DNA from: an uncultured beta proteobacterium
GTDB lineage: Bacteria; Pseudomonadota; Gammaproteobacteria; Burkholderiales; Burkholderiaceae_C
NCBI GenBank assembly: GCA_903938815.1
Contig: CAJAES010000034.1
Coordinates: forward strand, 1 to 64,000
Direction: 5' to 3'
Length of the DNA stretch: 64,000 nucleotides
Within the stretch, counting starts at the first letter, position 1. Each line of letters opens with the position of its first letter. Under the pieces are notes generated by a model. It saw nothing but the letters and a program-made list of their open reading frames with translations, was not told where the DNA came from and did not search any database. Both the position numbers and the translations under genes were made by a program. Of the stretch, positions 1-64,000 are shown in pieces.

Positions 1-288
1 CTTCTCGGCCGTCCGGCGGGGCTCCAGGAACTCGGGGAAATAGCTGCCCTGACGCAGCTTGGGGATCTTGAGCTCGACGCTGCCGGCGCGGGTCTCCCAG
101 GTGCGCTCGCGGTAGCCGTTGCGGCTGTTGGTCCGCTCGGCACTCTTCTCGTCGTAGCCCGCGCCGCAGCGCCCCTGCACGTCGATCTCCATGAGGCGCT
201 GGGCCATGAACTGCACCATCTGCCGCAGCACATCGACATCCGCACCCTTCTCGGCGAGCTCCGCCAGTGCGATAGTTGAGGTGGTCAT
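1..288 (-). mobile_element. IS256-family transposase, N-terminal part (truncated by the window edge)
   Basis: Reverse-strand reading from the ATG at 288 gives MTTSTIALAELAEKGADVDVLRQMVQFMAQRLMEIDVQGRCGAGYDEKSAERTNSRNGYRERTWETRAGSVELKIPKLRQGSYFPEFLEPRRTAEK, a typical IS256/mutator transposase N-terminus. The IS end is probably near 380-407 (cttacaccacttcctgggacatcacc). Confidence 0.85.
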
Positions 289-592
289 CGTGATTCTCCT
301 GACAAGGTTGGTGGGTCGCACCTCAACCATATCCGGGTCAACCACGGTGGCCACCCCTCTCAGGGCTCCACCCTCACAGACTTACACCACTTCCTGGGAC
401 ATCACCCTGACGAGGCGCCCAACCCGCCAGTACGTGTTCAAAGCGCGGGCAAGCATGTCGCGCCATTGCGCCTTATCTGGCCTTCTCTGGGTTACGTACG
501 AGGAAGCGTGTTCAGACTTGATAATCACGGGATCTCAACACCCTGAAGACATCGCGACGGGCGAGGGTTTCGTTCCGGTATCAAGAACAAGC

Positions 593-2584
593 ATGAGCAC
601 CAGCCACGATCTGTCCAACTTCATCTGGTCCATTGCTGACCTGCTGCGTGGACCGTACCGACCACCACAGTACGAGCGCGTAATGCTGCCGCTGGTGGTC
701 TTGCGCCGCTTTGACTGCGTGCTCAAACCCACCAAGCAGACCGTACTGGAGCGGTTCGCCAAGGTCGGAGACAAGCATCACGGAGAAGCACTGGATGGCA
801 TCCTCAACCAGGTCTCGGGTCAGCGATTTCACAACCACTCGCCATTGACCTTCGAGCGCTTGTTGGGTGACCCGGACAACGTTCACCTGCATTTGCAAAG
901 CTACATCAACGGCTTCTCAGAGAACGTTCAGCGCATCTTTGACTACTTCGCCTTCGGCGACGAGATCAAGCGCCTGCACGACCACAACATCCTGTTCCTG
1001 GTGGTGCGGAAGTTCTGCGAGGTGGATCTGCACCCCGACTCGGTGGACAACATCGAAATGGGCCTGTTGTTTGAAGACCTGATCCGCCGCTTCAACGAGC
1101 AGGCCAATGAAACGGCCGGCGACCACTTCACGCCGCGCGAGGTCATCCAGCTGATGGTGAACCTGCTGTTCATGCACGACGACGAGCTGCTGACCAAGCC
1201 CAAGACCGTGCGCACCATCCTCGATCCCACATGCGGCACCGGTGGCATGTTGTCGGAAGCGCGCAACTACCTTCGCAAGCATCAGCTTGGCGCGCAGCTC
1301 TACGTGCACGGCCAAGATTTCAACAAACGCTCGTACGCCGTGGCTGCATCTGACCTGTTGATGCGCAGCGACCCCAAGGACTCGGAAACCTCCGACATCA
1401 AGTTCGGCGACACCTTGGTGGACGACCAGTTTTTCGGCAAACGCTTCGACTATTTTCTGGCTAACCCGCCTTTCGGTGTGGACTGGAAGCGCCAGCAAAA
1501 AGAGGTGGTGCGCGAACACGAAAAGCTGGGCTTTGACGGCCGCTTTGGCGCTGGCACGCCGCGTGTGAACGACGGCGCGCTGCTCTTCTTGCAGCACATG
1601 CTGAGCAAGATGGAACCGGTGGATGCCAAGGCTGGCAAAGATGGCTCGCGTCTGGCCATTGTCTTCAACGGCTCCCCGCTGTTCACTGGTGGTGCCGGCT
1701 CGGGCGAAAGCGACATCCGCAAATGGGTGATCGAGAACGACTGGCTTGAAGCCATCGTCGCCATGCCCGAGCAGATGTTCTACAACACCGGCATTGGCAC
1801 CTACATCTGGGTGGTCAGCAACCGCAAGGAGGCGCGCCGCAAAGGCAAGATCCAGCTGGTGGACGCGCGCGAGCGCTGGCAGCCCCTGCGCCGCAGCTTG
1901 GGCGACAAGCGCCGCGAGTTCTCAGGCAAGCACATTGAAGACATCGTGCGCGAGTACGGCACGCTGCAGGCCAGTGGCACCTGCAAAGTCTTCGACAACG
2001 AGGATTTCGGCTACCGCCGCCTCACCATCGAGCGCCCGCTGCGCCTGCGCTTCCAGATCACCCTGCCCGGCAAAGAGCGTTTCCTCGACGCCTGCCCCAG
2101 CCTGCTGGACGACCTGCAAGCCATTGACGCCGCCATAGGCCGCGGAGCCTCGCTCGACTGGAACCACATCTGGGCCCGTGCACAAGCCGTGCTGGGCGAG
2201 TTGGGCAGCAAATGGCGCGCCCTCCAGGCCAAGGCCTTCCGCGACGCGTTCACCGAGATCGACCCCGCGGCCCAGCCCGTCATCCTCAAGCAAACCGGCA
2301 AGCTCATCGAGCACGAGCCCAACGCCGCCCTGCGTGACTTTGAGAACGTGCCCCTGAAGGTGGACGTGGCCGAGTACTTCATGCGTGAGGTGCAGCCCCA
2401 TGTGCCCGACGGCTGGGTGGACCGCGACAAGACCAAGGTGGGCTATGAAATCAATTTCAACCGCCACTTCTACAAGTTCATCCCCCCGCGCCCGCTGGCC
2501 GAGATTGACGCCGACCTGAAGAAGGCGGAGGCCGATATCCTGCGGCTGCTCAGCGAGGTGACCGCCGAGGCACGGGGCCAATGA
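593..2584 (+). CDS. hsdM: Type I restriction-modification system, DNA methyltransferase subunit M
   Basis: SAM motif DPTCGTGGM, catalytic NPPF, FTPREVIQLM. The track ORF starts at 191, but homologous protein begins at ATG 593 (MSTSHDLSNFIWSIADLLRG). Confidence 0.93.
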   Translation: MSTSHDLSNFIWSIADLLRGPYRPPQYERVMLPLVVLRRFDCVLKPTKQTVLERFAKVGDKHHGEALDGILNQVSGQRFHNHSPLTFERLLGDPDNVHLHLQSYINGFSENVQRIFDYFAFGDEIKRLHDHNILFLVVRKFCEVDLHPDSVDNIEMGLLFEDLIRRFNEQANETAGDHFTPREVIQLMVNLLFMHDDELLTKPKTVRTILDPTCGTGGMLSEARNYLRKHQLGAQLYVHGQDFNKRSYAVAASDLLMRSDPKDSETSDIKFGDTLVDDQFFGKRFDYFLANPPFGVDWKRQQKEVVREHEKLGFDGRFGAGTPRVNDGALLFLQHMLSKMEPVDAKAGKDGSRLAIVFNGSPLFTGGAGSGESDIRKWVIENDWLEAIVAMPEQMFYNTGIGTYIWVVSNRKEARRKGKIQLVDARERWQPLRRSLGDKRREFSGKHIEDIVREYGTLQASGTCKVFDNEDFGYRRLTIERPLRLRFQITLPGKERFLDACPSLLDDLQAIDAAIGRGASLDWNHIWARAQAVLGELGSKWRALQAKAFRDAFTEIDPAAQPVILKQTGKLIEHEPNAALRDFENVPLKVDVAEYFMREVQPHVPDGWVDRDKTKVGYEINFNRHFYKFIPPRPLAEIDADLKKAEADILRLLSEVTAEARGQ

Positions 2585-4512
2585 CGGCTCTGGAGCTGCT
2601 GCAAAGCCTGAACCTGCTCGACGAAACCGAGCGCATCGAGGCCAAGCGTGCCAGCGAAGCCGGCAGGTCGCTGCTTGAAACGGTGTGCGCCTTCGCCAAC
2701 GAGCCCGGCCTGGGTGGCGGCTGGTTGCTGCTGGGCGTGGTGCGAGAAGAGTTGGCGCTGTTCCCCAGCTACCAAGTGGAGGGCGTGCCCAAGCCCGACA
2801 AGTTATGCTCCGACTTGGCCACCCAATGCCGTGAGGTGTTCAACCTGCCCGTGCGCATCGAACTGAGCACCGAGCAGGTGGACGGCCAAGCCGTGGTAGT
2901 GGCCTATGTGCCCGAGGCCCAGCCCCAAGACAAACCCGTCTTCTTTAAGGCCCAGGGCCTGCCCAAGGGAGCGCTGCGCCGCGTGGGCAGTGTGGATCAG
3001 CACTGCACCGACGACGACCTGGCCGTGTTCTACCAAGGCCGCCAGCGCGAGAGCTTTGACGCCAGCCTGGTGCCCGACGCCACGCTGGACGACATCGCCC
3101 CGGAGGCCCTGGCCGACTACCGCCAGGCCCGCGCCGAGGCCAACCCCGACGCCGAAGAACTGCGCTGGAGCGATACCGAGCTGCTGCGCTCACTCGGCTG
3201 CACTAGCCAAGATGCCAATGGCGCCTGGCGCCCCACCGTGGCCGGCCTGATGTTGTTTGGCAAGCCCCAGGCCCTGCGCCGCTGCTTCCCCATGACCCGG
3301 GTGGACTACATCCGCGTGCCCGGACGCGAATGGGTGCCCGACCCCGACCACCGCTTTGACACCATCGAACTGCGCGACCCGCTGTTCCGCCTCATCCGCC
3401 GCGCCCAGGCCGCCGTGCTGGACGACCTGCCCAAAGGCTTTGCTCTGAAAGAAGGCGACCTGCAGCGCCAGGACAAACCCGTCATCCCCCAGCGCGTGAT
3501 CCGCGAGGCGCTGGTGAACGCGCTGATGCACCGCAGCTACCGCAGCCACAGCCCGGTGCAAATCATCCGCTACGCCAATCGGCTGGAGATACGCAACCCC
3601 GGCTTCTCGCTCAAATCGCCCGAGCATCTGGGCGAGCCCGGCAGCGAGCCGCGCAACCCGCGCATCGCCGCCGTTCTGCACGAAACCCGCTTTGCCGAAA
3701 CCAAGGGCAGTGGCATCCGCGTGATGCGTGAAACCATGGAACAAGCCGGCTTGACGCCGCCGCTGTTCGAGTCTGACCGTGGCAACGACCAGTTTGTGGC
3801 TCGCTACTTCTTCCACCACTTCCTGGGCGCCGACGACGTGGCCTGGCTGGGCCGGTTCAAGGATGCCCAGCTCAGCCCCGATGAGGCCAAGGCCTTGATC
3901 GTGGTGCGCGAGGCCGGCGCCATCGACAACGCGGCCTACCGCGCCCTGAGCAAGGTGGACACCCTGGCCGCCAGCGTTGCCCTCCGCCGCCTGCGCGACG
4001 CCGGCCTGCTGGTGCAAAAGGGCCGGGGCTCGGCCACCTACTACGTGCCTGCTGAGCGACTGGGGCTTGGCGATGGGCAGCCCCCGAAGGGGTCCGAAAG
4101 CAACCTGTCTGGTAACCCCCGTGGCTTGCTGTCTGGTAACCCCCGGGGCTTATCTAGCAACTCTTCCGCCTTATCTAGCAACCCCGACGGCCTATCTAGC
4201 AACCCCCAGGCCGCGGAGCAAGACATGGCCCGTGCCACGCTGTTGGACGCACTGCCGGGCTCGCTGGCCGCCCGCTTGGGCGCCATTGGCCAGCGCCACC
4301 CGCCGCAGGAGATCCAGGAACTGGTAGTGGCGCTGTGCGCCCTGCGCGACTGGCCGGTGAACGAACTGGCCCTGGTGCTGCGCCGCAACCCTGAAGTGGT
4401 GCGGCAAAACTACCTGCGCCCGTTGATGCGCAACGGCCGGCTGGTGATGTCCCGGCCCGAGGAGCCGAATGATCCGCAACAGGCGTATCGGGCGGCGGAG
4501 GGGGGGCGATGA
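2581..4512 (+). CDS. AlbA_2 (Schlafen-like AAA_4) / RecG-C-like ATP-binding protein (COG2865-like) embedded in the Type I operon
   Basis: N-term ETERIEAKRASEAGRSLLETVCAFANEPGLGGGWLLLGV; C-terminal HATPase-like 'REALVNALMHRSYRSHSPVQIIRYANRLEIRNPGF'. 4-bp ATGA overlap with hsdM. Confidence 0.8.
   Translation: MTALELLQSLNLLDETERIEAKRASEAGRSLLETVCAFANEPGLGGGWLLLGVVREELALFPSYQVEGVPKPDKLCSDLATQCREVFNLPVRIELSTEQVDGQAVVVAYVPEAQPQDKPVFFKAQGLPKGALRRVGSVDQHCTDDDLAVFYQGRQRESFDASLVPDATLDDIAPEALADYRQARAEANPDAEELRWSDTELLRSLGCTSQDANGAWRPTVAGLMLFGKPQALRRCFPMTRVDYIRVPGREWVPDPDHRFDTIELRDPLFRLIRRAQAAVLDDLPKGFALKEGDLQRQDKPVIPQRVIREALVNALMHRSYRSHSPVQIIRYANRLEIRNPGFSLKSPEHLGEPGSEPRNPRIAAVLHETRFAETKGSGIRVMRETMEQAGLTPPLFESDRGNDQFVARYFFHHFLGADDVAWLGRFKDAQLSPDEAKALIVVREAGAIDNAAYRALSKVDTLAASVALRRLRDAGLLVQKGRGSATYYVPAERLGLGDGQPPKGSESNLSGNPRGLLSGNPRGLSSNSSALSSNPDGLSSNPQAAEQDMARATLLDALPGSLAARLGAIGQRHPPQEIQELVVALCALRDWPVNELALVLRRNPEVVRQNYLRPLMRNGRLVMSRPEEPNDPQQAYRAAEGGR
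4102..4211 (+). repeat. In-frame tandem repeats (2 x 24 nt + 3 x 21 nt) encoding LSxNPxG linker units
   Basis: ctgtctggtaacccccgtggc / ctgtctggtaacccccggggc / ttatctagcaactcttccgcc / ttatctagcaaccccgacggc / ctatctagcaacccccaggcc; peptide LSGNPRGLLSGNPRGLSSNSSALSSNPDGLSSNPQA. Confidence 0.85.
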
Positions 4513-5747
4513 GCGCATCATGGCCGAAGGTGCCGCTGAAGTACCTAGTGAGCAAGATCGGAAGCGGGAAGACACCGAAAGGCGGCGCCGAGGTTTACAC
4601 CGCGTCGGGCGTGATGCTCTTGCGCAGCCAGAACGTTCACTTCGAAGGCTTGCGTCTAGACGACGTGGTGCACATCGACGAGACCATGGACGAAGACATG
4701 GCGTCCACCCGGGTGCGACCCAATGACGTTTTGCTGAACATCACCGGTGCATCCATTGGGCGTTGCACCGTGGTGCCGAGTGTGTTTGAAGCGGCGAACG
4801 TTAACCAGCACGTGTGCATCATCCGGCCCAAGGCGAGACGTCTCTTGCCCGCATTTCTGAATCTGGTTCTTCAGTCACCCAAGATCCAAAGCGAAATTCG
4901 ATTCGGCGAAAACGGATCATCTCGGGAAGGCTTGAACTTTGAACAAGTCGGGGCCTTTGAGATCCCGCTGCCGCCCATGCCGGAGCAAGTCACCTGTGTA
5001 GAACTAGCCCAAGCGTCGGTGAAGCGAGTTGAATGGCTGATCGGAGCAAAGCAGGACTTGTTGACACTGTTGGCCGAAAAGCGCCGTGCCCTCATCGCCA
5101 ATGCCGTCATACGCGGGCTGAACCCGATTGTGCCGATGCGCGATTCGGGTATCGAGTGGCTGTGCAAGGTGCCTGCACATTGGCAAACCGAGTGCACCCG
5201 CTGGTTGCTCAAAGAAATCGACGACCGCTCTGAAGACGGTTCAGAGGAACTGCTCACGGTATCGCATCTCACCGGCGTCACTACCCGGGCCGAGAAGGAC
5301 GTGAACATGTTCTTGGCCGAGAGCAATGAAGGCTACAAGCGTTGCCGTGCTGGTGACCTAGTCATCAACACCCTGTGGGCATGGATGGGCGCCATGGGCG
5401 TTGCACGGCAAGACGGTATTGTCAGCCCCGCCTACAACGTCTACCGCCCTATTCAAGCTTTTGACCCCGATTACCTTGACCATTTAGTTCGCACGCCAAT
5501 GTTCGTCACCGAGATCACGCGTTATTCGAAGGGCGTGTGGTCGTCGCGAATGCGTCTATACCCGGAGGGCCTGTATGAAGCCTCAATGCCGGTGCCACCG
5601 CTTCATGAGCAGGTAGAGATAGTCAAGATCATTGCCGATGAAGTCCAGCGTATGGATGCTTTGAGTGACGCCACCAAGGCCACGATCACTTTGCTTGAGG
5701 AGCGTCGAACTGCCTTGATTGCGCAAGCTGTGGCAGGCCAAGACTGA
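4509..5747 (+). CDS. hsdS: Type I restriction-modification specificity subunit S
   Basis: Two TRD-like halves each followed by PPLxEQ / PPMPEQ conserved regions (IPLPPMPEQ, MPVPPLHEQ) and LLEERRTALIAQAV; ATGA overlap with the previous CDS. Confidence 0.9.
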   Translation: MSASWPKVPLKYLVSKIGSGKTPKGGAEVYTASGVMLLRSQNVHFEGLRLDDVVHIDETMDEDMASTRVRPNDVLLNITGASIGRCTVVPSVFEAANVNQHVCIIRPKARRLLPAFLNLVLQSPKIQSEIRFGENGSSREGLNFEQVGAFEIPLPPMPEQVTCVELAQASVKRVEWLIGAKQDLLTLLAEKRRALIANAVIRGLNPIVPMRDSGIEWLCKVPAHWQTECTRWLLKEIDDRSEDGSEELLTVSHLTGVTTRAEKDVNMFLAESNEGYKRCRAGDLVINTLWAWMGAMGVARQDGIVSPAYNVYRPIQAFDPDYLDHLVRTPMFVTEITRYSKGVWSSRMRLYPEGLYEASMPVPPLHEQVEIVKIIADEVQRMDALSDATKATITLLEERRTALIAQAVAGQD

Positions 5748-5764
5748 CGACAAAGGGACTTGGG

Positions 5765-7177
5765 ATGCAAATACGCTCAGTGACGATAAACAGCTTTAGG
5801 GGGCTCGGGCAGACGAACCTGCGGCTGCAACCGGGATTCAATCTTCTAGTGGGCATCAACGGGGCTGGCAAAACCTCTTTGCTTGAAGCGATGCGTATCT
5901 TGCTTGCCAAGGCTGTTCAAGAAACAACACCCGCAAGCGCGTTCAAGGACGTCGCAATATCGGCCAGCGACATCACTGTCGGACGAGATTTCACGGTCGT
6001 TGAAATGGAGTTTTTACTCCATGAGACAACCTTCCAGATCACCATGTCCGAGCAACGCGAACAACTTCGCGATGCAATTTTCGGCGGGCTGAAAGACATC
6101 CGCGATGTTGAGGAACTTCCTAGGCTTCGTCGCGAAGATCGGCCCGCTCAAGGCGATGTTCGGTTGGAGGGCACTCTTCGAGGGCAAACCAGTGAGCGTC
6201 CTGAAATCGGAGTACGAATATCCCCGGCGCCTGATAAGCAGTTGAAGACTAAGCGGCCGCTGCCCTTGGTCTTGTTTCTGTCTGTTCGGCGAGCCATTGC
6301 AACCCATCGTGCCCCGAAGGCAGCGCCCAAGGTGCCTGCCTATGAAGCTGCGTTCGACGCCGAACGAGGGCTGAGCATTGCCGGGTTGGCCGAGTGGTGG
6401 CGAACACGTGAGGCACTGGTGGCTGATGCAAGAGCGCAAGGTGACAAGTCTGATCGGTATAACCGCCAACTGGCGGCGGTGCGAGAAGCGCTGACAACTC
6501 TCTTGCCAGAAGTTCAAGAATGGCGCGTGGCCGGAAGAGACATGCGAGTTACTCGCAAAGTGATGGTCACGAAGATCAATTCAAGCGGGGAAGAAGAGCT
6601 TGCCGAAGAGGCCAGAGACATCCCTGTTGGCTGGCTGTCCGATGGGGAACGGAGCCTTGCCGCTATTGGCGCGGACATTGCCATTCGACTTGCGACGCTC
6701 AACGAGGGATCTCAGAACCCCGTGAAAGACGGAGCAGGCGTGGTCTTGCTTGACGAAATCGATTTGCACTTGCACCCGCAGTGGCAGCGACGTATTGCTG
6801 CGGACTTGCCTGCAGCTTTTCCTCGAGTGCAGTTCATCGCAACTAGCCATTCACCACAGGTCATAGGCGAAACGCCCGCTGGCCGCGCCATCTTGCTTCA
6901 CGAGGGCGGGCGAACGGAAGTGTTGGATGAATCACTGGGGCGTGACAGTGGCTGGATTCTTCGTCATGTAATGGACACGCCAGAGAGAAATGCAAAGTTG
7001 CAGGCTGGTCTTGATGAAATCGACCAGTTGATGGAAGGCGGTGAACTCGATAAGGCAAGGAGCACGGTGACGGCTCTGCGTGCACAGTTTGGTGACGACA
7101 AGGAACTGATCGGCGCCAATGCAGCGATCGATCGATGGGAGGTACTGGGCGATGAAACGGATTCAGAAGGGGCGTGA
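5765..7177 (+). CDS. PtuA-like / OLD-ABC-type AAA ATPase (Septu / retron-ATPase-like)
   Basis: Walker A FNLLVGINGAGKTSLLEAM; Walker B GVVLLDEIDLHLHPQWQRRI; D/H loop FIATSHSPQVI. Directly followed by an HNH gene. Confidence 0.8.
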   Translation: MQIRSVTINSFRGLGQTNLRLQPGFNLLVGINGAGKTSLLEAMRILLAKAVQETTPASAFKDVAISASDITVGRDFTVVEMEFLLHETTFQITMSEQREQLRDAIFGGLKDIRDVEELPRLRREDRPAQGDVRLEGTLRGQTSERPEIGVRISPAPDKQLKTKRPLPLVLFLSVRRAIATHRAPKAAPKVPAYEAAFDAERGLSIAGLAEWWRTREALVADARAQGDKSDRYNRQLAAVREALTTLLPEVQEWRVAGRDMRVTRKVMVTKINSSGEEELAEEARDIPVGWLSDGERSLAAIGADIAIRLATLNEGSQNPVKDGAGVVLLDEIDLHLHPQWQRRIAADLPAAFPRVQFIATSHSPQVIGETPAGRAILLHEGGRTEVLDESLGRDSGWILRHVMDTPERNAKLQAGLDEIDQLMEGGELDKARSTVTALRAQFGDDKELIGANAAIDRWEVLGDETDSEGA

Positions 7178-7883
7178 ATGCCCGGAGCTTGAAGGGTGGC
7201 GGGCTCGCAACGCCGCCGCGCCACAGAATTTGGTCTACGGCGGAGGAGGGTTTCCGAACCCAGAGGTATTGGCTGCGCTTCTCAGAGAGCAAGGCTATCT
7301 GTGTGGATACACGCTCAAGCTTATCGATGAAACCTCTGCACACATCGAGCACGTGAAGCCCCAAACACTGTGTCGAAGAGAGGACGACGCGCTCGAGGCT
7401 GCTCAGCAAGTTCGTGAACGCTTTGATGTCGCTTGGGGGAACATGGTGGCCTGCTTTCCTGCCCCAGGCGCGCCGCGACCCGAATATGGCGCCGTCAAGA
7501 AGGACGATTGGTGGCCCAAGAATGGCCTTGACGGATTTGTATCTCCGTTGGTTGATGGATGCGAAGCGCGATTTCGATTTGAATTGAACGGTGAAATCAA
7601 GGTCGCTGACGATGCAGATGTAGCCGCAAGAGAAACGATCGAAAAAATTAGGCTCAACGACGAACGACTGCAGGAACTTCGCCGCCGTGCATTCATTGAG
7701 ATGGGGCTTCATCCAAAGTCAGAACGGCCACTCTCGTCACCTGCCAAGATCAATCAGCTCCTAGCGGCTTGGCGACACCGCGACAAAAACCGGAAATTCA
7801 AAGAATTCTGTGTCCCGCTTCGAGAAGTTGCCCTGCGACGCTTGGCGATGCTTCAAGGTCGGATGGCCAGGGTAGTCGAATGA
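7152..7883 (+). CDS. PtuB-like / retron-associated HNH endonuclease (TIGR02646-like)
   Basis: MKRIQKGRECPELEGWR...GYLCGYTLKLIDETSAHIEHVKPQ...NMVACFP...YGAVKKDDWW; start overlaps the ATPase gene by 26 bp. Confidence 0.75.
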   Translation: MKRIQKGRECPELEGWRARNAAAPQNLVYGGGGFPNPEVLAALLREQGYLCGYTLKLIDETSAHIEHVKPQTLCRREDDALEAAQQVRERFDVAWGNMVACFPAPGAPRPEYGAVKKDDWWPKNGLDGFVSPLVDGCEARFRFELNGEIKVADDADVAARETIEKIRLNDERLQELRRRAFIEMGLHPKSERPLSSPAKINQLLAAWRHRDKNRKFKEFCVPLREVALRRLAMLQGRMARVVE

Positions 7884-10800
7884 ATCAAGCTCGCAACGAA
7901 GAAGCATTCGAAGCAAGCATTGAGTCGGCGCTTCTCAGCACCGGCTGGCAGCCGCGCGACCAATCCACCTACGACCTTACCCGCCATTTCTTCCCCCAAG
8001 AATCCCTGGCCTTCATCCGCACCACCCAACCCAAGGAATTGGCGCGGCTGGAGGCGCTGAATGGCGCCCAGACCGAAACGCAAATCCTCAAAGACCTAGT
8101 GCATTGGCTGGACACGCATGGCACGCTGGCCGTGCTTCGCAACGGTTTCAAATGCCAGGGTCGCACGCTACGCCTAGCCTTCTTCAAGCCCGCGCATGGC
8201 ATGAACCCCGAGCTGGCCACGCAGTACGCAGCCAACCGTTTGGGGGTGACGCGCCAGCTGCGTTACAGCCAGCAGAACACCAATGAGCTGGACCTTGTGC
8301 TCAGCGTCAATGGCCTGCCGGTGGCCACGGCCGAGCTGAAGAACCCGATTACGGGGCAGACGGTGGAACACGCCAAGCTGCAGTACCGGCAAGACCGCGA
8401 CCACCGTGAGCCGCTGTTCGAGTTCAAGCGCCGTGCGCTGGTGCACTTTGCGGTGGACACCGAACAGGTGTTCATGACCACGCGGCTGGCCGGTGGCGCC
8501 ACGCAGTTCCTGCCCTTCAACCAGGGCCACGCCGGTGGCGCTGGCAACCCGCCCGATGCTGGCGGCCAGCAGGTGCGCACCGCCTACCTGTGGCAAGAGG
8601 TGTGGGCGCGTGAGAGCTGGCTCGATATCTTGGCCCGCTTCATCCACCTGCAGGTGGAAGAGAAGAAGGGCGAAGACGGCCGGCGCATCCGCAAAGAGAC
8701 CCTGGTGTTCCCCCGCTACCACCAGTTGCAGGCAGTGCGCGCGCTGGAGGCAGCTGCCAAGACCGAGGGGCCGGGGCACAACTACCTGGTGGAGCACTCG
8801 GCCGGCAGCGGCAAGAGCAACACCATAGGCTGGCTGGCACACCGGCTGGCGTCGCTGCACGATGCGGTCGATGCCAAGGTGTTTGATTCGGTGATCGTCA
8901 TCACCGACCGGCGGGTGCTGGACAAGCAGCTGCAAGACACGATCTACCAGTTCAAGCACCGCCAAGGCGTGGTGCAGAAGATTGATGACGACTCGCGGCA
9001 GCTAGCCGAGGCGCTGACGGGCGGTGTGCCCATCATCATTTCCACGCTGCAGAAGTTCCCCTTCGTCACCCGGCAGTTGCTGAAGATGGCCGAGGAGCGT
9101 GGCGCAGCGGGGGATGGCGTGCTGCCCACCAAGCGCTGCGCGGTGATCATTGACGAAGCCCACAGCTCGCAATCTGGCGAAAGCGCCACCGACCTGAAAG
9201 AGGTGCTGGGCGGCAGCGTGCTGCGCGAGCGCGCGGCGCAGTACGCGGCCGAGGAAGGCGTGCAAGACCTGGACGCGCTCTACCGCAGCATGGCCAAGCG
9301 TGGCCAGCAGGCCAACATCAGCTTCTTCGCCTTCACCGCCACGCCCAAGCACAAGACGCTTGCGGTGTTCGGGCGCGAGGTGGCTGGCAGAGCGGGGCAG
9401 CCGTTTCACCGCTACACCATGAGGCAAGCCATTGAGGAAGGCTTCATCATGGATGTGCTCAAGCACTACACCACCTACGCCACCTACTACCAGTTTCTGA
9501 AGGCCGGCGAAGACGACCCCAACGTGGAGCGAAAGCAGGCGGCCAAGGCGCTGGCGCGCTTCATGCGGCTGCACCCCTACAACATCGCCCAGAAGACCGA
9601 GGTGATGGTGGAGCACTTCAACACCGCCACGCGCCACAAGCTGGGCGGCAAGGCCAAGGCCATGGTGGTGACTGGCTCTCGGCTGGAGGCGGTGCGCTAC
9701 AAGCGCGCGTTTGACGCCTACATCCGTGCCAAGGGCTACGGTTGGATCAAGACGCTGGTGGCCTTTTCGGGCGACGTTGTGGACGACGAGTTGCCCAACC
9801 AGACGTTCACCGAGGTGGGTCTGAACGGTGGCATCAAAGAGGCCGAGCTGCCCGAGCAGTTTGATTCACACGAGTACCAGGTACTGCTGGTGGCCGAGAA
9901 ATACCAGACGGGTTTTGACCAGCCGCTGCTGCACACCATGTATGTGGACAAGCGCCTGGCAGGCATCCAGGCGGTGCAGACGCTTTCGCGCCTGAACCGC
10001 ATGCACCCGCTGAAGGAAGACACCTTCGTGCTCGACTTTGTGAACGAGCGCGACGAGATTCGCGAGGCGTTCAAGCAGTTCTACGACGGCGCGCTGATGG
10101 GCGAAAGGGCCGAGCCGCACCAGATGTACGCCATCAAGGCCGAGCTGGACGCCTCTGGCATCTACCTGCAAGACGAAGTGGACCGCTTTGTGGCCATCTA
10201 CTTCAAGCCGCGTGAGCGGCAGAGCCCGGCCGACCACAACGCCATGAATGCCACCCTTGACCCGGCGGTGGACCGTTTCACGGCCCTGGTGGTGGCCGAC
10301 GCCGAGCAGGGCGAGCTGTGGCGCGGCAAGCTGAATGCTTTTCGCAATCTCTACGCGTTCTTGTCGCAGGTGATCCCGTACCAGGACTCGGACCTGGAAA
10401 TGCTCTACACCTACCTGCGACTGCTCTCGCCCAAGTTGCCCACACGTGGCGCAGGGCCGAACTACCACTTTGACGACGAGGTGCGGTTGGCCTACTACCG
10501 GCTGCAGAAGATCAGCGAAGGTTCCATTAGCCTGAGCGCTGGCACTGCTGCCCCACTTGACGGCCCGCGCGCGGTGGGCAGCGGTCTAGCGCGTGACGAA
10601 GAGGTGCCACTATCGCGCCTGATCGACGTGATGAACGAGCGCTTCGGCACGGACTTCACCGACGCAGACCAGCTCTTCTTCGACCAGATCATCGAAGCGG
10701 CCGTCAGCGAAACATCGCTGCAGGAGGCCGCCGCGGCCAACCCCGAAGACAAGTTCGCTCTGCTGTTCGCTGGGATGCTGGACACGTTGTTCATCGAGCG

Positions 10801-10933
10801 CATGGAACAGAACGAGGACATCTTTGCTCGTTTCATGAACGAGAAGGACTTCAAGCGCATCGTGGCCGACTGGGTTTCACGAACGGTGTACGAGAGGCTT
10901 CGCACTGGCACCGAGGACCGCGAGCAGCCCTAA
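7880..10933 (+). CDS. hsdR: Type I restriction-modification endonuclease / translocase subunit R
   Basis: Walker A HSAGSGKSNTIGWLAHRL; IIDEAHSSQSG; SF2 helicase motifs; start ATG 7880 overlaps the previous stop (ATGA). Confidence 0.92.
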   Translation: MNQARNEEAFEASIESALLSTGWQPRDQSTYDLTRHFFPQESLAFIRTTQPKELARLEALNGAQTETQILKDLVHWLDTHGTLAVLRNGFKCQGRTLRLAFFKPAHGMNPELATQYAANRLGVTRQLRYSQQNTNELDLVLSVNGLPVATAELKNPITGQTVEHAKLQYRQDRDHREPLFEFKRRALVHFAVDTEQVFMTTRLAGGATQFLPFNQGHAGGAGNPPDAGGQQVRTAYLWQEVWARESWLDILARFIHLQVEEKKGEDGRRIRKETLVFPRYHQLQAVRALEAAAKTEGPGHNYLVEHSAGSGKSNTIGWLAHRLASLHDAVDAKVFDSVIVITDRRVLDKQLQDTIYQFKHRQGVVQKIDDDSRQLAEALTGGVPIIISTLQKFPFVTRQLLKMAEERGAAGDGVLPTKRCAVIIDEAHSSQSGESATDLKEVLGGSVLRERAAQYAAEEGVQDLDALYRSMAKRGQQANISFFAFTATPKHKTLAVFGREVAGRAGQPFHRYTMRQAIEEGFIMDVLKHYTTYATYYQFLKAGEDDPNVERKQAAKALARFMRLHPYNIAQKTEVMVEHFNTATRHKLGGKAKAMVVTGSRLEAVRYKRAFDAYIRAKGYGWIKTLVAFSGDVVDDELPNQTFTEVGLNGGIKEAELPEQFDSHEYQVLLVAEKYQTGFDQPLLHTMYVDKRLAGIQAVQTLSRLNRMHPLKEDTFVLDFVNERDEIREAFKQFYDGALMGERAEPHQMYAIKAELDASGIYLQDEVDRFVAIYFKPRERQSPADHNAMNATLDPAVDRFTALVVADAEQGELWRGKLNAFRNLYAFLSQVIPYQDSDLEMLYTYLRLLSPKLPTRGAGPNYHFDDEVRLAYYRLQKISEGSISLSAGTAAPLDGPRAVGSGLARDEEVPLSRLIDVMNERFGTDFTDADQLFFDQIIEAAVSETSLQEAAAANPEDKFALLFAGMLDTLFIERMEQNEDIFARFMNEKDFKRIVADWVSRTVYERLRTGTEDREQP

Positions 10934-10990
10934 GTGCCTCACCTTGCCTGGCTCCGTCACTTGGGCACGACGCGGGATCTTGTCACTATC

Positions 10991-11021
10991 TGCGTCAGCA
11001 GTTTTTCACTCACTTGACGCA
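10991..11021. repeat. Inverted repeat TGCGTCA / TGACGCA in the hsdR-gyrB convergent intergenic region
   Basis: TGCGTCA(10991-10997) ... TGACGCA(11015-11021), perfect 7 bp. Confidence 0.6.
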
Positions 11022-11184
11022 ATTTTCAGTTTACGTGTCATCTGACAAGCAACCGCGGTGCTGGTCGACGCGGCTGTGGTTTAACGGATCTGCTCGTTAG
11101 CGAGTGCGAAGGCGGACGTTGCTCGGCTGAACAGGCACCCGGGCGGCTGTTACAAGTTATCAGGATTTTGAGAACCTACAAACC

Positions 11185-13776
<2,592 letters not shown>

Positions 13777-13797
13777 TCAGGCGCGCCGTGAGGCGCG

Positions 13798-14904
13798 TCA
13801 GATACGCATCGGCATCACGACGTACTTGAAACCGGGCTGGTCGGGCACGGTCAGCAGCGCGCTGGCCTGGCTGTCCTGCAGCTCGAGCTTCACCATGTCG
13901 GGGCCGATGTTGGCCAGGGCATCCATCAGGTAGGTCACGTTGAAACCGATCTCGATGGCGTCACCGTCGTAGTCGATCTCGAGCTCTTCCTTGGCCTCTT
14001 CCTGCTCGGCGTTGCTGGACGCGATGCGCAGCACGCCCGGCTCGATGTTCAGGCGCACACCCTTGAACTTCTCGCTGGTCAGGATGGCGGCGCGCTGCAG
14101 GCAACCCAGCAGCGGCACACGGCCCAGCACCACGATGTTCTTGTGGTTCTTCGGGATCACGCGGTTGTAGTCGGGGAACTTGCCCTCGACCAGCTTGGTG
14201 ACGAACTCCATGCCCGAGAAGCCGAACTTCGCCTGGTTGGCGGCGAAGCGCATCTCGATGGGGGTGTCCTCGTCCTTCAGCAGGCGCTGCAGCTCCAGCA
14301 CGGTCTTGCGCGGCAGGATGACTTCCTGCTTGGGCACCTCGTGCTCCAGCGTGGCCTGGGCCAGCCCCAGGCGGTGGCCGTCGGTGGCCACCAGCGTGAG
14401 CGTCTTGCCTTCGGCGATGAACAGGATGCCGTTGAGGTAGTAGCGGATGTCGTGCACCGCCATCGCGAAGTGCACCTGGTTGATCAGGGCCTTGAGCGTC
14501 TTCTGCGGCACGGCCGACATCGGACCGAAATCGACCGCCTCGTTGACGAGCGGGAAGTCGTCGGCCGGGAGCGTCTGCAGCGTGAAGCGGCTCTTGCCGC
14601 CGGTGAGCGTGAGCTTGTTCTGGGCCGCCGAGATCGTGACCGTCTGGTCCGAAGGCAGGGCCCGCAGGATGTCGATGAGCTTACGCGCACCGACGGTGGT
14701 GGCGAAGCTGCCGGCGTCGCCGCCGAGCTCGGCGTTCGTGCGGACCTGGATCTCGAGATCGCTGGTGGTGAACTCGATGCCCGGCCCGTTCTTGCGCAAC
14801 AGGACGTTGGCCAGGATGGGCAGCGTGTGGCGGCGCTCGACGATGCCGGCGACGGACTGCAACGCGGCAAGGAGCTGTTCCTGAGCTGCTTTCAAGACAA
14901 TCAT
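13798..14904 (-). CDS. dnaN: DNA polymerase III beta clamp
   Basis: MIVLKAAQEQLLAALQSVAGIVERRHTLPILANVLL...; C-term KYVVMPMRI. Confidence 0.98.
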   Translation of the reverse strand: MIVLKAAQEQLLAALQSVAGIVERRHTLPILANVLLRKNGPGIEFTTSDLEIQVRTNAELGGDAGSFATTVGARKLIDILRALPSDQTVTISAAQNKLTLTGGKSRFTLQTLPADDFPLVNEAVDFGPMSAVPQKTLKALINQVHFAMAVHDIRYYLNGILFIAEGKTLTLVATDGHRLGLAQATLEHEVPKQEVILPRKTVLELQRLLKDEDTPIEMRFAANQAKFGFSGMEFVTKLVEGKFPDYNRVIPKNHKNIVVLGRVPLLGCLQRAAILTSEKFKGVRLNIEPGVLRIASSNAEQEEAKEELEIDYDGDAIEIGFNVTYLMDALANIGPDMVKLELQDSQASALLTVPDQPGFKYVVMPMRI

Positions 14905-15127
14905 GTCTTTACCTTTTTATAAGCCTGGTAGTCGTAGTAGGGGGCGACCGAACCTGTGTACAACGCTATTTTCCCCTTTTCCATCAGCACCTTAGGCGGG
15001 CACGAACCCTGTGCGCTGTTTCGGTATGGGGAAACGGCTGGAGATGAACAACTTCGGGTTCCGGCCGAGGCCTGTGGACAAGCCATGAGTTGTGCCGGAA
15101 TTGTCCCCAGGCTTTCACGGGCGGTTC
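14905..15127. promoter_or_regulatory. dnaA-dnaN intergenic region with DnaA-box-like sequences
   Basis: TGTGGACAA at 15073-15081, TGTGTACAA at 14955-14963, TTGTCCCCA at 15101-15109. Confidence 0.5.
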
Positions 15128-16582
15128 TCACCCTTTCAGCGTCTGTTCCAGCACGTGCAGCTGCTGGTTCAGTTCGGTGTTCTTGGTGCGCTCGGCGCCG
15201 ATCTTGCGCACTGCGTGCAGTACCGTGGTGTGGTCGCGCCCGCCGAAGAGCTCGCCGATCTCGGGCAGGCTCTTCTGGGTCATTTCCTTGGCCAGGAACA
15301 TCGCGATCTGCCGCGGCCGCGCGATGCTGGCGGGCCGCTTCTTGCTGTACATGTCGGCGACCTTGATCTTGTAGAAGTCGGCCACCGTCTTCTGGATGTT
15401 CTCGACCCCGATCTGGCGGTTCTGGATGGACAACAGGTCCTTCAGGGCCTCGCGGGCGAGGCCGATGCTGATTTCCTTGTGGCTGAAGCGCGCGTAGGCC
15501 AGCACCTTGCGCAGCGCCCCCTCGAGCTCGCGCACGTTGGCGCGCACGTTCTTGGCCACGAAGAAGGCCACGTCCTCGGGCATCTCGATGCCGTCGCCAC
15601 GCGCCTTCTGCAGCAGGATGGCCACCCGCATCTCGAGTTCGGGTGGCTCGATGGCCACCGTCAGGCCAGCGTCGAAACGGCTCGTGAGGCGCTCGTCGAT
15701 GTCCACCAGCCCCTTGGGGTAGGTGTCGCTGGTCATGATGATGTGCGCGCGCTTGGCCAGCAGGGCTTCGAAGGCGTTGAAGAACTCCTCCTGCGTGCGC
15801 TCCTTGCCGGCGAAGAACTGCACGTCGTCGATCAGCAGCAGGTCGAGCTGGTGGTACTTGGCCTTGAGCTCGTCGAAGGTCTTGCGCTGGTAGTTCTTGA
15901 CGACGTCGCTGATGAACTGCTCGGCGTGCAGGTACAGCACGCGCGCATCGGGCTTGTCCTTGAGCAGGGCGTTGCCCACGGCGTTCATGAGGTGCGTCTT
16001 GCCGAGGCCGACGCCGCCGTAGATGAACAGCGGGTTGTACATGGCGCCCGGCGCGCCGGCCACGTGCAGGGCCGCGGTGCGCGCCATCTGGTTGGCGCGG
16101 CCGGCGACGAGCGTGTCGAAGGTGAGCGCGCTGTTGAGCTTGTGGCGCGTGGATGCCGGGGCCGGCGATGCACCTGACGCGGACGCTGCAGCGTGGCCTG
16201 TGCTGTTGTTGGTGCCGTTAATGGTGCCGTTGCCGGTGCCGTGGCTGGCTTGGCCGCCGGTTGCGGGCGTTTCGTCGTTCGCCGGTGCCAGCACGGTGGC
16301 GGGCGGGCGCACGGCGGGGAGTTCGCGCGGTGCGAGCTGCAGGTCCAGGCGCACGGGGTGGCCGGCCAGATCGCTCAGCACGGCCTCGATGCGGCCGGCG
16401 TACTGCGTGCGGATCCAGTCGAGCTTGAAACGGTTGGGCACGCGCACGCTGACGCGGGTAGTCGCGTCGTCCTGCGCTTCCACCTGGGCCGGCGGCAGCG
16501 GCCGGATCCAGGTGTTGAACTGCTGTTCAGGCAATTCGGTTGCAAGGCGGTCGCAACCGCGTTGCCAGAGGTCGGGGGTCAT
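15128..16582 (-). CDS. dnaA: Chromosomal replication initiator protein DnaA
   Basis: [66 protein letters not shown]. Start set at ATG 16582 rather than the ORF-track start at 16690. Confidence 0.97.
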
Positions 16583-16883
16583 CGGGGGATCACGCGGGGG
16601 GTGTGGACATCTTCTTCTATTGGGCTCCGGCAGCAGGCCTGTCGTGAGCACGGGGAGCGTAGTTATCCACAGTTTCCGTCTCGGGGTCAAGCCCCGTGCA
16701 AACCTAGAGCCTGTGGTGCAAGTCTTTGACCGGTAAAGCGTTTTCTGCTGTAATCGTGGGTTTCCCGGATCCGGAAAAAGCGGCTGGTGGCGTGCATGCG
16801 CGCCTCAGCTGGCTGCAACGCGCCTTTCGCGTTGGCTCCCGACCGGTGTCCTTGTTCCCCGTTTGCCTGTCGCAGGACCTGCC
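16583..16883. promoter_or_regulatory. Candidate oriC / divergent dnaA-rpmH promoter region
   Basis: Perfect DnaA box TTATCCACA at 16663-16671; degenerate TGTGGACAT at 16602-16610; divergent dnaA / rpmH. Confidence 0.6.
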
Positions 16884-17021
16884 ATGAAGCGCACCTATCA
16901 GCCCTCCAAGACCCGCCGCGCCCGCACCCACGGCTTCCTCGTGCGCATGAAGACGCGCGGCGGCCGTGCCGTGATCGCCGCGCGCCGCTCCAAGGGCCGC
17001 AAGCGCCTCGGCCTCGTCTAA
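16884..17021 (+). CDS. rpmH: 50S ribosomal protein L34
   Basis: [45 protein letters not shown] (45 aa; absent from the ORF track because it is short). Confidence 0.97.
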
Positions 17022-17055
17022 GCACGAGTCTGAGCGCCAGCCACCCGGGTCGGCC

Positions 17056-17499
17056 ATGATCGGCCGTCTTGTGCACAGCGCCGATTTCCAACGCCTGCTC
17101 GCGTCGCCTGCCTGGTCGCGAAGTGCCCACTTCGCCGTTCACCACTTGCCGGTGCGGCCTTCCGTGGCCAAAAAGCCCGCTAGCAAGGCCGCGGAATCAG
17201 AGTTATCCACAGGCGAGTTGAACAACCTGCCCCCATCTGTGGACAAGTCTCCTGACGATCACTGGCTGGGCGCTGTTCTGCCGAAGCGTCTGGCGCGTCG
17301 TGCCGTGACACGCAACCTGCTGCGGCGTCAGATCCGCGCGGCGATCGATCGCCACCGCGCCACGCTGCCGCCCGGCTTGTGGGTGGTGCGGCTGCGCAGC
17401 ACGTTCGCACGCACCGAATTCCTGTCGGCGGCCTCCGAGCCGCTGCGGCAGGCGGCGCGCGCCGAACTCGACCGCGCGCTGCAGCCGCGCGCACGCTGA
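17056..17499 (+). CDS. rnpA: Ribonuclease P protein component
   Basis: Position between rpmH and yidD; LGAVLPKRLARRAVTRNLLRRQIR motif. Contains an insertion ELSTGELNNLPPSVDKS. Confidence 0.93.
   Translation: MIGRLVHSADFQRLLASPAWSRSAHFAVHHLPVRPSVAKKPASKAAESELSTGELNNLPPSVDKSPDDHWLGAVLPKRLARRAVTRNLLRRQIRAAIDRHRATLPPGLWVVRLRSTFARTEFLSAASEPLRQAARAELDRALQPRAR
17203..17246. promoter_or_regulatory. DnaA-box-like pair inside the rnpA coding sequence
   Basis: TTATCCACA at 17203-17211 (perfect) and TGTGGACAA at 17238-17246 (one mismatch to TGTGGATAA), opposite orientations. Confidence 0.6.
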
Positions 17500-17504
17500 A
17501 CGCC

Positions 17505-17804
17505 ATGTCACCGCGCCACTGGCCTCGCCAGGCCCTGATCGGGCTCGTGCAGGGCTACCGCTATCTGCTCAAGCCCTGGCTGGGCAACGCCTGCCGCTTC
17601 GAGCCCACGTGTTCGCAATACGCGCTCGATGCCCTGCGCGCCCACGGGGCCGCCGCCGGCGCCACGCTGGCTGCGGGGCGTCTGCTGCGCTGCCACCCCT
17701 GGTGTGACGGCGGCCACGACCCCGTACCCTCTCGCGCCCCGCGCCTCTTCACGCGACTCGGCCTGGGCGCCGACGACCCTCTTTCGCATCGGAAACCTTC
17801 ATGA
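17505..17804 (+). CDS. yidD: Membrane protein insertion efficiency factor YidD
   Basis: GLVQGYRYLLKPWLGNACRFEPTCSQYALDALRAHG...RLLRCHPWCDGGHDPVP. Confidence 0.95.
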   Translation: MSPRHWPRQALIGLVQGYRYLLKPWLGNACRFEPTCSQYALDALRAHGAAAGATLAAGRLLRCHPWCDGGHDPVPSRAPRLFTRLGLGADDPLSHRKPS

Positions 17805-19498
17805 ACGACATTCGCCGCACCCTGCTCTGGGTGGTCTTCACGATGTCGCTCGTCCTGCTCTGGGACGCGTGGAACAAGCACACCGGCCAGCCGTCGATCT
17901 TCGGCGGCACGCCTCGCCCGGCCGCTTCGGCGCCGGCAGCTGGCACCGCCCCGGGCGCCGTGCCGGCATCGGGCGTTCCCGCTGCCATCGCCACCACCGC
18001 TTCGGGCTCACTGCCCGCTGCCAGCGCCGCAGGCGTGCCGGCTGCGGCCGCGCCGGCGCCGCAGGCTGAACTGCTGACGGTGAGCACCGATGTCATGCGC
18101 GTCACGCTCGACCCGCGCGGCGGCACCATCGTCGGCCTGGAACTCCTGAAGTACGCCGACCACAACGACAAGGGCGGCCCCGTGAAGCTGCTCGACCAGA
18201 GCGGCTCGCGCGTCTACGTGGCGCAGACCGGCCTGATCAGCACCCAGGCCGGCGCCGCACTGCCGAACCACCTGACGCCCATGAGCGTGCAGCCCGGCCC
18301 GCGTGAGCTGGCCGCGGGCGCCGACGCCCTGAGCGTGAGCTTCGAGGCCACGGGCGCCGACGGCGTGAAGCTGGTCAAGACCCTGAGCTTCCCGCGGGGC
18401 GGCTACACCATCGGCGTCAAGCACGAGGTCACCAACGGCAGCGCCGCGCCGGTCGACCCGCAGCTCTACCTGCAACTGGCCCGCGACGGCAACCCGCCCG
18501 CGGGCGAGTCGTCGTTCTACTTCACCTTCACCGGCCCGGCCGTCTACACCGACGCCACCAAGTTCAAGAAGATCGACTTCAAGGACATCGAGAAGGGCAA
18601 GGCCGACCACGCCAAGAACGCCAGCGAAGGCTGGATCGCGATGGTTCAGCACTACTTCACCAGCGCCTGGCTGCTGCCGGCGGGCGTGTCGCGCGAGTTC
18701 CGCACGGCCAAGGTGTCGAACAACCTGTACTCGGTGGCCATGGTCACGTCGCTGGGCGCCGTGGCGCCGGGCACCGCCAAGGCCCAGGAGGCCACGCTCT
18801 ACGTGGGCCCGCAGGAAGAGTACAAGCTCGCCGCGCTGGCCCCGGGCCTGGAACTCGTGAAGGACTACGGCTGGCTGACCATCCTGTCCAAGCCGCTGTT
18901 CTGGCTGCTGACGCAGCTGCACAACCTCATCGGCAACTGGGGCTGGGCCATCGTGGCGCTGGTCGTGCTGCTGAAGGCCGCGTTCTACTGGCTCAACGCC
19001 AGCGCCTACAAGTCCATGGCCAAGATGAAGGCCGTGAACCCGAAGGTGATGGAAATGCGGGAGCGGCTGAAGGACAAGCCGCAGCAGATGCAGCAGGAAA
19101 TGATGCGCATCTACCGCGAGGAGAAGGTCAACCCGCTGGGCGGCTGCCTGCCCATCGTCGTGCAGATGCCGTTCTTCATCGCGCTGTACTGGGTGCTGCT
19201 GTCCAGCGTCGAGATGCGCAATGCGCCGTGGGTCGGCTGGATCACGGACCTGTCCGCCATCGACCCGTGGTTCATCCTGCCGGTGCTGATGACGCTGTCC
19301 TCGCTGTTCCAGGTCTGGCTGAACCCCACGCCGCCGGACCCGATGCAGGCCAAGCTCATGTGGATCATGCCGCTGGCCTTCAGCTTCATGTTCTTCTTTT
19401 TCCCGGCCGGCCTGGTGCTGTACTGGCTGACGAACAACATCCTGTCGATCGCGCAGCAGTGGTTCATCAACCGCCAACTCGGCGTGTTGGGCAAGTAG
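17801..19498 (+). CDS. yidC: Membrane protein insertase YidC
   Basis: MNDIRRTLLWVVFTMSLVLLWDAWNKHTG; NPLGGCLPIVVQMPFFIALYWVLLSSVEMR. Confidence 0.97.
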   Translation: MNDIRRTLLWVVFTMSLVLLWDAWNKHTGQPSIFGGTPRPAASAPAAGTAPGAVPASGVPAAIATTASGSLPAASAAGVPAAAAPAPQAELLTVSTDVMRVTLDPRGGTIVGLELLKYADHNDKGGPVKLLDQSGSRVYVAQTGLISTQAGAALPNHLTPMSVQPGPRELAAGADALSVSFEATGADGVKLVKTLSFPRGGYTIGVKHEVTNGSAAPVDPQLYLQLARDGNPPAGESSFYFTFTGPAVYTDATKFKKIDFKDIEKGKADHAKNASEGWIAMVQHYFTSAWLLPAGVSREFRTAKVSNNLYSVAMVTSLGAVAPGTAKAQEATLYVGPQEEYKLAALAPGLELVKDYGWLTILSKPLFWLLTQLHNLIGNWGWAIVALVVLLKAAFYWLNASAYKSMAKMKAVNPKVMEMRERLKDKPQQMQQEMMRIYREEKVNPLGGCLPIVVQMPFFIALYWVLLSSVEMRNAPWVGWITDLSAIDPWFILPVLMTLSSLFQVWLNPTPPDPMQAKLMWIMPLAFSFMFFFFPAGLVLYWLTNNILSIAQQWFINRQLGVLGK

Positions 19499-19687
19499 TT
19501 CACACCTGGGGGGTCTGATCCCTCGCCAGGGGGTTGAGTCGGGGCCTGAACGGGCCGACCATGCAGTCATGCGGGTCGACCCGGTTCAACCACCGGCTCT
19601 GGAGACCGACGCTGCCGACCGCAAGGCCCGACACGTCCCTCCGCCCGCGCCATCTCCCCTGGCGGCGCGCGTCACAATGATTCCAAC

Positions 19688-21052
19688 ATGCGCGCCGCAG
19701 CCGACCCCATCGTGGCCATCGCCAGTGCCCCCGGGCGCGGCGCGGTGGGCATCGTGCGTGCCTCGGGCCGCGAGCTTTCCGCGCTGATCCTGGCCGTCTG
19801 CGGCCGCACCCTCAAGCCGCGCCACGCACACTACGGCCCCTTTCTGGCGGCCGACGGCACGCCCATCGACCACGGCCTGGCGCTGCATTTCCCGGCGCCG
19901 CATTCCTACACAGGCGAGGAAGTGCTGGAACTGCAGGCGCACGGCGGCCCCGTGGTGCTGCAACTGCTGCTCGCGCGCTGCCTGCAGGCGCTGCCGCAGG
20001 CGCGGCTGGCCGAGCCGGGTGAGTTCACCGAGCGCGCCTTCCTCAACGACAAGCTCGACCTCGCCCAAGCCGAGGCCGTGGCCGACCTCATCGAGGCCAG
20101 CACCGAAGCGGCAGCCCGCTCGGCGGCCCGTGCGGTGGCGGGCGACTTCTCGCGCCGCATCGACGAGCTGTCCGGGCGCGTCGTCGGGCTGCGCATGCTG
20201 GTGGAAGCCACGCTCGATTTCCCGGAAGAGGAGATCGACTTCCTGCAGAAGGCCGGCGCCCGCGAGCGGCTGGCCGCGCTGCTGCCCGCGCTGGACGCGG
20301 TCACCGCCGGCGCGCGGCAGGGCGCCCTGCTGCGCGAAGGCCTGCGCGTCGTGCTGGCCGGCCAGCCCAACGTCGGCAAGAGCAGCCTGCTGAACGCCCT
20401 GGCCGGCGCCGAACTCGCCATCGTGACGCCCATCCCCGGCACCACGCGCGACCGCGTGGCCGAGACCATCCAGATCCAGGGCGTGCCCCTGCACATCACC
20501 GACACCGCCGGCCTGCGCGATGCGCACGAGGCCGCCGACGAGGTGGAGCGCATCGGTATGGCGCGCAGCTGGGAATCCATCCGCGACGCCGACGCGGTGG
20601 TCTTCCTGCACGACCTCACGCGGCGCGGCGAACCCGCCTACGAAGCGGCCGACGAACGCATCGCCGCCCAGCTGCCCTCAGCCGCCGTGCTGCATGTCTT
20701 CAACAAGGCCGACACCGTGGCGCCATCGGGCCTGCCCGAAGGCAGCATCGCGCTGTCGGCCCGCACCGGCGAAGGCCTGGAAGCGCTGCGCGCCGAACTG
20801 CTGCGCCGCGCCGGCTGGCAGGCGGCGCCGGAAGGTGTGGTGATCGCCCGCACGCGGCACCTGCGCGCGCTGGCCGAAGCGCGGGAACATCTGGTGACTG
20901 CCATCGCCCACGCCGACCAGCGCGACGCCGTGCTGGACCTGCTGGCCGAGGAACTGCGCCTGGCGCACCGGGCACTGCAGGCGATCACGGGTGAGTTCAG
21001 CGCGGATGATCTGCTGGGCGAGATCTTCGGGAAGTTCTGCATCGGGAAGTAG
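19688..21052 (+). CDS. mnmE: tRNA uridine-5-carboxymethylaminomethyl synthesis GTPase
   Basis: [39 protein letters not shown]-term [10 protein letters not shown]. Confidence 0.97.
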
Positions 21053-21246
21053 CGTCGTCTCTTTGAGGGGCCGTCGTAACCCTCAGGGAGCGCGCCAAGA
21101 CCGGCAAGCCGCACATGGTTTGCCGCCTACGAATGCCGCGGTGTTGTTCAAGGGGCTGCAGACATTGGCTGGCGGCAGCGACTTGGTGATGCCAGGTGGC
21201 AACAGCCTGAGCAAGCCCCTCCCCCGCAAGGCCATCCCATCTGGCG

Positions 21247-21690
21247 CTAAAGCCATCCTTCGCGGCGAAGCCTGTCCTCCAGCTGCGCCACAAGTGCGCT
21301 GGCCTGGCGGATGCACTCGTTGAGCGCACCCGCGGTCACGGGATCGCCTTCATAGTCAGCCAGATTCCTTTGCTTGCGCAGACTGTCGAGCAGGGAAATG
21401 GTCCTGGCGTCCACGTCGAGGGTGTGAACCAGGCACCCGATGGCGGTCTGATGGTGCCCGGGGCTGCTCGTTGACGTCCGATAGCCGTGCAACAAGAGAC
21501 CGATATCGGCAGCGTAGCGAATGGCGGCATAGGCGCTCTCGAACCGCCCTTCATTGCTGATCTGGGTGATGGACGCATCCTTCAGACGAACGCGCGCGGT
21601 CTCGAGCATTCGGCGTCCCAGCTCTTTGGACACCGGGACGGTGTCAAGCTTGCGAACCTTGGCGAGGTTTGCCAGGGGCGTGGAGGTCAT
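21247..21690 (-). CDS. HEPN-domain-like protein (partner of the MNT protein)
   Basis: MTSTPLANLAKVRKLDTVPVSKELGRRMLETARVRLKDA...YAAIRYAADIGLLLHGYR...GHHQTAI...LRKQRNLADYEGDPV. All-helical HEPN-like; overlaps the 3' end of the upstream nucleotidyltransferase gene. Start assigned at 21690. Confidence 0.65.
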   Translation of the reverse strand: MTSTPLANLAKVRKLDTVPVSKELGRRMLETARVRLKDASITQISNEGRFESAYAAIRYAADIGLLLHGYRTSTSSPGHHQTAIGCLVHTLDVDARTISLLDSLRKQRNLADYEGDPVTAGALNECIRQASALVAQLEDRLRREGWL

Positions 21691-22273
21691 CGGCAGTACC
21701 AAAGAGGAAGATCTTGGGCTTGGACAGGATGTCCTTGATGAAGGCGGATGGCGCGAGGAGGCGCTCAGCCCATTCGTCTTCGGTGAAGACCTTCGGGTTG
21801 ATCTCGCGCCCAAGCTCGGCCTGCGCCGGGTACAGGGCATTCACGATGGCTCCGAACTCGGCGTCGCCGACGATCACGAGGTCCACGTCACTGGCCTCAC
21901 GCTCCGTTCCGCGAGCGACTGATCCGAAGACGAATGCGAACCGGATCTGGGGCCGCAGTGGCGCGAGCGCGGCTGCCAGAACATCTGCTAAGCCCACTGT
22001 TTTCTTCAGGAGCGAGCTCAGTTCGCTGAAGACCGGGCTGTTCTCATTGGCGGCGAAGTGCACCTGGTTGCCGACGCGGATCCTTTGGAGCAGGCCGGCG
22101 CGGTGCAGGCGGTCGAGCTCCTTGACCATGGTTCCTGCCGGGCTCCCCGTGAGTCGGGCGATCTCGCGCACGTGCAGTGGTCTGTCGGGATGCAGCAGCA
22201 GCAAGGACAGGGCCTTGCGACGGTTCTGCGCCGGGAAGAGCAGATGGGTCAGGCTGTCATCAGTTGCTTTCAC
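21644..22273 (-). CDS. HTH-fused minimal nucleotidyltransferase (MNT) protein
   Basis: Winged-HTH-like 'RPLHVREIARLTGSPAGTMVKELDRLHRAGLLQRIRVGNQVHF' followed by the MNT motif FVFGSVARGTEREASDVDLVIVGD. GTG start at 22273 (MKATDDSLTHLLFPAQN) preferred; the ORF extends to ATG 22348. Confidence 0.75.
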   Translation of the reverse strand: MKATDDSLTHLLFPAQNRRKALSLLLLHPDRPLHVREIARLTGSPAGTMVKELDRLHRAGLLQRIRVGNQVHFAANENSPVFSELSSLLKKTVGLADVLAAALAPLRPQIRFAFVFGSVARGTEREASDVDLVIVGDAEFGAIVNALYPAQAELGREINPKVFTEDEWAERLLAPSAFIKDILSKPKIFLFGTADDLHAPGKPRQGSQA

Positions 22274-22365
22274 GGCAACAAGTGTAGCTCTAGTGGCATC
22301 GACTAGCGCCGCGTGTGGCCCTTCTTGTCCGGCCCACAGGGCGATCACCGCCTGCTTTCGGCGTA

Positions 22366-22382
22366 GTTATACAGTGTATAAC
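22366..22382. promoter_or_regulatory. Perfect palindrome GTTATACA-G-TGTATAAC upstream of the HEPN-MNT pair (candidate operator)
   Basis: 8-bp perfect arms, 1-nt centre; upstream of both candidate starts (22348 and 22273). Confidence 0.55.
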
Positions 22383-22550
22383 TTGACCAAACGTAGCTCT
22401 GTAGGCTTCGATCGTTGTTTTGAAAGCTACGCTCGTAGTGACTGAGGCTACATTCTCCGGGCTCCGACGCTTGGCATCGCTGATTGACCGATGAAGCTGA
22501 AACCTCGAGCTGATGTCCAATCTGGATATGCTCGCCAGTAGGGCTACATT

Positions 22551-22596
22551 GTTAGTACGCTGACTAACAGATTCGTCGATCCTCAATTGATCGACG
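22551..22596. repeat. Two adjacent inverted repeats, GTTAGT-N6-ACTAAC and CGTCGATC-N7-GATCGACG
   Basis: Read directly: 22551-22568 and 22574-22596. Confidence 0.7.
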
Positions 22597-22679
22597 GAGC
22601 CTCATATGGTGAGCGCACACTCTCAAAATCGAGATCTTCCTTTAATGCCATTAATAGGCGCTGCCCTCCGCCCACGCTC

Positions 22680-23198
22680 ATGCTGCAGCGCCGATTCGAC
22701 ACCAACCGCCTGAGAGCGGTTCCGCCCGAAGCCGTGAGCGCACGCTCTTGCCCGCGCACCGAAGACCTGATCGCGGCCTGCCTGCGCGGCGCCGGGCCCG
22801 CAAACCGTGCCTGGGCCCGGCCGTTCGGCCCGGTCCGCATCGACCTGCCGTTCCGGATGCTGCAGACCGACAGCGCCGAGATCGCGCGCCGGGCCTGCCT
22901 GCAGCTGGACGGCAGCTGGGCGATGCAGGATGCCTCGGCCCTGGGTCGGCTGGCCGTGCGGGGCCGTGCGCTGCTGGCCGATGTGGCCTGGTGGCGCCCC
23001 TTGCAGGCCGATGATGTGTGGGATGCCGGCATCGCGCCGAGCGCTGCGGCGCTGCGTGGCTTCGAGCCGCGGCGCGCCACGCTGATCGTGCTGGAGGGTG
23101 AGCCCGACGAGGCGGGCCTGCAGGCGCTGGCCGAGATCGACGCGCGGGCGGGAAGCTTGCGCCGCGCGGTGCGCGTGCTGGTGGTTCAGGCGGGCTGA
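22680..23198 (+). CDS. Hypothetical protein
   Basis: Open frame from ATG 22680 (MLQRRFDTNRLRAVPPEAVSARSCPRTEDL...); convergent with the oxidoreductase, 13-bp 3' overlap. Confidence 0.5.
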   Translation: MLQRRFDTNRLRAVPPEAVSARSCPRTEDLIAACLRGAGPANRAWARPFGPVRIDLPFRMLQTDSAEIARRACLQLDGSWAMQDASALGRLAVRGRALLADVAWWRPLQADDVWDAGIAPSAAALRGFEPRRATLIVLEGEPDEAGLQALAEIDARAGSLRRAVRVLVVQAG

Positions 23199-24859
23199 GC
23201 CAGCCCCAGCATCCGGCGCGCCAGCGCCTCGGCCACTTCGATGCCGTCCACGCCCGCGGACATGATGCCGCCCGCGTAGCCGGCGCCTTCGCCTGCCGGG
23301 TACAGGCCGGTCACGTTCAGGCTCTGGTAATCCCGGCCGCGCGTGATGCGCAGGGGTGACGAGGTGCGTGTCTCCACGCCCGTCAGCAGCGCGTCGGGCA
23401 TGCCGAAGCCGGGGATCTGCCGGTCGAAGGCGGGCAGGGCCTCGCGCATGGCTTCCACCACGTAGGCGGGCAGCGCGGGCGGCTGGTGCTTGCCGGTGAG
23501 ATCGGTCAGGTGGACGCCGGGCTTGTAGGACGGCTCGACGCTGCCCAGCGCCGCAGACGGCTGGCGCTTGACGAAGTCGGCCAGCAGCTGCCCGGGTGCG
23601 TGGTACAGGCCACCGCCGAGCTCGAACGCGCGGCTTTCCCACTGGCGCTGGAAGGCGATGCCGTCCAGCGGGTTCACGGGGCCTTCGCTGGCACCGTCCT
23701 GCCGGTAGTCCTGCGGGCTGATGCCCACCACGATGCCGGCGTTGGCGTTGCGCTCGTTGCGCGAATACTGGCTCATGCCGTTGGTGACCACGCGCCCGGT
23801 CTCGGACGTGGCCGCCACCACGGTGCCGCCCGGGCACATGCAGAAGCTGTAGACCGAGCGGCCGTTGCGCGCGTGGTGCACCAGCCGGTAGTCGGCCGCA
23901 CCCAGCAGCGGGTGGCCCGCGCTGGGCCCGAAGCGGGCACGGTCGATCACGCCCTGCGGGTGCTCGATGCGCACGCCGATGGAGAACGGCTTGGCTTCCA
24001 TGTACACGCCGCGCTCGTGCAGCATCGCGAAGGTGTCGCGCGCGCTGTGGCCCAGGGCCAGCACCACGTGGTCGGCGTCGATCTGCTCGCCCGATGCCAG
24101 CGTGAGCCCGCGCACCTGGCCGGCTTCGATGCGCAGGTCGGTCACGCGCTGGCCGAAGCGGATCTCGCCGCCCAGGCTCTCGATCTCGGCGCGCATCTTC
24201 TCGATCATGCCCACCAGGCGGAAGGTGCCGATGTGGGGCTTGCTGACGTACAGGATCTCGTCGGGCGCGCCGGCCTTGACGAACTCGTCCAGCACCTTGC
24301 GCGTGAGGTGGCGCGGGTCGCTGATCTGGCTCCAGAGCTTGCCGTCCGAGAACGTGCCGGCCCCGCCTTCGCCGAACTGCACGTTCGATTCCGGGTCGAG
24401 CACGCCCTGGCGCCACAGGCCCCAGGTGTCCTTGGTGCGTTCACGCACGGCGCGGCCTCGCTCCAGCACGAGCGGGCGCAGGCCCATCTGGGCCAGGACC
24501 AGGGCCGCGAAGAGCCCGCAGGGCCCGAAACCGATGACGATCGGGCGCGCGCGGCCCGCCGCGTGGAAGTCGGCGGGTGCATGCCCGATGAACCGGTAGC
24601 GGGTGTCCGGGCTCGGCCGGATCTGCCGGTCGGCGGCCACGCGGGCCGCCACGGCGGATTCGACGGTGGCGTCGGACAGCTCGCAGTCGACCGTATAGCT
24701 GAGCACGATGGCCGTCTTCTTGCGGGCGTCGTAGCCGCGCTTGAAGACGGTGAACTGTTTCAGCTCACGGTCGGCGATACCCAGGCGCGCCACGATGGCG
24801 GCGCGCAGCGCGGGCTCGGGGTGGTCGAGCGGCAGCCGCAGCTCGGTGATGCGCAGCAT
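23186..24859 (-). CDS. NAD(P)/FAD-dependent oxidoreductase (COG2509-like)
   Basis: PIVIGFGPCGLFAALVLAQMGLRPLVLERG; GGAGTFSDGKLWSQISD; GLYPAGEGAGYAGGIMSAGVDGIEVAEA. Confidence 0.88.
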   Translation of the reverse strand: MLRITELRLPLDHPEPALRAAIVARLGIADRELKQFTVFKRGYDARKKTAIVLSYTVDCELSDATVESAVAARVAADRQIRPSPDTRYRFIGHAPADFHAAGRARPIVIGFGPCGLFAALVLAQMGLRPLVLERGRAVRERTKDTWGLWRQGVLDPESNVQFGEGGAGTFSDGKLWSQISDPRHLTRKVLDEFVKAGAPDEILYVSKPHIGTFRLVGMIEKMRAEIESLGGEIRFGQRVTDLRIEAGQVRGLTLASGEQIDADHVVLALGHSARDTFAMLHERGVYMEAKPFSIGVRIEHPQGVIDRARFGPSAGHPLLGAADYRLVHHARNGRSVYSFCMCPGGTVVAATSETGRVVTNGMSQYSRNERNANAGIVVGISPQDYRQDGASEGPVNPLDGIAFQRQWESRAFELGGGLYHAPGQLLADFVKRQPSAALGSVEPSYKPGVHLTDLTGKHQPPALPAYVVEAMREALPAFDRQIPGFGMPDALLTGVETRTSSPLRITRGRDYQSLNVTGLYPAGEGAGYAGGIMSAGVDGIEVAEALARRMLGLAQPA

Positions 24860-24927
24860 GGCGTGGCCGGCTGTCGCAGGGGGATCAGCGGCCGTTCAAC
24901 GGCCGCAAAGCCGCCGAACAGTGCCGA

Positions 24928-25086
24928 TCAGCCGCCCTTGCTGGGGCGCTTGCCCGGGTTCTTCTTGCTGCGGGTGTGCGAGCCGCGCTCCAGGCTGACG
25001 CGCTGGCCGCCGCCCAGGGCGACACGGGAGCCCGGCAGCGGAGGGGTTGCGCGGCGGTCGGCTTCGGTCTTGATCTTGTTGCCCAT
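24928..25086 (-). CDS. Small basic hypothetical protein (52 aa)
   Basis: MGNKIKTEADRRATPPLPGSRVALGGGQRVSLERGSHTRSKKNPGKRPSKGG; in-frame ATG at 25086 inside the track ORF 24928..25185. Confidence 0.5.
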   Translation of the reverse strand: MGNKIKTEADRRATPPLPGSRVALGGGQRVSLERGSHTRSKKNPGKRPSKGG

Positions 25087-25121
25087 GATCGGCTGTCCTG
25101 TGAAAATTCGGGAATCGAGGA

Positions 25122-26441
25122 TTAGGCCACAAGTGCCTCGTCCTGGCACATCAAGGCCGACCAGACGGCTTCGGTGCACCCGCAATCCAGGAACTTTGCC
25201 TTCAGCGCGGCGTCGTCGATGGGCCGCGTGGCGTGGCCCAGAGCGCGGTGCACGGGCTCGGCGTCCAGCAGGGTGCCGTCGTCCAGCTGAACGCGCAGCA
25301 GGTCGGCGGGCGAGAAGAGCGGCTCCTCTGCGTCCTGCGTGGACAGGGGCTCCACCTGCACCCGGCGCAGGAGGGCCTGCACCTCGGGCGCGTTCACGGC
25401 GGCGTCGGTCAGCTCGGCCAGGCCGAGGCGGCCGTTCAGCAGCGCGCAGGCCAGCGCGTACTCGGCACTGAACTTGGCGTCCAGCCCCGTCACGGGCCGC
25501 GAGGAGCGCAGCATCGCGGCCTGCAGGCGGCCCATCGCGATGGTGACGCGCTCGATGCGGTGCAGGCGGCCCTGCAGCCGAGGGCGCAGCGAGAGGGCTG
25601 CGTCCACGGCGCGGTGCAGCGCGTAACAGACCGGGTAGCGCTTGATGTTCAGGCCCTGGCGCAGGATCTGCCAGGGCGTGCCGGCCCGGCAGGCGCCGTC
25701 CAGCCGCACCCGGCCCGCCGGCGACAGCGCCGCCAGGAAGCCGCGCGGGCTCTCCAGCGCGTCGGGCGACGAGGTGACCCCGCGCTCGGCGAGGCCCGCG
25801 GCCAGCAGGCCGTTGCGTGCGGCCCAGCCCACCTGCAGCGGCTTCGTCATGGAGCCGAAGTTGGCCACCAGACCGCCCGCCATCGATGCCGCGATGCCCA
25901 GCGCCTGCGCCGCGCGGTGGGGGTCCAGGCGGCGCAGGTGGGCGGACGCCGCGGCGCAGGCCACGGTGCCGAACACGGCTGTGGGATGCCAGCCCTTGCC
26001 GTGGTGCTTGTCTGCATCGCGGAAGATGAGTTCGGCCCAGGTCTCGTAGCCGGCCACGTAGGCCGCGACGGCCTCGCCCCAGGTGGCGCCCAGGCGCTGC
26101 GCCTCGGCCAGCACCGCCGGCGCCAGCACCACGCTGGGGTGGCCGTCGAGGCCGGTGTCGTCGTAGTCCAGTGCATGCGCCGCGGTGGCGTTCACGAAGG
26201 CCGCATCGGGTGCGGCGGCCCGCCCCCGGTCGCCCAGCACGGCCGCTTCGCCGCTGGCGCCGACCGTGACCATGGCCAGCGCGTGGCCCGTCACCGGCTC
26301 ATCGCGGCCGGCGTAGAGCACGCCCACGCAGTCGGCGATGCCGCGCCGCACGGTGCGGCGCGCCTCCGCCGGCACGTCCGACGGCCGAAGCCCTGCGATG
26401 AACGCGCCGAGCGAGGCGGTGAGGCCGTCCATGCCGTTCAT
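25122..26441 (-). CDS. MmgE/PrpD family protein
   Basis: LTASLGAFIAGLRPSDVPAEARRTVRRGIADCVGVLYAGRDEPV; NATAAHALDYDDTGLDGHPSVVLAPAVLAEAQ. Confidence 0.88.
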   Translation of the reverse strand: MNGMDGLTASLGAFIAGLRPSDVPAEARRTVRRGIADCVGVLYAGRDEPVTGHALAMVTVGASGEAAVLGDRGRAAAPDAAFVNATAAHALDYDDTGLDGHPSVVLAPAVLAEAQRLGATWGEAVAAYVAGYETWAELIFRDADKHHGKGWHPTAVFGTVACAAASAHLRRLDPHRAAQALGIAASMAGGLVANFGSMTKPLQVGWAARNGLLAAGLAERGVTSSPDALESPRGFLAALSPAGRVRLDGACRAGTPWQILRQGLNIKRYPVCYALHRAVDAALSLRPRLQGRLHRIERVTIAMGRLQAAMLRSSRPVTGLDAKFSAEYALACALLNGRLGLAELTDAAVNAPEVQALLRRVQVEPLSTQDAEEPLFSPADLLRVQLDDGTLLDAEPVHRALGHATRPIDDAALKAKFLDCGCTEAVWSALMCQDEALVA

Positions 26442-26443
26442 CT

Positions 26444-26598
26444 CAGTCCCGCCCGGCCGTTCCGAAGGGACTGAGCGCCCCCGAGGGGGGTAGCGAACGG
26501 AGTGAGCTTGGGGGTTTTATGCAGTCCCGCCCGGCCGTTCCGAAGGGACTGAGCGCCCCCGCGGGGGGTAGCGAACGGAGTGAGCTTGGGGGTCTCAT
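26444..26598. repeat. Tandem duplication (78-bp period, two copies) of a GC-hairpin intercistronic repeat
   Basis: cagtcccgcccggccgttccgaagggactgagcgcccccg(a/c)ggggggtagcgaacggagtgagcttgggggt present twice (from 26444 and from 26522). Confidence 0.92.
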
Positions 26599-26599
26599 C

Positions 26600-27775
26600 T
26601 CAGTAGCTGCGCGGCAGCCCGAGCACGTGCTCGGCGATGTAGGACAGGATCAGGTTGGTGGAGATGGGCGCGGTGCGCTGCACGCGGGCCTCGCGCCACT
26701 TGCGCTCGATGTCGTACTCGCGGGCGTAGGCGAAGCCGCCGTGGGTCTGCATGCAGGCCTCGCCCGCTTCCCAGGCGGCCTCGGCGCTGAGCAGCTTGCC
26801 GAGGTTGGCCTCCTCGCCGCAGGGCAGGCCGGCCTCGAAGGCGGCGGCCGCGCGGCGCAGCATCAGCTCCGCCGCCTGCGCCTGCGCGTAGGCCTTGGCG
26901 ATGGGGAACTGGATGCCCTGGTTCTGCCCGATGGGGCGGCCGAACACCACGCGCTCGTTGGCGTACTTCACGGCCGTGCGCACGAACCACTTGGCGTCGC
27001 CGATGGACTCGTGCGAGACCAATATGCGCTCGGCGTTCATGCCGTCCATGATGTGGCGCAGGCCCTGGCCTTCGGTGCCCACCAGCGTGTCGGCGGGGAT
27101 GCGCAGGTTGTCGAAGAAGACTTCGGTGGTGTTGTGGTTGATCATCGCCTTGATGGGGCGGATGGTCATGCCGTTGCCGACGGCCTCGCGCATGTCGACC
27201 AGGAAGACCGACAGACCTTCGGTGCGCTTCTTCACCTGCTCCAGCGGCGTGGTGCGCGCCAGCAGCAGCATCAGGTCGGAGTACAGGGCGCGCGATGTCC
27301 AGATCTTCTGGCCGTTGACGACGTAGTGGTCGCCGTCGCGCACGGCGCGCGTCTTGAGCTGCGTGGTGTCGGTGCCGCTGGTGGGCTCGGTCACGCCGAA
27401 GGCCTGCAGGCGCAGCCGGCCGGCCGCGATCTCGGGCAGGTACTTCGCCTTCTGGGCGGGGCTGCCGTGGCGCAGCACGGTGCCCATGGTGTACATCTGG
27501 GCATGTGTGGCGCCGGCATTGCCGCCGCAGGCATGCACTTCTTCCAGGATGACGCCGGCCGCGCGCAGCGGCAGGCCCGCGCCGCCGAATTCCTCGGGGA
27601 TCAGGGCGGACAGGAATCCGGCGTCGGTCATGGCCTGCACGAATTCGCTCGGGTAGGCCTCGCGCTCGTCGAGCTCGCGCCAGTAGGCGCCGGGGAAGTC
27701 GGCGCAGATGCGGCGCACGCCCTCGCGGATCTCGGGGAAATCCTCGCCGAGGGTCATGGTCAGGGGTTCGGTCAT
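26600..27775 (-). CDS. Acyl-CoA dehydrogenase
   Basis: FGVTEPTSGTDTTQLKTRA; YVVNGQKIWTSRA; MQTHGGFAYAREYDIERKWREARV. Confidence 0.93.
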   Translation of the reverse strand: MTEPLTMTLGEDFPEIREGVRRICADFPGAYWRELDEREAYPSEFVQAMTDAGFLSALIPEEFGGAGLPLRAAGVILEEVHACGGNAGATHAQMYTMGTVLRHGSPAQKAKYLPEIAAGRLRLQAFGVTEPTSGTDTTQLKTRAVRDGDHYVVNGQKIWTSRALYSDLMLLLARTTPLEQVKKRTEGLSVFLVDMREAVGNGMTIRPIKAMINHNTTEVFFDNLRIPADTLVGTEGQGLRHIMDGMNAERILVSHESIGDAKWFVRTAVKYANERVVFGRPIGQNQGIQFPIAKAYAQAQAAELMLRRAAAAFEAGLPCGEEANLGKLLSAEAAWEAGEACMQTHGGFAYAREYDIERKWREARVQRTAPISTNLILSYIAEHVLGLPRSY

Positions 27776-28695
27776 GCGGGTACGAAGCCAGTGGGAAGGC
27801 CGGCGCGCGCGAGCGCACCGGACAGGGCGCCCGCGCCGAGCGCGCGGGCCGGGATCTCGCGCACGGCGAGCAGGCGGGTGAGGTCGACGCCGGTCTTCAG
27901 GCCCATGCCTTCGAGCAGGAAGACGAGGTCTTCCATGACGATGTTGCCGCTGGCGCCAGGCGCGTGCGGGCAGCCGCCCAGGCCGCCCAGCGAGGCGTCG
28001 AAGTGGCGGATGCCGCAGTCCAGCGCGGCGGCCACGTTGGCCAGGCCGGTGCCGCGCGTGTCGTGGAAGTGCGCGGCCACGGGGATGCTGCCGGTCTCGG
28101 CCAGCACGGCCTTGAAGACCTCGCGCACCTGCGTGGGCGTGGCGTAGCCCAGCGTGTCGGCGATCATGATCTCGTCAGCGCCCATCGCGGCCAGTTCGGC
28201 GGCGCAGCGGCGCACCTCGTCCACGGCGATGCGGCCTTCGTAGGAGCAGCCGAGGGCCGTTGACAGCCCCGAGGCCAGCGTGACGCGGCCTTTCAGTCCT
28301 GCTGCGTCGCGCGCGGCCACGATGCGCGCGAAGTCCTCCATCGAGGCCTCGCGCTCGCGGCGCACGTTCCTCAGGTTGTGCGTGCGGCTGACCGAGACCA
28401 CGTAGTCGAGCTTGGGCACGCCCAGCGCGAAGCCGCGTTCGGCGCCCTTCAGGTTCGGGATCAGGGCCACCACGTTCAGGCCCGGCAGGGCCATCGCGCC
28501 GCGCACCACTTCCTCGGCATCGCCGAACTGCGGAATCAGCCGCGGCGGCACGAAGGACGTGACCTCGATCTCGCGCACCCCGGCGGCGAACTCGGCCGCG
28601 ATCCACGCGAGCTTGTCCGCCGTCGGCATGAAGGTGGAGGTCATCTGCAAGCCGTCGCGCAGACCGACCTCGCGCACATGGACGTCGATGTTCAT
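27772..28695 (-). CDS. Hydroxymethylglutaryl-CoA lyase-like protein
   Basis: MNIDVHVREVGLRDGLQ; GCSYEGRIAVDEV; AHFHDTRGTGLANVAAALDCGIRHFDASLGGLGGCPHAPGASGN. Confidence 0.88.
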   Translation of the reverse strand: MNIDVHVREVGLRDGLQMTSTFMPTADKLAWIAAEFAAGVREIEVTSFVPPRLIPQFGDAEEVVRGAMALPGLNVVALIPNLKGAERGFALGVPKLDYVVSVSRTHNLRNVRREREASMEDFARIVAARDAAGLKGRVTLASGLSTALGCSYEGRIAVDEVRRCAAELAAMGADEIMIADTLGYATPTQVREVFKAVLAETGSIPVAAHFHDTRGTGLANVAAALDCGIRHFDASLGGLGGCPHAPGASGNIVMEDLVFLLEGMGLKTGVDLTRLLAVREIPARALGAGALSGALARAGLPTGFVPA

Positions 28696-29480
28696 CATTG
28701 GCCCTTGAACTGCGGCGCGCGCTTCTCGTTGAAGGCGCGCACGCCTTCGTGCCGGTCGTCGGACGAGACAAGCCGGTTGTAGGCCTCGATCTCGAAGCGG
28801 CAGCCGGTGCGCAGGTCGCCCTGCAGCCCGTAGTGGATGGATTTCTTGGCCTGGCGCACGGCGAGCGGCCCGTTGGCGGCGATGTTCCCGGCCGCCACCA
28901 GCGCATCGGCCAGCACCTGCCCGGGCTCGCTGACGTGGTTGACCATGCCCCATTCGGCGGCCTGCCCGGCGCTGAAGGCCTGCGCACGCAGGATCAGCTC
29001 CTTCGCGCGGCGCTCGCCCACGGCGCGGGCCAGGTTCTGCGTGCCGCCGCCGCCCGGCATGATCCCCAGGCGGGTCTCGCTGAGCGAGAACTTCGCGTTC
29101 CGGTCGGCGTAGATGAAGTCGCAGGCCAGCGCCGTTTCGAGCCCGCCGCCGTAGGCGTGGCCGTTGACGGCGGCGATCACGGGCACGGTCATGTCGAGCA
29201 GCGCGAAGAACGCGCGCTCGAAGATCTCGTGCTGCGCCCGCCAGGCGGCGTCGGTCATGCCGTTGCGCTCCTTCAGGTCGCCGCCGGCGCAGAAGGCGCG
29301 GTCGCCGGCGCCGGTGAGCACCACGCAGCGCAGTTCGCCGGGCTCGGCGATCAGGCGCGTCCACAGGGCGAGCAGTTCCTCGCCCATGCGCGTGTTGATG
29401 GCGTTCAGAACCTCGGGGCGGTTCAGCGTGACCACCAGCAGGTGCGGGGTCGGCTGCGTCAGTTCCAGCATCGTCGTCAT
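28695..29480 (-). CDS. Enoyl-CoA hydratase/isomerase family protein
   Basis: VTLNRPEVLNAINTRM; AFCAGGDLKERNG; AYGGGLETALACDFIYADRNAKFSLSETRLGIMPGGGGTQNLAR. Confidence 0.93.
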   Translation of the reverse strand: MTTMLELTQPTPHLLVVTLNRPEVLNAINTRMGEELLALWTRLIAEPGELRCVVLTGAGDRAFCAGGDLKERNGMTDAAWRAQHEIFERAFFALLDMTVPVIAAVNGHAYGGGLETALACDFIYADRNAKFSLSETRLGIMPGGGGTQNLARAVGERRAKELILRAQAFSAGQAAEWGMVNHVSEPGQVLADALVAAGNIAANGPLAVRQAKKSIHYGLQGDLRTGCRFEIEAYNRLVSSDDRHEGVRAFNEKRAPQFKGQ

Positions 29481-30598
29481 GGGGTGTCCTGGCCCAGCGC
29501 AGGCGATGCCGACCGGGGTTGCGGGCGCTGCCCGTCGAAGCGAACGGGCAAGCCGAGCATCGGGATCGAGCTGCCCGGCACGGGCTGCAGCAGCCCGAGG
29601 GCCCGGGTCTGCGGGTGGTCCAGCATCTGTGCCACGTTCTGCACCGGCGCGCAGGGCACGCCGGCGGCGTCGAGCGCGGTGGTCCAGTCGGCGCTGGTGC
29701 GCGCCAGGAAGGCGGGCTCCAGCAGCGCGTACAGCGTGGCGGCGTTCTGCACCCGTGTGGGGTTGTCGATGAAGCGCGGGTCGGTGGCCCAGCCGGGCTG
29801 GCCGAGCACCTCGCACAGGCGCCTGAACAAGGCGTTGTTGCCTGCCGCCACGACCAGGTCGCCGTCGGCGGTGCGGTAGGCGCGGTAGGGCACGATGCCG
29901 AGCTGACCCGAGCCGTTCTTGCCCGGCATCACGCCGCCGGCCTGGTACTGCGAGGCGTACATGGTCATCCAGGCGGTGGCCGTCTCGAAGAGGGAGACAT
30001 CCACCACCGCGCCCTCGCCGCTGGTCTGGCGCCGCATGAGGGCCGACACGATGCCGAGCGCGGCCCACATGCCGGTGCCCATGTCGATGATGGACGGGCC
30101 CACGCGAACGGGGTTGCCGCCGGGCTCGCCGACGACGCTCATGATGCCGCCGAAGGCCTGCATCAGCGGGTCGTAGCCGGGCCGGTCCGCCAGCGGGCCG
30201 GGTGCGCCGAAGGCCCCGAGGTTGCAGTACACGAGCGAGGGCTTGCGGGCGCGCTGCGCGGCCGCGCCGAGGCCGAGCGCGTCCACCTGACCGGGGCGCA
30301 TGTTCTGCAGCACCACGTCGGCGCGGGTGTCGATCAACGCCTGCAGCCGGGCCAGGTGCACAGGGTCGCGCAGGTCCATCACCCAGGACTGCTTGTTGCG
30401 GTTCAGGGCCTGGAAGGTGGCCGCCGCGCCGTCCACGAAGGGCGGGCCCCAGGTGCGCGCGTCGTCGCCCGCGGGCTTCTCGATCTTGATGACCTCGGCG
30501 CCCAGGTCGCCGAGGATCTGCCCGGCGAAGGGCGCGGCCACGCTGTGGCCGAGCTCGACCACGACGATGCCGGCCAGCGGCTGCTCGGCGCCGCTCAT
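29477..30598 (-). CDS. CaiB/BaiF family CoA transferase
   Basis: LAGIVVVELGHSVAAPFAGQILGDLGAEVIKIEKPAGDDAR; NRNKQSWVMDLR; RPGYDPLMQAFGGIMSVVGEPGG. Confidence 0.94.
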   Translation of the reverse strand: MSGAEQPLAGIVVVELGHSVAAPFAGQILGDLGAEVIKIEKPAGDDARTWGPPFVDGAAATFQALNRNKQSWVMDLRDPVHLARLQALIDTRADVVLQNMRPGQVDALGLGAAAQRARKPSLVYCNLGAFGAPGPLADRPGYDPLMQAFGGIMSVVGEPGGNPVRVGPSIIDMGTGMWAALGIVSALMRRQTSGEGAVVDVSLFETATAWMTMYASQYQAGGVMPGKNGSGQLGIVPYRAYRTADGDLVVAAGNNALFRRLCEVLGQPGWATDPRFIDNPTRVQNAATLYALLEPAFLARTSADWTTALDAAGVPCAPVQNVAQMLDHPQTRALGLLQPVPGSSIPMLGLPVRFDGQRPQPRSASPALGQDTP

Positions 30599-30608
30599 CG
30601 GGGTGCGC

Positions 30609-31580
30609 TCATTCGGCCTTGATGCCCGCTTCGCGGATCAGCTTGCCGCGCATCTCGAACTCGCGTGCGATCTGCGCGGCGTATTCGGCCGGCGTGCTGG
30701 CGACGACGATCATGCCGGCCGCTTCGAGCTTGGACTTCACGTCCGCGCTGCGCAGCGCCTTGATCATCTCGTCGCTCATGCGCTGCGCGATGGCCGGCGG
30801 CAGGTTGGCCGGGCCGAAGAAGCCGAGCCAGGACGGCATCTCGGTGCCAGGCCAGGTCTCGGAGAGCGTTGGCACGTCGGGCAGGCCCTCGTAGCGCTTG
30901 GCCTGCGTGAACACGATGGCGCGCAGTTTGCCGCTCTTGATCTGCTGCATCACCGTGATCAGGCTCGCGAACACCATCGGGATGTTGCCGCCCATCAGGT
31001 CGTTGATGGCCGGGCCGCCGCCCTTGTAGGGCACGTGCGACAGCGGCGCGCCGCTCTTCTGCTTGAGCAGTTCGCCCGACAGGTGGTGCGGCGAGCCGTT
31101 GCCGGAACTGCCGTAGCTGCCCTTGGACGGGTCGGCCTTCACGTAGGCGATGAGTTCGGACAGGTTGCGGGCCGGCGTGAAGGCCGGGTTCGTCACCAGC
31201 ACGATGGGGTTCAGCGCGGCCAGCGTCAGCGGCGTGAAGTCCTTGATCGGGTGGAAGGGCGGCGCGGCGCTCAGGTGGAAGTTGGCGGCGTGCGTGGCGT
31301 CGGTGCCCAGCAGGAAGGTGTAGCCGTCCGGGGCCGCCTTGGCGACATGGTCGCTGCCGATGTTGCCGCTGGCCCCGGCCCGGTTGTCGACCACCACGGT
31401 CTGCCCCAGCGGGCCGCTGATGGCCTGCCCGACCATGCGCCCCATCGCGTCGGTGGAGGCGCCCGGGGGGTAGGGCACGACGATGCGGATGGGCTTGTCG
31501 GGCCAGGCCTGGGCACGTGCGGACAGGCCCCACGCCAGCGGCAGTGTGGCGATCAGGGATGCGGCGGCGCGTCTCTTCAT
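30609..31580 (-). CDS. Bug/TctC-family tripartite tricarboxylate transporter substrate-binding protein
   Basis: WPDKPIRIVVPYPPGASTDAMGRMVGQAISGPLGQTVVVDNRAGASGNIGSDHVAKAAPDGYTFLLG. Confidence 0.95.
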   Translation of the reverse strand: MKRRAAASLIATLPLAWGLSARAQAWPDKPIRIVVPYPPGASTDAMGRMVGQAISGPLGQTVVVDNRAGASGNIGSDHVAKAAPDGYTFLLGTDATHAANFHLSAAPPFHPIKDFTPLTLAALNPIVLVTNPAFTPARNLSELIAYVKADPSKGSYGSSGNGSPHHLSGELLKQKSGAPLSHVPYKGGGPAINDLMGGNIPMVFASLITVMQQIKSGKLRAIVFTQAKRYEGLPDVPTLSETWPGTEMPSWLGFFGPANLPPAIAQRMSDEMIKALRSADVKSKLEAAGMIVVASTPAEYAAQIAREFEMRGKLIREAGIKAE

Positions 31581-31619
31581 GGTGGGTTGTCTCCGGAGAA
31601 ATTGTCGAACCCGGCTCTT

Positions 31620-31641
31620 AACATCCGGTCGTCCGGACGTT
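31620..31641. promoter_or_regulatory. Imperfect palindrome AACATCCGGTC-GTCCGGACGTT in a divergent promoter region (candidate GntR/UTRA operator)
   Basis: 11-bp half sites with 2 mismatches, between the divergent Bug-receptor and SDR-GntR-MFS units. Confidence 0.45.
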
Positions 31642-31684
31642 ATGCTGAAGGCTGATCGAAGTCAACCCGCGAAAGCCAGCCCGC

Positions 31685-32446
31685 ATGCCCACGCTCCCCC
31701 TCTCCGGCCGCACCGCCCTGGTGACAGGCTCCGGCCGCAACATCGGCCGCGCCATCGCGCTGTCCTTCGCGGCGCAGGGCGCCAACGTGGTGGTCAACGG
31801 CCACAGCGACCGCGCGGCCGTCGATGCCGTGGTGGCCGAGGTGCAGGCCCTGGGCGCGCAGGCGCTGGGCGTGATGGCCGATGTGTCGCAGGACGCCGAG
31901 GTGGCGCGCCTGGTGGCGGCCGCCACCGAACGATTCGGCGGGGTGGACATCGCCGTCTCCAACGTGGGCATCCGCCGCAAGCAGCCCTTCCTGGAGATCA
32001 CGCCGGAGCAGTGGGACGAGGTCATGCGCACCAACCTCAGCGCGGCCTTCTACCTGGCCCGCCACGCCATCCCGGGCATGCGCGAGCGGCGCTGGGGGCG
32101 CGTGGTGCTCATCAGCGGTTTCGACGGCTTCTGGGGGCAGGTGACGGAGCGCGCCCACAACATCACCGCCAAGGCCGGCCTGCATGGGCTGGCGATGGCG
32201 CTGGCGCGCGAGTTCGGGCCCGACGGCATCACGGCCAACACCGTGGCGCCGGGCGCCATCGACACCGTGCGCGACTGGTCCCAATACACTCACCAGATGC
32301 GCGAGAAGCTCCTGCAGGAGATTCCGCTGGGCCGTTACGGCCTGCCCGACGAAGTGGCCGCGGCCTGCGACCTCCTGTGTGCGGACCGTGGCGGCTTCAT
32401 CTCCGGGCAGGTGATCCACGTCAACGGCGGCCACTACATGTACTGA
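31685..32446 (+). CDS. SDR family oxidoreductase
   Basis: TALVTGSGRNIGRAIALSFAAQGANVVVNGHS; ITAKAGLHGLAMALAREFGPDGITANTVAPGAIDT. Confidence 0.93.
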   Translation: MPTLPLSGRTALVTGSGRNIGRAIALSFAAQGANVVVNGHSDRAAVDAVVAEVQALGAQALGVMADVSQDAEVARLVAAATERFGGVDIAVSNVGIRRKQPFLEITPEQWDEVMRTNLSAAFYLARHAIPGMRERRWGRVVLISGFDGFWGQVTERAHNITAKAGLHGLAMALAREFGPDGITANTVAPGAIDTVRDWSQYTHQMREKLLQEIPLGRYGLPDEVAAACDLLCADRGGFISGQVIHVNGGHYMY

Positions 32447-32452
32447 GAAGCC

Positions 32453-33220
32453 GTGAGCATCGATTCACTCGCCGCCGACGGCGCGCCGCGTTACCAGCAA
32501 CTGAGTGCCGTGCTCGCGCGCGAGATCCGCGACGGCCGCCACCCGGTGGGCTCGCTGCTGCCGCCCGAGCCGCAGCTGTGCGAGCGCTTCGGCGTCTCGC
32601 GCCACACGCTGCGCGAGGCCGTGCGCAAGCTCTGCGAGCAGGGGCTGGTCACGCGGCACCAGGGCATCGGCACGCGGGTGCAGGCGGCCCGCGCGGCGGC
32701 GCCGCAGCGCTACCTGGCCTCGCTCGGCTCGCTGCAGGAGCTGATGCAGTACACGCAGCAGACGCGGCTGAAGCGGCTGTCGCACCGCACGCTGCAGGCC
32801 GACGCCGCGCTGGCGCGCCAGCTGCGCTGCGAGCCCGGCCAGGCCTGGCTCGAGATCGAGGCCTGCCGCTACCCGGCCGACGGCGAGCAGCCGCTGGTGC
32901 ACATGCACATCTATGTGCTGCCCGAAGCCGCCGGCATGCTGGCCGACCTGGACGACGGCAACGCCTGGGTCTTCGGCCTGCTCGAGAAGCACGGCGGCGA
33001 GCGCATCGTCGAGGCCCAGCAGGTGGTGGGTGCGGTGGCCATGCCGGCCGCGAGCGCGCGCGTGCTGGGCGTGAAACCTCGCACGCCCGGGCTGCTGGTG
33101 CGCCGCTACTACATGGGCCGTGATTCGCGCCTGCTGTCGGTGTCGCTGAACCTGTACCCGGCCGAGCGCTTCGAGCTCGCCACGCACTGGCGGCTCGAGT
33201 CCGAAGCGACGCCGCCGTGA
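32453..33220 (+). CDS. GntR-family transcriptional regulator with UTRA domain
   Basis: RYQQLSAVLAREIRDGRHPVGSLLPPEPQLCERFGVSRHTLREAVRKLCEQGLVTRHQGIGTRV. Confidence 0.92.
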   Translation: MSIDSLAADGAPRYQQLSAVLAREIRDGRHPVGSLLPPEPQLCERFGVSRHTLREAVRKLCEQGLVTRHQGIGTRVQAARAAAPQRYLASLGSLQELMQYTQQTRLKRLSHRTLQADAALARQLRCEPGQAWLEIEACRYPADGEQPLVHMHIYVLPEAAGMLADLDDGNAWVFGLLEKHGGERIVEAQQVVGAVAMPAASARVLGVKPRTPGLLVRRYYMGRDSRLLSVSLNLYPAERFELATHWRLESEATPP

Positions 33221-34443
33221 CGCAGCCCTGGCTGGCGCTGGCGGCCATGCTGCTGGTGCAGATGGTGGTCTCGCTGACGCTGGTGGCCGCTTCCGTCCTG
33301 GCGCCCGCCGTGGCGCCGACGCTGGGCCTGGCGCCCGAGCGCATCGGCCTGTACGCCGCGGTGGCCTACCTGACGGCCATGCTCTTCGGCCTGCGCGCCG
33401 GGCACTGGGTGGCGCGCATCGGTTCGCTGCGCCTGAGCCAGGTGGCGCTGCTGGCCTGCGCCGGCGGTGCGCTGCTGGCGGCGGCTTCCCCAGCGCTCGG
33501 AGCCGCGGGCGCCCTGCTGGGCGCTGCCTTCCTGATCGGCATCGGCTACGGCCTCGTGAACCCTGCTGCCGCGGCGGTGCTCACGCACCATGCGCCCACC
33601 ACGTCGCGCGGCCTGTTCTTCTCGATCAAGCAGACGGGCGTGCCCATCGGCGTGGCCATGGCCGGCCTGCTGATGCCCCTCGGCCTGAGCGTGCTGGGCT
33701 GGCGCGTCACGGCGGTGGGCCTGGCCGCGGTGTGCGCGGTGCTGATCCTGGCGCTATGGCCGCTGGTGCGCCGGCTCGAGCCGCCGCCCGCCGCGCCGCC
33801 CGCCGACGGCCCGCTGGTGCTGTTGTGGCGTGTCTGGCGCACGCCGGATCTGCGGCGGCTGAGCCTGGCCTCGCTGGCCTACGCGATGACGCAGCAGACC
33901 TTCGTGACCTTTCTGGTCTCGCTGCTGAACCTGCAGCTCGGCTGGACGCTGGCGGCTGCGGCCGGCGTGCTGGCGGCTTCGCAGGCGGTCAGCACGGCAG
34001 CGCGCATCGGCTTCGGCGCGCTGGCCGACCGCTGGATGGCCCCGGCCCGGCTGCTGGTGGGCCTGGGCGTGGCCATGAGTGCCAGCTGCCTGGCCCTGGC
34101 GGCGCTGTCGCCCGCGGTGCCGGCCACGCTGGTGGTGGCCGCGGCGCTGGTATGCGCGGCCACGGCCATGGGCTGGAACGGCGTCTTCTTCGCCGAACTG
34201 GCCAACCGAGTGGCGCGCGAGGACATGGCGCGCGTCTCGGGTGCGACGCAGTTCTTCACCTTCACCGGCGGCATGCTCGGCCCGCTGCTGTTCGGGGAGT
34301 CGATCCGCGCGGGCGGCAGCTACGCGCTGGCCTATGCCGTGCTGGCGCTGATCCCGGCCGCGGCGGCATTCGCGATGTGGCGTGCGCTGCCGGCGAGGCA
34401 TGGCGCCCCGCCTGCCCCGGGGGTCAGTGGCCCTCGAAACTGA
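33217..34443 (+). CDS. MFS transporter
   Basis: 12-TM hydrophobic protein; ATG overlap with the GntR stop; [41 protein letters not shown]. Confidence 0.88.
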
Positions 34444-34981
34444 CGAGCGAGAACACGGGCACGCCCGCGTCCTTCAGCCGTGCGGAGCCGCCCAGCTCGG
34501 GCAGGTCGACGATGGCTGCCACCTCGATGACCTCGGCGCCCAGGCGCTGCAGCAGCTTGTGGCCTGCGAGCATGGTGCCGCCGGTGGCGATGAGGTCGTC
34601 GATCAGCACCACGCGCTCGCCCGGCTTCACGGCGTCGGTGTGCACCTCCACCGTGGCGCTGCCGTACTCGAGTTCGTAGGTTTCCTCGAAGGTGCTGAAC
34701 GGCAGCTTGCCCTTCTTGCGGATGGGCACGAAGCCGATGCCGAGTTCGTAGGCCACGACCGAGCCGATGATGAATCCGCGCGCATCCAGGCCCGCGATGG
34801 CGGCTGGGCGGGCATCGAAGTAGCGGTGCACGAACTGGTCGATCAGCACGCGAAACACGCGTGGGTTGGCCAGCAGCGTGGTGATGTCGCGGAACATCAC
34901 GCCTGGCGCCGGCCAGTCGGGCACGGTGCGGATGTGGGCGCGGATGTAGTCCGACGGGGGGATCTGGTGTTCGGCTTGCAT
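34424..34981 (-). CDS. apt: Adenine phosphoribosyltransferase
   Basis: [77 protein letters not shown]. Confidence 0.96.
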
Positions 34982-35049
34982 GCGCGGCCTCGCGTTGTCG
35001 GTGTTGCAGTGTTGCGGTGTTTCGGGGATGGATGCCCCGGCGGATTCGA

Positions 35050-35619
35050 TCAGGAAATCGCCAGGCGCGCGACCACGGTGGGCGTGCCGCCCGCGCCGCT
35101 GCGCAGCACCAGGCCTTCGCCCGAGGCGGTGCCGGTGCCCGCCAGGTCGGACAGCACGAACATGTGGGTCACCCAGACCTCGAAACGACCTGCCGGCACG
35201 GCCTGCAGCGCGCCGCGCAACTGGGTCATCTGGTCGCCGTAGGTGCGTTCCTCGGTGCCGCGGGGCGAGCCCAGCGCAGGCCACGGCTGGGCGCCGCCGA
35301 AGGCGATGCGGGCGGTGTCCACGCAGCGGCACCAGGGGCTGGACCGGACGATCGACGGCGCCAGTGCGCGCTGCGTGAACCAGGCGCCGATGCGGCGCGC
35401 CTGGGCGCGGCCCTCGTCGTTCAGGTTGCGCTGCGTGCTGCACACGCCCGGTGTGAAGCCCGGGGGGTCGAAGGTGCCCGGCGCGAGCGCGTGGCGGAAG
35501 GCGATCACGCAGCCCCCGGTCTTCAGCGCCGATTCGACTTCGTCGGCGCGCGCCGGCAAGGCCGCGGCCAGCGGGCCCGCGGCGGCGGCGATCAACACGG
35601 TGCGGCGGTCCGGCATCAT
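35050..35619 (-). CDS. Histidine phosphatase family protein
   Basis: [50 protein letters not shown]. Confidence 0.82.
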
Positions 35620-37616
35620 CCCCTCAGCAGTTTGGCTTCGGCCAGTGCCAGCGGCTCCGGCAGGCCCGAGAGCACGAGCGTATCGCCGGCGGCCAAGACC
35701 CTGTCGTCGGCAGGCCCGGTGACGGCGCCGCTGGCGCTGCGCACCGAGGCCACGCCCACCCCGACCGCGTGCAGCGCCTGATCGCCCAGAGTCTGGCCCA
35801 CGCAGGCCGCTGCGCCGGGCAGTGTCACGCTGGTCAGGCGGGCCTGGTGCAGTTCCTCGACGGTGTCGTCGTCCGCGCCGTGGAAGTAGCCGCGCAGCAG
35901 GCCGTAGCGTGCGTCCCGCGCGTCGCGCGTCATGCGGATCACGCGTCGCATGGGCACGCCCACCAGGGCCAGCGCGTGGCTGGCGAGCATCAGTGAACCC
36001 TCGATGGCTTCAGGCACCACCTCGGTGGCCCCGGCGGCGCGCAGGCGTTCCAGGTCGCTGTCGTCGATGGTGCGCACGATCACCGGCACGGCAGGTGCGT
36101 GGTCGCGAACCTGGCGCAGGATCTTCAGCGCCGAAGGGGTGTCGGGGTAGCTCACCACCACCGCGTTCGCGCGGGCCAGGCCGGCGGCCATCAGGCTCTG
36201 CAGTCGCGCGGCGTCGCCGTAGACCACGCTCTGGCCCGCGGCGGCGGCCTGGCGCACGCGGTCAGGGTCGAGGTCGAGCGCCATGTACGGGATGTTCTCG
36301 AGCTCCAGCAGGCGCGCCAGGTTCTGCCCGCTGCGCCCGAAGCCGCAGATGATCACGTGCTTCTCGGTGCGGATCGACTTCTTGGCGATGGTGGTCAGCG
36401 CCACCGACTGCAGCAGCCAGTCGCTCGCCGACAGCTTGTTGACGATGACGTTGCTGTACTGGATGAGGAAGGGCGTGGCCAGCATCGACAGCACCATGCT
36501 GGCCAGGATCGGGCTCATCCAGTGCGGCGCGACCAGGCCGCCGTCGGCGCCCAGCGTCAGCAGCACGAAGCCGAACTCGCCCGCCTGCGCCAGGTACAGG
36601 CCGGTGCGCAGCGCAACGCCCGGCGGCGCGCGAAAGCCCCGGGCCAGGGCCGCCACCAGCAGGAATTTCGCCACCACGGGCACCAGCGTCAGGAGCAGCA
36701 CGAGCCCCCACTGGTCCAGCACGGGGCGCCAGTCGAGCTTCATGCCGATGGTGATGAAGAAAAGGCCCAGCAGGACGTCGTGGAACGGCCGGATGTCGGT
36801 CTCGACCTGGTGCTTGTATTCGGTCTCGGCCACCAGCATGCCCGCGACGAAGGCACCCAGCGCCAGCGACAGGCCGGCGTGCTCGGTCAGGTAGGCCAGC
36901 CCGAGCGTGATGAGCAGCAGGTTCAGGATGAACAGCTCCTCGCTCTTGCGCCGCGCCACCAGCGTGAGCCACCAGCGCATGATCTTCTGGCCGCCCACCA
37001 GCAGCAGCGCCAGCAGCACGACGGCCTTGACCAGCGCCAGCGCCAGCGCCACGGCGAGGTCGCCGCCGCTCTTGCCGAGCGCGGGGATCACCACCAGCAG
37101 CGGCACCACGGCCAGATCCTGGAACAGCAGCACGCCCATCACGCGGCGACCGTGCTCGCTTTCCAGTTCCAGCCGCTCGGCCATCAGCTTCACGACGATG
37201 GCGGTCGAGGACATCGCGATGGCGCCGCCCAGCACCACGGCGCCCTGCCAGGACATCTGCCAGCTCTCGCCCGTCAGCCACTGGTAGCCCATCACGAGCA
37301 GCGCGTGCCCGGCCAGGGTGCCGAGCATCGTGAGCGTCACCTGCGACATCCCGAGGCCGAAGACCAGCGTGCGCATGCTGCGCAGCTTGGGCAGGTTGAA
37401 CTCGAGCCCGATGACGAACATCAGGAACACCACGCCGAACTCGGCGAGGTATTTCACCCCCGCGCTGTCCTGCGCCAGGGCCAGGGCATTGGGGCCGATC
37501 AGCACCCCCACGACCAGGTAGCCGAGCATCGGCGGGAGCTTCAGCGAACGGCACACCACCACGCCCAACACGGCGGCGACGAGGTACAGCAATACGAGTT
37601 CTAGCGTGCTGGCCAT
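35616..37616 (-). CDS. CPA2-type cation:proton antiporter with TrkA-N/TrkA-C domains (KefC/YbaL-like)
   Basis: [63 protein letters not shown]. Confidence 0.93.
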
Positions 37617-37652
37617 GATTTCCTAGAATGCTCCGATGCTAAGGGACTCACT

Positions 37653-38648
37653 TTGACCACAGGCAGCGGGCGTGACTTCGACGCCGCACGGGCGCTCGCG
37701 CTCGCGGCGGAGACCTTTCGCATCGAGGCGCAGGCCCTGGAAGGCCTGGCCGCGCGCCAGGGCGAAGGCTTCCCGCTGGCCGTGAAGGCGATGCTCGATT
37801 GCCGCGGCCGCGTCATCGTCATGGGCATGGGCAAGAGCGGCCACGTTGGCCGCAAGATTGCGGCCACGCTGGCCTCCACCGGCACGCCGGCGTTCTTCGT
37901 TCACCCGGCCGAGGCCAGCCACGGCGACCTCGGCATGGTCACGCACGGAGATGTCGTGCTGGCCATCAGCCACAGCGGCGAGAGCGACGAACTCGCCGCC
38001 ATCGTGCCGGCCATCCGCCGCATCGGCGTCACGCTGGTGGCCATGACGGGCCGCGTCGAATCGTCGCTGGCGCGCCATGCCGACCACGTGCTCAGCAGCG
38101 CGGTCGACCAGGAAGCCTGCCCCCTGAACCTCGCGCCCACCGCCAGCACCACGGCGCAGATGGCGCTGGGCGACGCGCTGGCGGTGGCCCTGCTCGATGC
38201 GCGCGGCTTTCGCGAAGAGGACTTTGCCCGCTCGCACCCCGGCGGCAGCCTCGGCCGCAAGCTGCTGATTCACGTGCACGACCTGATGCGCAGCGGCGAG
38301 GCCCTGCCCCGCGTGGCGCCGCAGGCCAGCCTGCACGAGCTGCTGCGCGAGATGACGGGCAAGGGCCTCGGGTTCTCGGCCGTGGTGGACGCCGCCGGCA
38401 AGGCGGTGGGCATCTTCACCGACGGCGACCTGCGCCGGCTGATCGAGCGCGACGCCGACCTGCGCGCGCTCACCGCCGCCGAGGTGATGCACCGCAGCCC
38501 GCGCCTGGTGCGGGCCGATGCGCTGGCGGTCGAGGCCGCCGGAGTGATGGAGCAGCACCGCGTCACGAGCGTGCTGGTCGTCGATGCCGACGACCGACTG
38601 GTGGGCGCGTTGAACTCCAACGACCTCATGCGCGCGAAGGTCATCTGA
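37653..38648 (+). CDS. kdsD: KpsF/GutQ family arabinose-5-phosphate isomerase
   Basis: RVIVMGMGKSGHVGRKIAATLASTGTPAFFVHPAEASHGDLGMV; CBS pair. TTG start at 37653 (the ATG at 37636 is out of frame). Confidence 0.95.
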   Translation: MTTGSGRDFDAARALALAAETFRIEAQALEGLAARQGEGFPLAVKAMLDCRGRVIVMGMGKSGHVGRKIAATLASTGTPAFFVHPAEASHGDLGMVTHGDVVLAISHSGESDELAAIVPAIRRIGVTLVAMTGRVESSLARHADHVLSSAVDQEACPLNLAPTASTTAQMALGDALAVALLDARGFREEDFARSHPGGSLGRKLLIHVHDLMRSGEALPRVAPQASLHELLREMTGKGLGFSAVVDAAGKAVGIFTDGDLRRLIERDADLRALTAAEVMHRSPRLVRADALAVEAAGVMEQHRVTSVLVVDADDRLVGALNSNDLMRAKVI

Positions 38649-38649
38649 C

Positions 38650-39234
38650 ATGGCCTTCGGCGCATCGGCCGCCTTGAGCTTTCCCCCGGAACTGCTGCTG
38701 CTGGCGCAGGGCACGGGGCTCGGCATGAAGGCTGCCATCTTCGACGTCGACGGCGTGCTGACCGACGGGCGCCTGTACATCGGCGAGCAGGGCGAGACCG
38801 TCAAGGCCTTCTCCACGCTCGACGGTCATGGCCTGAAGCTGCTGGCGCAGGGCGGCATCCTGCCTCTGGTGGTGACGGGGCGCGATTCGCCGGCCGTTCG
38901 CCGTCGCGTCGCCGACCTCGGCCTCCTGCAAGCCGCCTACGGTGCGCACGACAAGGCCGCGGCCGCCGACGGGCTGCTGGCGTCGCTGGGCCTGAGCTGG
39001 GCCGACACCGCCGCCATCGGCGACGACTGGCCCGACCTGCCGGTGTTCGCCCGGGCGGCCTTCGCCTGTGCCCCTGCCAATGCCCATGCCGAAGTGAAGG
39101 CGCGCGCCCATCACGTCACGGCGGCCTCCGGCGGCCACGGCGCCGCCCGCGAGTTCTGCGACCTGCTGCTGATGGCCTCCGGCCGCTACGCTGCGTTGCT
39201 GGCCGAGGTGTCCGGCACGCTGGACGGCCGCTGA
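38650..39234 (+). CDS. kdsC: 3-deoxy-D-manno-octulosonate 8-phosphate phosphatase
   Basis: AIFDVDGVLTDGRLYIGEQGETVKAFSTLDGHGLKLL; AAIGDDWPDLPVF. Confidence 0.95.
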   Translation: MAFGASAALSFPPELLLLAQGTGLGMKAAIFDVDGVLTDGRLYIGEQGETVKAFSTLDGHGLKLLAQGGILPLVVTGRDSPAVRRRVADLGLLQAAYGAHDKAAAADGLLASLGLSWADTAAIGDDWPDLPVFARAAFACAPANAHAEVKARAHHVTAASGGHGAAREFCDLLLMASGRYAALLAEVSGTLDGR

Positions 39235-39236
39235 CC

Positions 39237-39905
39237 ATGGCCGTCGAGATCCAGCTCCCCGACCTGCCCGAGATCGCCCTCGGCGGCGGCGATGCCGTGC
39301 GCCGGCCGCACCAGCCCTGGCACCTGCGTCTGCGCGAAGGCCTGTCGTCCTACCTGCCGCTCCTGCTGATGGGCCTGCTGGCGCTGGCCACCTGGTGGCT
39401 GGTCAAGAACACGCCCGGTGCGCCGCCCGAGCGCAAGAGCACGCTCGACAGCGGCGTGCCCGACTACACGATGCGCCGCTTCGTGCTGCAACGCTTCGCC
39501 CCCGACGGCCGGCTGACCGCCCGGCTCGAGGGCCGGGAGCTGCGCCACTACCCGGCCAGCGACCGCATCGAGGTGGACGAACTGCAGCTGCGTGCCTTCG
39601 CGCCCGATGGCCGCCTGACCACCGCGACCGCCCGGCGCGCGGTCAGCAACGGCGCGGCGTCGGAGCTGCAGCTGCAGGGCGGTGCCGAAGTCATCGGCAC
39701 CGATGCCGACGGCGCCCCGGTGGAGATCCGCAGCGAGTTCCTGCACGCCTTCATCGAGACCCAGGTCGTGCGCACCCACCTGCCCGTGCAGGTGAAGCAC
39801 GGCGCCAGCCTGCTGCGCGCCGGTGGCCTGAACTACGACGGCGTGACGCGCGTGCTCGACTTCAAGGGCCCGGTGCGGGCTTCGCTTCAGGTGCCCGCGA
39901 AATGA
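39237..39905 (+). CDS. lptC: LPS export ABC transporter periplasmic protein LptC
   Basis: Single TM near N-term (YLPLLLMGLLALATWWLVKNTPG); PDYTMRRFVLQRFAPDGRLTARLEGRELRHYPASDRIEVDEL; follows kdsC. Confidence 0.9.
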   Translation: MAVEIQLPDLPEIALGGGDAVRRPHQPWHLRLREGLSSYLPLLLMGLLALATWWLVKNTPGAPPERKSTLDSGVPDYTMRRFVLQRFAPDGRLTARLEGRELRHYPASDRIEVDELQLRAFAPDGRLTTATARRAVSNGAASELQLQGGAEVIGTDADGAPVEIRSEFLHAFIETQVVRTHLPVQVKHGASLLRAGGLNYDGVTRVLDFKGPVRASLQVPAK

Positions 39906-40690
39906 GCACCGTGCCGCCGCTGGTCTTCATCACCGGGGCCTCCAGCGGCATCGGCCAGGCGCTGGCGGCCCGCTACGCCGCTGCCGGCTGGCGGCTGGCG
40001 CTGGTGGCGCGCCGCGAGGAAACGCTGCGTGAGTGGGCGCTAACTCAAGGTCTGGGCCCCGACCGCTGTGCTGTCTACCGTGCCGATGTGTCCGACATCG
40101 ACAGCATCGCCGCGGCGGGGCAGGCTTGCGTCGCGGCCCAGGGCCTGCCCGATGTGGTGATCGCCAACGCGGGCATCAGCATCGGCATGGACACGGCGGT
40201 GCGCGAGGATCTCGACGTGATGCGCGAGGTCTTCGCGACCAACAACCTCGGCATGGCCGCCACCTTCCACCCGTTCCTGGCGGCGATGCGGGAGCGCGGA
40301 CGTGGCACCCTCGTGGGCATTGCCAGCGTGGGTGCCATCCGCGGGATGCCCGGCCACGCGGCCTACTGTTCCAGCAAGGCGGCCGTGGTGGCCTATTGCG
40401 AGAGCCTGCGCGGCGAGTGCCGCCCGTTCGGCCTGAAGGTAGTCACGCTGCTGCCGGGCTATATCGCCACGCCGCTGACCGCCCGCAACCCCTACCCGAT
40501 GCCCTTCCTGCTGCAGCCTGCGGAGTTTGCGGCGCTGGCGTTCCGGGCCATCGAGGCGGGTACCAGCTACCGCGTGATTCCGTGGCCGATGGCGGTGGTG
40601 GCCAAGCTGCTGCGCCTGCTGCCGAACGCGCTGTTCGACCGCGCCTTTGCTGGCCGCGGGCGCAAGCCGCGCCGGACGGGCTCGTTGTGA
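39902..40690 (+). CDS. SDR family oxidoreductase
   Basis: LVFITGASSGIGQALAARYAAAGWRLALVARR; IANAGIS; YCSSKAAVVAYCESLRGE. Confidence 0.93.
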   Translation: MSTVPPLVFITGASSGIGQALAARYAAAGWRLALVARREETLREWALTQGLGPDRCAVYRADVSDIDSIAAAGQACVAAQGLPDVVIANAGISIGMDTAVREDLDVMREVFATNNLGMAATFHPFLAAMRERGRGTLVGIASVGAIRGMPGHAAYCSSKAAVVAYCESLRGECRPFGLKVVTLLPGYIATPLTARNPYPMPFLLQPAEFAALAFRAIEAGTSYRVIPWPMAVVAKLLRLLPNALFDRAFAGRGRKPRRTGSL

Positions 40691-41619
40691 TCGACGTCGT
40701 CGTCCTGTTCTTCCTGCTGGGCGTGACGGCGCGCCTGGTGGGCAGCGACCTCCGGCTGCCCGAGGCGTTGTACGAGACTCTGTCGATCTACCTGCTGCTG
40801 GCCATCGGAATCAAGGGCGGGCTCGAGCTCAGCCGACAGCCGCTGGCCGATCTGGCGCCCGAGATCGCGGCCTGCATGGCGCTCGGTTTTGCCATTCCGT
40901 TCCTGATGTACCCGGCCTTGCGGGCCCTGCGCCTGAGTGCTGCCGACGCGGCGGCGCTGGGGGCCCACTACGGCTCCGTGAGCGTCGTGACGTTTGCCGT
41001 GGCCAGCGCGGCGCTGGCGCGCGCCGGCCTGCCCCACGAGGCGCACGCGGCCCTCTGGGTGGCGGTGATGGAGGCGCCAGGCCTGATCGCGGGCATTCTT
41101 CTGGCCCGCCGGGCCGATGCCGGGCCCACGCGCTGGGCCACGCTCGGGCACGAGGTGCTTTTCGGCAAGAGCGTGCTGCTGCTGATGGGCGGCCTGCTGA
41201 TCGGGGCCGTGGCGGGCGATGTCGGCATCGGGCCCATCGCCGCCGTCTTCATCGACCCCTTCAAGGGCGTGCTTGCGCTCTTCCTGCTCGAACTGGGCCT
41301 CGTGGCCGGCGGCCGGCTGGCGGAGTTGCGGCGGTTCGGCCACGTGGTGCTGGTGGTCGGTCTGGCGGCACCGCCGCTGCTGGCGCTGATCGGCGCGGGC
41401 GTGGGTATGGCGCTCGGGCTGAGCACCGGCGGCGTGGCGCTGCTCGCCACCCTGGCCGGCAGCGCGAGCTACATCGCCGCGCCGACTGCCATGCGCATCG
41501 CGGTTCCGCAGGCGAACGCGGCGCTGTCCATCACGGCGGCGCTGGGTGTCAGCTTCCCGTTCAATCTCGTGATCGGCATCCCGCTGTACATCGAACTCGC
41601 CCGGAGACTGGCGCCATGA
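40687..41619 (+). CDS. SbtA-like sodium-dependent bicarbonate transport family permease
   Basis: GTG start; PEALYETLSIYLLLAIGIKGGLELSRQPL; HYGSVSVVTFAVASA; SASYIAAPTAMRIAVPQANAALSITAALGVSFPFNLVIGIPLY. Confidence 0.9.
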   Translation: MIDVVVLFFLLGVTARLVGSDLRLPEALYETLSIYLLLAIGIKGGLELSRQPLADLAPEIAACMALGFAIPFLMYPALRALRLSAADAAALGAHYGSVSVVTFAVASAALARAGLPHEAHAALWVAVMEAPGLIAGILLARRADAGPTRWATLGHEVLFGKSVLLLMGGLLIGAVAGDVGIGPIAAVFIDPFKGVLALFLLELGLVAGGRLAELRRFGHVVLVVGLAAPPLLALIGAGVGMALGLSTGGVALLATLAGSASYIAAPTAMRIAVPQANAALSITAALGVSFPFNLVIGIPLYIELARRLAP

Positions 41620-41933
41620 ATGCTCCCGCCCGCCCGAAGCACCGCAAGATGCAACTGGTGATCGTGGCCGAGGCCACGCTCGAGAAGCAGCTGGTGCGCG
41701 AGGCCCGCGAGCGCGGCGCGCAGAGCTGGACCGTGAGTGAAGTGCATGGCGGCGCGCGCGAGGGCGTGCGTGAAGGCCGCTGGGAAGCCGACCGCACCGT
41801 CGAGCTGAAGTTCATCTGCGAACCCGATGTGGCCGACGCCATTGCCGAGCATGTGCTCGCGACGCACGCGCCGAACTACAGCGTGAGCCTGTACTTCGCC
41901 GAGGTCTGGGTGCTGCGCCCCGACCGGTACTAG
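41616..41933 (+). CDS. PII-like (SbtB-type) signalling protein
   Basis: KMQLVIVAEATLEKQLVREARERGAQSWTVSEVHGGAREGVREGRWEADRTVELKFICEPDVADAIAEHVL; ATGA overlap with the SbtA-like gene. Confidence 0.85.
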   Translation: MNAPARPKHRKMQLVIVAEATLEKQLVREARERGAQSWTVSEVHGGAREGVREGRWEADRTVELKFICEPDVADAIAEHVLATHAPNYSVSLYFAEVWVLRPDRY

Positions 41934-41962
41934 CCGACCCCGCCCGCAGCGGGGCCGCTACG

Positions 41963-41982
41963 CGCACCTGGGCTCAGGTGCG
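41963..41982. terminator. Hairpin downstream of sbtA-sbtB (CGCACCTG-GGCT-CAGGTGCG)
   Basis: Perfect 8-bp stem, 4-nt loop; no clear U tract. Confidence 0.35.
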
Positions 41983-42044
41983 GCGCCTTGGCTTGGCCAT
42001 AGCCGAGACCTGGATTGGCGCCGTGACGCCTCAGGAATGACAAA

Positions 42045-42069
42045 GGCCCCGGGTTTGCCGAGGCCTTCG
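42045..42069 (-). terminator. Putative terminator downstream of the RRM gene
   Basis: AAGGCC...GGCCTT hairpin after the minus-strand gene, with a short T-rich tail. Confidence 0.45.
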
Positions 42070-42104
42070 TTCAAGATCAGGCCGAAGCCTGAGGCGCTGC
42101 TGGA

Positions 42105-42626
42105 TCAGTAGCCGCCGCGGCCACCGCCGCCGCCACCACCGTAGCCGCCGCCACCACCACCGCCGCTACGGCTACCGCCGCCGCCGCCGTAGGGGCTGCG
42201 GCCACCGCCGCCGCCGCCGCCGCCACCACCGTAGCCGCCACCACCGCCGCCGCTACGGCTACCGCCGCCGCCGCCACCGTAGCCGCCGCCACCGCCGCTG
42301 CCACCACCACCGTAGCCGCCGCCACCGCCACCGCCGCTGCGGCTACCGCCGCCGCCGCCGAAACCACCCGGGCGATCTTCACGCGGGCGAGCTTCGTTGA
42401 CAACGATCGCACGCCCTTCGAGCGGTTGGCCGTTCATGCCATTGATGGCGGATTGCGCTTCAGCGTCCGAGCCCATCTCGACGAAGCCGAAGCCCTTCGA
42501 GCGACCGGTTTCGCGGTCCATCATGACCTTTGCGGAGGTCACAGTGCCGAACTGCGAAAACGACTGTTGCAGAGATTCGTCGCGGACCGAATAGGCCAGA
42601 TTGCCGACGTAGAGTTTGTTTCCCAC
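42105..42626 (-). CDS. Glycine-rich RRM RNA-binding protein
   Basis: MGNKLYVGNLAYSVRDESLQQSFSQFGTVTSAKVMMDRETGRSKGFGFVEM (RNP1/RNP2) plus a GGGGGYGGGGGGSRSGG tail. Confidence 0.95.
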   Translation of the reverse strand: MGNKLYVGNLAYSVRDESLQQSFSQFGTVTSAKVMMDRETGRSKGFGFVEMGSDAEAQSAINGMNGQPLEGRAIVVNEARPREDRPGGFGGGGGSRSGGGGGGGYGGGGSGGGGGYGGGGGGSRSGGGGGGYGGGGGGGGGGRSPYGGGGGSRSGGGGGGGYGGGGGGGRGGY

Positions 42627-42839
42627 GGGGAAGCCTTTAACAAAGATAACGACAGACCATGTGGAGCTTCAACCCGGCGTGAACCAAAAGGAGCCGCATC
42701 CAGACACAGGGATTCGATTATGTGGGCTGATAAGCGCAACTTGCAAAGGTGTCAAGCGCCGACTGTTGTTTTGCTGTCCCCAGGCAAACCCGCACCCCGC
42801 TGGCTCAACGGCGCGCGCCCCGACCCGTAGCATCCGGCC

Positions 42840-43481
42840 ATGGACCTCCTCAAGCCCCTCGTGGCGCTGTTGGCGATCGTCAACCCCGTCGGGGTGTTGC
42901 CCTTCTTTCTCCACTTCACGCAGCACTTCACGCCCGCGCAGCGACGCCACACGATCCGGGTGAGCGCGCTGGCCGCCGGGCTGGTGGTGGCCATCAGCGC
43001 GCTGGCGGGCAACAAGATCATCGCCTTCTTCGGCATCTCGATCGCGTCGTTCCAGGTCGGCGGCGGTACGTTGTTGCTGATCAGCGCCCTGCAGATGCTC
43101 AACGCGCAGCCGGCCGAATCGAAGCCGACCGACGTCACCGATGGGCAGCAGAAGGCCGATGCGGGTGCAAGCATCGCCGTGGTTCCGCTGACGATCCCGC
43201 TCCTGACCGGGCCGGCCACGATCTCCACCATGGTCATCTACGCCGAGCGCACCCGCCACTGGTGGGAGCAAGGCGTGCTGGTGGGGTACGGCGTGGTGGT
43301 GGGGCTCGCCACCTTCATCGTGTTCACGATGTCGGGGCAGCTGGCCCGCCTGATCGGGCGCACGGGCATCAACGTCATGACCCGGCTGATGGGCCTGATC
43401 CTGGCCGCGCTGGCCGTGGAGATCATGGCCGACGGCCTGACGCAGCTGTTCCCCATCCTGGCCTCCCGCGCCCTGAAGTGA
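42840..43481 (+). CDS. MarC family integral membrane protein
   Basis: LLKPLVALLAIVNPVGVLPFFLHFTQHFTPAQRRHTIRVSAL; VVPLTIPLLTGPATISTMVIYAE. Confidence 0.9.
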   Translation: MDLLKPLVALLAIVNPVGVLPFFLHFTQHFTPAQRRHTIRVSALAAGLVVAISALAGNKIIAFFGISIASFQVGGGTLLLISALQMLNAQPAESKPTDVTDGQQKADAGASIAVVPLTIPLLTGPATISTMVIYAERTRHWWEQGVLVGYGVVVGLATFIVFTMSGQLARLIGRTGINVMTRLMGLILAALAVEIMADGLTQLFPILASRALK

Positions 43482-44506
43482 TGATCGAGCAACGCGTCTG
43501 GCTGGCGCCCATGGGCGGCGAGGCGGCTTGCGCGCCGCTGGTGGCGGCCGTGGCCGAGGCTGGCGGTTTCGGCTGGCTCGGCGGCGCCTACCTGGCGCCA
43601 GCCAGGCTGGCGGCCGTGATCGGGCAGATCCGCGAGCTGACGGCCCGGCCGTTCGGCGTCAACCTCTTCATTCCTCAGGCCTGGCGGCGCGATGCCCGGC
43701 GCGAGGCCGCGTTCCTTGAGGCGCTGGCGCCGCACCACGCGGTGCTCGGCCTGCCGCCGCCTGCCCTGCCCGAGCGCTTCGAGGAGGACTTCGAGGCCCA
43801 GCTCGCCGTGCTGCGCGAGCTGCGCGTGCCGGTGATCGGCTTCACCTTCGGCGACCCCGGCGCGGCCCGCGTGGCCGCGCTGCACGCCGATGGCGCGCAG
43901 GTGGTCGGCACCGCGACCAACGTGCCCGAGGCGCTGCAGCTGCAGGCCAGCGGCTGCGATGCCGTCATCGCGCAGGGCGCCGAGGCGGGCGCGCACCGGG
44001 GCAGTTTCATCGGGCCGCGCGATGCGGGCCTGGTGGGCACGCTGGCGCTGGTGCCGCAGGTGGTGGACGCGGTCGCGATCCCGGTCGTGGCTGCGGGCGG
44101 CATCGCGGACGCGCGCGGCGTGGCGGCCGCGCAGGCCCTCGGAGCCTCGGCGGCTGCGGTGGGCACGGCCTTCCTGCTGGCCGACGAGTGCCCGGTGTCC
44201 GATGCCTACCGCGCTGCGCTGCAAGCCGGCGCCGCGCACGACACCGTGCTGACGCAGGCGTTCTCGGGCCGCTGGGCGCGCGGCCTGGCGAACCGCTTCA
44301 CCCTCGATACCGACGCCCTGGTGCAGCGCGGCGACCTGCCCGACTTTCCGATTCCGAACGCGCTGACGCGCCCCTTGCGCCAGGCGTCCGCCCAGGCCGG
44401 TTCGGCCGACTACCTCTCCCTGTGGGCAGGCCAGGCCCTTCCGCTGGCCCGGCGTGCGCCCGCCGCCGAGATCGTGCGCCGGCTCGCCGCCGGCTGGAGA
44501 CCATGA
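43481..44506 (+). CDS. Nitronate monooxygenase-like protein
   Basis: APLVAAVAEAGGFGWLGGAYL; GCDAVIAQGAEAGAHRGSF; IPVVAAGGIADARGVAAAQALGASAAAVGTAFLLADE. Confidence 0.9.
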   Translation: MIEQRVWLAPMGGEAACAPLVAAVAEAGGFGWLGGAYLAPARLAAVIGQIRELTARPFGVNLFIPQAWRRDARREAAFLEALAPHHAVLGLPPPALPERFEEDFEAQLAVLRELRVPVIGFTFGDPGAARVAALHADGAQVVGTATNVPEALQLQASGCDAVIAQGAEAGAHRGSFIGPRDAGLVGTLALVPQVVDAVAIPVVAAGGIADARGVAAAQALGASAAAVGTAFLLADECPVSDAYRAALQAGAAHDTVLTQAFSGRWARGLANRFTLDTDALVQRGDLPDFPIPNALTRPLRQASAQAGSADYLSLWAGQALPLARRAPAAEIVRRLAAGWRP

Positions 44507-46113
44507 GCGAAGACACCTGGGACATCGTCATCGTCGGGGCCGGCACCGCCGGTTGCCTGCTGGCCAACCGCCTCTCGGCCGACCCGGGCTGCCGGGTGCT
44601 GCTGCTGGAGGCCGGGGGCCGCGACAACTACCACTGGATCCACATTCCGGTCGGCTACCTGTATTGCATCGGCAACCCGCGCACCGACTGGCTGTACTTC
44701 ACCGAGCCCGACCCCGGGCTGAACGGCCGCAAGCTTCGGTATCCGCGCGGCAAGGTGCTGGGCGGCTGTTCCAGCATCAACGGGATGATCTACATGCGGG
44801 GCCAGGCCCGCGACTACGACGCCTGGGCTGCCGACACCGGCGACGACAGCTGGCGCTGGGACGCCGTGCTCCCCCACTTCAAGCGCCACGAGGACCACTG
44901 GCGCGGCGGCGACGGCCTGCACGGCTCGGGCGCCGAATGGCGCGTGGAACGGCAGCGGCTCTCCTGGGAGATCCTGGATGCCTTCGCCGCCGCGGCGCGC
45001 GAGGCGGGCATCCCCGCCACCGACGACTTCAACCGCGGCGACAACGAGGGCGTGGGCTACTTCGAGGTCAACCAGCGGCGCGGCGTGCGCTGGAATGCGT
45101 CCAAGGCCTTCCTGCGCCCGGCGCAGGGGCGGCCCAACCTCGAGGTGCGGACCGGCGTTCAGGTGACGCGCGTGCTGCTCGAGGGCGGGCGGGCCACCGG
45201 CGTCGAGATGCTCGAGGGCGGCACGCGGCGCCGGGTGCGTGCCGCGCGCGAGGTGGTGCTGACGGCCGGCGCCGTCGGCACGCCGCAGCTGCTGCAGCTG
45301 TCGGGCATCGGCCCCGGGGCCCTGCTTCAGCAGCACGGCATCCCGGTGCTGCACGACCTGCCGGGCGTGGGCGAGAACCTGCAGGACCACCTTCAGATCC
45401 GTGCCGTGTTCGCGGTCGAGGGCGTGACCACTCTGAACAAGCTGGCCAACTCCTGGCTCGGAAAGGCCAGGATTGCCGCGGAGTATGCACTCACACGCAG
45501 CGGCCCCATGAGCATGGCGCCCTCGCAGCTGGGCTGCTTCACGCGGTCGGATGCCGGGCAGCGCTGGCCGAACGTCGAGTACCACGTTCAACCCCTGTCG
45601 CTGGATGCCTTCGGCGAGCCCCTGCATCGTTTCGACGCCTTCACGGCCAGCGTCTGCAACCTGAACCCGACCGCGCGCGGCTCGGTTCGCATCCGCAGCC
45701 CGCGGCCCGAGGACGCGCCGGCCATCCTGGCCAACTACCTCTCCACGGCCGAGGACCGCCAGGTGGCCGCCGACAGCCTGCGCCTGACGCGCCGCATCGC
45801 CGCCATGCCGGCGCTGGCCCGTTACCGGCCGCAGGAAGTGAAGCCCGGCGCGCAGTTCCAGACCGACGATGAGCTCGCGCGGCTGGCGGGCGACATCGGC
45901 ACGACGATCTTCCACCCCGTGGGCACCTGCCGGATGGGCCGCGCCGACGACCCGCTCGCCGTCACCGACCCGCAGCTGCGCGTGCGGGGCCTGGCTGGAC
46001 TGCGCATCGCCGACGCCAGCGTCATGCCGCGCATCACCAGCGGCAACACCAATTCCCCGACCCTGATGATCGCCGAACGGGCGGCGGCGCTGGCAGCGGC
46101 GGGAAAGTCCTGA
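44503..46113 (+). CDS. GMC family oxidoreductase (choline dehydrogenase-like)
   Basis: DIVIVGAGTAGCLLANRLSADPGCRVLLLEAG; YPRGKVLGGCSSINGMIYMRGQARDYD; FHPVGTCRMG. Confidence 0.94.
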   Translation: MSEDTWDIVIVGAGTAGCLLANRLSADPGCRVLLLEAGGRDNYHWIHIPVGYLYCIGNPRTDWLYFTEPDPGLNGRKLRYPRGKVLGGCSSINGMIYMRGQARDYDAWAADTGDDSWRWDAVLPHFKRHEDHWRGGDGLHGSGAEWRVERQRLSWEILDAFAAAAREAGIPATDDFNRGDNEGVGYFEVNQRRGVRWNASKAFLRPAQGRPNLEVRTGVQVTRVLLEGGRATGVEMLEGGTRRRVRAAREVVLTAGAVGTPQLLQLSGIGPGALLQQHGIPVLHDLPGVGENLQDHLQIRAVFAVEGVTTLNKLANSWLGKARIAAEYALTRSGPMSMAPSQLGCFTRSDAGQRWPNVEYHVQPLSLDAFGEPLHRFDAFTASVCNLNPTARGSVRIRSPRPEDAPAILANYLSTAEDRQVAADSLRLTRRIAAMPALARYRPQEVKPGAQFQTDDELARLAGDIGTTIFHPVGTCRMGRADDPLAVTDPQLRVRGLAGLRIADASVMPRITSGNTNSPTLMIAERAAALAAAGKS

Positions 46114-46210
46114 TGCCGCCCCGCCGTGGTGCGCCTACATTCCGCCCACTCCCAGCCGCGCACTCTCCGGAGTCCGGTTGGACGGGGGCCTGAGGAGACA
46201 TAGACAAGAT

Positions 46211-46280
46211 GCCGGTGCATACCGGCAGATTCATCACAAGATGCGCGTAGGGCGCCCCAAAGCACCACTTTGGGGCGCCC
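46211..46280. other. Structured intergenic segment: GCCGGT-GCAT-ACCGGC hairpin and a 13-bp hairpin GGGCGCCCCAAAG-cacca-CTTTGGGGCGCCC
   Basis: Hairpins at 46211-46226 and 46250-46280; second is terminator-like without a strong U tract. Confidence 0.6.
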
Positions 46281-46356
46281 TTCGACGTTTATGGGCTCGC
46301 TTCCCGGCTCAATTGGCCGCATCGGCCGGCCGGCGTCGGCCTAGGATGGCGACACC

Positions 46357-47181
46357 ATGTCCGTGAACTCCGAACTGCGCACCCTCGACATCGACATCCC
46401 GGCCCAGCCGGAATCGCTGGTCAAGCTGTCCCTGCTTCTGGCCGACGAGAACATCAACTTCCAGGCGGCCTCCACCCTGATCGAGGGCGACATGGCCCTG
46501 GCCTCGGCCGTCCTGAAGGCCGTGAACTCGTCGCTCTACGGCCTCAAGGGCCGGGTGCAGAGCGTTCAGCAGGCCATCACCTACCTCGGCATGCGGGAGG
46601 TCGCGGCCATCACCTTCGAGATGGGCCTGCGCGCCGCCTTCCCGCCGGCTGCCGAACTGGAACCGCTGTGGCAGCGCGCCGGCCTGCGCGGCCTGGTGAT
46701 GGGCCGGCTGGCCCAGAAGCTGGCGCTCGACGCCTGGGCGGCGCACTCGGCGGGGCTGTTCGAGGAGTGCGGCAAGGCCGTGCTCTTCCGCCATGCACCC
46801 GATCACTACCGCGCCATGCTGCGCGCCGCCGGGGACGACAGCGAGCTGGCCGAGCTGGAACGCGCCGGGTTCGGCGTCAGCCACGACGCGCTCGGGGCCG
46901 CGCTGTGCGAGAGCTGGGGCCTGTCGGCCGCGGCTGTGGCCAGCGTCCGGTACCACGTGCCCCTGCAGTGCGGCCAGGAGATCCCGAGCGTTCTGCTCAG
47001 CGGCCGCCGCGGCCTGGTGGTGCTGTCGGCCATCGTGCACGCCCTGCTGCGCACGCCGGAGACGCTCGACGAAGTGGTCGAGACCCTGGCGCCCGCCGCC
47101 GACCTGGACCCGACCCTGGTGCTGCGCGCCACGCGCCAGATCCAGGAGCAGCTGGAAGCCGCGACGGCCCACGGGCGCTGA
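46357..47181 (+). CDS. HDOD domain-containing protein
   Basis: PESLVKLSLLLADENINFQAASTLIEGDMALASAVLKAVNSSLYGLKGRVQSVQQAITYLGMREVAAI. Confidence 0.88.
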   Translation: MSVNSELRTLDIDIPAQPESLVKLSLLLADENINFQAASTLIEGDMALASAVLKAVNSSLYGLKGRVQSVQQAITYLGMREVAAITFEMGLRAAFPPAAELEPLWQRAGLRGLVMGRLAQKLALDAWAAHSAGLFEECGKAVLFRHAPDHYRAMLRAAGDDSELAELERAGFGVSHDALGAALCESWGLSAAAVASVRYHVPLQCGQEIPSVLLSGRRGLVVLSAIVHALLRTPETLDEVVETLAPAADLDPTLVLRATRQIQEQLEAATAHGR

Positions 47182-47302
47182 ACCCGAGGGTTTCCTGCGC
47201 TGCCTCATCTCCCCCGAAGGTGGGGTGGGCTGATCCCGTGGCCGATGGCCGAACAAATCGATAGGCTCCGCAGGTCTTTTCCAATACCGATCGAGCGCCG
47301 CC

Positions 47303-48991
47303 ATGTCCGCCACCATCTCGTCCGACCAGTTGCCTCTGCAGCGTCTCTACTTCTGGGAGCGCACCGCGCCTGACCGCGTGGCGTTCACACAGCCCGTCGG
47401 TGGCGGCCAGGTCGCCACCTACACGTGGCGCCAGGTCGTCGACCAGTCGCGCCGCATGGCCGCCTGGCTTCAGGCGCAGGGCTGCCAGCCCGGCGACCGC
47501 GTGGCCATGCTGTCCAAGAACACCGCGCACTGGATGATGACGGACTACGCCATCTGGATGGCAGGCTGCGTCTCGGTGCCGCTGTACCCCACCCTGGCCG
47601 CCGGCACCATCCGCCAGATCCTGGAGCACAGCGGCGCGAAGATCCTGTTCGTCGGCAAGCTCGACGGCTGGGCGGGCATGAAGCCCGGCGTGCCCGCCGG
47701 CATGCCGTGCGTGAGCCACCCGCTTTCTCCGGACGATGCCAAGCGCCACTACCCGGCCTGGGACGACATCGTCGCCAAGACGGCGCCGCTGGCCGGAGAG
47801 CCGGTGCGGCCCGGTGACGAGCTCTCCACCATCATGTACACCTCGGGCACCACCGGCGCACCCAAGGGCGTGATGCACACCTTCGCCAACTTCATGGCGG
47901 CGGTGGAGTCGGGCCTGGAGCGCATTCCGCAGAATGCCGAGTCGCGCATGCTGTCGTACCTGCCGCTGTCGCACGTGGTGGAGCGCGCACTCGTCGAGCA
48001 CGCGCAGCTGCGCACCGGCATGCACGTGTTCTTCGCCGAGAGCCTGGAGACCTTCACCGCCGACCTGCAGCGCGCGCGGCCCACGGTCTTCTTCTCGGTG
48101 CCGCGCCTGTGGGTGAAGTTCCAGCAGGGCGTGAACCACAAGATGCCCCAGAAGAAGCTGGAGCTGTTCCTGAAGCTGCCGATCCTGAAGGGCATCGTCA
48201 AGAAGAAGATCCTCAACACGCTGGGCCTGGACCAGTGCGTCTTCGCAGCCGGCGGCGCCGCGCCGATGCCAGCCGAGCTGCTGGCCTGGTACAGCCGCCT
48301 GGGCCTGAACGTGGCCGAGGGCTACGGCATGACCGAGAACATCGGCGCCAGCCACATCACCGACGGCAACCCGGACAGCTTCGGCACCGTGGGCCGGCCG
48401 TATTCGCAGGTGCAGTGCCGCATCGCGCCCGAGAACGGCGAGATCCAGGTCAAGGCGCCCTGGAACATGCTGGGCTACTACCGCGAGCCCGAGCTCAGCA
48501 AGGAAGCCTTCACCGCCGACGGTTGGCTCAAGACCGGCGACAAGGGCAGCACCGATGCCCAGGGCCGCCTGAAGATCACCGGCCGCGTGAAGGACCTGTT
48601 CAAGACGAGCAAGGGCAAGTACGTCGCCCCGGCGCCGATCGAGGACAAGCTGGTGATGCACTCGGCGGTGGAAGCCTGCTGCGTGACCGGTGCCAACCTG
48701 GGCCAGCCGCTGGCTCTGCTGATGCTCAACGAGGAGGCGACGAAGATCGCCTCGGGCGCGGGCAAGTCGGACCTCGAAGCCTCGCTGATCGAGCACCTGA
48801 AGCACATCAACGACACGCTCGATCCCCACGAGCAGCTGGAGTGCCTGGTCATCACCACCGAGGCCTGGACGGTGGACAACGACCTGATCACGCCGACCTT
48901 CAAGGTCAAGCGCAACCGCATCGAGGACATGTTCGCGAAGAACTACGACCGTTGGGTCGGCCAGCGCAAGCCGGTGGTCTGGAACCGCTGA
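47303..48991 (+). CDS. AMP-dependent synthetase / long-chain acyl-CoA ligase-like
   Basis: TIMYTSGTTGAPKGVMHT; GYGMTENIGASHI; WLKTGDKGSTDAQGRLKITGRVKDLFKTSKGKYVAPAPIE. Confidence 0.93.
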   Translation: MSATISSDQLPLQRLYFWERTAPDRVAFTQPVGGGQVATYTWRQVVDQSRRMAAWLQAQGCQPGDRVAMLSKNTAHWMMTDYAIWMAGCVSVPLYPTLAAGTIRQILEHSGAKILFVGKLDGWAGMKPGVPAGMPCVSHPLSPDDAKRHYPAWDDIVAKTAPLAGEPVRPGDELSTIMYTSGTTGAPKGVMHTFANFMAAVESGLERIPQNAESRMLSYLPLSHVVERALVEHAQLRTGMHVFFAESLETFTADLQRARPTVFFSVPRLWVKFQQGVNHKMPQKKLELFLKLPILKGIVKKKILNTLGLDQCVFAAGGAAPMPAELLAWYSRLGLNVAEGYGMTENIGASHITDGNPDSFGTVGRPYSQVQCRIAPENGEIQVKAPWNMLGYYREPELSKEAFTADGWLKTGDKGSTDAQGRLKITGRVKDLFKTSKGKYVAPAPIEDKLVMHSAVEACCVTGANLGQPLALLMLNEEATKIASGAGKSDLEASLIEHLKHINDTLDPHEQLECLVITTEAWTVDNDLITPTFKVKRNRIEDMFAKNYDRWVGQRKPVVWNR

Positions 48992-49004
48992 AGCGCCGCC
49001 GGGC

Positions 49005-49583
49005 TCAGCCTTCCGACTGGCGCGCGAGCTTCTCGCTGCGCCAGTAGACGTCGTCGCCGCCCAGCCCGTCGAGGTTGGCGCGGTTGAGCACGCGGGCCAG
49101 CACGAAGAGCAGGTCCGACAGCCGGTTCAGGTACTGGCGCGGCGGCTCGTTCACGGCTTCGAACGCGTGCAGCGCCACCACCGCGCGCTCGGCGCGTCGG
49201 GCGACGGTGCGGCTCACGTGCGCCAGTGCGGCGCTGCGCGTGCCGGCCGGCAGGATGAACTCCGCCAGGCGCGGGAGCTGCGCGTTGTAGTGCTCCAGCG
49301 CATCGTCGAGCTGGGCTACGGCTTCGGGCTTGAGCAGCATGTAGCCCGGGATCGACAACTCGCCGCCCAGGTTGAACAGCTCGTGCTGCACGGTCACGAG
49401 CAGGCGGCGCACGTCGTCGGGCAAGGGTTCGCAGAGCAGGACGCCGAGGCCGGAGTTCAGCTCGTCGACGTCGCCCATCGCCATGACGCGCAGGGCGTCC
49501 TTGCGGGTGCGGGTTCCGTCGCCGAGGCCGGTGGAGCCGTCGTCGCCGGTGCGGGTGGCTATCTGGGTGAGGCGGTTGCTCAT
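49005..49583 (-). CDS. Cob(I)yrinic acid a,c-diamide adenosyltransferase, PduO type
   Basis: RLTQIATRTGDDGSTGLGDGTRTRKDALRVMAMGDVDELNSGLGVL; NRLSDLLFVLARVLNR. Confidence 0.93.
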   Translation of the reverse strand: MSNRLTQIATRTGDDGSTGLGDGTRTRKDALRVMAMGDVDELNSGLGVLLCEPLPDDVRRLLVTVQHELFNLGGELSIPGYMLLKPEAVAQLDDALEHYNAQLPRLAEFILPAGTRSAALAHVSRTVARRAERAVVALHAFEAVNEPPRQYLNRLSDLLFVLARVLNRANLDGLGGDDVYWRSEKLARQSEG

Positions 49584-49645
49584 TCCCGGATGGTAGCCGG
49601 GCCGGTGCCCCGCTCCTAGAATGAAGCGGCCCCAAGGAGTTGCCG

Positions 49646-51067
49646 ATGAACGCCCCCCTGACCAACGAACTGCTGCACCAGCACGAGCGCCGCCCGGTGC
49701 CGCCCGTCATGCTGCAGGCCCTGCGCGAACGCTTCGGCGAGCGCTGCTCGACCGTGACAGCGGTGCGCGAGCAGCACGGGCGCGATGAATCCCCGTTTCC
49801 CGTCACGCCGCCCGATGCGGTCGTGTATTGCCTGAGCACCGAAGAGGTGGCCTTCGTCGTGAGCCAGGCGTCCGCGCACGGCGTGCCGGTCATTCCCTTC
49901 GGCGTGGGCTCCTCGCTCGAGGGGCATCTGCTGGCGGTGCAGGGCGGGGTCAGCATCGACCTGTCGCGCATGGACAGCGTGGTGCGCGTGAACGCCGAGG
50001 ACCTCACCGTGACGGTGCAGGCCGGCGTCACCCGCGAGCAGCTGAACCGCGAGATCAAGGACATGGGCCTGTTCTTCCCGATCGACCCCGGCGCCAACGC
50101 GAGTCTGGGCGGCATGGCCGCCACGCGCGCCAGCGGCACCAATGCCGTCCGCTACGGCACCATGCGCGAGAACGTGCTGGGGCTGACGGTCGTCACCGCC
50201 AGCGGCGAGGTCATCCATACCGGCACGCGGGCGAAGAAGAGCAGCGCCGGCTACGACCTCACCCGCCTGTTCGTCGGCAGCGAAGGCACTCTCGGCGTGA
50301 TGACCGAGGTCACGCTCAAGCTCTACCCGCTGCCCGAGGCCGTGAGCGCGGCGATCTGCCACTTCCCGACCATCGGCGGCGCGGTGAACGCCACCATCCA
50401 GCTGATCCAGATGGGCGTGCCCATCGCCCGCTGCGAACTGCTCGACGCCAACGCCGTGCGCGCCGTCAATGCACAGAGCAAGCTCGGGCTGCGCGAGAGC
50501 CCCATGCTGCTGATGGAGTTCCACGGCAGCGAGGCCGGCGTGAAGGAGCAGGCCGAGACCGTGCAGGCCATCGCCAGCGACATGGGCGGCGAGAACTTCG
50601 AGTGGGCCAGCACGCCGGAAGAGCGCACCCGCCTGTGGACGGCGCGCCACAAGGCCTACTTCGCCGGCATGTCCACCCACCCGGGCTGCCGCACCGTGAC
50701 CACCGACACCTGCGTGCCGATCTCGCGCCTGGCCGAGATCCTGGAGGCCTCCGTGGACGAGGCCGATGCCTCCGGACTGCCGTACTACATCGTCGGCCAC
50801 GTCGGCGACGGCAACTTCCACCTCGCCTACCTGGTCAAGGAAGGCGACGCGGAGCAGCGCGCCGTGGCCGAGCGGCTGTCGATGCAGATGGTGCACCGCG
50901 CGCTCGCGCTCGAAGGCACCTGCACCGGAGAGCACGGCATCGGCCTGCACAAGATGGGGTTCCTGGTGGACGAGGCCGGCGCGGGCGCCGTGGCCATGAT
51001 GCGCGACATCAAGCGCGCGCTCGACCCCGGCAACATCATGAACCCCGGCAAGATCTTCTCGATCTAG
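49646..51067 (+). CDS. FAD-linked oxidase (D-lactate dehydrogenase / GlcD-like)
   Basis: PVIPFGVGSSLEGHLLAVQGGVSIDLSRMD; HVGDGNFHLAYLV; GTCTGEHGIGLHKMGFL; DPGNIMNPGKIF. Confidence 0.93.
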   Translation: MNAPLTNELLHQHERRPVPPVMLQALRERFGERCSTVTAVREQHGRDESPFPVTPPDAVVYCLSTEEVAFVVSQASAHGVPVIPFGVGSSLEGHLLAVQGGVSIDLSRMDSVVRVNAEDLTVTVQAGVTREQLNREIKDMGLFFPIDPGANASLGGMAATRASGTNAVRYGTMRENVLGLTVVTASGEVIHTGTRAKKSSAGYDLTRLFVGSEGTLGVMTEVTLKLYPLPEAVSAAICHFPTIGGAVNATIQLIQMGVPIARCELLDANAVRAVNAQSKLGLRESPMLLMEFHGSEAGVKEQAETVQAIASDMGGENFEWASTPEERTRLWTARHKAYFAGMSTHPGCRTVTTDTCVPISRLAEILEASVDEADASGLPYYIVGHVGDGNFHLAYLVKEGDAEQRAVAERLSMQMVHRALALEGTCTGEHGIGLHKMGFLVDEAGAGAVAMMRDIKRALDPGNIMNPGKIFSI

Positions 51068-51074
51068 GCGCCGG

Positions 51075-51827
51075 GTGCAACGGCGCTGCGTTCTCGCGAC
51101 GGCCGCCCTGTGGGCCGCGGGGGTGCGCGCCGACGTGCCCTCCCTGATTGCGGCAGCGCGGGAGTCCGTGCTGCCGATCGGCCGCCTCGACCCGATGGCC
51201 AACCCCCGCTTCGGGTTCCGCGGGACAGCGTTCGCGGCCGGAGATGGCCGCCACGTGGTGACCAACAGTCACGTGATCACGGCCGACGGTGACCGGCCGG
51301 CGCAGTGGGCCGTTCAGCGCCCGCTGCCTGGCGGCGGGCAGGAATGGCGCCGGGCCGAACTGGTGTCGCGCGACCCGGAACACGATCTGGCGCTGCTGCG
51401 GCTGGAAGGCGAGGCGCTGGCGCCGCTGAAGCTGGGCCCGGACGAGGGCCTGCGCGAGGGCGCGGCGGTGCTCCTGATGGGCTTCCCGATCGCCGGCGTG
51501 CTGGGTTTCCAGCCGGTGACGCATCGCGGCATGGTCTCGTCGATCGCGCCCATCGTGCTGCCGGCGGCGAATGCCTCGCAACTGGGCGACCGCGCCATCG
51601 CTTCGCTGCGCCGTGGCAGCTTCGACATCGTGCAGCTCGATGCCACCGCCTACCCTGGCAACAGCGGCGGTCCGGTCCTGGACGCCGCCACCGGCGAGGT
51701 GGTGGCCGTGGTGAACATGGTCCTGACGAAGGGCGGCCGCGAAGGCGCCCTGACCAACCCCAGCGGCATCAGCTATGCGATCCCGGTGCGCTGGGTGCGG
51801 GCGCTCCTGGCGGCTCAGACGCGGTAG
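51075..51827 (+). CDS. Trypsin-like serine protease (S1C-like)
   Basis: GTG start; [41 protein letters not shown] (GNSGGP active site). Confidence 0.85.
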
Positions 51828-52822
51828 TAGTCCCGATACCAGGCCACGAAGCGGCCGATGCCGTCCTGGATGGAGGTCTTCGGCTTGAAGCCGACCCAGT
51901 TCTCCAGCGCCTCCACGTCCGCGTAGGTCGCCGGGACGTCGCCGTCCTGCAGCGGCAGCAGGTTCTTTTCTGCCTTCATGCCCAGAGCGCCCTCGATGGC
52001 GCCGATGAAGTCCAGCAGCGGTACTGGGTCGTGGTTGCCGATGTTGAAGACCCGGAAGGGCACGTTGCTCGTGGCCGGGTCCGGGGTGTCGGGCCGGTAG
52101 TCCGGGTTGGCGGTCGCGGTGCGGTCGCTGACCCGGATGACGCCTTCGACGATGTCGTCCACGTAGGTGAAGTCGCGCAGCATGTTCCCGTGGTTGAAGA
52201 CGTCGATCGCCCGCCCCTCGAGGATGGCCTTCGTGAACAGGAAGAGCGCCATGTCCGGCCGTCCCCAGGGGCCGTACACCGTGAAGAAGCGCAGCCCCGT
52301 GGTGGGTAGCCCGTACAGGTGGCTGTACGTGTGCGCCATCAGTTCATTGGCCTTCTTGGTGGCGGCGTACAGGCTGACCGGGTGGTCCACGCTGTGATGC
52401 TCCGAGAACGGCATGTGGGTGTTGCCGCCGTAGACGCTGGAGCTCGACGCGTAGGTCAGGTGCGCCACTTTCGCGTGGCGGCAGCCCTCGAGGATGTTGA
52501 TGAAGCCGACCAGGTTGCTGTCGACGTAGGCATGCGGGTTCTGGATGGAGTAGCGCACCCCGGCCTGCGCCGCGAGGTGGATCACGCGGTCGAACTTCTC
52601 GGCGGCGAAGAGTGCCGCCATGCCTTCGCGGTCGGCCACGTCGAGCTTCACGAACCGGAACCCGGCCTGGGACTGCAGCCGCGCCAGGCGGTCGAGCTTG
52701 AGTTGAACCGAGTAGTAGTCGTTCAGGTTGTCGAGGCCGACGACCTCGTCTCCCCGTGCCAGCAGGCGCAGCGAGGCGGTCGAGCCGATGAAGCCGGCGG
52801 CGCCGGTAACGAGAATTTTCAT
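51815..52822 (-). CDS. NAD-dependent epimerase (UDP-glucuronate 4-epimerase-like)
   Basis: [87 protein letters not shown]. Confidence 0.93.
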
Positions 52823-52953
52823 GCGTTATCTCAAGGGGGCGCAATGCCGCGGCTGCGGGCCTGGAGTGGCCCCCGGCATCATAGGAGCGTGCGTGTGCCG
52901 GCCGCTGTGAACAAGTGGACGCCACCCGAGCCCCAGATCAACAGGAGTCATCG

Positions 52954-53976
52954 ATGAAGCAAACCATCCGTTCCTTGTCGGCCGTCGCGGTGGCGACCGG
53001 CCTTCTGGCCGCATGCGGCGGCGGCGGTGGCGGCGGCACCCCCGCTCCCACGGTCGTCGTGCCCGAAGGCCCGCGCGTTGTCGCGGCCTCGGCCGATTCC
53101 GACCTGTCGCTGGAGAACTATTCCGCGTTCGCCTCGCCGATGGTGCGAGCCCTGCTGGGCGGCGTGAGCGGCAACCTGCTGGACCCGACAAGCGCCGGAC
53201 GTGTCGCCGCGCTCGCAGCCGGTACCACCGGCCTGCGCGCCCCGACCCTGGTCGGCCGCACCGCGCTGGCCTGGCTGGCCCGTGTGCCCGCCTTCGACCG
53301 CAAGCAGGCCGCGGCGGTGTCCTCGGAGACCGTGGCCTGCCTGTACGGCGGCACCATGACCGTCTCGGCCGACGATGCCGACAACAACGGCGAGATCAGC
53401 GCCGGCGACACGATCGGCTTGTCGGCGGCGAACTGCATCGAGGATCCGTTCCTGCCGTCGCTCAACGGCGGCTTCACGATGGTCATCAACGCCGTCGAGC
53501 TGAACGCGCAGGACGAACCCACGGCCCTGGATGTCTCGGCCACGTTCCAGTCCTTCACGCTCGCCGGCTACGGCACCATGAACGGCAGCTTCCGGCTCTG
53601 GACCCGGCCCGAATCCGCCGACGTCACCCGTCTGCGGATCAGCTACCTGGGCACGACGGTGGCCGAGGCCAGCGGCACGGTCGTCTACAACTTCGACGTC
53701 GATGCGCGCGAGGGCTTCACCAGCGGCAGCTACGAGATCAGCGGCGGGATCGGCATCGACGGGCGTGGCTTCGCGCTCTCCACGCCCGCGCTCATGAGCT
53801 ACGCGCTGGGCCAGATGCCCTCCAGCGGCAACACGCTGATGCGTGATGCCGCAGGCGATGGGGTCCGGGTCGTCGCGCGCAGCGCCACCAGCTTCGATCT
53901 CGAGTTCCTGCCCGCAGGCAGCAGCGTGCCGACGGCCTCGCAGATCGGACTGCTCTGGATGGACTTCGAGAACTGA
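52954..53976 (+). CDS. Putative lipoprotein, unknown function
   Basis: Signal + lipobox LLAAC followed by poly-Gly (MKQTIRSLSAVAVATGLLAACGGGGGGGTPAP). Confidence 0.7.
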   Translation: MKQTIRSLSAVAVATGLLAACGGGGGGGTPAPTVVVPEGPRVVAASADSDLSLENYSAFASPMVRALLGGVSGNLLDPTSAGRVAALAAGTTGLRAPTLVGRTALAWLARVPAFDRKQAAAVSSETVACLYGGTMTVSADDADNNGEISAGDTIGLSAANCIEDPFLPSLNGGFTMVINAVELNAQDEPTALDVSATFQSFTLAGYGTMNGSFRLWTRPESADVTRLRISYLGTTVAEASGTVVYNFDVDAREGFTSGSYEISGGIGIDGRGFALSTPALMSYALGQMPSSGNTLMRDAAGDGVRVVARSATSFDLEFLPAGSSVPTASQIGLLWMDFEN

Positions 53977-53998
53977 CGCTGGCGCGTCAGTCGGTGCG

Positions 53999-54694
53999 TC
54001 AGCGGGTGCGCCGGCGGGACATCAGCAGCCCGCCGAGCGCCAGCCCGGCCAACGCGAGCGAACCCGGCTCCGGCACGGACTGACCGGCTTCGACGATGAC
54101 GTCGATCGTGGTCGATGCCACCAGGGCGCCCGGGTTGTCGGGGTCGTTGCGGTCGAACGCGCTCAGCGTGAAGCGGTAGGTGCCCAGGGCTTCGGGGTCG
54201 AAGGCCTGGCCCCAGTAGTCGAAGCCCAGGTTCTGCGACGCCTGCGTGCGGGTCGTGTACGTGCCCATCAGTTCGAGTTGCGCGTCGATGTCGTAGCTGA
54301 CGAGCGTGCTGCCGGCGCCCGGGTTCCAGTCGATGTCGAGCTGCAGGTCCCAGTTGCCGATGATCACGGACTCGTAGGTGTAGGCCGACAGATCGATGTT
54401 CCAGCGCGCCAGCCCGCTGCCGGGCGCGCGTTCGCCGGCCTGGACGCGGTAGATGCCGTCACCGGTGGTCGACGAGACACCGGTCAGGTAATCCTGGCTG
54501 CGCAGGCCGAGTTCGACCTGGGGCGTTGCATTGCTGCTGATCGTGAAGCCTTCGTTCGTCTGGCCGGTGCCGACGTTCCAGCCTGCGCTGAGCGGGCCGA
54601 ACGAGGCCACAGGCGCGGCGTGCACCGGAGCCAGGGCGGCAATCATCAGCAGGGCGGCAACGGTGCCGGATCGGCAGGCGGAACGGGTCTTCAT
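53999..54694 (-). CDS. PEP-CTERM sorting-domain protein
   Basis: Signal peptide and C-terminal VPEPGSLALAGLALGGLLMSRRRTR. Confidence 0.9.
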   Translation of the reverse strand: MKTRSACRSGTVAALLMIAALAPVHAAPVASFGPLSAGWNVGTGQTNEGFTISSNATPQVELGLRSQDYLTGVSSTTGDGIYRVQAGERAPGSGLARWNIDLSAYTYESVIIGNWDLQLDIDWNPGAGSTLVSYDIDAQLELMGTYTTRTQASQNLGFDYWGQAFDPEALGTYRFTLSAFDRNDPDNPGALVASTTIDVIVEAGQSVPEPGSLALAGLALGGLLMSRRRTR

Positions 54695-54696
54695 GG

Positions 54697-54726
54697 CGGG
54701 TACTTCCTGAACGGGTACTTCCTGAA
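54697..54726. repeat. 15-bp direct tandem repeat (2 copies) immediately upstream of the PEP-CTERM gene
   Basis: cgggtacttcctgaa x2; on the minus strand each copy carries AGGAAG (SD-like). Confidence 0.8.
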
Positions 54727-54827
54727 CGGGTGCGCGCCGGGCGGCGGCATGCCTGGAGTGTGAGTGCTGCGCCTGCTGCCTGCACCCTTTGGCTGGGGGG
54801 CGCCGCCCGTGCACAGTTCACGCCGCA

Positions 54828-56327
54828 TCAGCCTGGCATCACGTGCCACCGCTTCGTGATGTCTCCGCCGGCGTTGGTGCTCTCCAGGTGGACGCCGAAG
54901 CCCCAGAGCCGCGCGACGTGCTTCAGAACCTCCTGTGCGGACTCGTGCAGCGGGCGGTCCTTGTGCTGGAAGTGCCGCAGCGTGAGCGAGCGGTCGCCTC
55001 GCAGGTTCACGTTCCAGACCTGGATGTCGGGCTCGCGCGAGCCCAGGTCGTACTGGCGCGACAGGGATTCGCGCACCTGCCGGTAGCCGGCCTCGTCGTG
55101 GATGGCGGAGACCTCGAGCTCGCTCTGCCGTTCGTCGTCGGTGATGGCAAACAGGCGCAGTTCGCGCATCAGCTTCGGGCTCAGGTACTGGCCGATGAAG
55201 CTCTCGTCCTTGAAGTTGCGCATGGCGTGGTCCAGCGCCGGCAGCCAGGGCGTGCCGGCGAGGTTCGGGAACCACTCCCGGTCCTCGTCGGTGGGGTGCT
55301 CGCAGATGCGCCGGATGTCGGTGTACATCGCGAAGCCCAGTGCGTAGGGGTTGATGCCGCTGTAGGCCTTGTGCCCCACCGGCGGCTGGTAGACGACATT
55401 GGTGTGCGACTTCAGCCACTCGATCATCACGCCGTCGGTCAGCCAGCCGTCGTCGTACAGGGTGTTGAGCAGGTGGTGGTGCCAGAACGTGGCCCAGCCT
55501 TCGTTCATGACCTGCGTCTGGCGCTGCGGGTAGAAGTACTGCGCCACCTTGCGCACGATGCGCACGATCTCGCGCTGCCAGGGCTCCAGCAGCGGCGCGT
55601 TCTTCTCGATGAAGTACAGCAGGTTTTCCTGTGGCTCGTCGGGGAAGCGGCGCGCCTCGGCGCTGGCTTCCTTTTCGGCCTTTTTCGGCAGCGTGCGCCA
55701 GAGGTCGTTGACCTGCTGCTGCGCGTAGGCTTCGCGGTCCTGGCGCTCGGCCAGTTCCTGCGCGAGTGTCTTGCGCGTCGGGCGGCGGTAGCGGTCGACG
55801 CCGTGGTTGGCCAGCGCGTGGCAGCTGTCCAGGAAGGTCTCCACGGCCTCCAGGCCGTGTTTTTCCTCGCACTGGGTGACGTAGTTCTTCGCGTAGACCA
55901 GGTAGTCGATGATGGACGCCGCGTCGGTCCACATTCGGAACAGGTAGTTGCCCTTGAAGAAGCTGTTGTGGCCGTAGGCCGCGTGCGCGATGACGAGCGC
56001 CTGCATCGCCATCGTGTTCTCCTCCATCAGGTAGCTGATGCAGGGGTTGGAGTTGATGACGATCTCGTAGGCCAGCCCCATGTGGCCGCGCTTGTAGTTC
56101 TTCTCGGTGGCGATGAATTCCTTGCCGTAGCTCCAGTGGCGGTAGTTCACCGGCATGCCCACGCTGGCGTAGGCGTCCATCATCTGCTCGGCGGTGATGA
56201 TCTCCAGCTGGTTCGGGTAGGTGTCCAGCCCGAAGCGCTCGGCCGTCTGGCGGATCACATGGTGGTACTGCTCGATGAGCTCGAAGGACCAGTCGCTCGG
56301 GCCCGGCAACGGTTTGGACTGGTTCAT
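54828..56327 (-). CDS. SpoVR family protein
   Basis: PNQLEIITAEQMMDAYASVGMPVNYRHWSYGKEF; INSNPCISYLMEENTMAMQALVIAHAAYGHNSFFKGNYLF. Confidence 0.96.
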   Translation of the reverse strand: MNQSKPLPGPSDWSFELIEQYHHVIRQTAERFGLDTYPNQLEIITAEQMMDAYASVGMPVNYRHWSYGKEFIATEKNYKRGHMGLAYEIVINSNPCISYLMEENTMAMQALVIAHAAYGHNSFFKGNYLFRMWTDAASIIDYLVYAKNYVTQCEEKHGLEAVETFLDSCHALANHGVDRYRRPTRKTLAQELAERQDREAYAQQQVNDLWRTLPKKAEKEASAEARRFPDEPQENLLYFIEKNAPLLEPWQREIVRIVRKVAQYFYPQRQTQVMNEGWATFWHHHLLNTLYDDGWLTDGVMIEWLKSHTNVVYQPPVGHKAYSGINPYALGFAMYTDIRRICEHPTDEDREWFPNLAGTPWLPALDHAMRNFKDESFIGQYLSPKLMRELRLFAITDDERQSELEVSAIHDEAGYRQVRESLSRQYDLGSREPDIQVWNVNLRGDRSLTLRHFQHKDRPLHESAQEVLKHVARLWGFGVHLESTNAGGDITKRWHVMPG

Positions 56328-57601
56328 GCCGCCTGCGCCCCTTCCTTCCTGAAGAGATCACGGAACACCGGATAGATCTGCGAGGCCGAGGTGGCCTTGC
56401 GCATCGCGAACTGGCGCTGGCCCTCGAGCAGTTGCGTGTATTCCTCCCAGAGGTTCTGCTCCTCGTCGGCCACCTGCACGTACGCGTAGTAGCGCACCAG
56501 CGGCAGGATCTTGTCGGCCAGCAACTCTCGGCAGCGGCCGCTGTCGTGGTGCCAGTTGTCGCCGTCGCTGGCCTGTGCGCCGTAGATGTTCCACAGCGCG
56601 GGGTCGTAGCGCGCGCGGATGATCTCTTCCATCAGCACGAGCGCGCTGCTCACGACCGTGCCGCCCGTTTCCCGGGCGTGGAAGAAGTTCTGTTCGTCCA
56701 CTTCCTGCGCCTGCGTGTGGTGGCGGATGAAGACGAGCTCGATCTTCTCGTAGTGCCGCGTCAGGAACAGGTACAGCAGGATGAAGAAGCGCTTGGAGAG
56801 CTCCTTGCGCGCTTCGTCCATCGAGCCCGACACGTCCATCAGGCAGAACATCACGGCCTTGCTGGTGGGTTGCGGCACGCGCACCCGGTTGCGGAATCGC
56901 AGGTCGATCGGGTCGAGGTAGGGAATGCGCTCCAGCCGGGCGCGCAGCGCCGCGATCTCCAGGCGCATCGCGGCGGCCTCGATTTCCCGGCCCTCGGTTT
57001 CCAGCACGGCCAGCTGTTCCTGCAACTCCCGCAGCTCGCGCCGGGAACCGGCGCCGATGGCGATGCGCCGCCCGATGGCGCCGCGCATGCTGCGCACCAC
57101 GTGCAGGTTGTTCGGCGTGCCGTCGCTGCTGAAGCCCGCGCGCTGGCTCTTCCACTCCGGCACCTCGGCGAGCTGCGTGCGCACCAGGTGCGGCAGCGCG
57201 AGATCCTCGAAGAAGACCTGCATGAACTCTTCCTTCGACAGCGCGAAGACGAAGTCGTCCTCGCCGTCGCCGGAGTCGCCCGCCTGGCCCTTGCCCGAAC
57301 CGCCGCCGCCGCTGCCACCCTTGGGCCGCTCGATGCGGTCGCCGCGGATGAAGTCCTGGTTGCCCGGGTGCACGACCTCGCGCACCCCGCCCGAGCCGTG
57401 GCCGAACACCGGCTCGGAGAGGTCGCGCTTCGGGATGTGGATGTCCTCGCCGCGCTCGATGTCGCGGATGCCCCGTCCGTCGATCGCCCGCTTCACCGCC
57501 TCGCGGATCTGCTCCTTGTGGCGCCGGAGAAACCGCTCGCGGTTGCCGATGGACTTGTTCTTGCCCGCCAGCCGTCTGTCGATGATGGATTGCAGCGCCA
57601 T
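56324..57601 (-). CDS. YeaH/YhbH family protein (DUF444)
   Basis: IIDRRLAGKNKSIGNRERFLRRHKEQIREAVKRAI; VMFCLMDVSGSMDEARKELSKRFFILLYLFLTRHYEKIELVFIRHHTQAQEVDE. Confidence 0.96.
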   Translation of the reverse strand: MALQSIIDRRLAGKNKSIGNRERFLRRHKEQIREAVKRAIDGRGIRDIERGEDIHIPKRDLSEPVFGHGSGGVREVVHPGNQDFIRGDRIERPKGGSGGGGSGKGQAGDSGDGEDDFVFALSKEEFMQVFFEDLALPHLVRTQLAEVPEWKSQRAGFSSDGTPNNLHVVRSMRGAIGRRIAIGAGSRRELRELQEQLAVLETEGREIEAAAMRLEIAALRARLERIPYLDPIDLRFRNRVRVPQPTSKAVMFCLMDVSGSMDEARKELSKRFFILLYLFLTRHYEKIELVFIRHHTQAQEVDEQNFFHARETGGTVVSSALVLMEEIIRARYDPALWNIYGAQASDGDNWHHDSGRCRELLADKILPLVRYYAYVQVADEEQNLWEEYTQLLEGQRQFAMRKATSASQIYPVFRDLFRKEGAQAA

Positions 57602-57633
57602 GGTGTCCGTCAGCAGCAATGGGCAAGCTTCCC

Positions 57634-57798
57634 GCCATGGAACCGGCTTTGCCGGGCCATCGGCGGACGGCCCCCCCGGCAGGCAGCGAGCGTCAGCGAG
57701 GCTGCCCAGGTCAAGCCACCGCCATGGAACCGGCTCTGCCGGGCCATCGGCGGGCGGCCCCCTCGGGGGGTAGCGAGCGAATGCGAGCTTGGGGGCAT
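57634..57798. repeat. Intercistronic GC-hairpin repeat, two diverged tandem copies (87-bp period)
   Basis: gccatggaaccggct(t/c)tgccgggccatcggcgg(a/g)cgg... twice, the second ending ccccctcggggggtagcgagcgaatgcgagcttggggg, related to the 26.4-26.6 kb repeat. Confidence 0.88.
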
Positions 57799-57800
57799 CA

Positions 57801-59744
57801 TCACGAGCTTTTCCGCACGCGCAGGTACCACTCGCACAGCAGTCGCACCTGCTTGGGCGTGTAGCCCTTGGCCACCATGCGGGTCACGAAGTCCTCGTGC
57901 TTCTTGGCCTCGCCGGCGCTGGCCTTGGCGTTGAAGCTGATGACGGGCAGCAACTCTTCGGTGTTGCTGAACATCTTCTTTTCGATGACCGCGCGCAGCT
58001 TCTCGTAGCTCGTCCAGGCGGGGTTCTTGCCCTGGTTGTTGGCGCGTGCCCGCAGCACGAAGTTGACGATCTCGTTGCGGAAGTCCTTCGGGTTCGCGAT
58101 GCCGGCCGGCTTCTCGATCTTCTCGAGCTCGCCGTTCAGGCTGCCGCGGTCGAAGACCTCGCCCGTGTCGGTGTCGCGGTACTCGTGGTCCTGGATCCAG
58201 TAGTCGGCGTAGGTGACGTAGCGGTCGAAGATGTTCTGGCCGTACTCGCTGTAGCTCTCCAGGTAGGCGGTCTGGATCTCCTTGCCGATGAACTCGGCGT
58301 ACCGCGTGGCCAGGTGCTCCTTGATGAAGCCCAGGTACTTCTGCTCCAGCTCGGCAGGGAACTGCTCGCGTTCGATCTGCTGCTCTAGCACGTACATCAG
58401 GTGCACGGGGTTGGCTGCGACCTCGGTGCTGTCGAAGTTGAAGACCTTGCTGATGATCTTGTAGGCGAAGCGCGTGCTGATGCCGCTCATGCCCTCGTCC
58501 ACGCCGGCGTAGTCGCGGTACTCCTGGTAGCTCTTCGCGCGCGGGTCGGTGTCCTTGAGGTTCTCGCCGTCGTAGACCAGCATCTTGCTGTAGAGCGACG
58601 AGTTCTCGGGCTCCTTCAGCCGCGTGAGGATCGCGAACTGGCTCATCATCTTCAGCGTGCCCGGCGCGCAGGTGGCGGCCGCGAGCGAGGAGTTCCGCAG
58701 CAGCTTCTCGTAGATCCGGACCTCTTCGCTCACGCGCAGGCAGTACGGCACCTTCACGATGTAGATGCGGTCGAGGAAGGCTTCGTTGTTCTTGTTGTTG
58801 CGGAAGGCCTTCCACTCGCTCTCGTTGCTGTGCGCCAGCACGATGCCGTCGAAGGGGATCGCGCCGAAGCCCTCGGTGCCCTTGAAGTTGCCCTCCTGCG
58901 TGGCCGTCAGCAGCGGGTGCAGCACCTTGATGGGCGCCTTGAACATTTCCACGAACTCGAGCAGGCCCTGGTTGGCCAGGCACAGGCCACCCGAGTAGCT
59001 GTAGGCGTCGGGGTCGTCCTGCGCGTAGCTCTCGAGCTTGCGGATGTCGACCTTGCCGACCAGGCTGGAGATGTCCTGGTTGTTCTCGTCGCCGGGCTCG
59101 GTCTTGCTGATGCCCACCTGCTTGAGGATGCTCGGGTGGCGCTTGACGACGCGGAACCTGCGGATGTCGCCGCCGTATTCCTCGAGCCGCTTCACGGCCC
59201 AGGGGCTCAGGATGCGGTTCAGGTAGCGGCGCGGGATGCCGTATTCGCTCTCCAGGATCGCGCCGTCCTCCTCCGCATCGAAGAGACCGAGCGGAGACTC
59301 GTTCACAGGCGAGCCCTTGATGGCGTAGAACGGCACGTCCTGCATCAGCTGCTTCAGCCGTTCGGCGATGCTGCTCTTGCCGCCCCCCACCGGGCCCAGC
59401 AGATACAGGATCTGCTTCTTTTCCTCCAGGCCCTGCGCGGCGTGCCGGAAGTAGCTCACCACCTGCTCGATGGCGTCTTCCATGCCGTAGAACTCTGCGA
59501 AGGCGGGGTAGACCTTGATGACCTTGTTGGCGAAGAGGCGCGAAAGGCGAGTGTCGGTGCGCGTGTCGATCTGCTTCGGCTCGCCGATCGCCTTGAGCAT
59601 GCGCTCCGGCGCGGTGGCGTAGGCCAGCGGGTTGCGCTTGCACTCGGCGAGGTAGTCCTCGAGCGAGAGCTCTTCCTCGCGCGTGCGCTCGTAGCGCGCG
59701 GCGAAACTGCTGATCACGTCCATGCGGATCTCCTGCGTTGACAT
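57801..59744 (-). CDS. PrkA family serine protein kinase
   Basis: MDVISSFAARYERTREEELSLEDYLAECKRNPLAYATAPERML; YLLGPVGGGKSSIAERLK; SNESEWKAFRNNKNNEAFLDRI. Start MSTQEIR at 59744. Confidence 0.96.
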   Translation of the reverse strand: MSTQEIRMDVISSFAARYERTREEELSLEDYLAECKRNPLAYATAPERMLKAIGEPKQIDTRTDTRLSRLFANKVIKVYPAFAEFYGMEDAIEQVVSYFRHAAQGLEEKKQILYLLGPVGGGKSSIAERLKQLMQDVPFYAIKGSPVNESPLGLFDAEEDGAILESEYGIPRRYLNRILSPWAVKRLEEYGGDIRRFRVVKRHPSILKQVGISKTEPGDENNQDISSLVGKVDIRKLESYAQDDPDAYSYSGGLCLANQGLLEFVEMFKAPIKVLHPLLTATQEGNFKGTEGFGAIPFDGIVLAHSNESEWKAFRNNKNNEAFLDRIYIVKVPYCLRVSEEVRIYEKLLRNSSLAAATCAPGTLKMMSQFAILTRLKEPENSSLYSKMLVYDGENLKDTDPRAKSYQEYRDYAGVDEGMSGISTRFAYKIISKVFNFDSTEVAANPVHLMYVLEQQIEREQFPAELEQKYLGFIKEHLATRYAEFIGKEIQTAYLESYSEYGQNIFDRYVTYADYWIQDHEYRDTDTGEVFDRGSLNGELEKIEKPAGIANPKDFRNEIVNFVLRARANNQGKNPAWTSYEKLRAVIEKKMFSNTEELLPVISFNAKASAGEAKKHEDFVTRMVAKGYTPKQVRLLCEWYLRVRKSS

Positions 59745-60091
59745 CGGCCGGCCGGATGAGTCCGGCCTGCACGGGAAGTTCTGATGGAGTCCCGGCTGAA
59801 CAGGCCCGGGCGCCATCAGAGCTTTCCTGTCACCGTCGTGCGCAGTGCACCAGCGGCATGGATTCAGCTTGGTTCATTCTGCGCCTGTGCATGCGCCGAT
59901 GAGCCGTGTCTTCGCGTGTCAATTTACCGTGTTTGCTTTCCCGTTCCGGGCCTGTTGGCAATGCGGCAAAGTGAGCAAGGAGCGTGCCTTGCAATCGCGG
60001 GCCGCGCTGAGCCCCATGCCGGTTCAACGCTGCACCGCCCCGGTTCGATGACCGCGCCCGGCCACGTCGCATTGCGCACCACAATGTGCCC

Positions 60092-61264
60092 ATGAATCGA
60101 CACCTTCTGTTGCTGGCTGTGTGCCAGGCCCTGTTCCTGACCAACAACGTCACCTTCATCGCGATCAACGGCCTGGTCGGCCTGCAGCTCGCGCCGCTGG
60201 GCTGGATGGCGACGCTGCCCGTGATGGGCTATGTGGTCGGCGGGGCGCTGTCCACCTCGCCGGTGGCGCGCCTTCAGGCAAGGCTCGGGCGCAAGCGTTC
60301 GTTCCAGATCGGGCTGGTCGTGGCGGCGCTGTCGGCCGCGGTGGGCGCGGTGGCGGTCACGATCGGCAGTTTCTGGCTGCTGGTGGCGGCCACGGTGGTG
60401 GCGGGCTTCTACAACGCCAACGCGGCGCTGTACCGCTTCGCCGGGCTCGAGCTGGTGGACGCGTCTCTCAAGGAAAAGGCCATCTCGCTGGTGATGGCCG
60501 GCGGCGTCGCCGGGGCCTTCATCGGCCCCAACCTGGCCAGTGCCACGCGCACCTGGCTGGACGTGCCCTTCTCCGGCGCCTACGTGGCGCTGGTCGGGGT
60601 GGCGCTGCTCGGCCTGCTGGTGATGTCCATGATCCGGTTCCCCGCCCATGTGGCGCCGGTTCCGGGCGCCGACATCGGGCGGCCGATGTCCGAGATCGCA
60701 CGCCAGCCGGCCTTCGTGGTGGCGGTGGTCGCCGGCGCGCTGAGCTACGGCGTGATGAACCTGCTGATGGCGGCCACGCCGCTGGCCATGCAGCAGTGCG
60801 GCCTGCCCTTCGACAGCGCTGCGCTGGTGCTCGAATGGCACGTGCTCGGGATGTTCGTTCCGGCCTTCTTCACGGGCCACCTCATCAAGCGCTTCGGGGT
60901 GCTGCCGGTGATGGGCGTCGGCGCGGTGCTGAACTTCCTGTGCGTCGCCATCGCGCTGAGCGGCGTCGACCTGATGCAGTTCCTCGCTGCGCTGTTCCTG
61001 CTGGGCGTGGGCTGGAACTTCCTCTACACCGGCGCCACGACCCTGCTGACGACCACCTATCGCCCCGAGGAAAAGACGCGCGTGCAGGGCACGATGGACT
61101 TCTGGGTCTTCTCGACCATGGCGGCCACGTCGTTCGCCTCGGGTGCGCTCGTCACAACGCAGGGATGGTTCTGGCTCAACGTGGGCTCGCTGTTGCCGCT
61201 GGTCGCGGTGAGCCTGGCACTGTTCTGGCTTGCAGCGAAGCCTTCGCCCAAAGCCTATGGTTAA
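60092..61264 (+). CDS. MFS transporter
   Basis: MNRHLLLLAVCQALFLTNNVTFIAINGLVGLQLAPLGWMATLPVMGYVVGGALSTSPVARLQARLGRKRSFQIGL; 12-TM pattern. Confidence 0.9.
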   Translation: MNRHLLLLAVCQALFLTNNVTFIAINGLVGLQLAPLGWMATLPVMGYVVGGALSTSPVARLQARLGRKRSFQIGLVVAALSAAVGAVAVTIGSFWLLVAATVVAGFYNANAALYRFAGLELVDASLKEKAISLVMAGGVAGAFIGPNLASATRTWLDVPFSGAYVALVGVALLGLLVMSMIRFPAHVAPVPGADIGRPMSEIARQPAFVVAVVAGALSYGVMNLLMAATPLAMQQCGLPFDSAALVLEWHVLGMFVPAFFTGHLIKRFGVLPVMGVGAVLNFLCVAIALSGVDLMQFLAALFLLGVGWNFLYTGATTLLTTTYRPEEKTRVQGTMDFWVFSTMAATSFASGALVTTQGWFWLNVGSLLPLVAVSLALFWLAAKPSPKAYG

Positions 61265-61374
61265 CCCCATCTATCTGATTTGGAGATAGCTTGGCGACGG
61301 CACATTGCATTTCACAGCGGCCGCTCCGGCGCCTATCGTCCGCGCCGTCCGTCCAACGAACGCAGGAGCGCCGC

Positions 61375-62547
61375 ATGAGCCGAAACAATCCCTTGATCCT
61401 GGCCGGCATGGCCACCGTGGCGCTGGCCGCGCACACGGTCGCCTTTGCCCAGAAAGCCCCGCTGCAGAAGATCGGCAAGGGCGAGGGCCAGGTCGACATC
61501 GTCGCCTGGGCCGGCTACATCGAGCGCGGCGCGACCGACAAGAACTTCGACTGGGTGACCGACTTCGAGAAGAAGACCGGCTGCAAGGTCAACGTGAAGA
61601 CCGCCGGCACCTCTGACGAGATGGTGGCCCTGATGAACGAGGGCGGTTTCGACCTCGTCACGGCTTCGGGCGACGCCTCCACCCGCCTGATCCGCGGCAA
61701 GAAGGTCCAGCCGATCAACGTGAACCTGATCCCGAGCTACAAGAACATCGACCCCCGGCTGCAGAAGTCGCCCTGGCACTTCGAGGGCAACACGCACTAC
61801 GGCGTGCCCTACCAGTGGGGCTGGAACGTGCTCATGTACAACACCAAGGTCTTCGGCGACAAGCCGCCGACGAGCTGGAGCGTGGTGTTCGAGGAGACGA
61901 CGCTGCCTGACGGCAAGAGCAACAAGGGCCGCGTGCAGGCCTTCGACGGCCCGATCTACATCGCCGACGCCGCGCTCTACCTGATGAAGAAGAACCCGGC
62001 GCTGGGCATCAAGGACCCGTACGAGCTGAACGAGGCCCAGTACAAGGCCGCGCTCGAGCTGCTGCGCGGCCAGCGCAAGCTGGTGGGCAAGTACTGGCAC
62101 GACGCCTTCGTGCAGATCGACGACTTCACCAACGAGGGCGTGGTCGCGTCCGGCAGCTGGCAGTTCCAGTCGAACATCCTGAAGAGCAAGAAGGCGCCGG
62201 TGGCCACGGTGGTGCCTGTAGAAGGCGCCACGGGCTGGGCCGACAGCACCATGCTGCACGCCGAGGCCAAGAACCCGAACTGCGCCTACATGTGGCTCGA
62301 GCACTCGCTGAACCCGAAGCTGCAGGGCGACCTGTCGGCCTGGTTCGGTTCGGTGCCGGCGGTGCCCGCGGCCTGCAAGGGCAACAAGCTGCTCGGCGAC
62401 GACGGCTGCGCGCGCCAGGGCTACAACGACTTCGACAAGATCTCGTTCTGGCGCACGCCGGTGTCGCAGTGCAAGAGCCAGAACAATGCCTGCGTGCCGT
62501 ATCACAAGTGGGCGTCCGACTACATCGCGGTGCTGGGTGGCCGGTGA
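61375..62547 (+). CDS. Polyamine-type ABC transporter substrate-binding protein (PotD/PotF-like)
   Basis: Signal peptide; GQVDIVAWAGYIERGATDKNFDWVTDFEKKTGCKVNVKTAGTSDEMVALMNEGGFDLVTASGDASTRLI. Confidence 0.9.
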   Translation: MSRNNPLILAGMATVALAAHTVAFAQKAPLQKIGKGEGQVDIVAWAGYIERGATDKNFDWVTDFEKKTGCKVNVKTAGTSDEMVALMNEGGFDLVTASGDASTRLIRGKKVQPINVNLIPSYKNIDPRLQKSPWHFEGNTHYGVPYQWGWNVLMYNTKVFGDKPPTSWSVVFEETTLPDGKSNKGRVQAFDGPIYIADAALYLMKKNPALGIKDPYELNEAQYKAALELLRGQRKLVGKYWHDAFVQIDDFTNEGVVASGSWQFQSNILKSKKAPVATVVPVEGATGWADSTMLHAEAKNPNCAYMWLEHSLNPKLQGDLSAWFGSVPAVPAACKGNKLLGDDGCARQGYNDFDKISFWRTPVSQCKSQNNACVPYHKWASDYIAVLGGR

Positions 62548-62574
62548 TGTCGGTCTGCGTTCCGGGCTGACCCC

Positions 62575-63579
62575 ATGACCGCTGCGGTCCAGCTCGAAGA
62601 CGTGGAGTGCGTCTTCGGCAGCGGAGCCTCGGCCGTGCGCGCCGTGGACCGCGTGAACCTGAGCATCGAAGCGGGCGAGTTCTTCACCCTGCTCGGGCCT
62701 TCGGGCTCGGGCAAGACGACCTGCCTTCGGATGATCGGGGGCTTCACGCTGCCCACGGCCGGCCGCATCCGCATCGGCGACGCGGACGTGACGCTCGCCC
62801 CGCCCTATGCGCGCCCGGTGAACACCGTGTTCCAGGACTACGCGCTGTTCCCTCATATGAGCCTGCGCGACAACGTGGCCTACCCGCTGATGGTGCGCGG
62901 CGTGGGCAAGGCCGAGCGCGTGCGCAAGGCCGACGAACTGCTGGCCCTGGTGCAGCTGCCCGGACTCGGCGACCGGCGCCCGAGCGCCCTGTCCGGCGGG
63001 CAGCGCCAGCGTGTCGCCCTGGCCCGGGCCCTGATCGGCCAGCCGCAGGTGCTGCTGCTCGACGAACCCCTCGGCGCGCTCGACCTGAAGCTGCGCGAGC
63101 AGATGCAGACCGAGCTGAAGGCGCTGCAGCGGCGCCTGGGCATCACCTTCCTGTTCATCACGCACGACCAGCACGAGGCGCTCTCCATGAGCGACCGCAT
63201 CGGCGTCTTCAACGCCGGCCGCCTGGAGCAGGTGGGCACGCCGCCCGAGGTCTACAACGCGCCGACCACACGCTTCGTCGCACAGTTCGTCGGCGCTGCC
63301 AACGTGCTGGACGGCGAGACGGCGCGGCGCTTCACCGGCCACGGCGCCGCGATGCTGCGGCCCGAGCGCATCCGCATCGGCGGCGCGGAGCAGGCGCGCG
63401 CCAGCGGCACGGTGGCCGAGGTGCAGTACTTCGGCGCCTTCACCCGCGTGAAGGTCGACACCGGGGGCGCCTTGCTGCAGGCCGACCTGCCGGCCGACCC
63501 CGGCACCTCCGCGCCGGAGGCGGGCAGCGCCGTCCACCTGCACTGGGACGCGCGGGCGGTGCACGCGCTGGCGGGCTGA
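62575..63579 (+). CDS. ABC transporter ATP-binding protein (PotA-like, TOBE domain)
   Basis: LLGPSGSGKTTCLRMIGGF; ALSGGQRQRVALARALI; LLLDEPLGALDLKLREQMQTELK. Confidence 0.95.
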   Translation: MTAAVQLEDVECVFGSGASAVRAVDRVNLSIEAGEFFTLLGPSGSGKTTCLRMIGGFTLPTAGRIRIGDADVTLAPPYARPVNTVFQDYALFPHMSLRDNVAYPLMVRGVGKAERVRKADELLALVQLPGLGDRRPSALSGGQRQRVALARALIGQPQVLLLDEPLGALDLKLREQMQTELKALQRRLGITFLFITHDQHEALSMSDRIGVFNAGRLEQVGTPPEVYNAPTTRFVAQFVGAANVLDGETARRFTGHGAAMLRPERIRIGGAEQARASGTVAEVQYFGAFTRVKVDTGGALLQADLPADPGTSAPEAGSAVHLHWDARAVHALAG

Positions 63580-63672
63580 GCGTGGTGCGTGCGATGCCAG
63601 ATTCCGGCCCGTTGCGGACGTTTCCCGAGGTCCGCTGCGTTCTGATCCTCGAGCCCTGCGTTCGGAGGTTGC

Positions 63673-63782
63673 GCGGGCCAAGGCTGGTGGGCCCCCTCCC
63701 ACTCCATGTCCTCCGCCAGCGGCCGCAGGCCGCTGGCTCCCCCTTGACTTCCGTGGGAGGGGGCCCACCAGCCTTGGCCTGC
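63673..63782. repeat. Nested palindromic element A: 27-bp perfect outer inverted repeat with a 10-bp inner hairpin
   Basis: GGCCAAGGCTGGTGGGCCCCCTCCCAC (63676-63702) / GTGGGAGGGGGCCCACCAGCCTTGGCC (63753-63779); inner GCCAGCGGCC-GCA-GGCCGCTGGC (63715-63737). Confidence 0.95.
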
Positions 63783-63873
63783 CGTCTTGGTGGCATGCGC
63801 TGCATCACCACAAAAACGGCGGCCGCAGCAGCATGGGCGGGGCTCGACCGCCGAGCGCCAACAGCGTCATTGG

Positions 63874-63971
63874 CCGAGTGCGGTGGGCGCCCTTCCCCGG
63901 AAGTAAAGGGGGAGGAGCGGGCGCAGCCCGGTCCGGAGGACATGGAGGGGAAGGGTGCCCGCCGCACTCGG
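63874..63971. repeat. Nested palindromic element B: 25-bp outer inverted repeat (2 wobble positions) with a 5-bp inner hairpin; same core as A, opposite orientation
   Basis: CCGAGTGCGGTGGGCGCCCTTCCCC (63874-63898) / GGGGAAGGGTGCCCGCCGCACTCGG (63947-63971); inner CGGGC-GCA-GCCCG (63918-63930). Confidence 0.93.
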
Positions 63972-64000
63972 TCTGCGCGATCTACGCGGGTACCTGCTGG

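What the first reader, a model, noticed from the sequence alone, without database searches (positions are those of the whole stretch)
63874..63971. Nested palindrome B: same core in the opposite orientation with wholly different but still paired outer stem
Seen: on the minus strand B reads CTCCATGTCCTCCG (63934-63947), then inner hairpin CGGGC-TGC-GCCCG, then CTCCCCCTTTACTTCCG (63898-63914): 14/14 and 16/17 identity to element A's blocks. Its outer arms (CCGAGTGCGGTGGGCGCCCTTCCCC / GGGGAAGGGTGCCCGCCGCACTCGG) have a different sequence but pair fully, the two mismatches being G-U compatible. Conserved unpaired blocks with freely exchanged paired arms is the signature of a family selected for secondary structure. 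Two copies head-to-head ~90 bp apart suggest a BIME-like pair. This looks like a distinct repeat family that I cannot match to a named one.
Basis: seen in the sequence. Interest (0 to 1): 0.75.

Follow-up and report, generated by a model that had tools for sequence, protein, structure and literature searches.

The report
Paired nested hairpins between bacterial genes
This is one half of a small mobile-looking DNA element, two hairpins facing each other, scattered between genes in many Beta- and some Gammaproteobacteria; the stems keep pairing while their letters change and only one DNA strand of each hairpin keeps a good fold, so that single folded strand is probably what an unknown enzyme or protein recognises.

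Summary
A (63675-63780) and B (63871-63974) are two copies of one ~104-nt element: a stem of fixed length, a conserved two-sided internal loop (CATGTCCYCCG / CTCCYCCTTKACTT) and an inner hairpin. The element nearly always occurs as an inverted doublet with a tight core-to-core distance (mostly 100-113 bp). In 147 non-redundant copies the stems are only 44% identical yet pair 85% in register, and pairing stops abruptly near position 30. New: non-Watson-Crick stem cells are wobbles on the purine strand about 7:1 to 10:1 (control hairpins about 1:1), so a single folded purine strand, RNA or ssDNA, is what is maintained. Both hairpins of a doublet are kept equally, whatever the gene direction. The window's doublet was gained where 13 of 15 congeners have none. 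It works most like a REPIN (mobile REP doublet) but fails REP membership: no GTAG/CGTC tag, larger, and several doublet-rich genomes, including this one, have no Y1 (RAYT-type) transposase. The mobilising enzyme is unknown. No Rfam match; no description found in open literature.

The parts
63675..63704 (+). Element A, outer arm (5' on +); pairs with 63751-63780
   Evidence: (I3, 97% complementary)
63705..63715 (+). Element A, conserved block 1 CATGTCCTCCG
   Evidence: columns 90-100% conserved in 147 copies except the C/T position (76%)
63716..63736 (+). Element A, inner hairpin CCAGCGGCCGCAGGCCGCTGG
63737..63750 (+). Element A, conserved block 2 CTCCCCCTTGACTT (the folding, purine-rich strand of A is the minus strand)
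63751..63780 (+). Element A, outer arm (3' on +)
63781..63870 (.). Spacer between the two hairpins (about 90 bp here; typically about 40-50 bp in the family), not conserved between genera
63871..63900 (+). Element B, outer arm (5' on the purine strand); pairs with 63945-63974
   Evidence: (I4, 92% complementary)
63901..63914 (+). Element B, complement of block 2: AAGTAAAGGGGGAG
63915..63933 (+). Element B, inner hairpin GAGCGGGCGCAGCCCGGTC
63934..63944 (+). Element B, complement of block 1: CGGAGGACATG
63945..63974 (+). Element B, outer arm (3' on the purine strand)
63600..63622 (+). Left outer inverted repeat (GGCCCGTTGCGGACGTT at 63606-63622) shared by doublets of this genus; the right partner is degenerate in this copy and lies just beyond the window's end
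62575..63579 (+). Upstream gene: ABC transporter ATPase with TOBE_2 domain; in 13 of 15 congeners the permease gene follows it without an element

Best explanation
A non-autonomous mobile intergenic doublet: two ~104-nt nested hairpins in inverted orientation, about 250 bp between the outer stem ends in the typical copy. Each is recognised as a folded single strand, the purine-rich one, through its structured internal loop and a stem of fixed length, by a trans-acting enzyme not yet identified. SHOWN: the structure, covariation, strand asymmetry, fixed geometry, doublet rule, intergenic placement after stop codons, gain at an empty site, near-identical copies at different sites in some genomes, and patchy distribution. 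INFERRED: that the folded strand is ssDNA exposed during replication or excision rather than RNA, that the fold is the substrate of a single-strand-acting transposase or recombinase, and that each strand of the doublet supplies one substrate hairpin, as left and right ends.
For: Doublet + then - in 66 loci with one counter-example; core-to-core distance mostly 100-113 bp. Arms 44% identical but 85% paired in register, 49% with shuffled partners, 41% or less off register; 465 cells changed on both sides versus 145 in shuffles. Pairing (WC plus purine-strand wobble) 83-98% for n = 7-29 and about 0.35 beyond n = 31 in 162 copies: fixed stem length. Strand asymmetry: A.C 269 versus G.T 27 on the pyrimidine strand, inner hairpin 41 versus 7; 121 versus 4 elements (sign test 4.7e-31), control hairpins of the same loci 55 versus 61; purine strand more stable in 144/147 (RNA) and 147/147 (DNA). 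The hairpin that is antisense to the operon is kept equally (A.C:G.T 57:6; sense 72:1), which points away from a purely cis mRNA role. No element at the same site in 13 of 15 congeners. Near-identical copies at different sites in G027 and Luteimonas terricola. Patchy: 10 of 200 genomes of the order, up to 19 copies.
Against: No transposase found; no target-site duplication demonstrated. Some doublets look old and vertically inherited: the pccB-pccA site in L096, L135, L140 and L195 has related but compensated arms, so a host function in situ is possible. The wobble asymmetry fits folded RNA as well as ssDNA. Near-absence from plasmids and phages is unusual for an active transposon, though normal for REP-type elements. 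The set is drawn from pattern hits, so distant variants are missed.
Confidence: 0.5

Rival explanations
1. A structured RNA element of 3' regions: the purine-strand hairpin acts in the transcript (RNase III/E control, mRNA end protection, or binding of a protein to the internal loop). The inverted doublet makes it work whichever way it lies.
For: Placement after stop codons: 41 co-directional, 14 convergent, only 3 divergent. Wobble tolerance on one strand. Internal loop with G.A-type mismatches and contacts a2-b13 (A:T/G:C) and a8-b5 (C/T swapped with T/C, i.e. G.A swapped with A.G on the purine strand). Old copies with compensatory changes.
Against: In co-directional sites the operon-antisense hairpin is kept as well as the sense one. 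No T-run after the stem (0 of 291 on the purine strand), so not an intrinsic terminator. No Rfam match.
Confidence: 0.27
2. REPIN/BIME in the strict sense: dispersed by a RAYT (Y1, TnpA_REP).
For: Inverted doublet, preferred spacing, spacer free in sequence, extragenic (PMC3116915); strand-specific hairpin with a conserved mismatch region, as in E. coli REP (PMC8266576).
Against: No Y1_Tnp in the own genome, nor in G226 (17 copies), G240 (19), G024, G014. Y1 genes of the genus show no clear association with the element, and the eleven neighbourhoods inspected are not flanked by it. No GTAG/CGTC tag conserved at the stem base.
Confidence: 0.08
3. Recombination site of a cassette system (attC-like): the folded strand captures genes such as toxin-antitoxin modules.
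For: hipBA between two B copies in L195, a Fic gene between two B copies in L306, an extra ORF inside the doublet in L307. A folded single strand with free arms resembles attC.
Against: Only three cases among all loci read; no arrays; no R/L boxes (RYYYAAC/GTTRRRY) at the stem bases in 291 copies.
Confidence: 0.07
4. Complementarity of the arms is kept by hairpin-templated correction (a mutational by-product), not by selection.
For: Arms pair almost perfectly while drifting freely.
Against: Templated correction in a cruciform treats both strands alike and should not give the observed strand bias; control hairpins show none. Stem length is fixed.
Confidence: 0.05

Closest known systems
REPIN (REP doublet forming hairpins; PMC3116915)
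   Same: Inverted doublet as the unit, preferred spacing, extragenic, spacer free in sequence with compensatory changes, miniature, dispersed within genomes.
   Different: Each half is about 104 nt with a nested inner hairpin and a 25-nt conserved two-part loop instead of a short REP; no GTAG/CGTC tag; no RAYT in several carrier genomes; few copies (up to 19 hairpins per genome here).
E. coli REP/BIME recognised by TnpA_REP (PMC8266576)
   Same: Strand-specific hairpin with a conserved mismatch (bulge) in the stem; BIME arrangement.
   Different: Size, tag and enzyme differ; here the stem letters are largely free.
ERIC/IRU repeats (about 127-bp imperfect palindromes of Enterobacteriaceae; own knowledge)
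   Same: Length of one unit, intergenic position.
   Different: ERIC is conserved in sequence along its length and is not an obligate doublet (own knowledge, not tested).
Integron attC sites (own knowledge)
   Same: Recognised as a folded single strand; variable stem sequence.
   Different: R/L boxes absent; no arrays; the conserved part lies in the middle, not at the base.
BoxC/PIT intrastrand-triplex motifs (PMC4666352)
   Same: Intergenic purine/pyrimidine-rich hairpins not tied to plasmids or phages.
   Different: Consensus absent in 291 copies.

Membership tests
REPIN / REP-BIME | Two inverted hairpin units at preferred spacing as the unit | tested here: met
REPIN / REP-BIME | GTAG or CGTC tetranucleotide next to the palindrome | tested here: not met
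   no conserved column outside the stem; GTAG in 8 and CTAC in 9 of 162, CGTC/GACG in 29-31 of 162 without a fixed position
REPIN / REP-BIME | Short palindrome of about 20-50 nt | tested here: not met
   about 104 nt, stem register to n = 29-30
REPIN / REP-BIME | RAYT (Y1 transposase) in the genome, often next to the repeats | tested here: not met
REPIN / REP-BIME | Cleavage of one folded strand by the transposase | not testable with these tools
   strand asymmetry is only compatible with it
MITE | Conserved terminal inverted repeats | tested here: inconclusive
   Lineage-specific outer repeats in this genus and in Luteimonas, but not a general feature
MITE | Target-site duplication | tested here: inconclusive
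   empty sites too diverged to read one
MITE | Filled and empty sites in relatives | tested here: met
Integron attC | RYYYAAC / GTTRRRY boxes at the stem base | tested here: not met
   0 of 291
Intrinsic terminator | T-run directly after the stem | tested here: not met
   0 of 291 on the purine strand, 4 of 291 on the other
BoxC/PIT triplex motif | CCCTCNCCCN3-6GGGNGAGGGN3GGGNGAGGG | tested here: not met
   0 of 291
Any Rfam 15 family | Covariance-model match at gathering score | tested here: not met

The most novel reading that the evidence does not exclude
A mobile doublet class of its own, spread across Beta- and Gammaproteobacteria, in which a purine-rich internal loop with G.A-type contacts on one folded strand is the recognition motif of an enzyme that is not a Y1 transposase; or, if the strand acts as RNA, an undescribed structured RNA motif made in both directions from one element.
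Probability: 0.35. Interest if true: 0.8.

Novelty: new variant of a known kind. Interest (0 to 1): 0.62.

Why it matters
It adds a widespread repeat family with a stringent built-in test: stem letters are free while pairing, stem length, spacing and a wobble bias on one strand are kept, so a folded single strand must matter. It gives a system in which to ask how REP-like doublets persist and move without a RAYT, and which host or mobile protein reads the loop. It also warns that such doublets coincide with contig ends in some draft genomes, so copy numbers are likely underestimated.

Tried and rejected
Rfam at gathering and relaxed thresholds: nothing credible. RAYT/Y1 transposase as mobiliser: no clear association. 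Plasmids and phages: only large replicons of Variovorax and Burkholderia, no phage record; two IMG/VR contigs. Literature by sequence and by words: no description found; the GTAG/CGTC survey PMC3733652 does not mention Burkholderia, Variovorax, Acidovorax, Rubrivivax or Xanthomonas. Outer inverted repeats as a general terminal repeat: not supported across genera. The outer repeat of the own genome also occurs beside other small repeats, so it is not specific. Intrinsic terminator, attC, BoxC/PIT: rejected. G-quadruplex from the two GGRGGA copies: predicted in only 21 of 147 folds, left open. Apparent cores near Y1 genes in L217, L222, L223: L217 is low-complexity sequence; L222 and L223 were judged chance matches in the neighbouring coding region and not examined further.

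Full report
OBSERVATION. The letters and coordinates given are right. B (63871-63974) and A (63675-63780) share a core in opposite orientation: block 1 CATGTCCYCCG, inner hairpin, block 2 CTCCYCCTTKACTT, enclosed by different outer arms. B's two arm mismatches are G.T wobbles on the plus strand. BLAST with B gives eight places in the 5.28-Mb own genome, in four A-spacer-B doublets; the covariance model adds a ninth place at the edge of contig C74, where the partner runs off the contig.

FAMILY. Relatives of the same genus carry the core with other arms. An exact pattern in 85,488 species genomes returned 120 stretches and stopped at its limit: Burkholderiales (Rubrivivax, Hydrogenophaga, Rhodoferax, Variovorax, Ideonella, Methylibium and others), Rhodocyclaceae, and Xanthomonadaceae (Luteimonas, Pseudoxanthomonas, Lysobacter; titles). 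In these loci 66 complete doublets run + then - and one runs - then +. Core-to-core distance in 101 doublets is concentrated at 100-113 bp. A model search of 200 genomes of the order found it in 10, with up to 19 hairpins per genome: patchy.

STRUCTURE. In 147 non-redundant elements the left arms are 44% identical on average, yet arms pair 85% in register (shuffled partners 49%, other registers at most 41%), while most block columns are 97-100% conserved. On alignment A3, 86.1% of cells pair (shuffled 57.8%, slid at most 46.7%) and 33 of 34 pairs show changes on both sides. Counting Watson-Crick plus purine-strand wobble, pairing is 0.83-0.98 for n = 7-29 and falls to about 0.35 after n = 31: the stem has a fixed length. 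Mid-stem GGGTG/CACCC (n = 13-17) is semi-conserved. Inside the loop, a2-b13 covaries A:T with G:C, and a8-b5 swaps C/T with T/C, which on the purine strand is G.A with A.G. L-1.R1 and a1.b14 are conserved pyrimidine mismatches, which on the purine strand would be tandem G.A; that reading is inference.

STRAND. Read on the pyrimidine strand, stem exceptions are A.C 269 against G.T 27, inner hairpin 41 against 7. A.C there is G.T/G.U on the purine strand. By element the bias is 121 to 4 (p 4.7e-31; elements of related genomes are not fully independent), while 125 other hairpins of the same loci give 55 to 61. The purine strand also folds better (144/147 with RNA, 147/147 with DNA parameters). 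A mutational process on double-stranded DNA would not choose the strand, so I infer that a folded single purine strand is maintained. This does not tell RNA from ssDNA.

CONTEXT. Of 58 doublets with called flanks, 41 lie between co-directional genes, 14 between convergent and 3 between divergent ones (gene direction called by a simple GC3 method of my own). In co-directional sites the hairpin that is antisense in the operon transcript is about as well kept as the sense one (A.C:G.T 57:6 and 72:1; core mismatches 0.54 and 0.34 per element, difference not significant). A purely cis mRNA role would not predict this.

MOBILITY. At the window's site (ATPase gene, then permease gene) 13 of 15 congeners have no element, G074 has one of its own, and G000 has the 460-bp insert. 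Near-identical copies occur at different sites in G027 and in Luteimonas terricola. Older copies exist too: at pccB-pccA in L096, L135, L140 and L195 the arms are related and compensated.

MECHANISM. Best supported: a REPIN-like, non-autonomous mobile doublet read as a folded single strand by an unidentified protein. Shown: structure, strand bias, geometry, doublet rule, gain at an empty site. Inferred: ssDNA rather than RNA, and the enzyme. A Y1 (RAYT) transposase is unlikely as the present mobiliser: none in G000, G024, G014, G226, G240, and the Y1 neighbourhoods inspected in the genus are not flanked by the element. The main rival is a 3'-region RNA element.

KNOWN? It works like a REPIN (PMC3116915), and E. 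coli REP also has a conserved bulge read on one strand (PMC8266576). It is not a member by the tag, size and RAYT tests. No Rfam match; the papers holding core letters were unrelated to bacterial repeats. Only open-access text was searched, so a description elsewhere cannot be excluded.

LIMITS.

Noticed in passing
L195:4804-6894: hipB-hipA toxin-antitoxin module between two direct copies of element B at the pccB-pccA site.
   Followed up: partly
L306:536-2335 (G240:C2): Fic-family gene between a broken B copy and a complete B copy.
   Followed up: partly
L307:980-2629 (G240:C16; same place as L106): A doublet opened up by about 1.5 kb holding a 230-aa ORF without a Pfam match.
   Followed up: partly
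L153:1178-1725: A small insert with ends CCCTAGATTCGGYAGTTG interrupts a B core.
   Followed up: no
L097 and L120: Inverted copies of one doublet flank 4.8 kb (including ABC transporter genes) and about 3.5 kb.
   Followed up: no
G000:C29:127374, C80:116367, C41:35445, C64:29089: The outer repeat GGCCCGTTGCGGACG recurs away from any doublet, in part beside other small intergenic repeats.
   Followed up: partly
Genomes G025, G027 and others: Several contigs end within about 150 bp of an element, suggesting that the hairpins or repeats break assemblies.
   Followed up: no
L099, L134, L138, L142, L149, L151: Two semi-conserved arm tips (CCAAGG-type and GATCRGG-type) recur across families and some doublets carry one of each; automatic classification left most arms unassigned.
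   Followed up: partly
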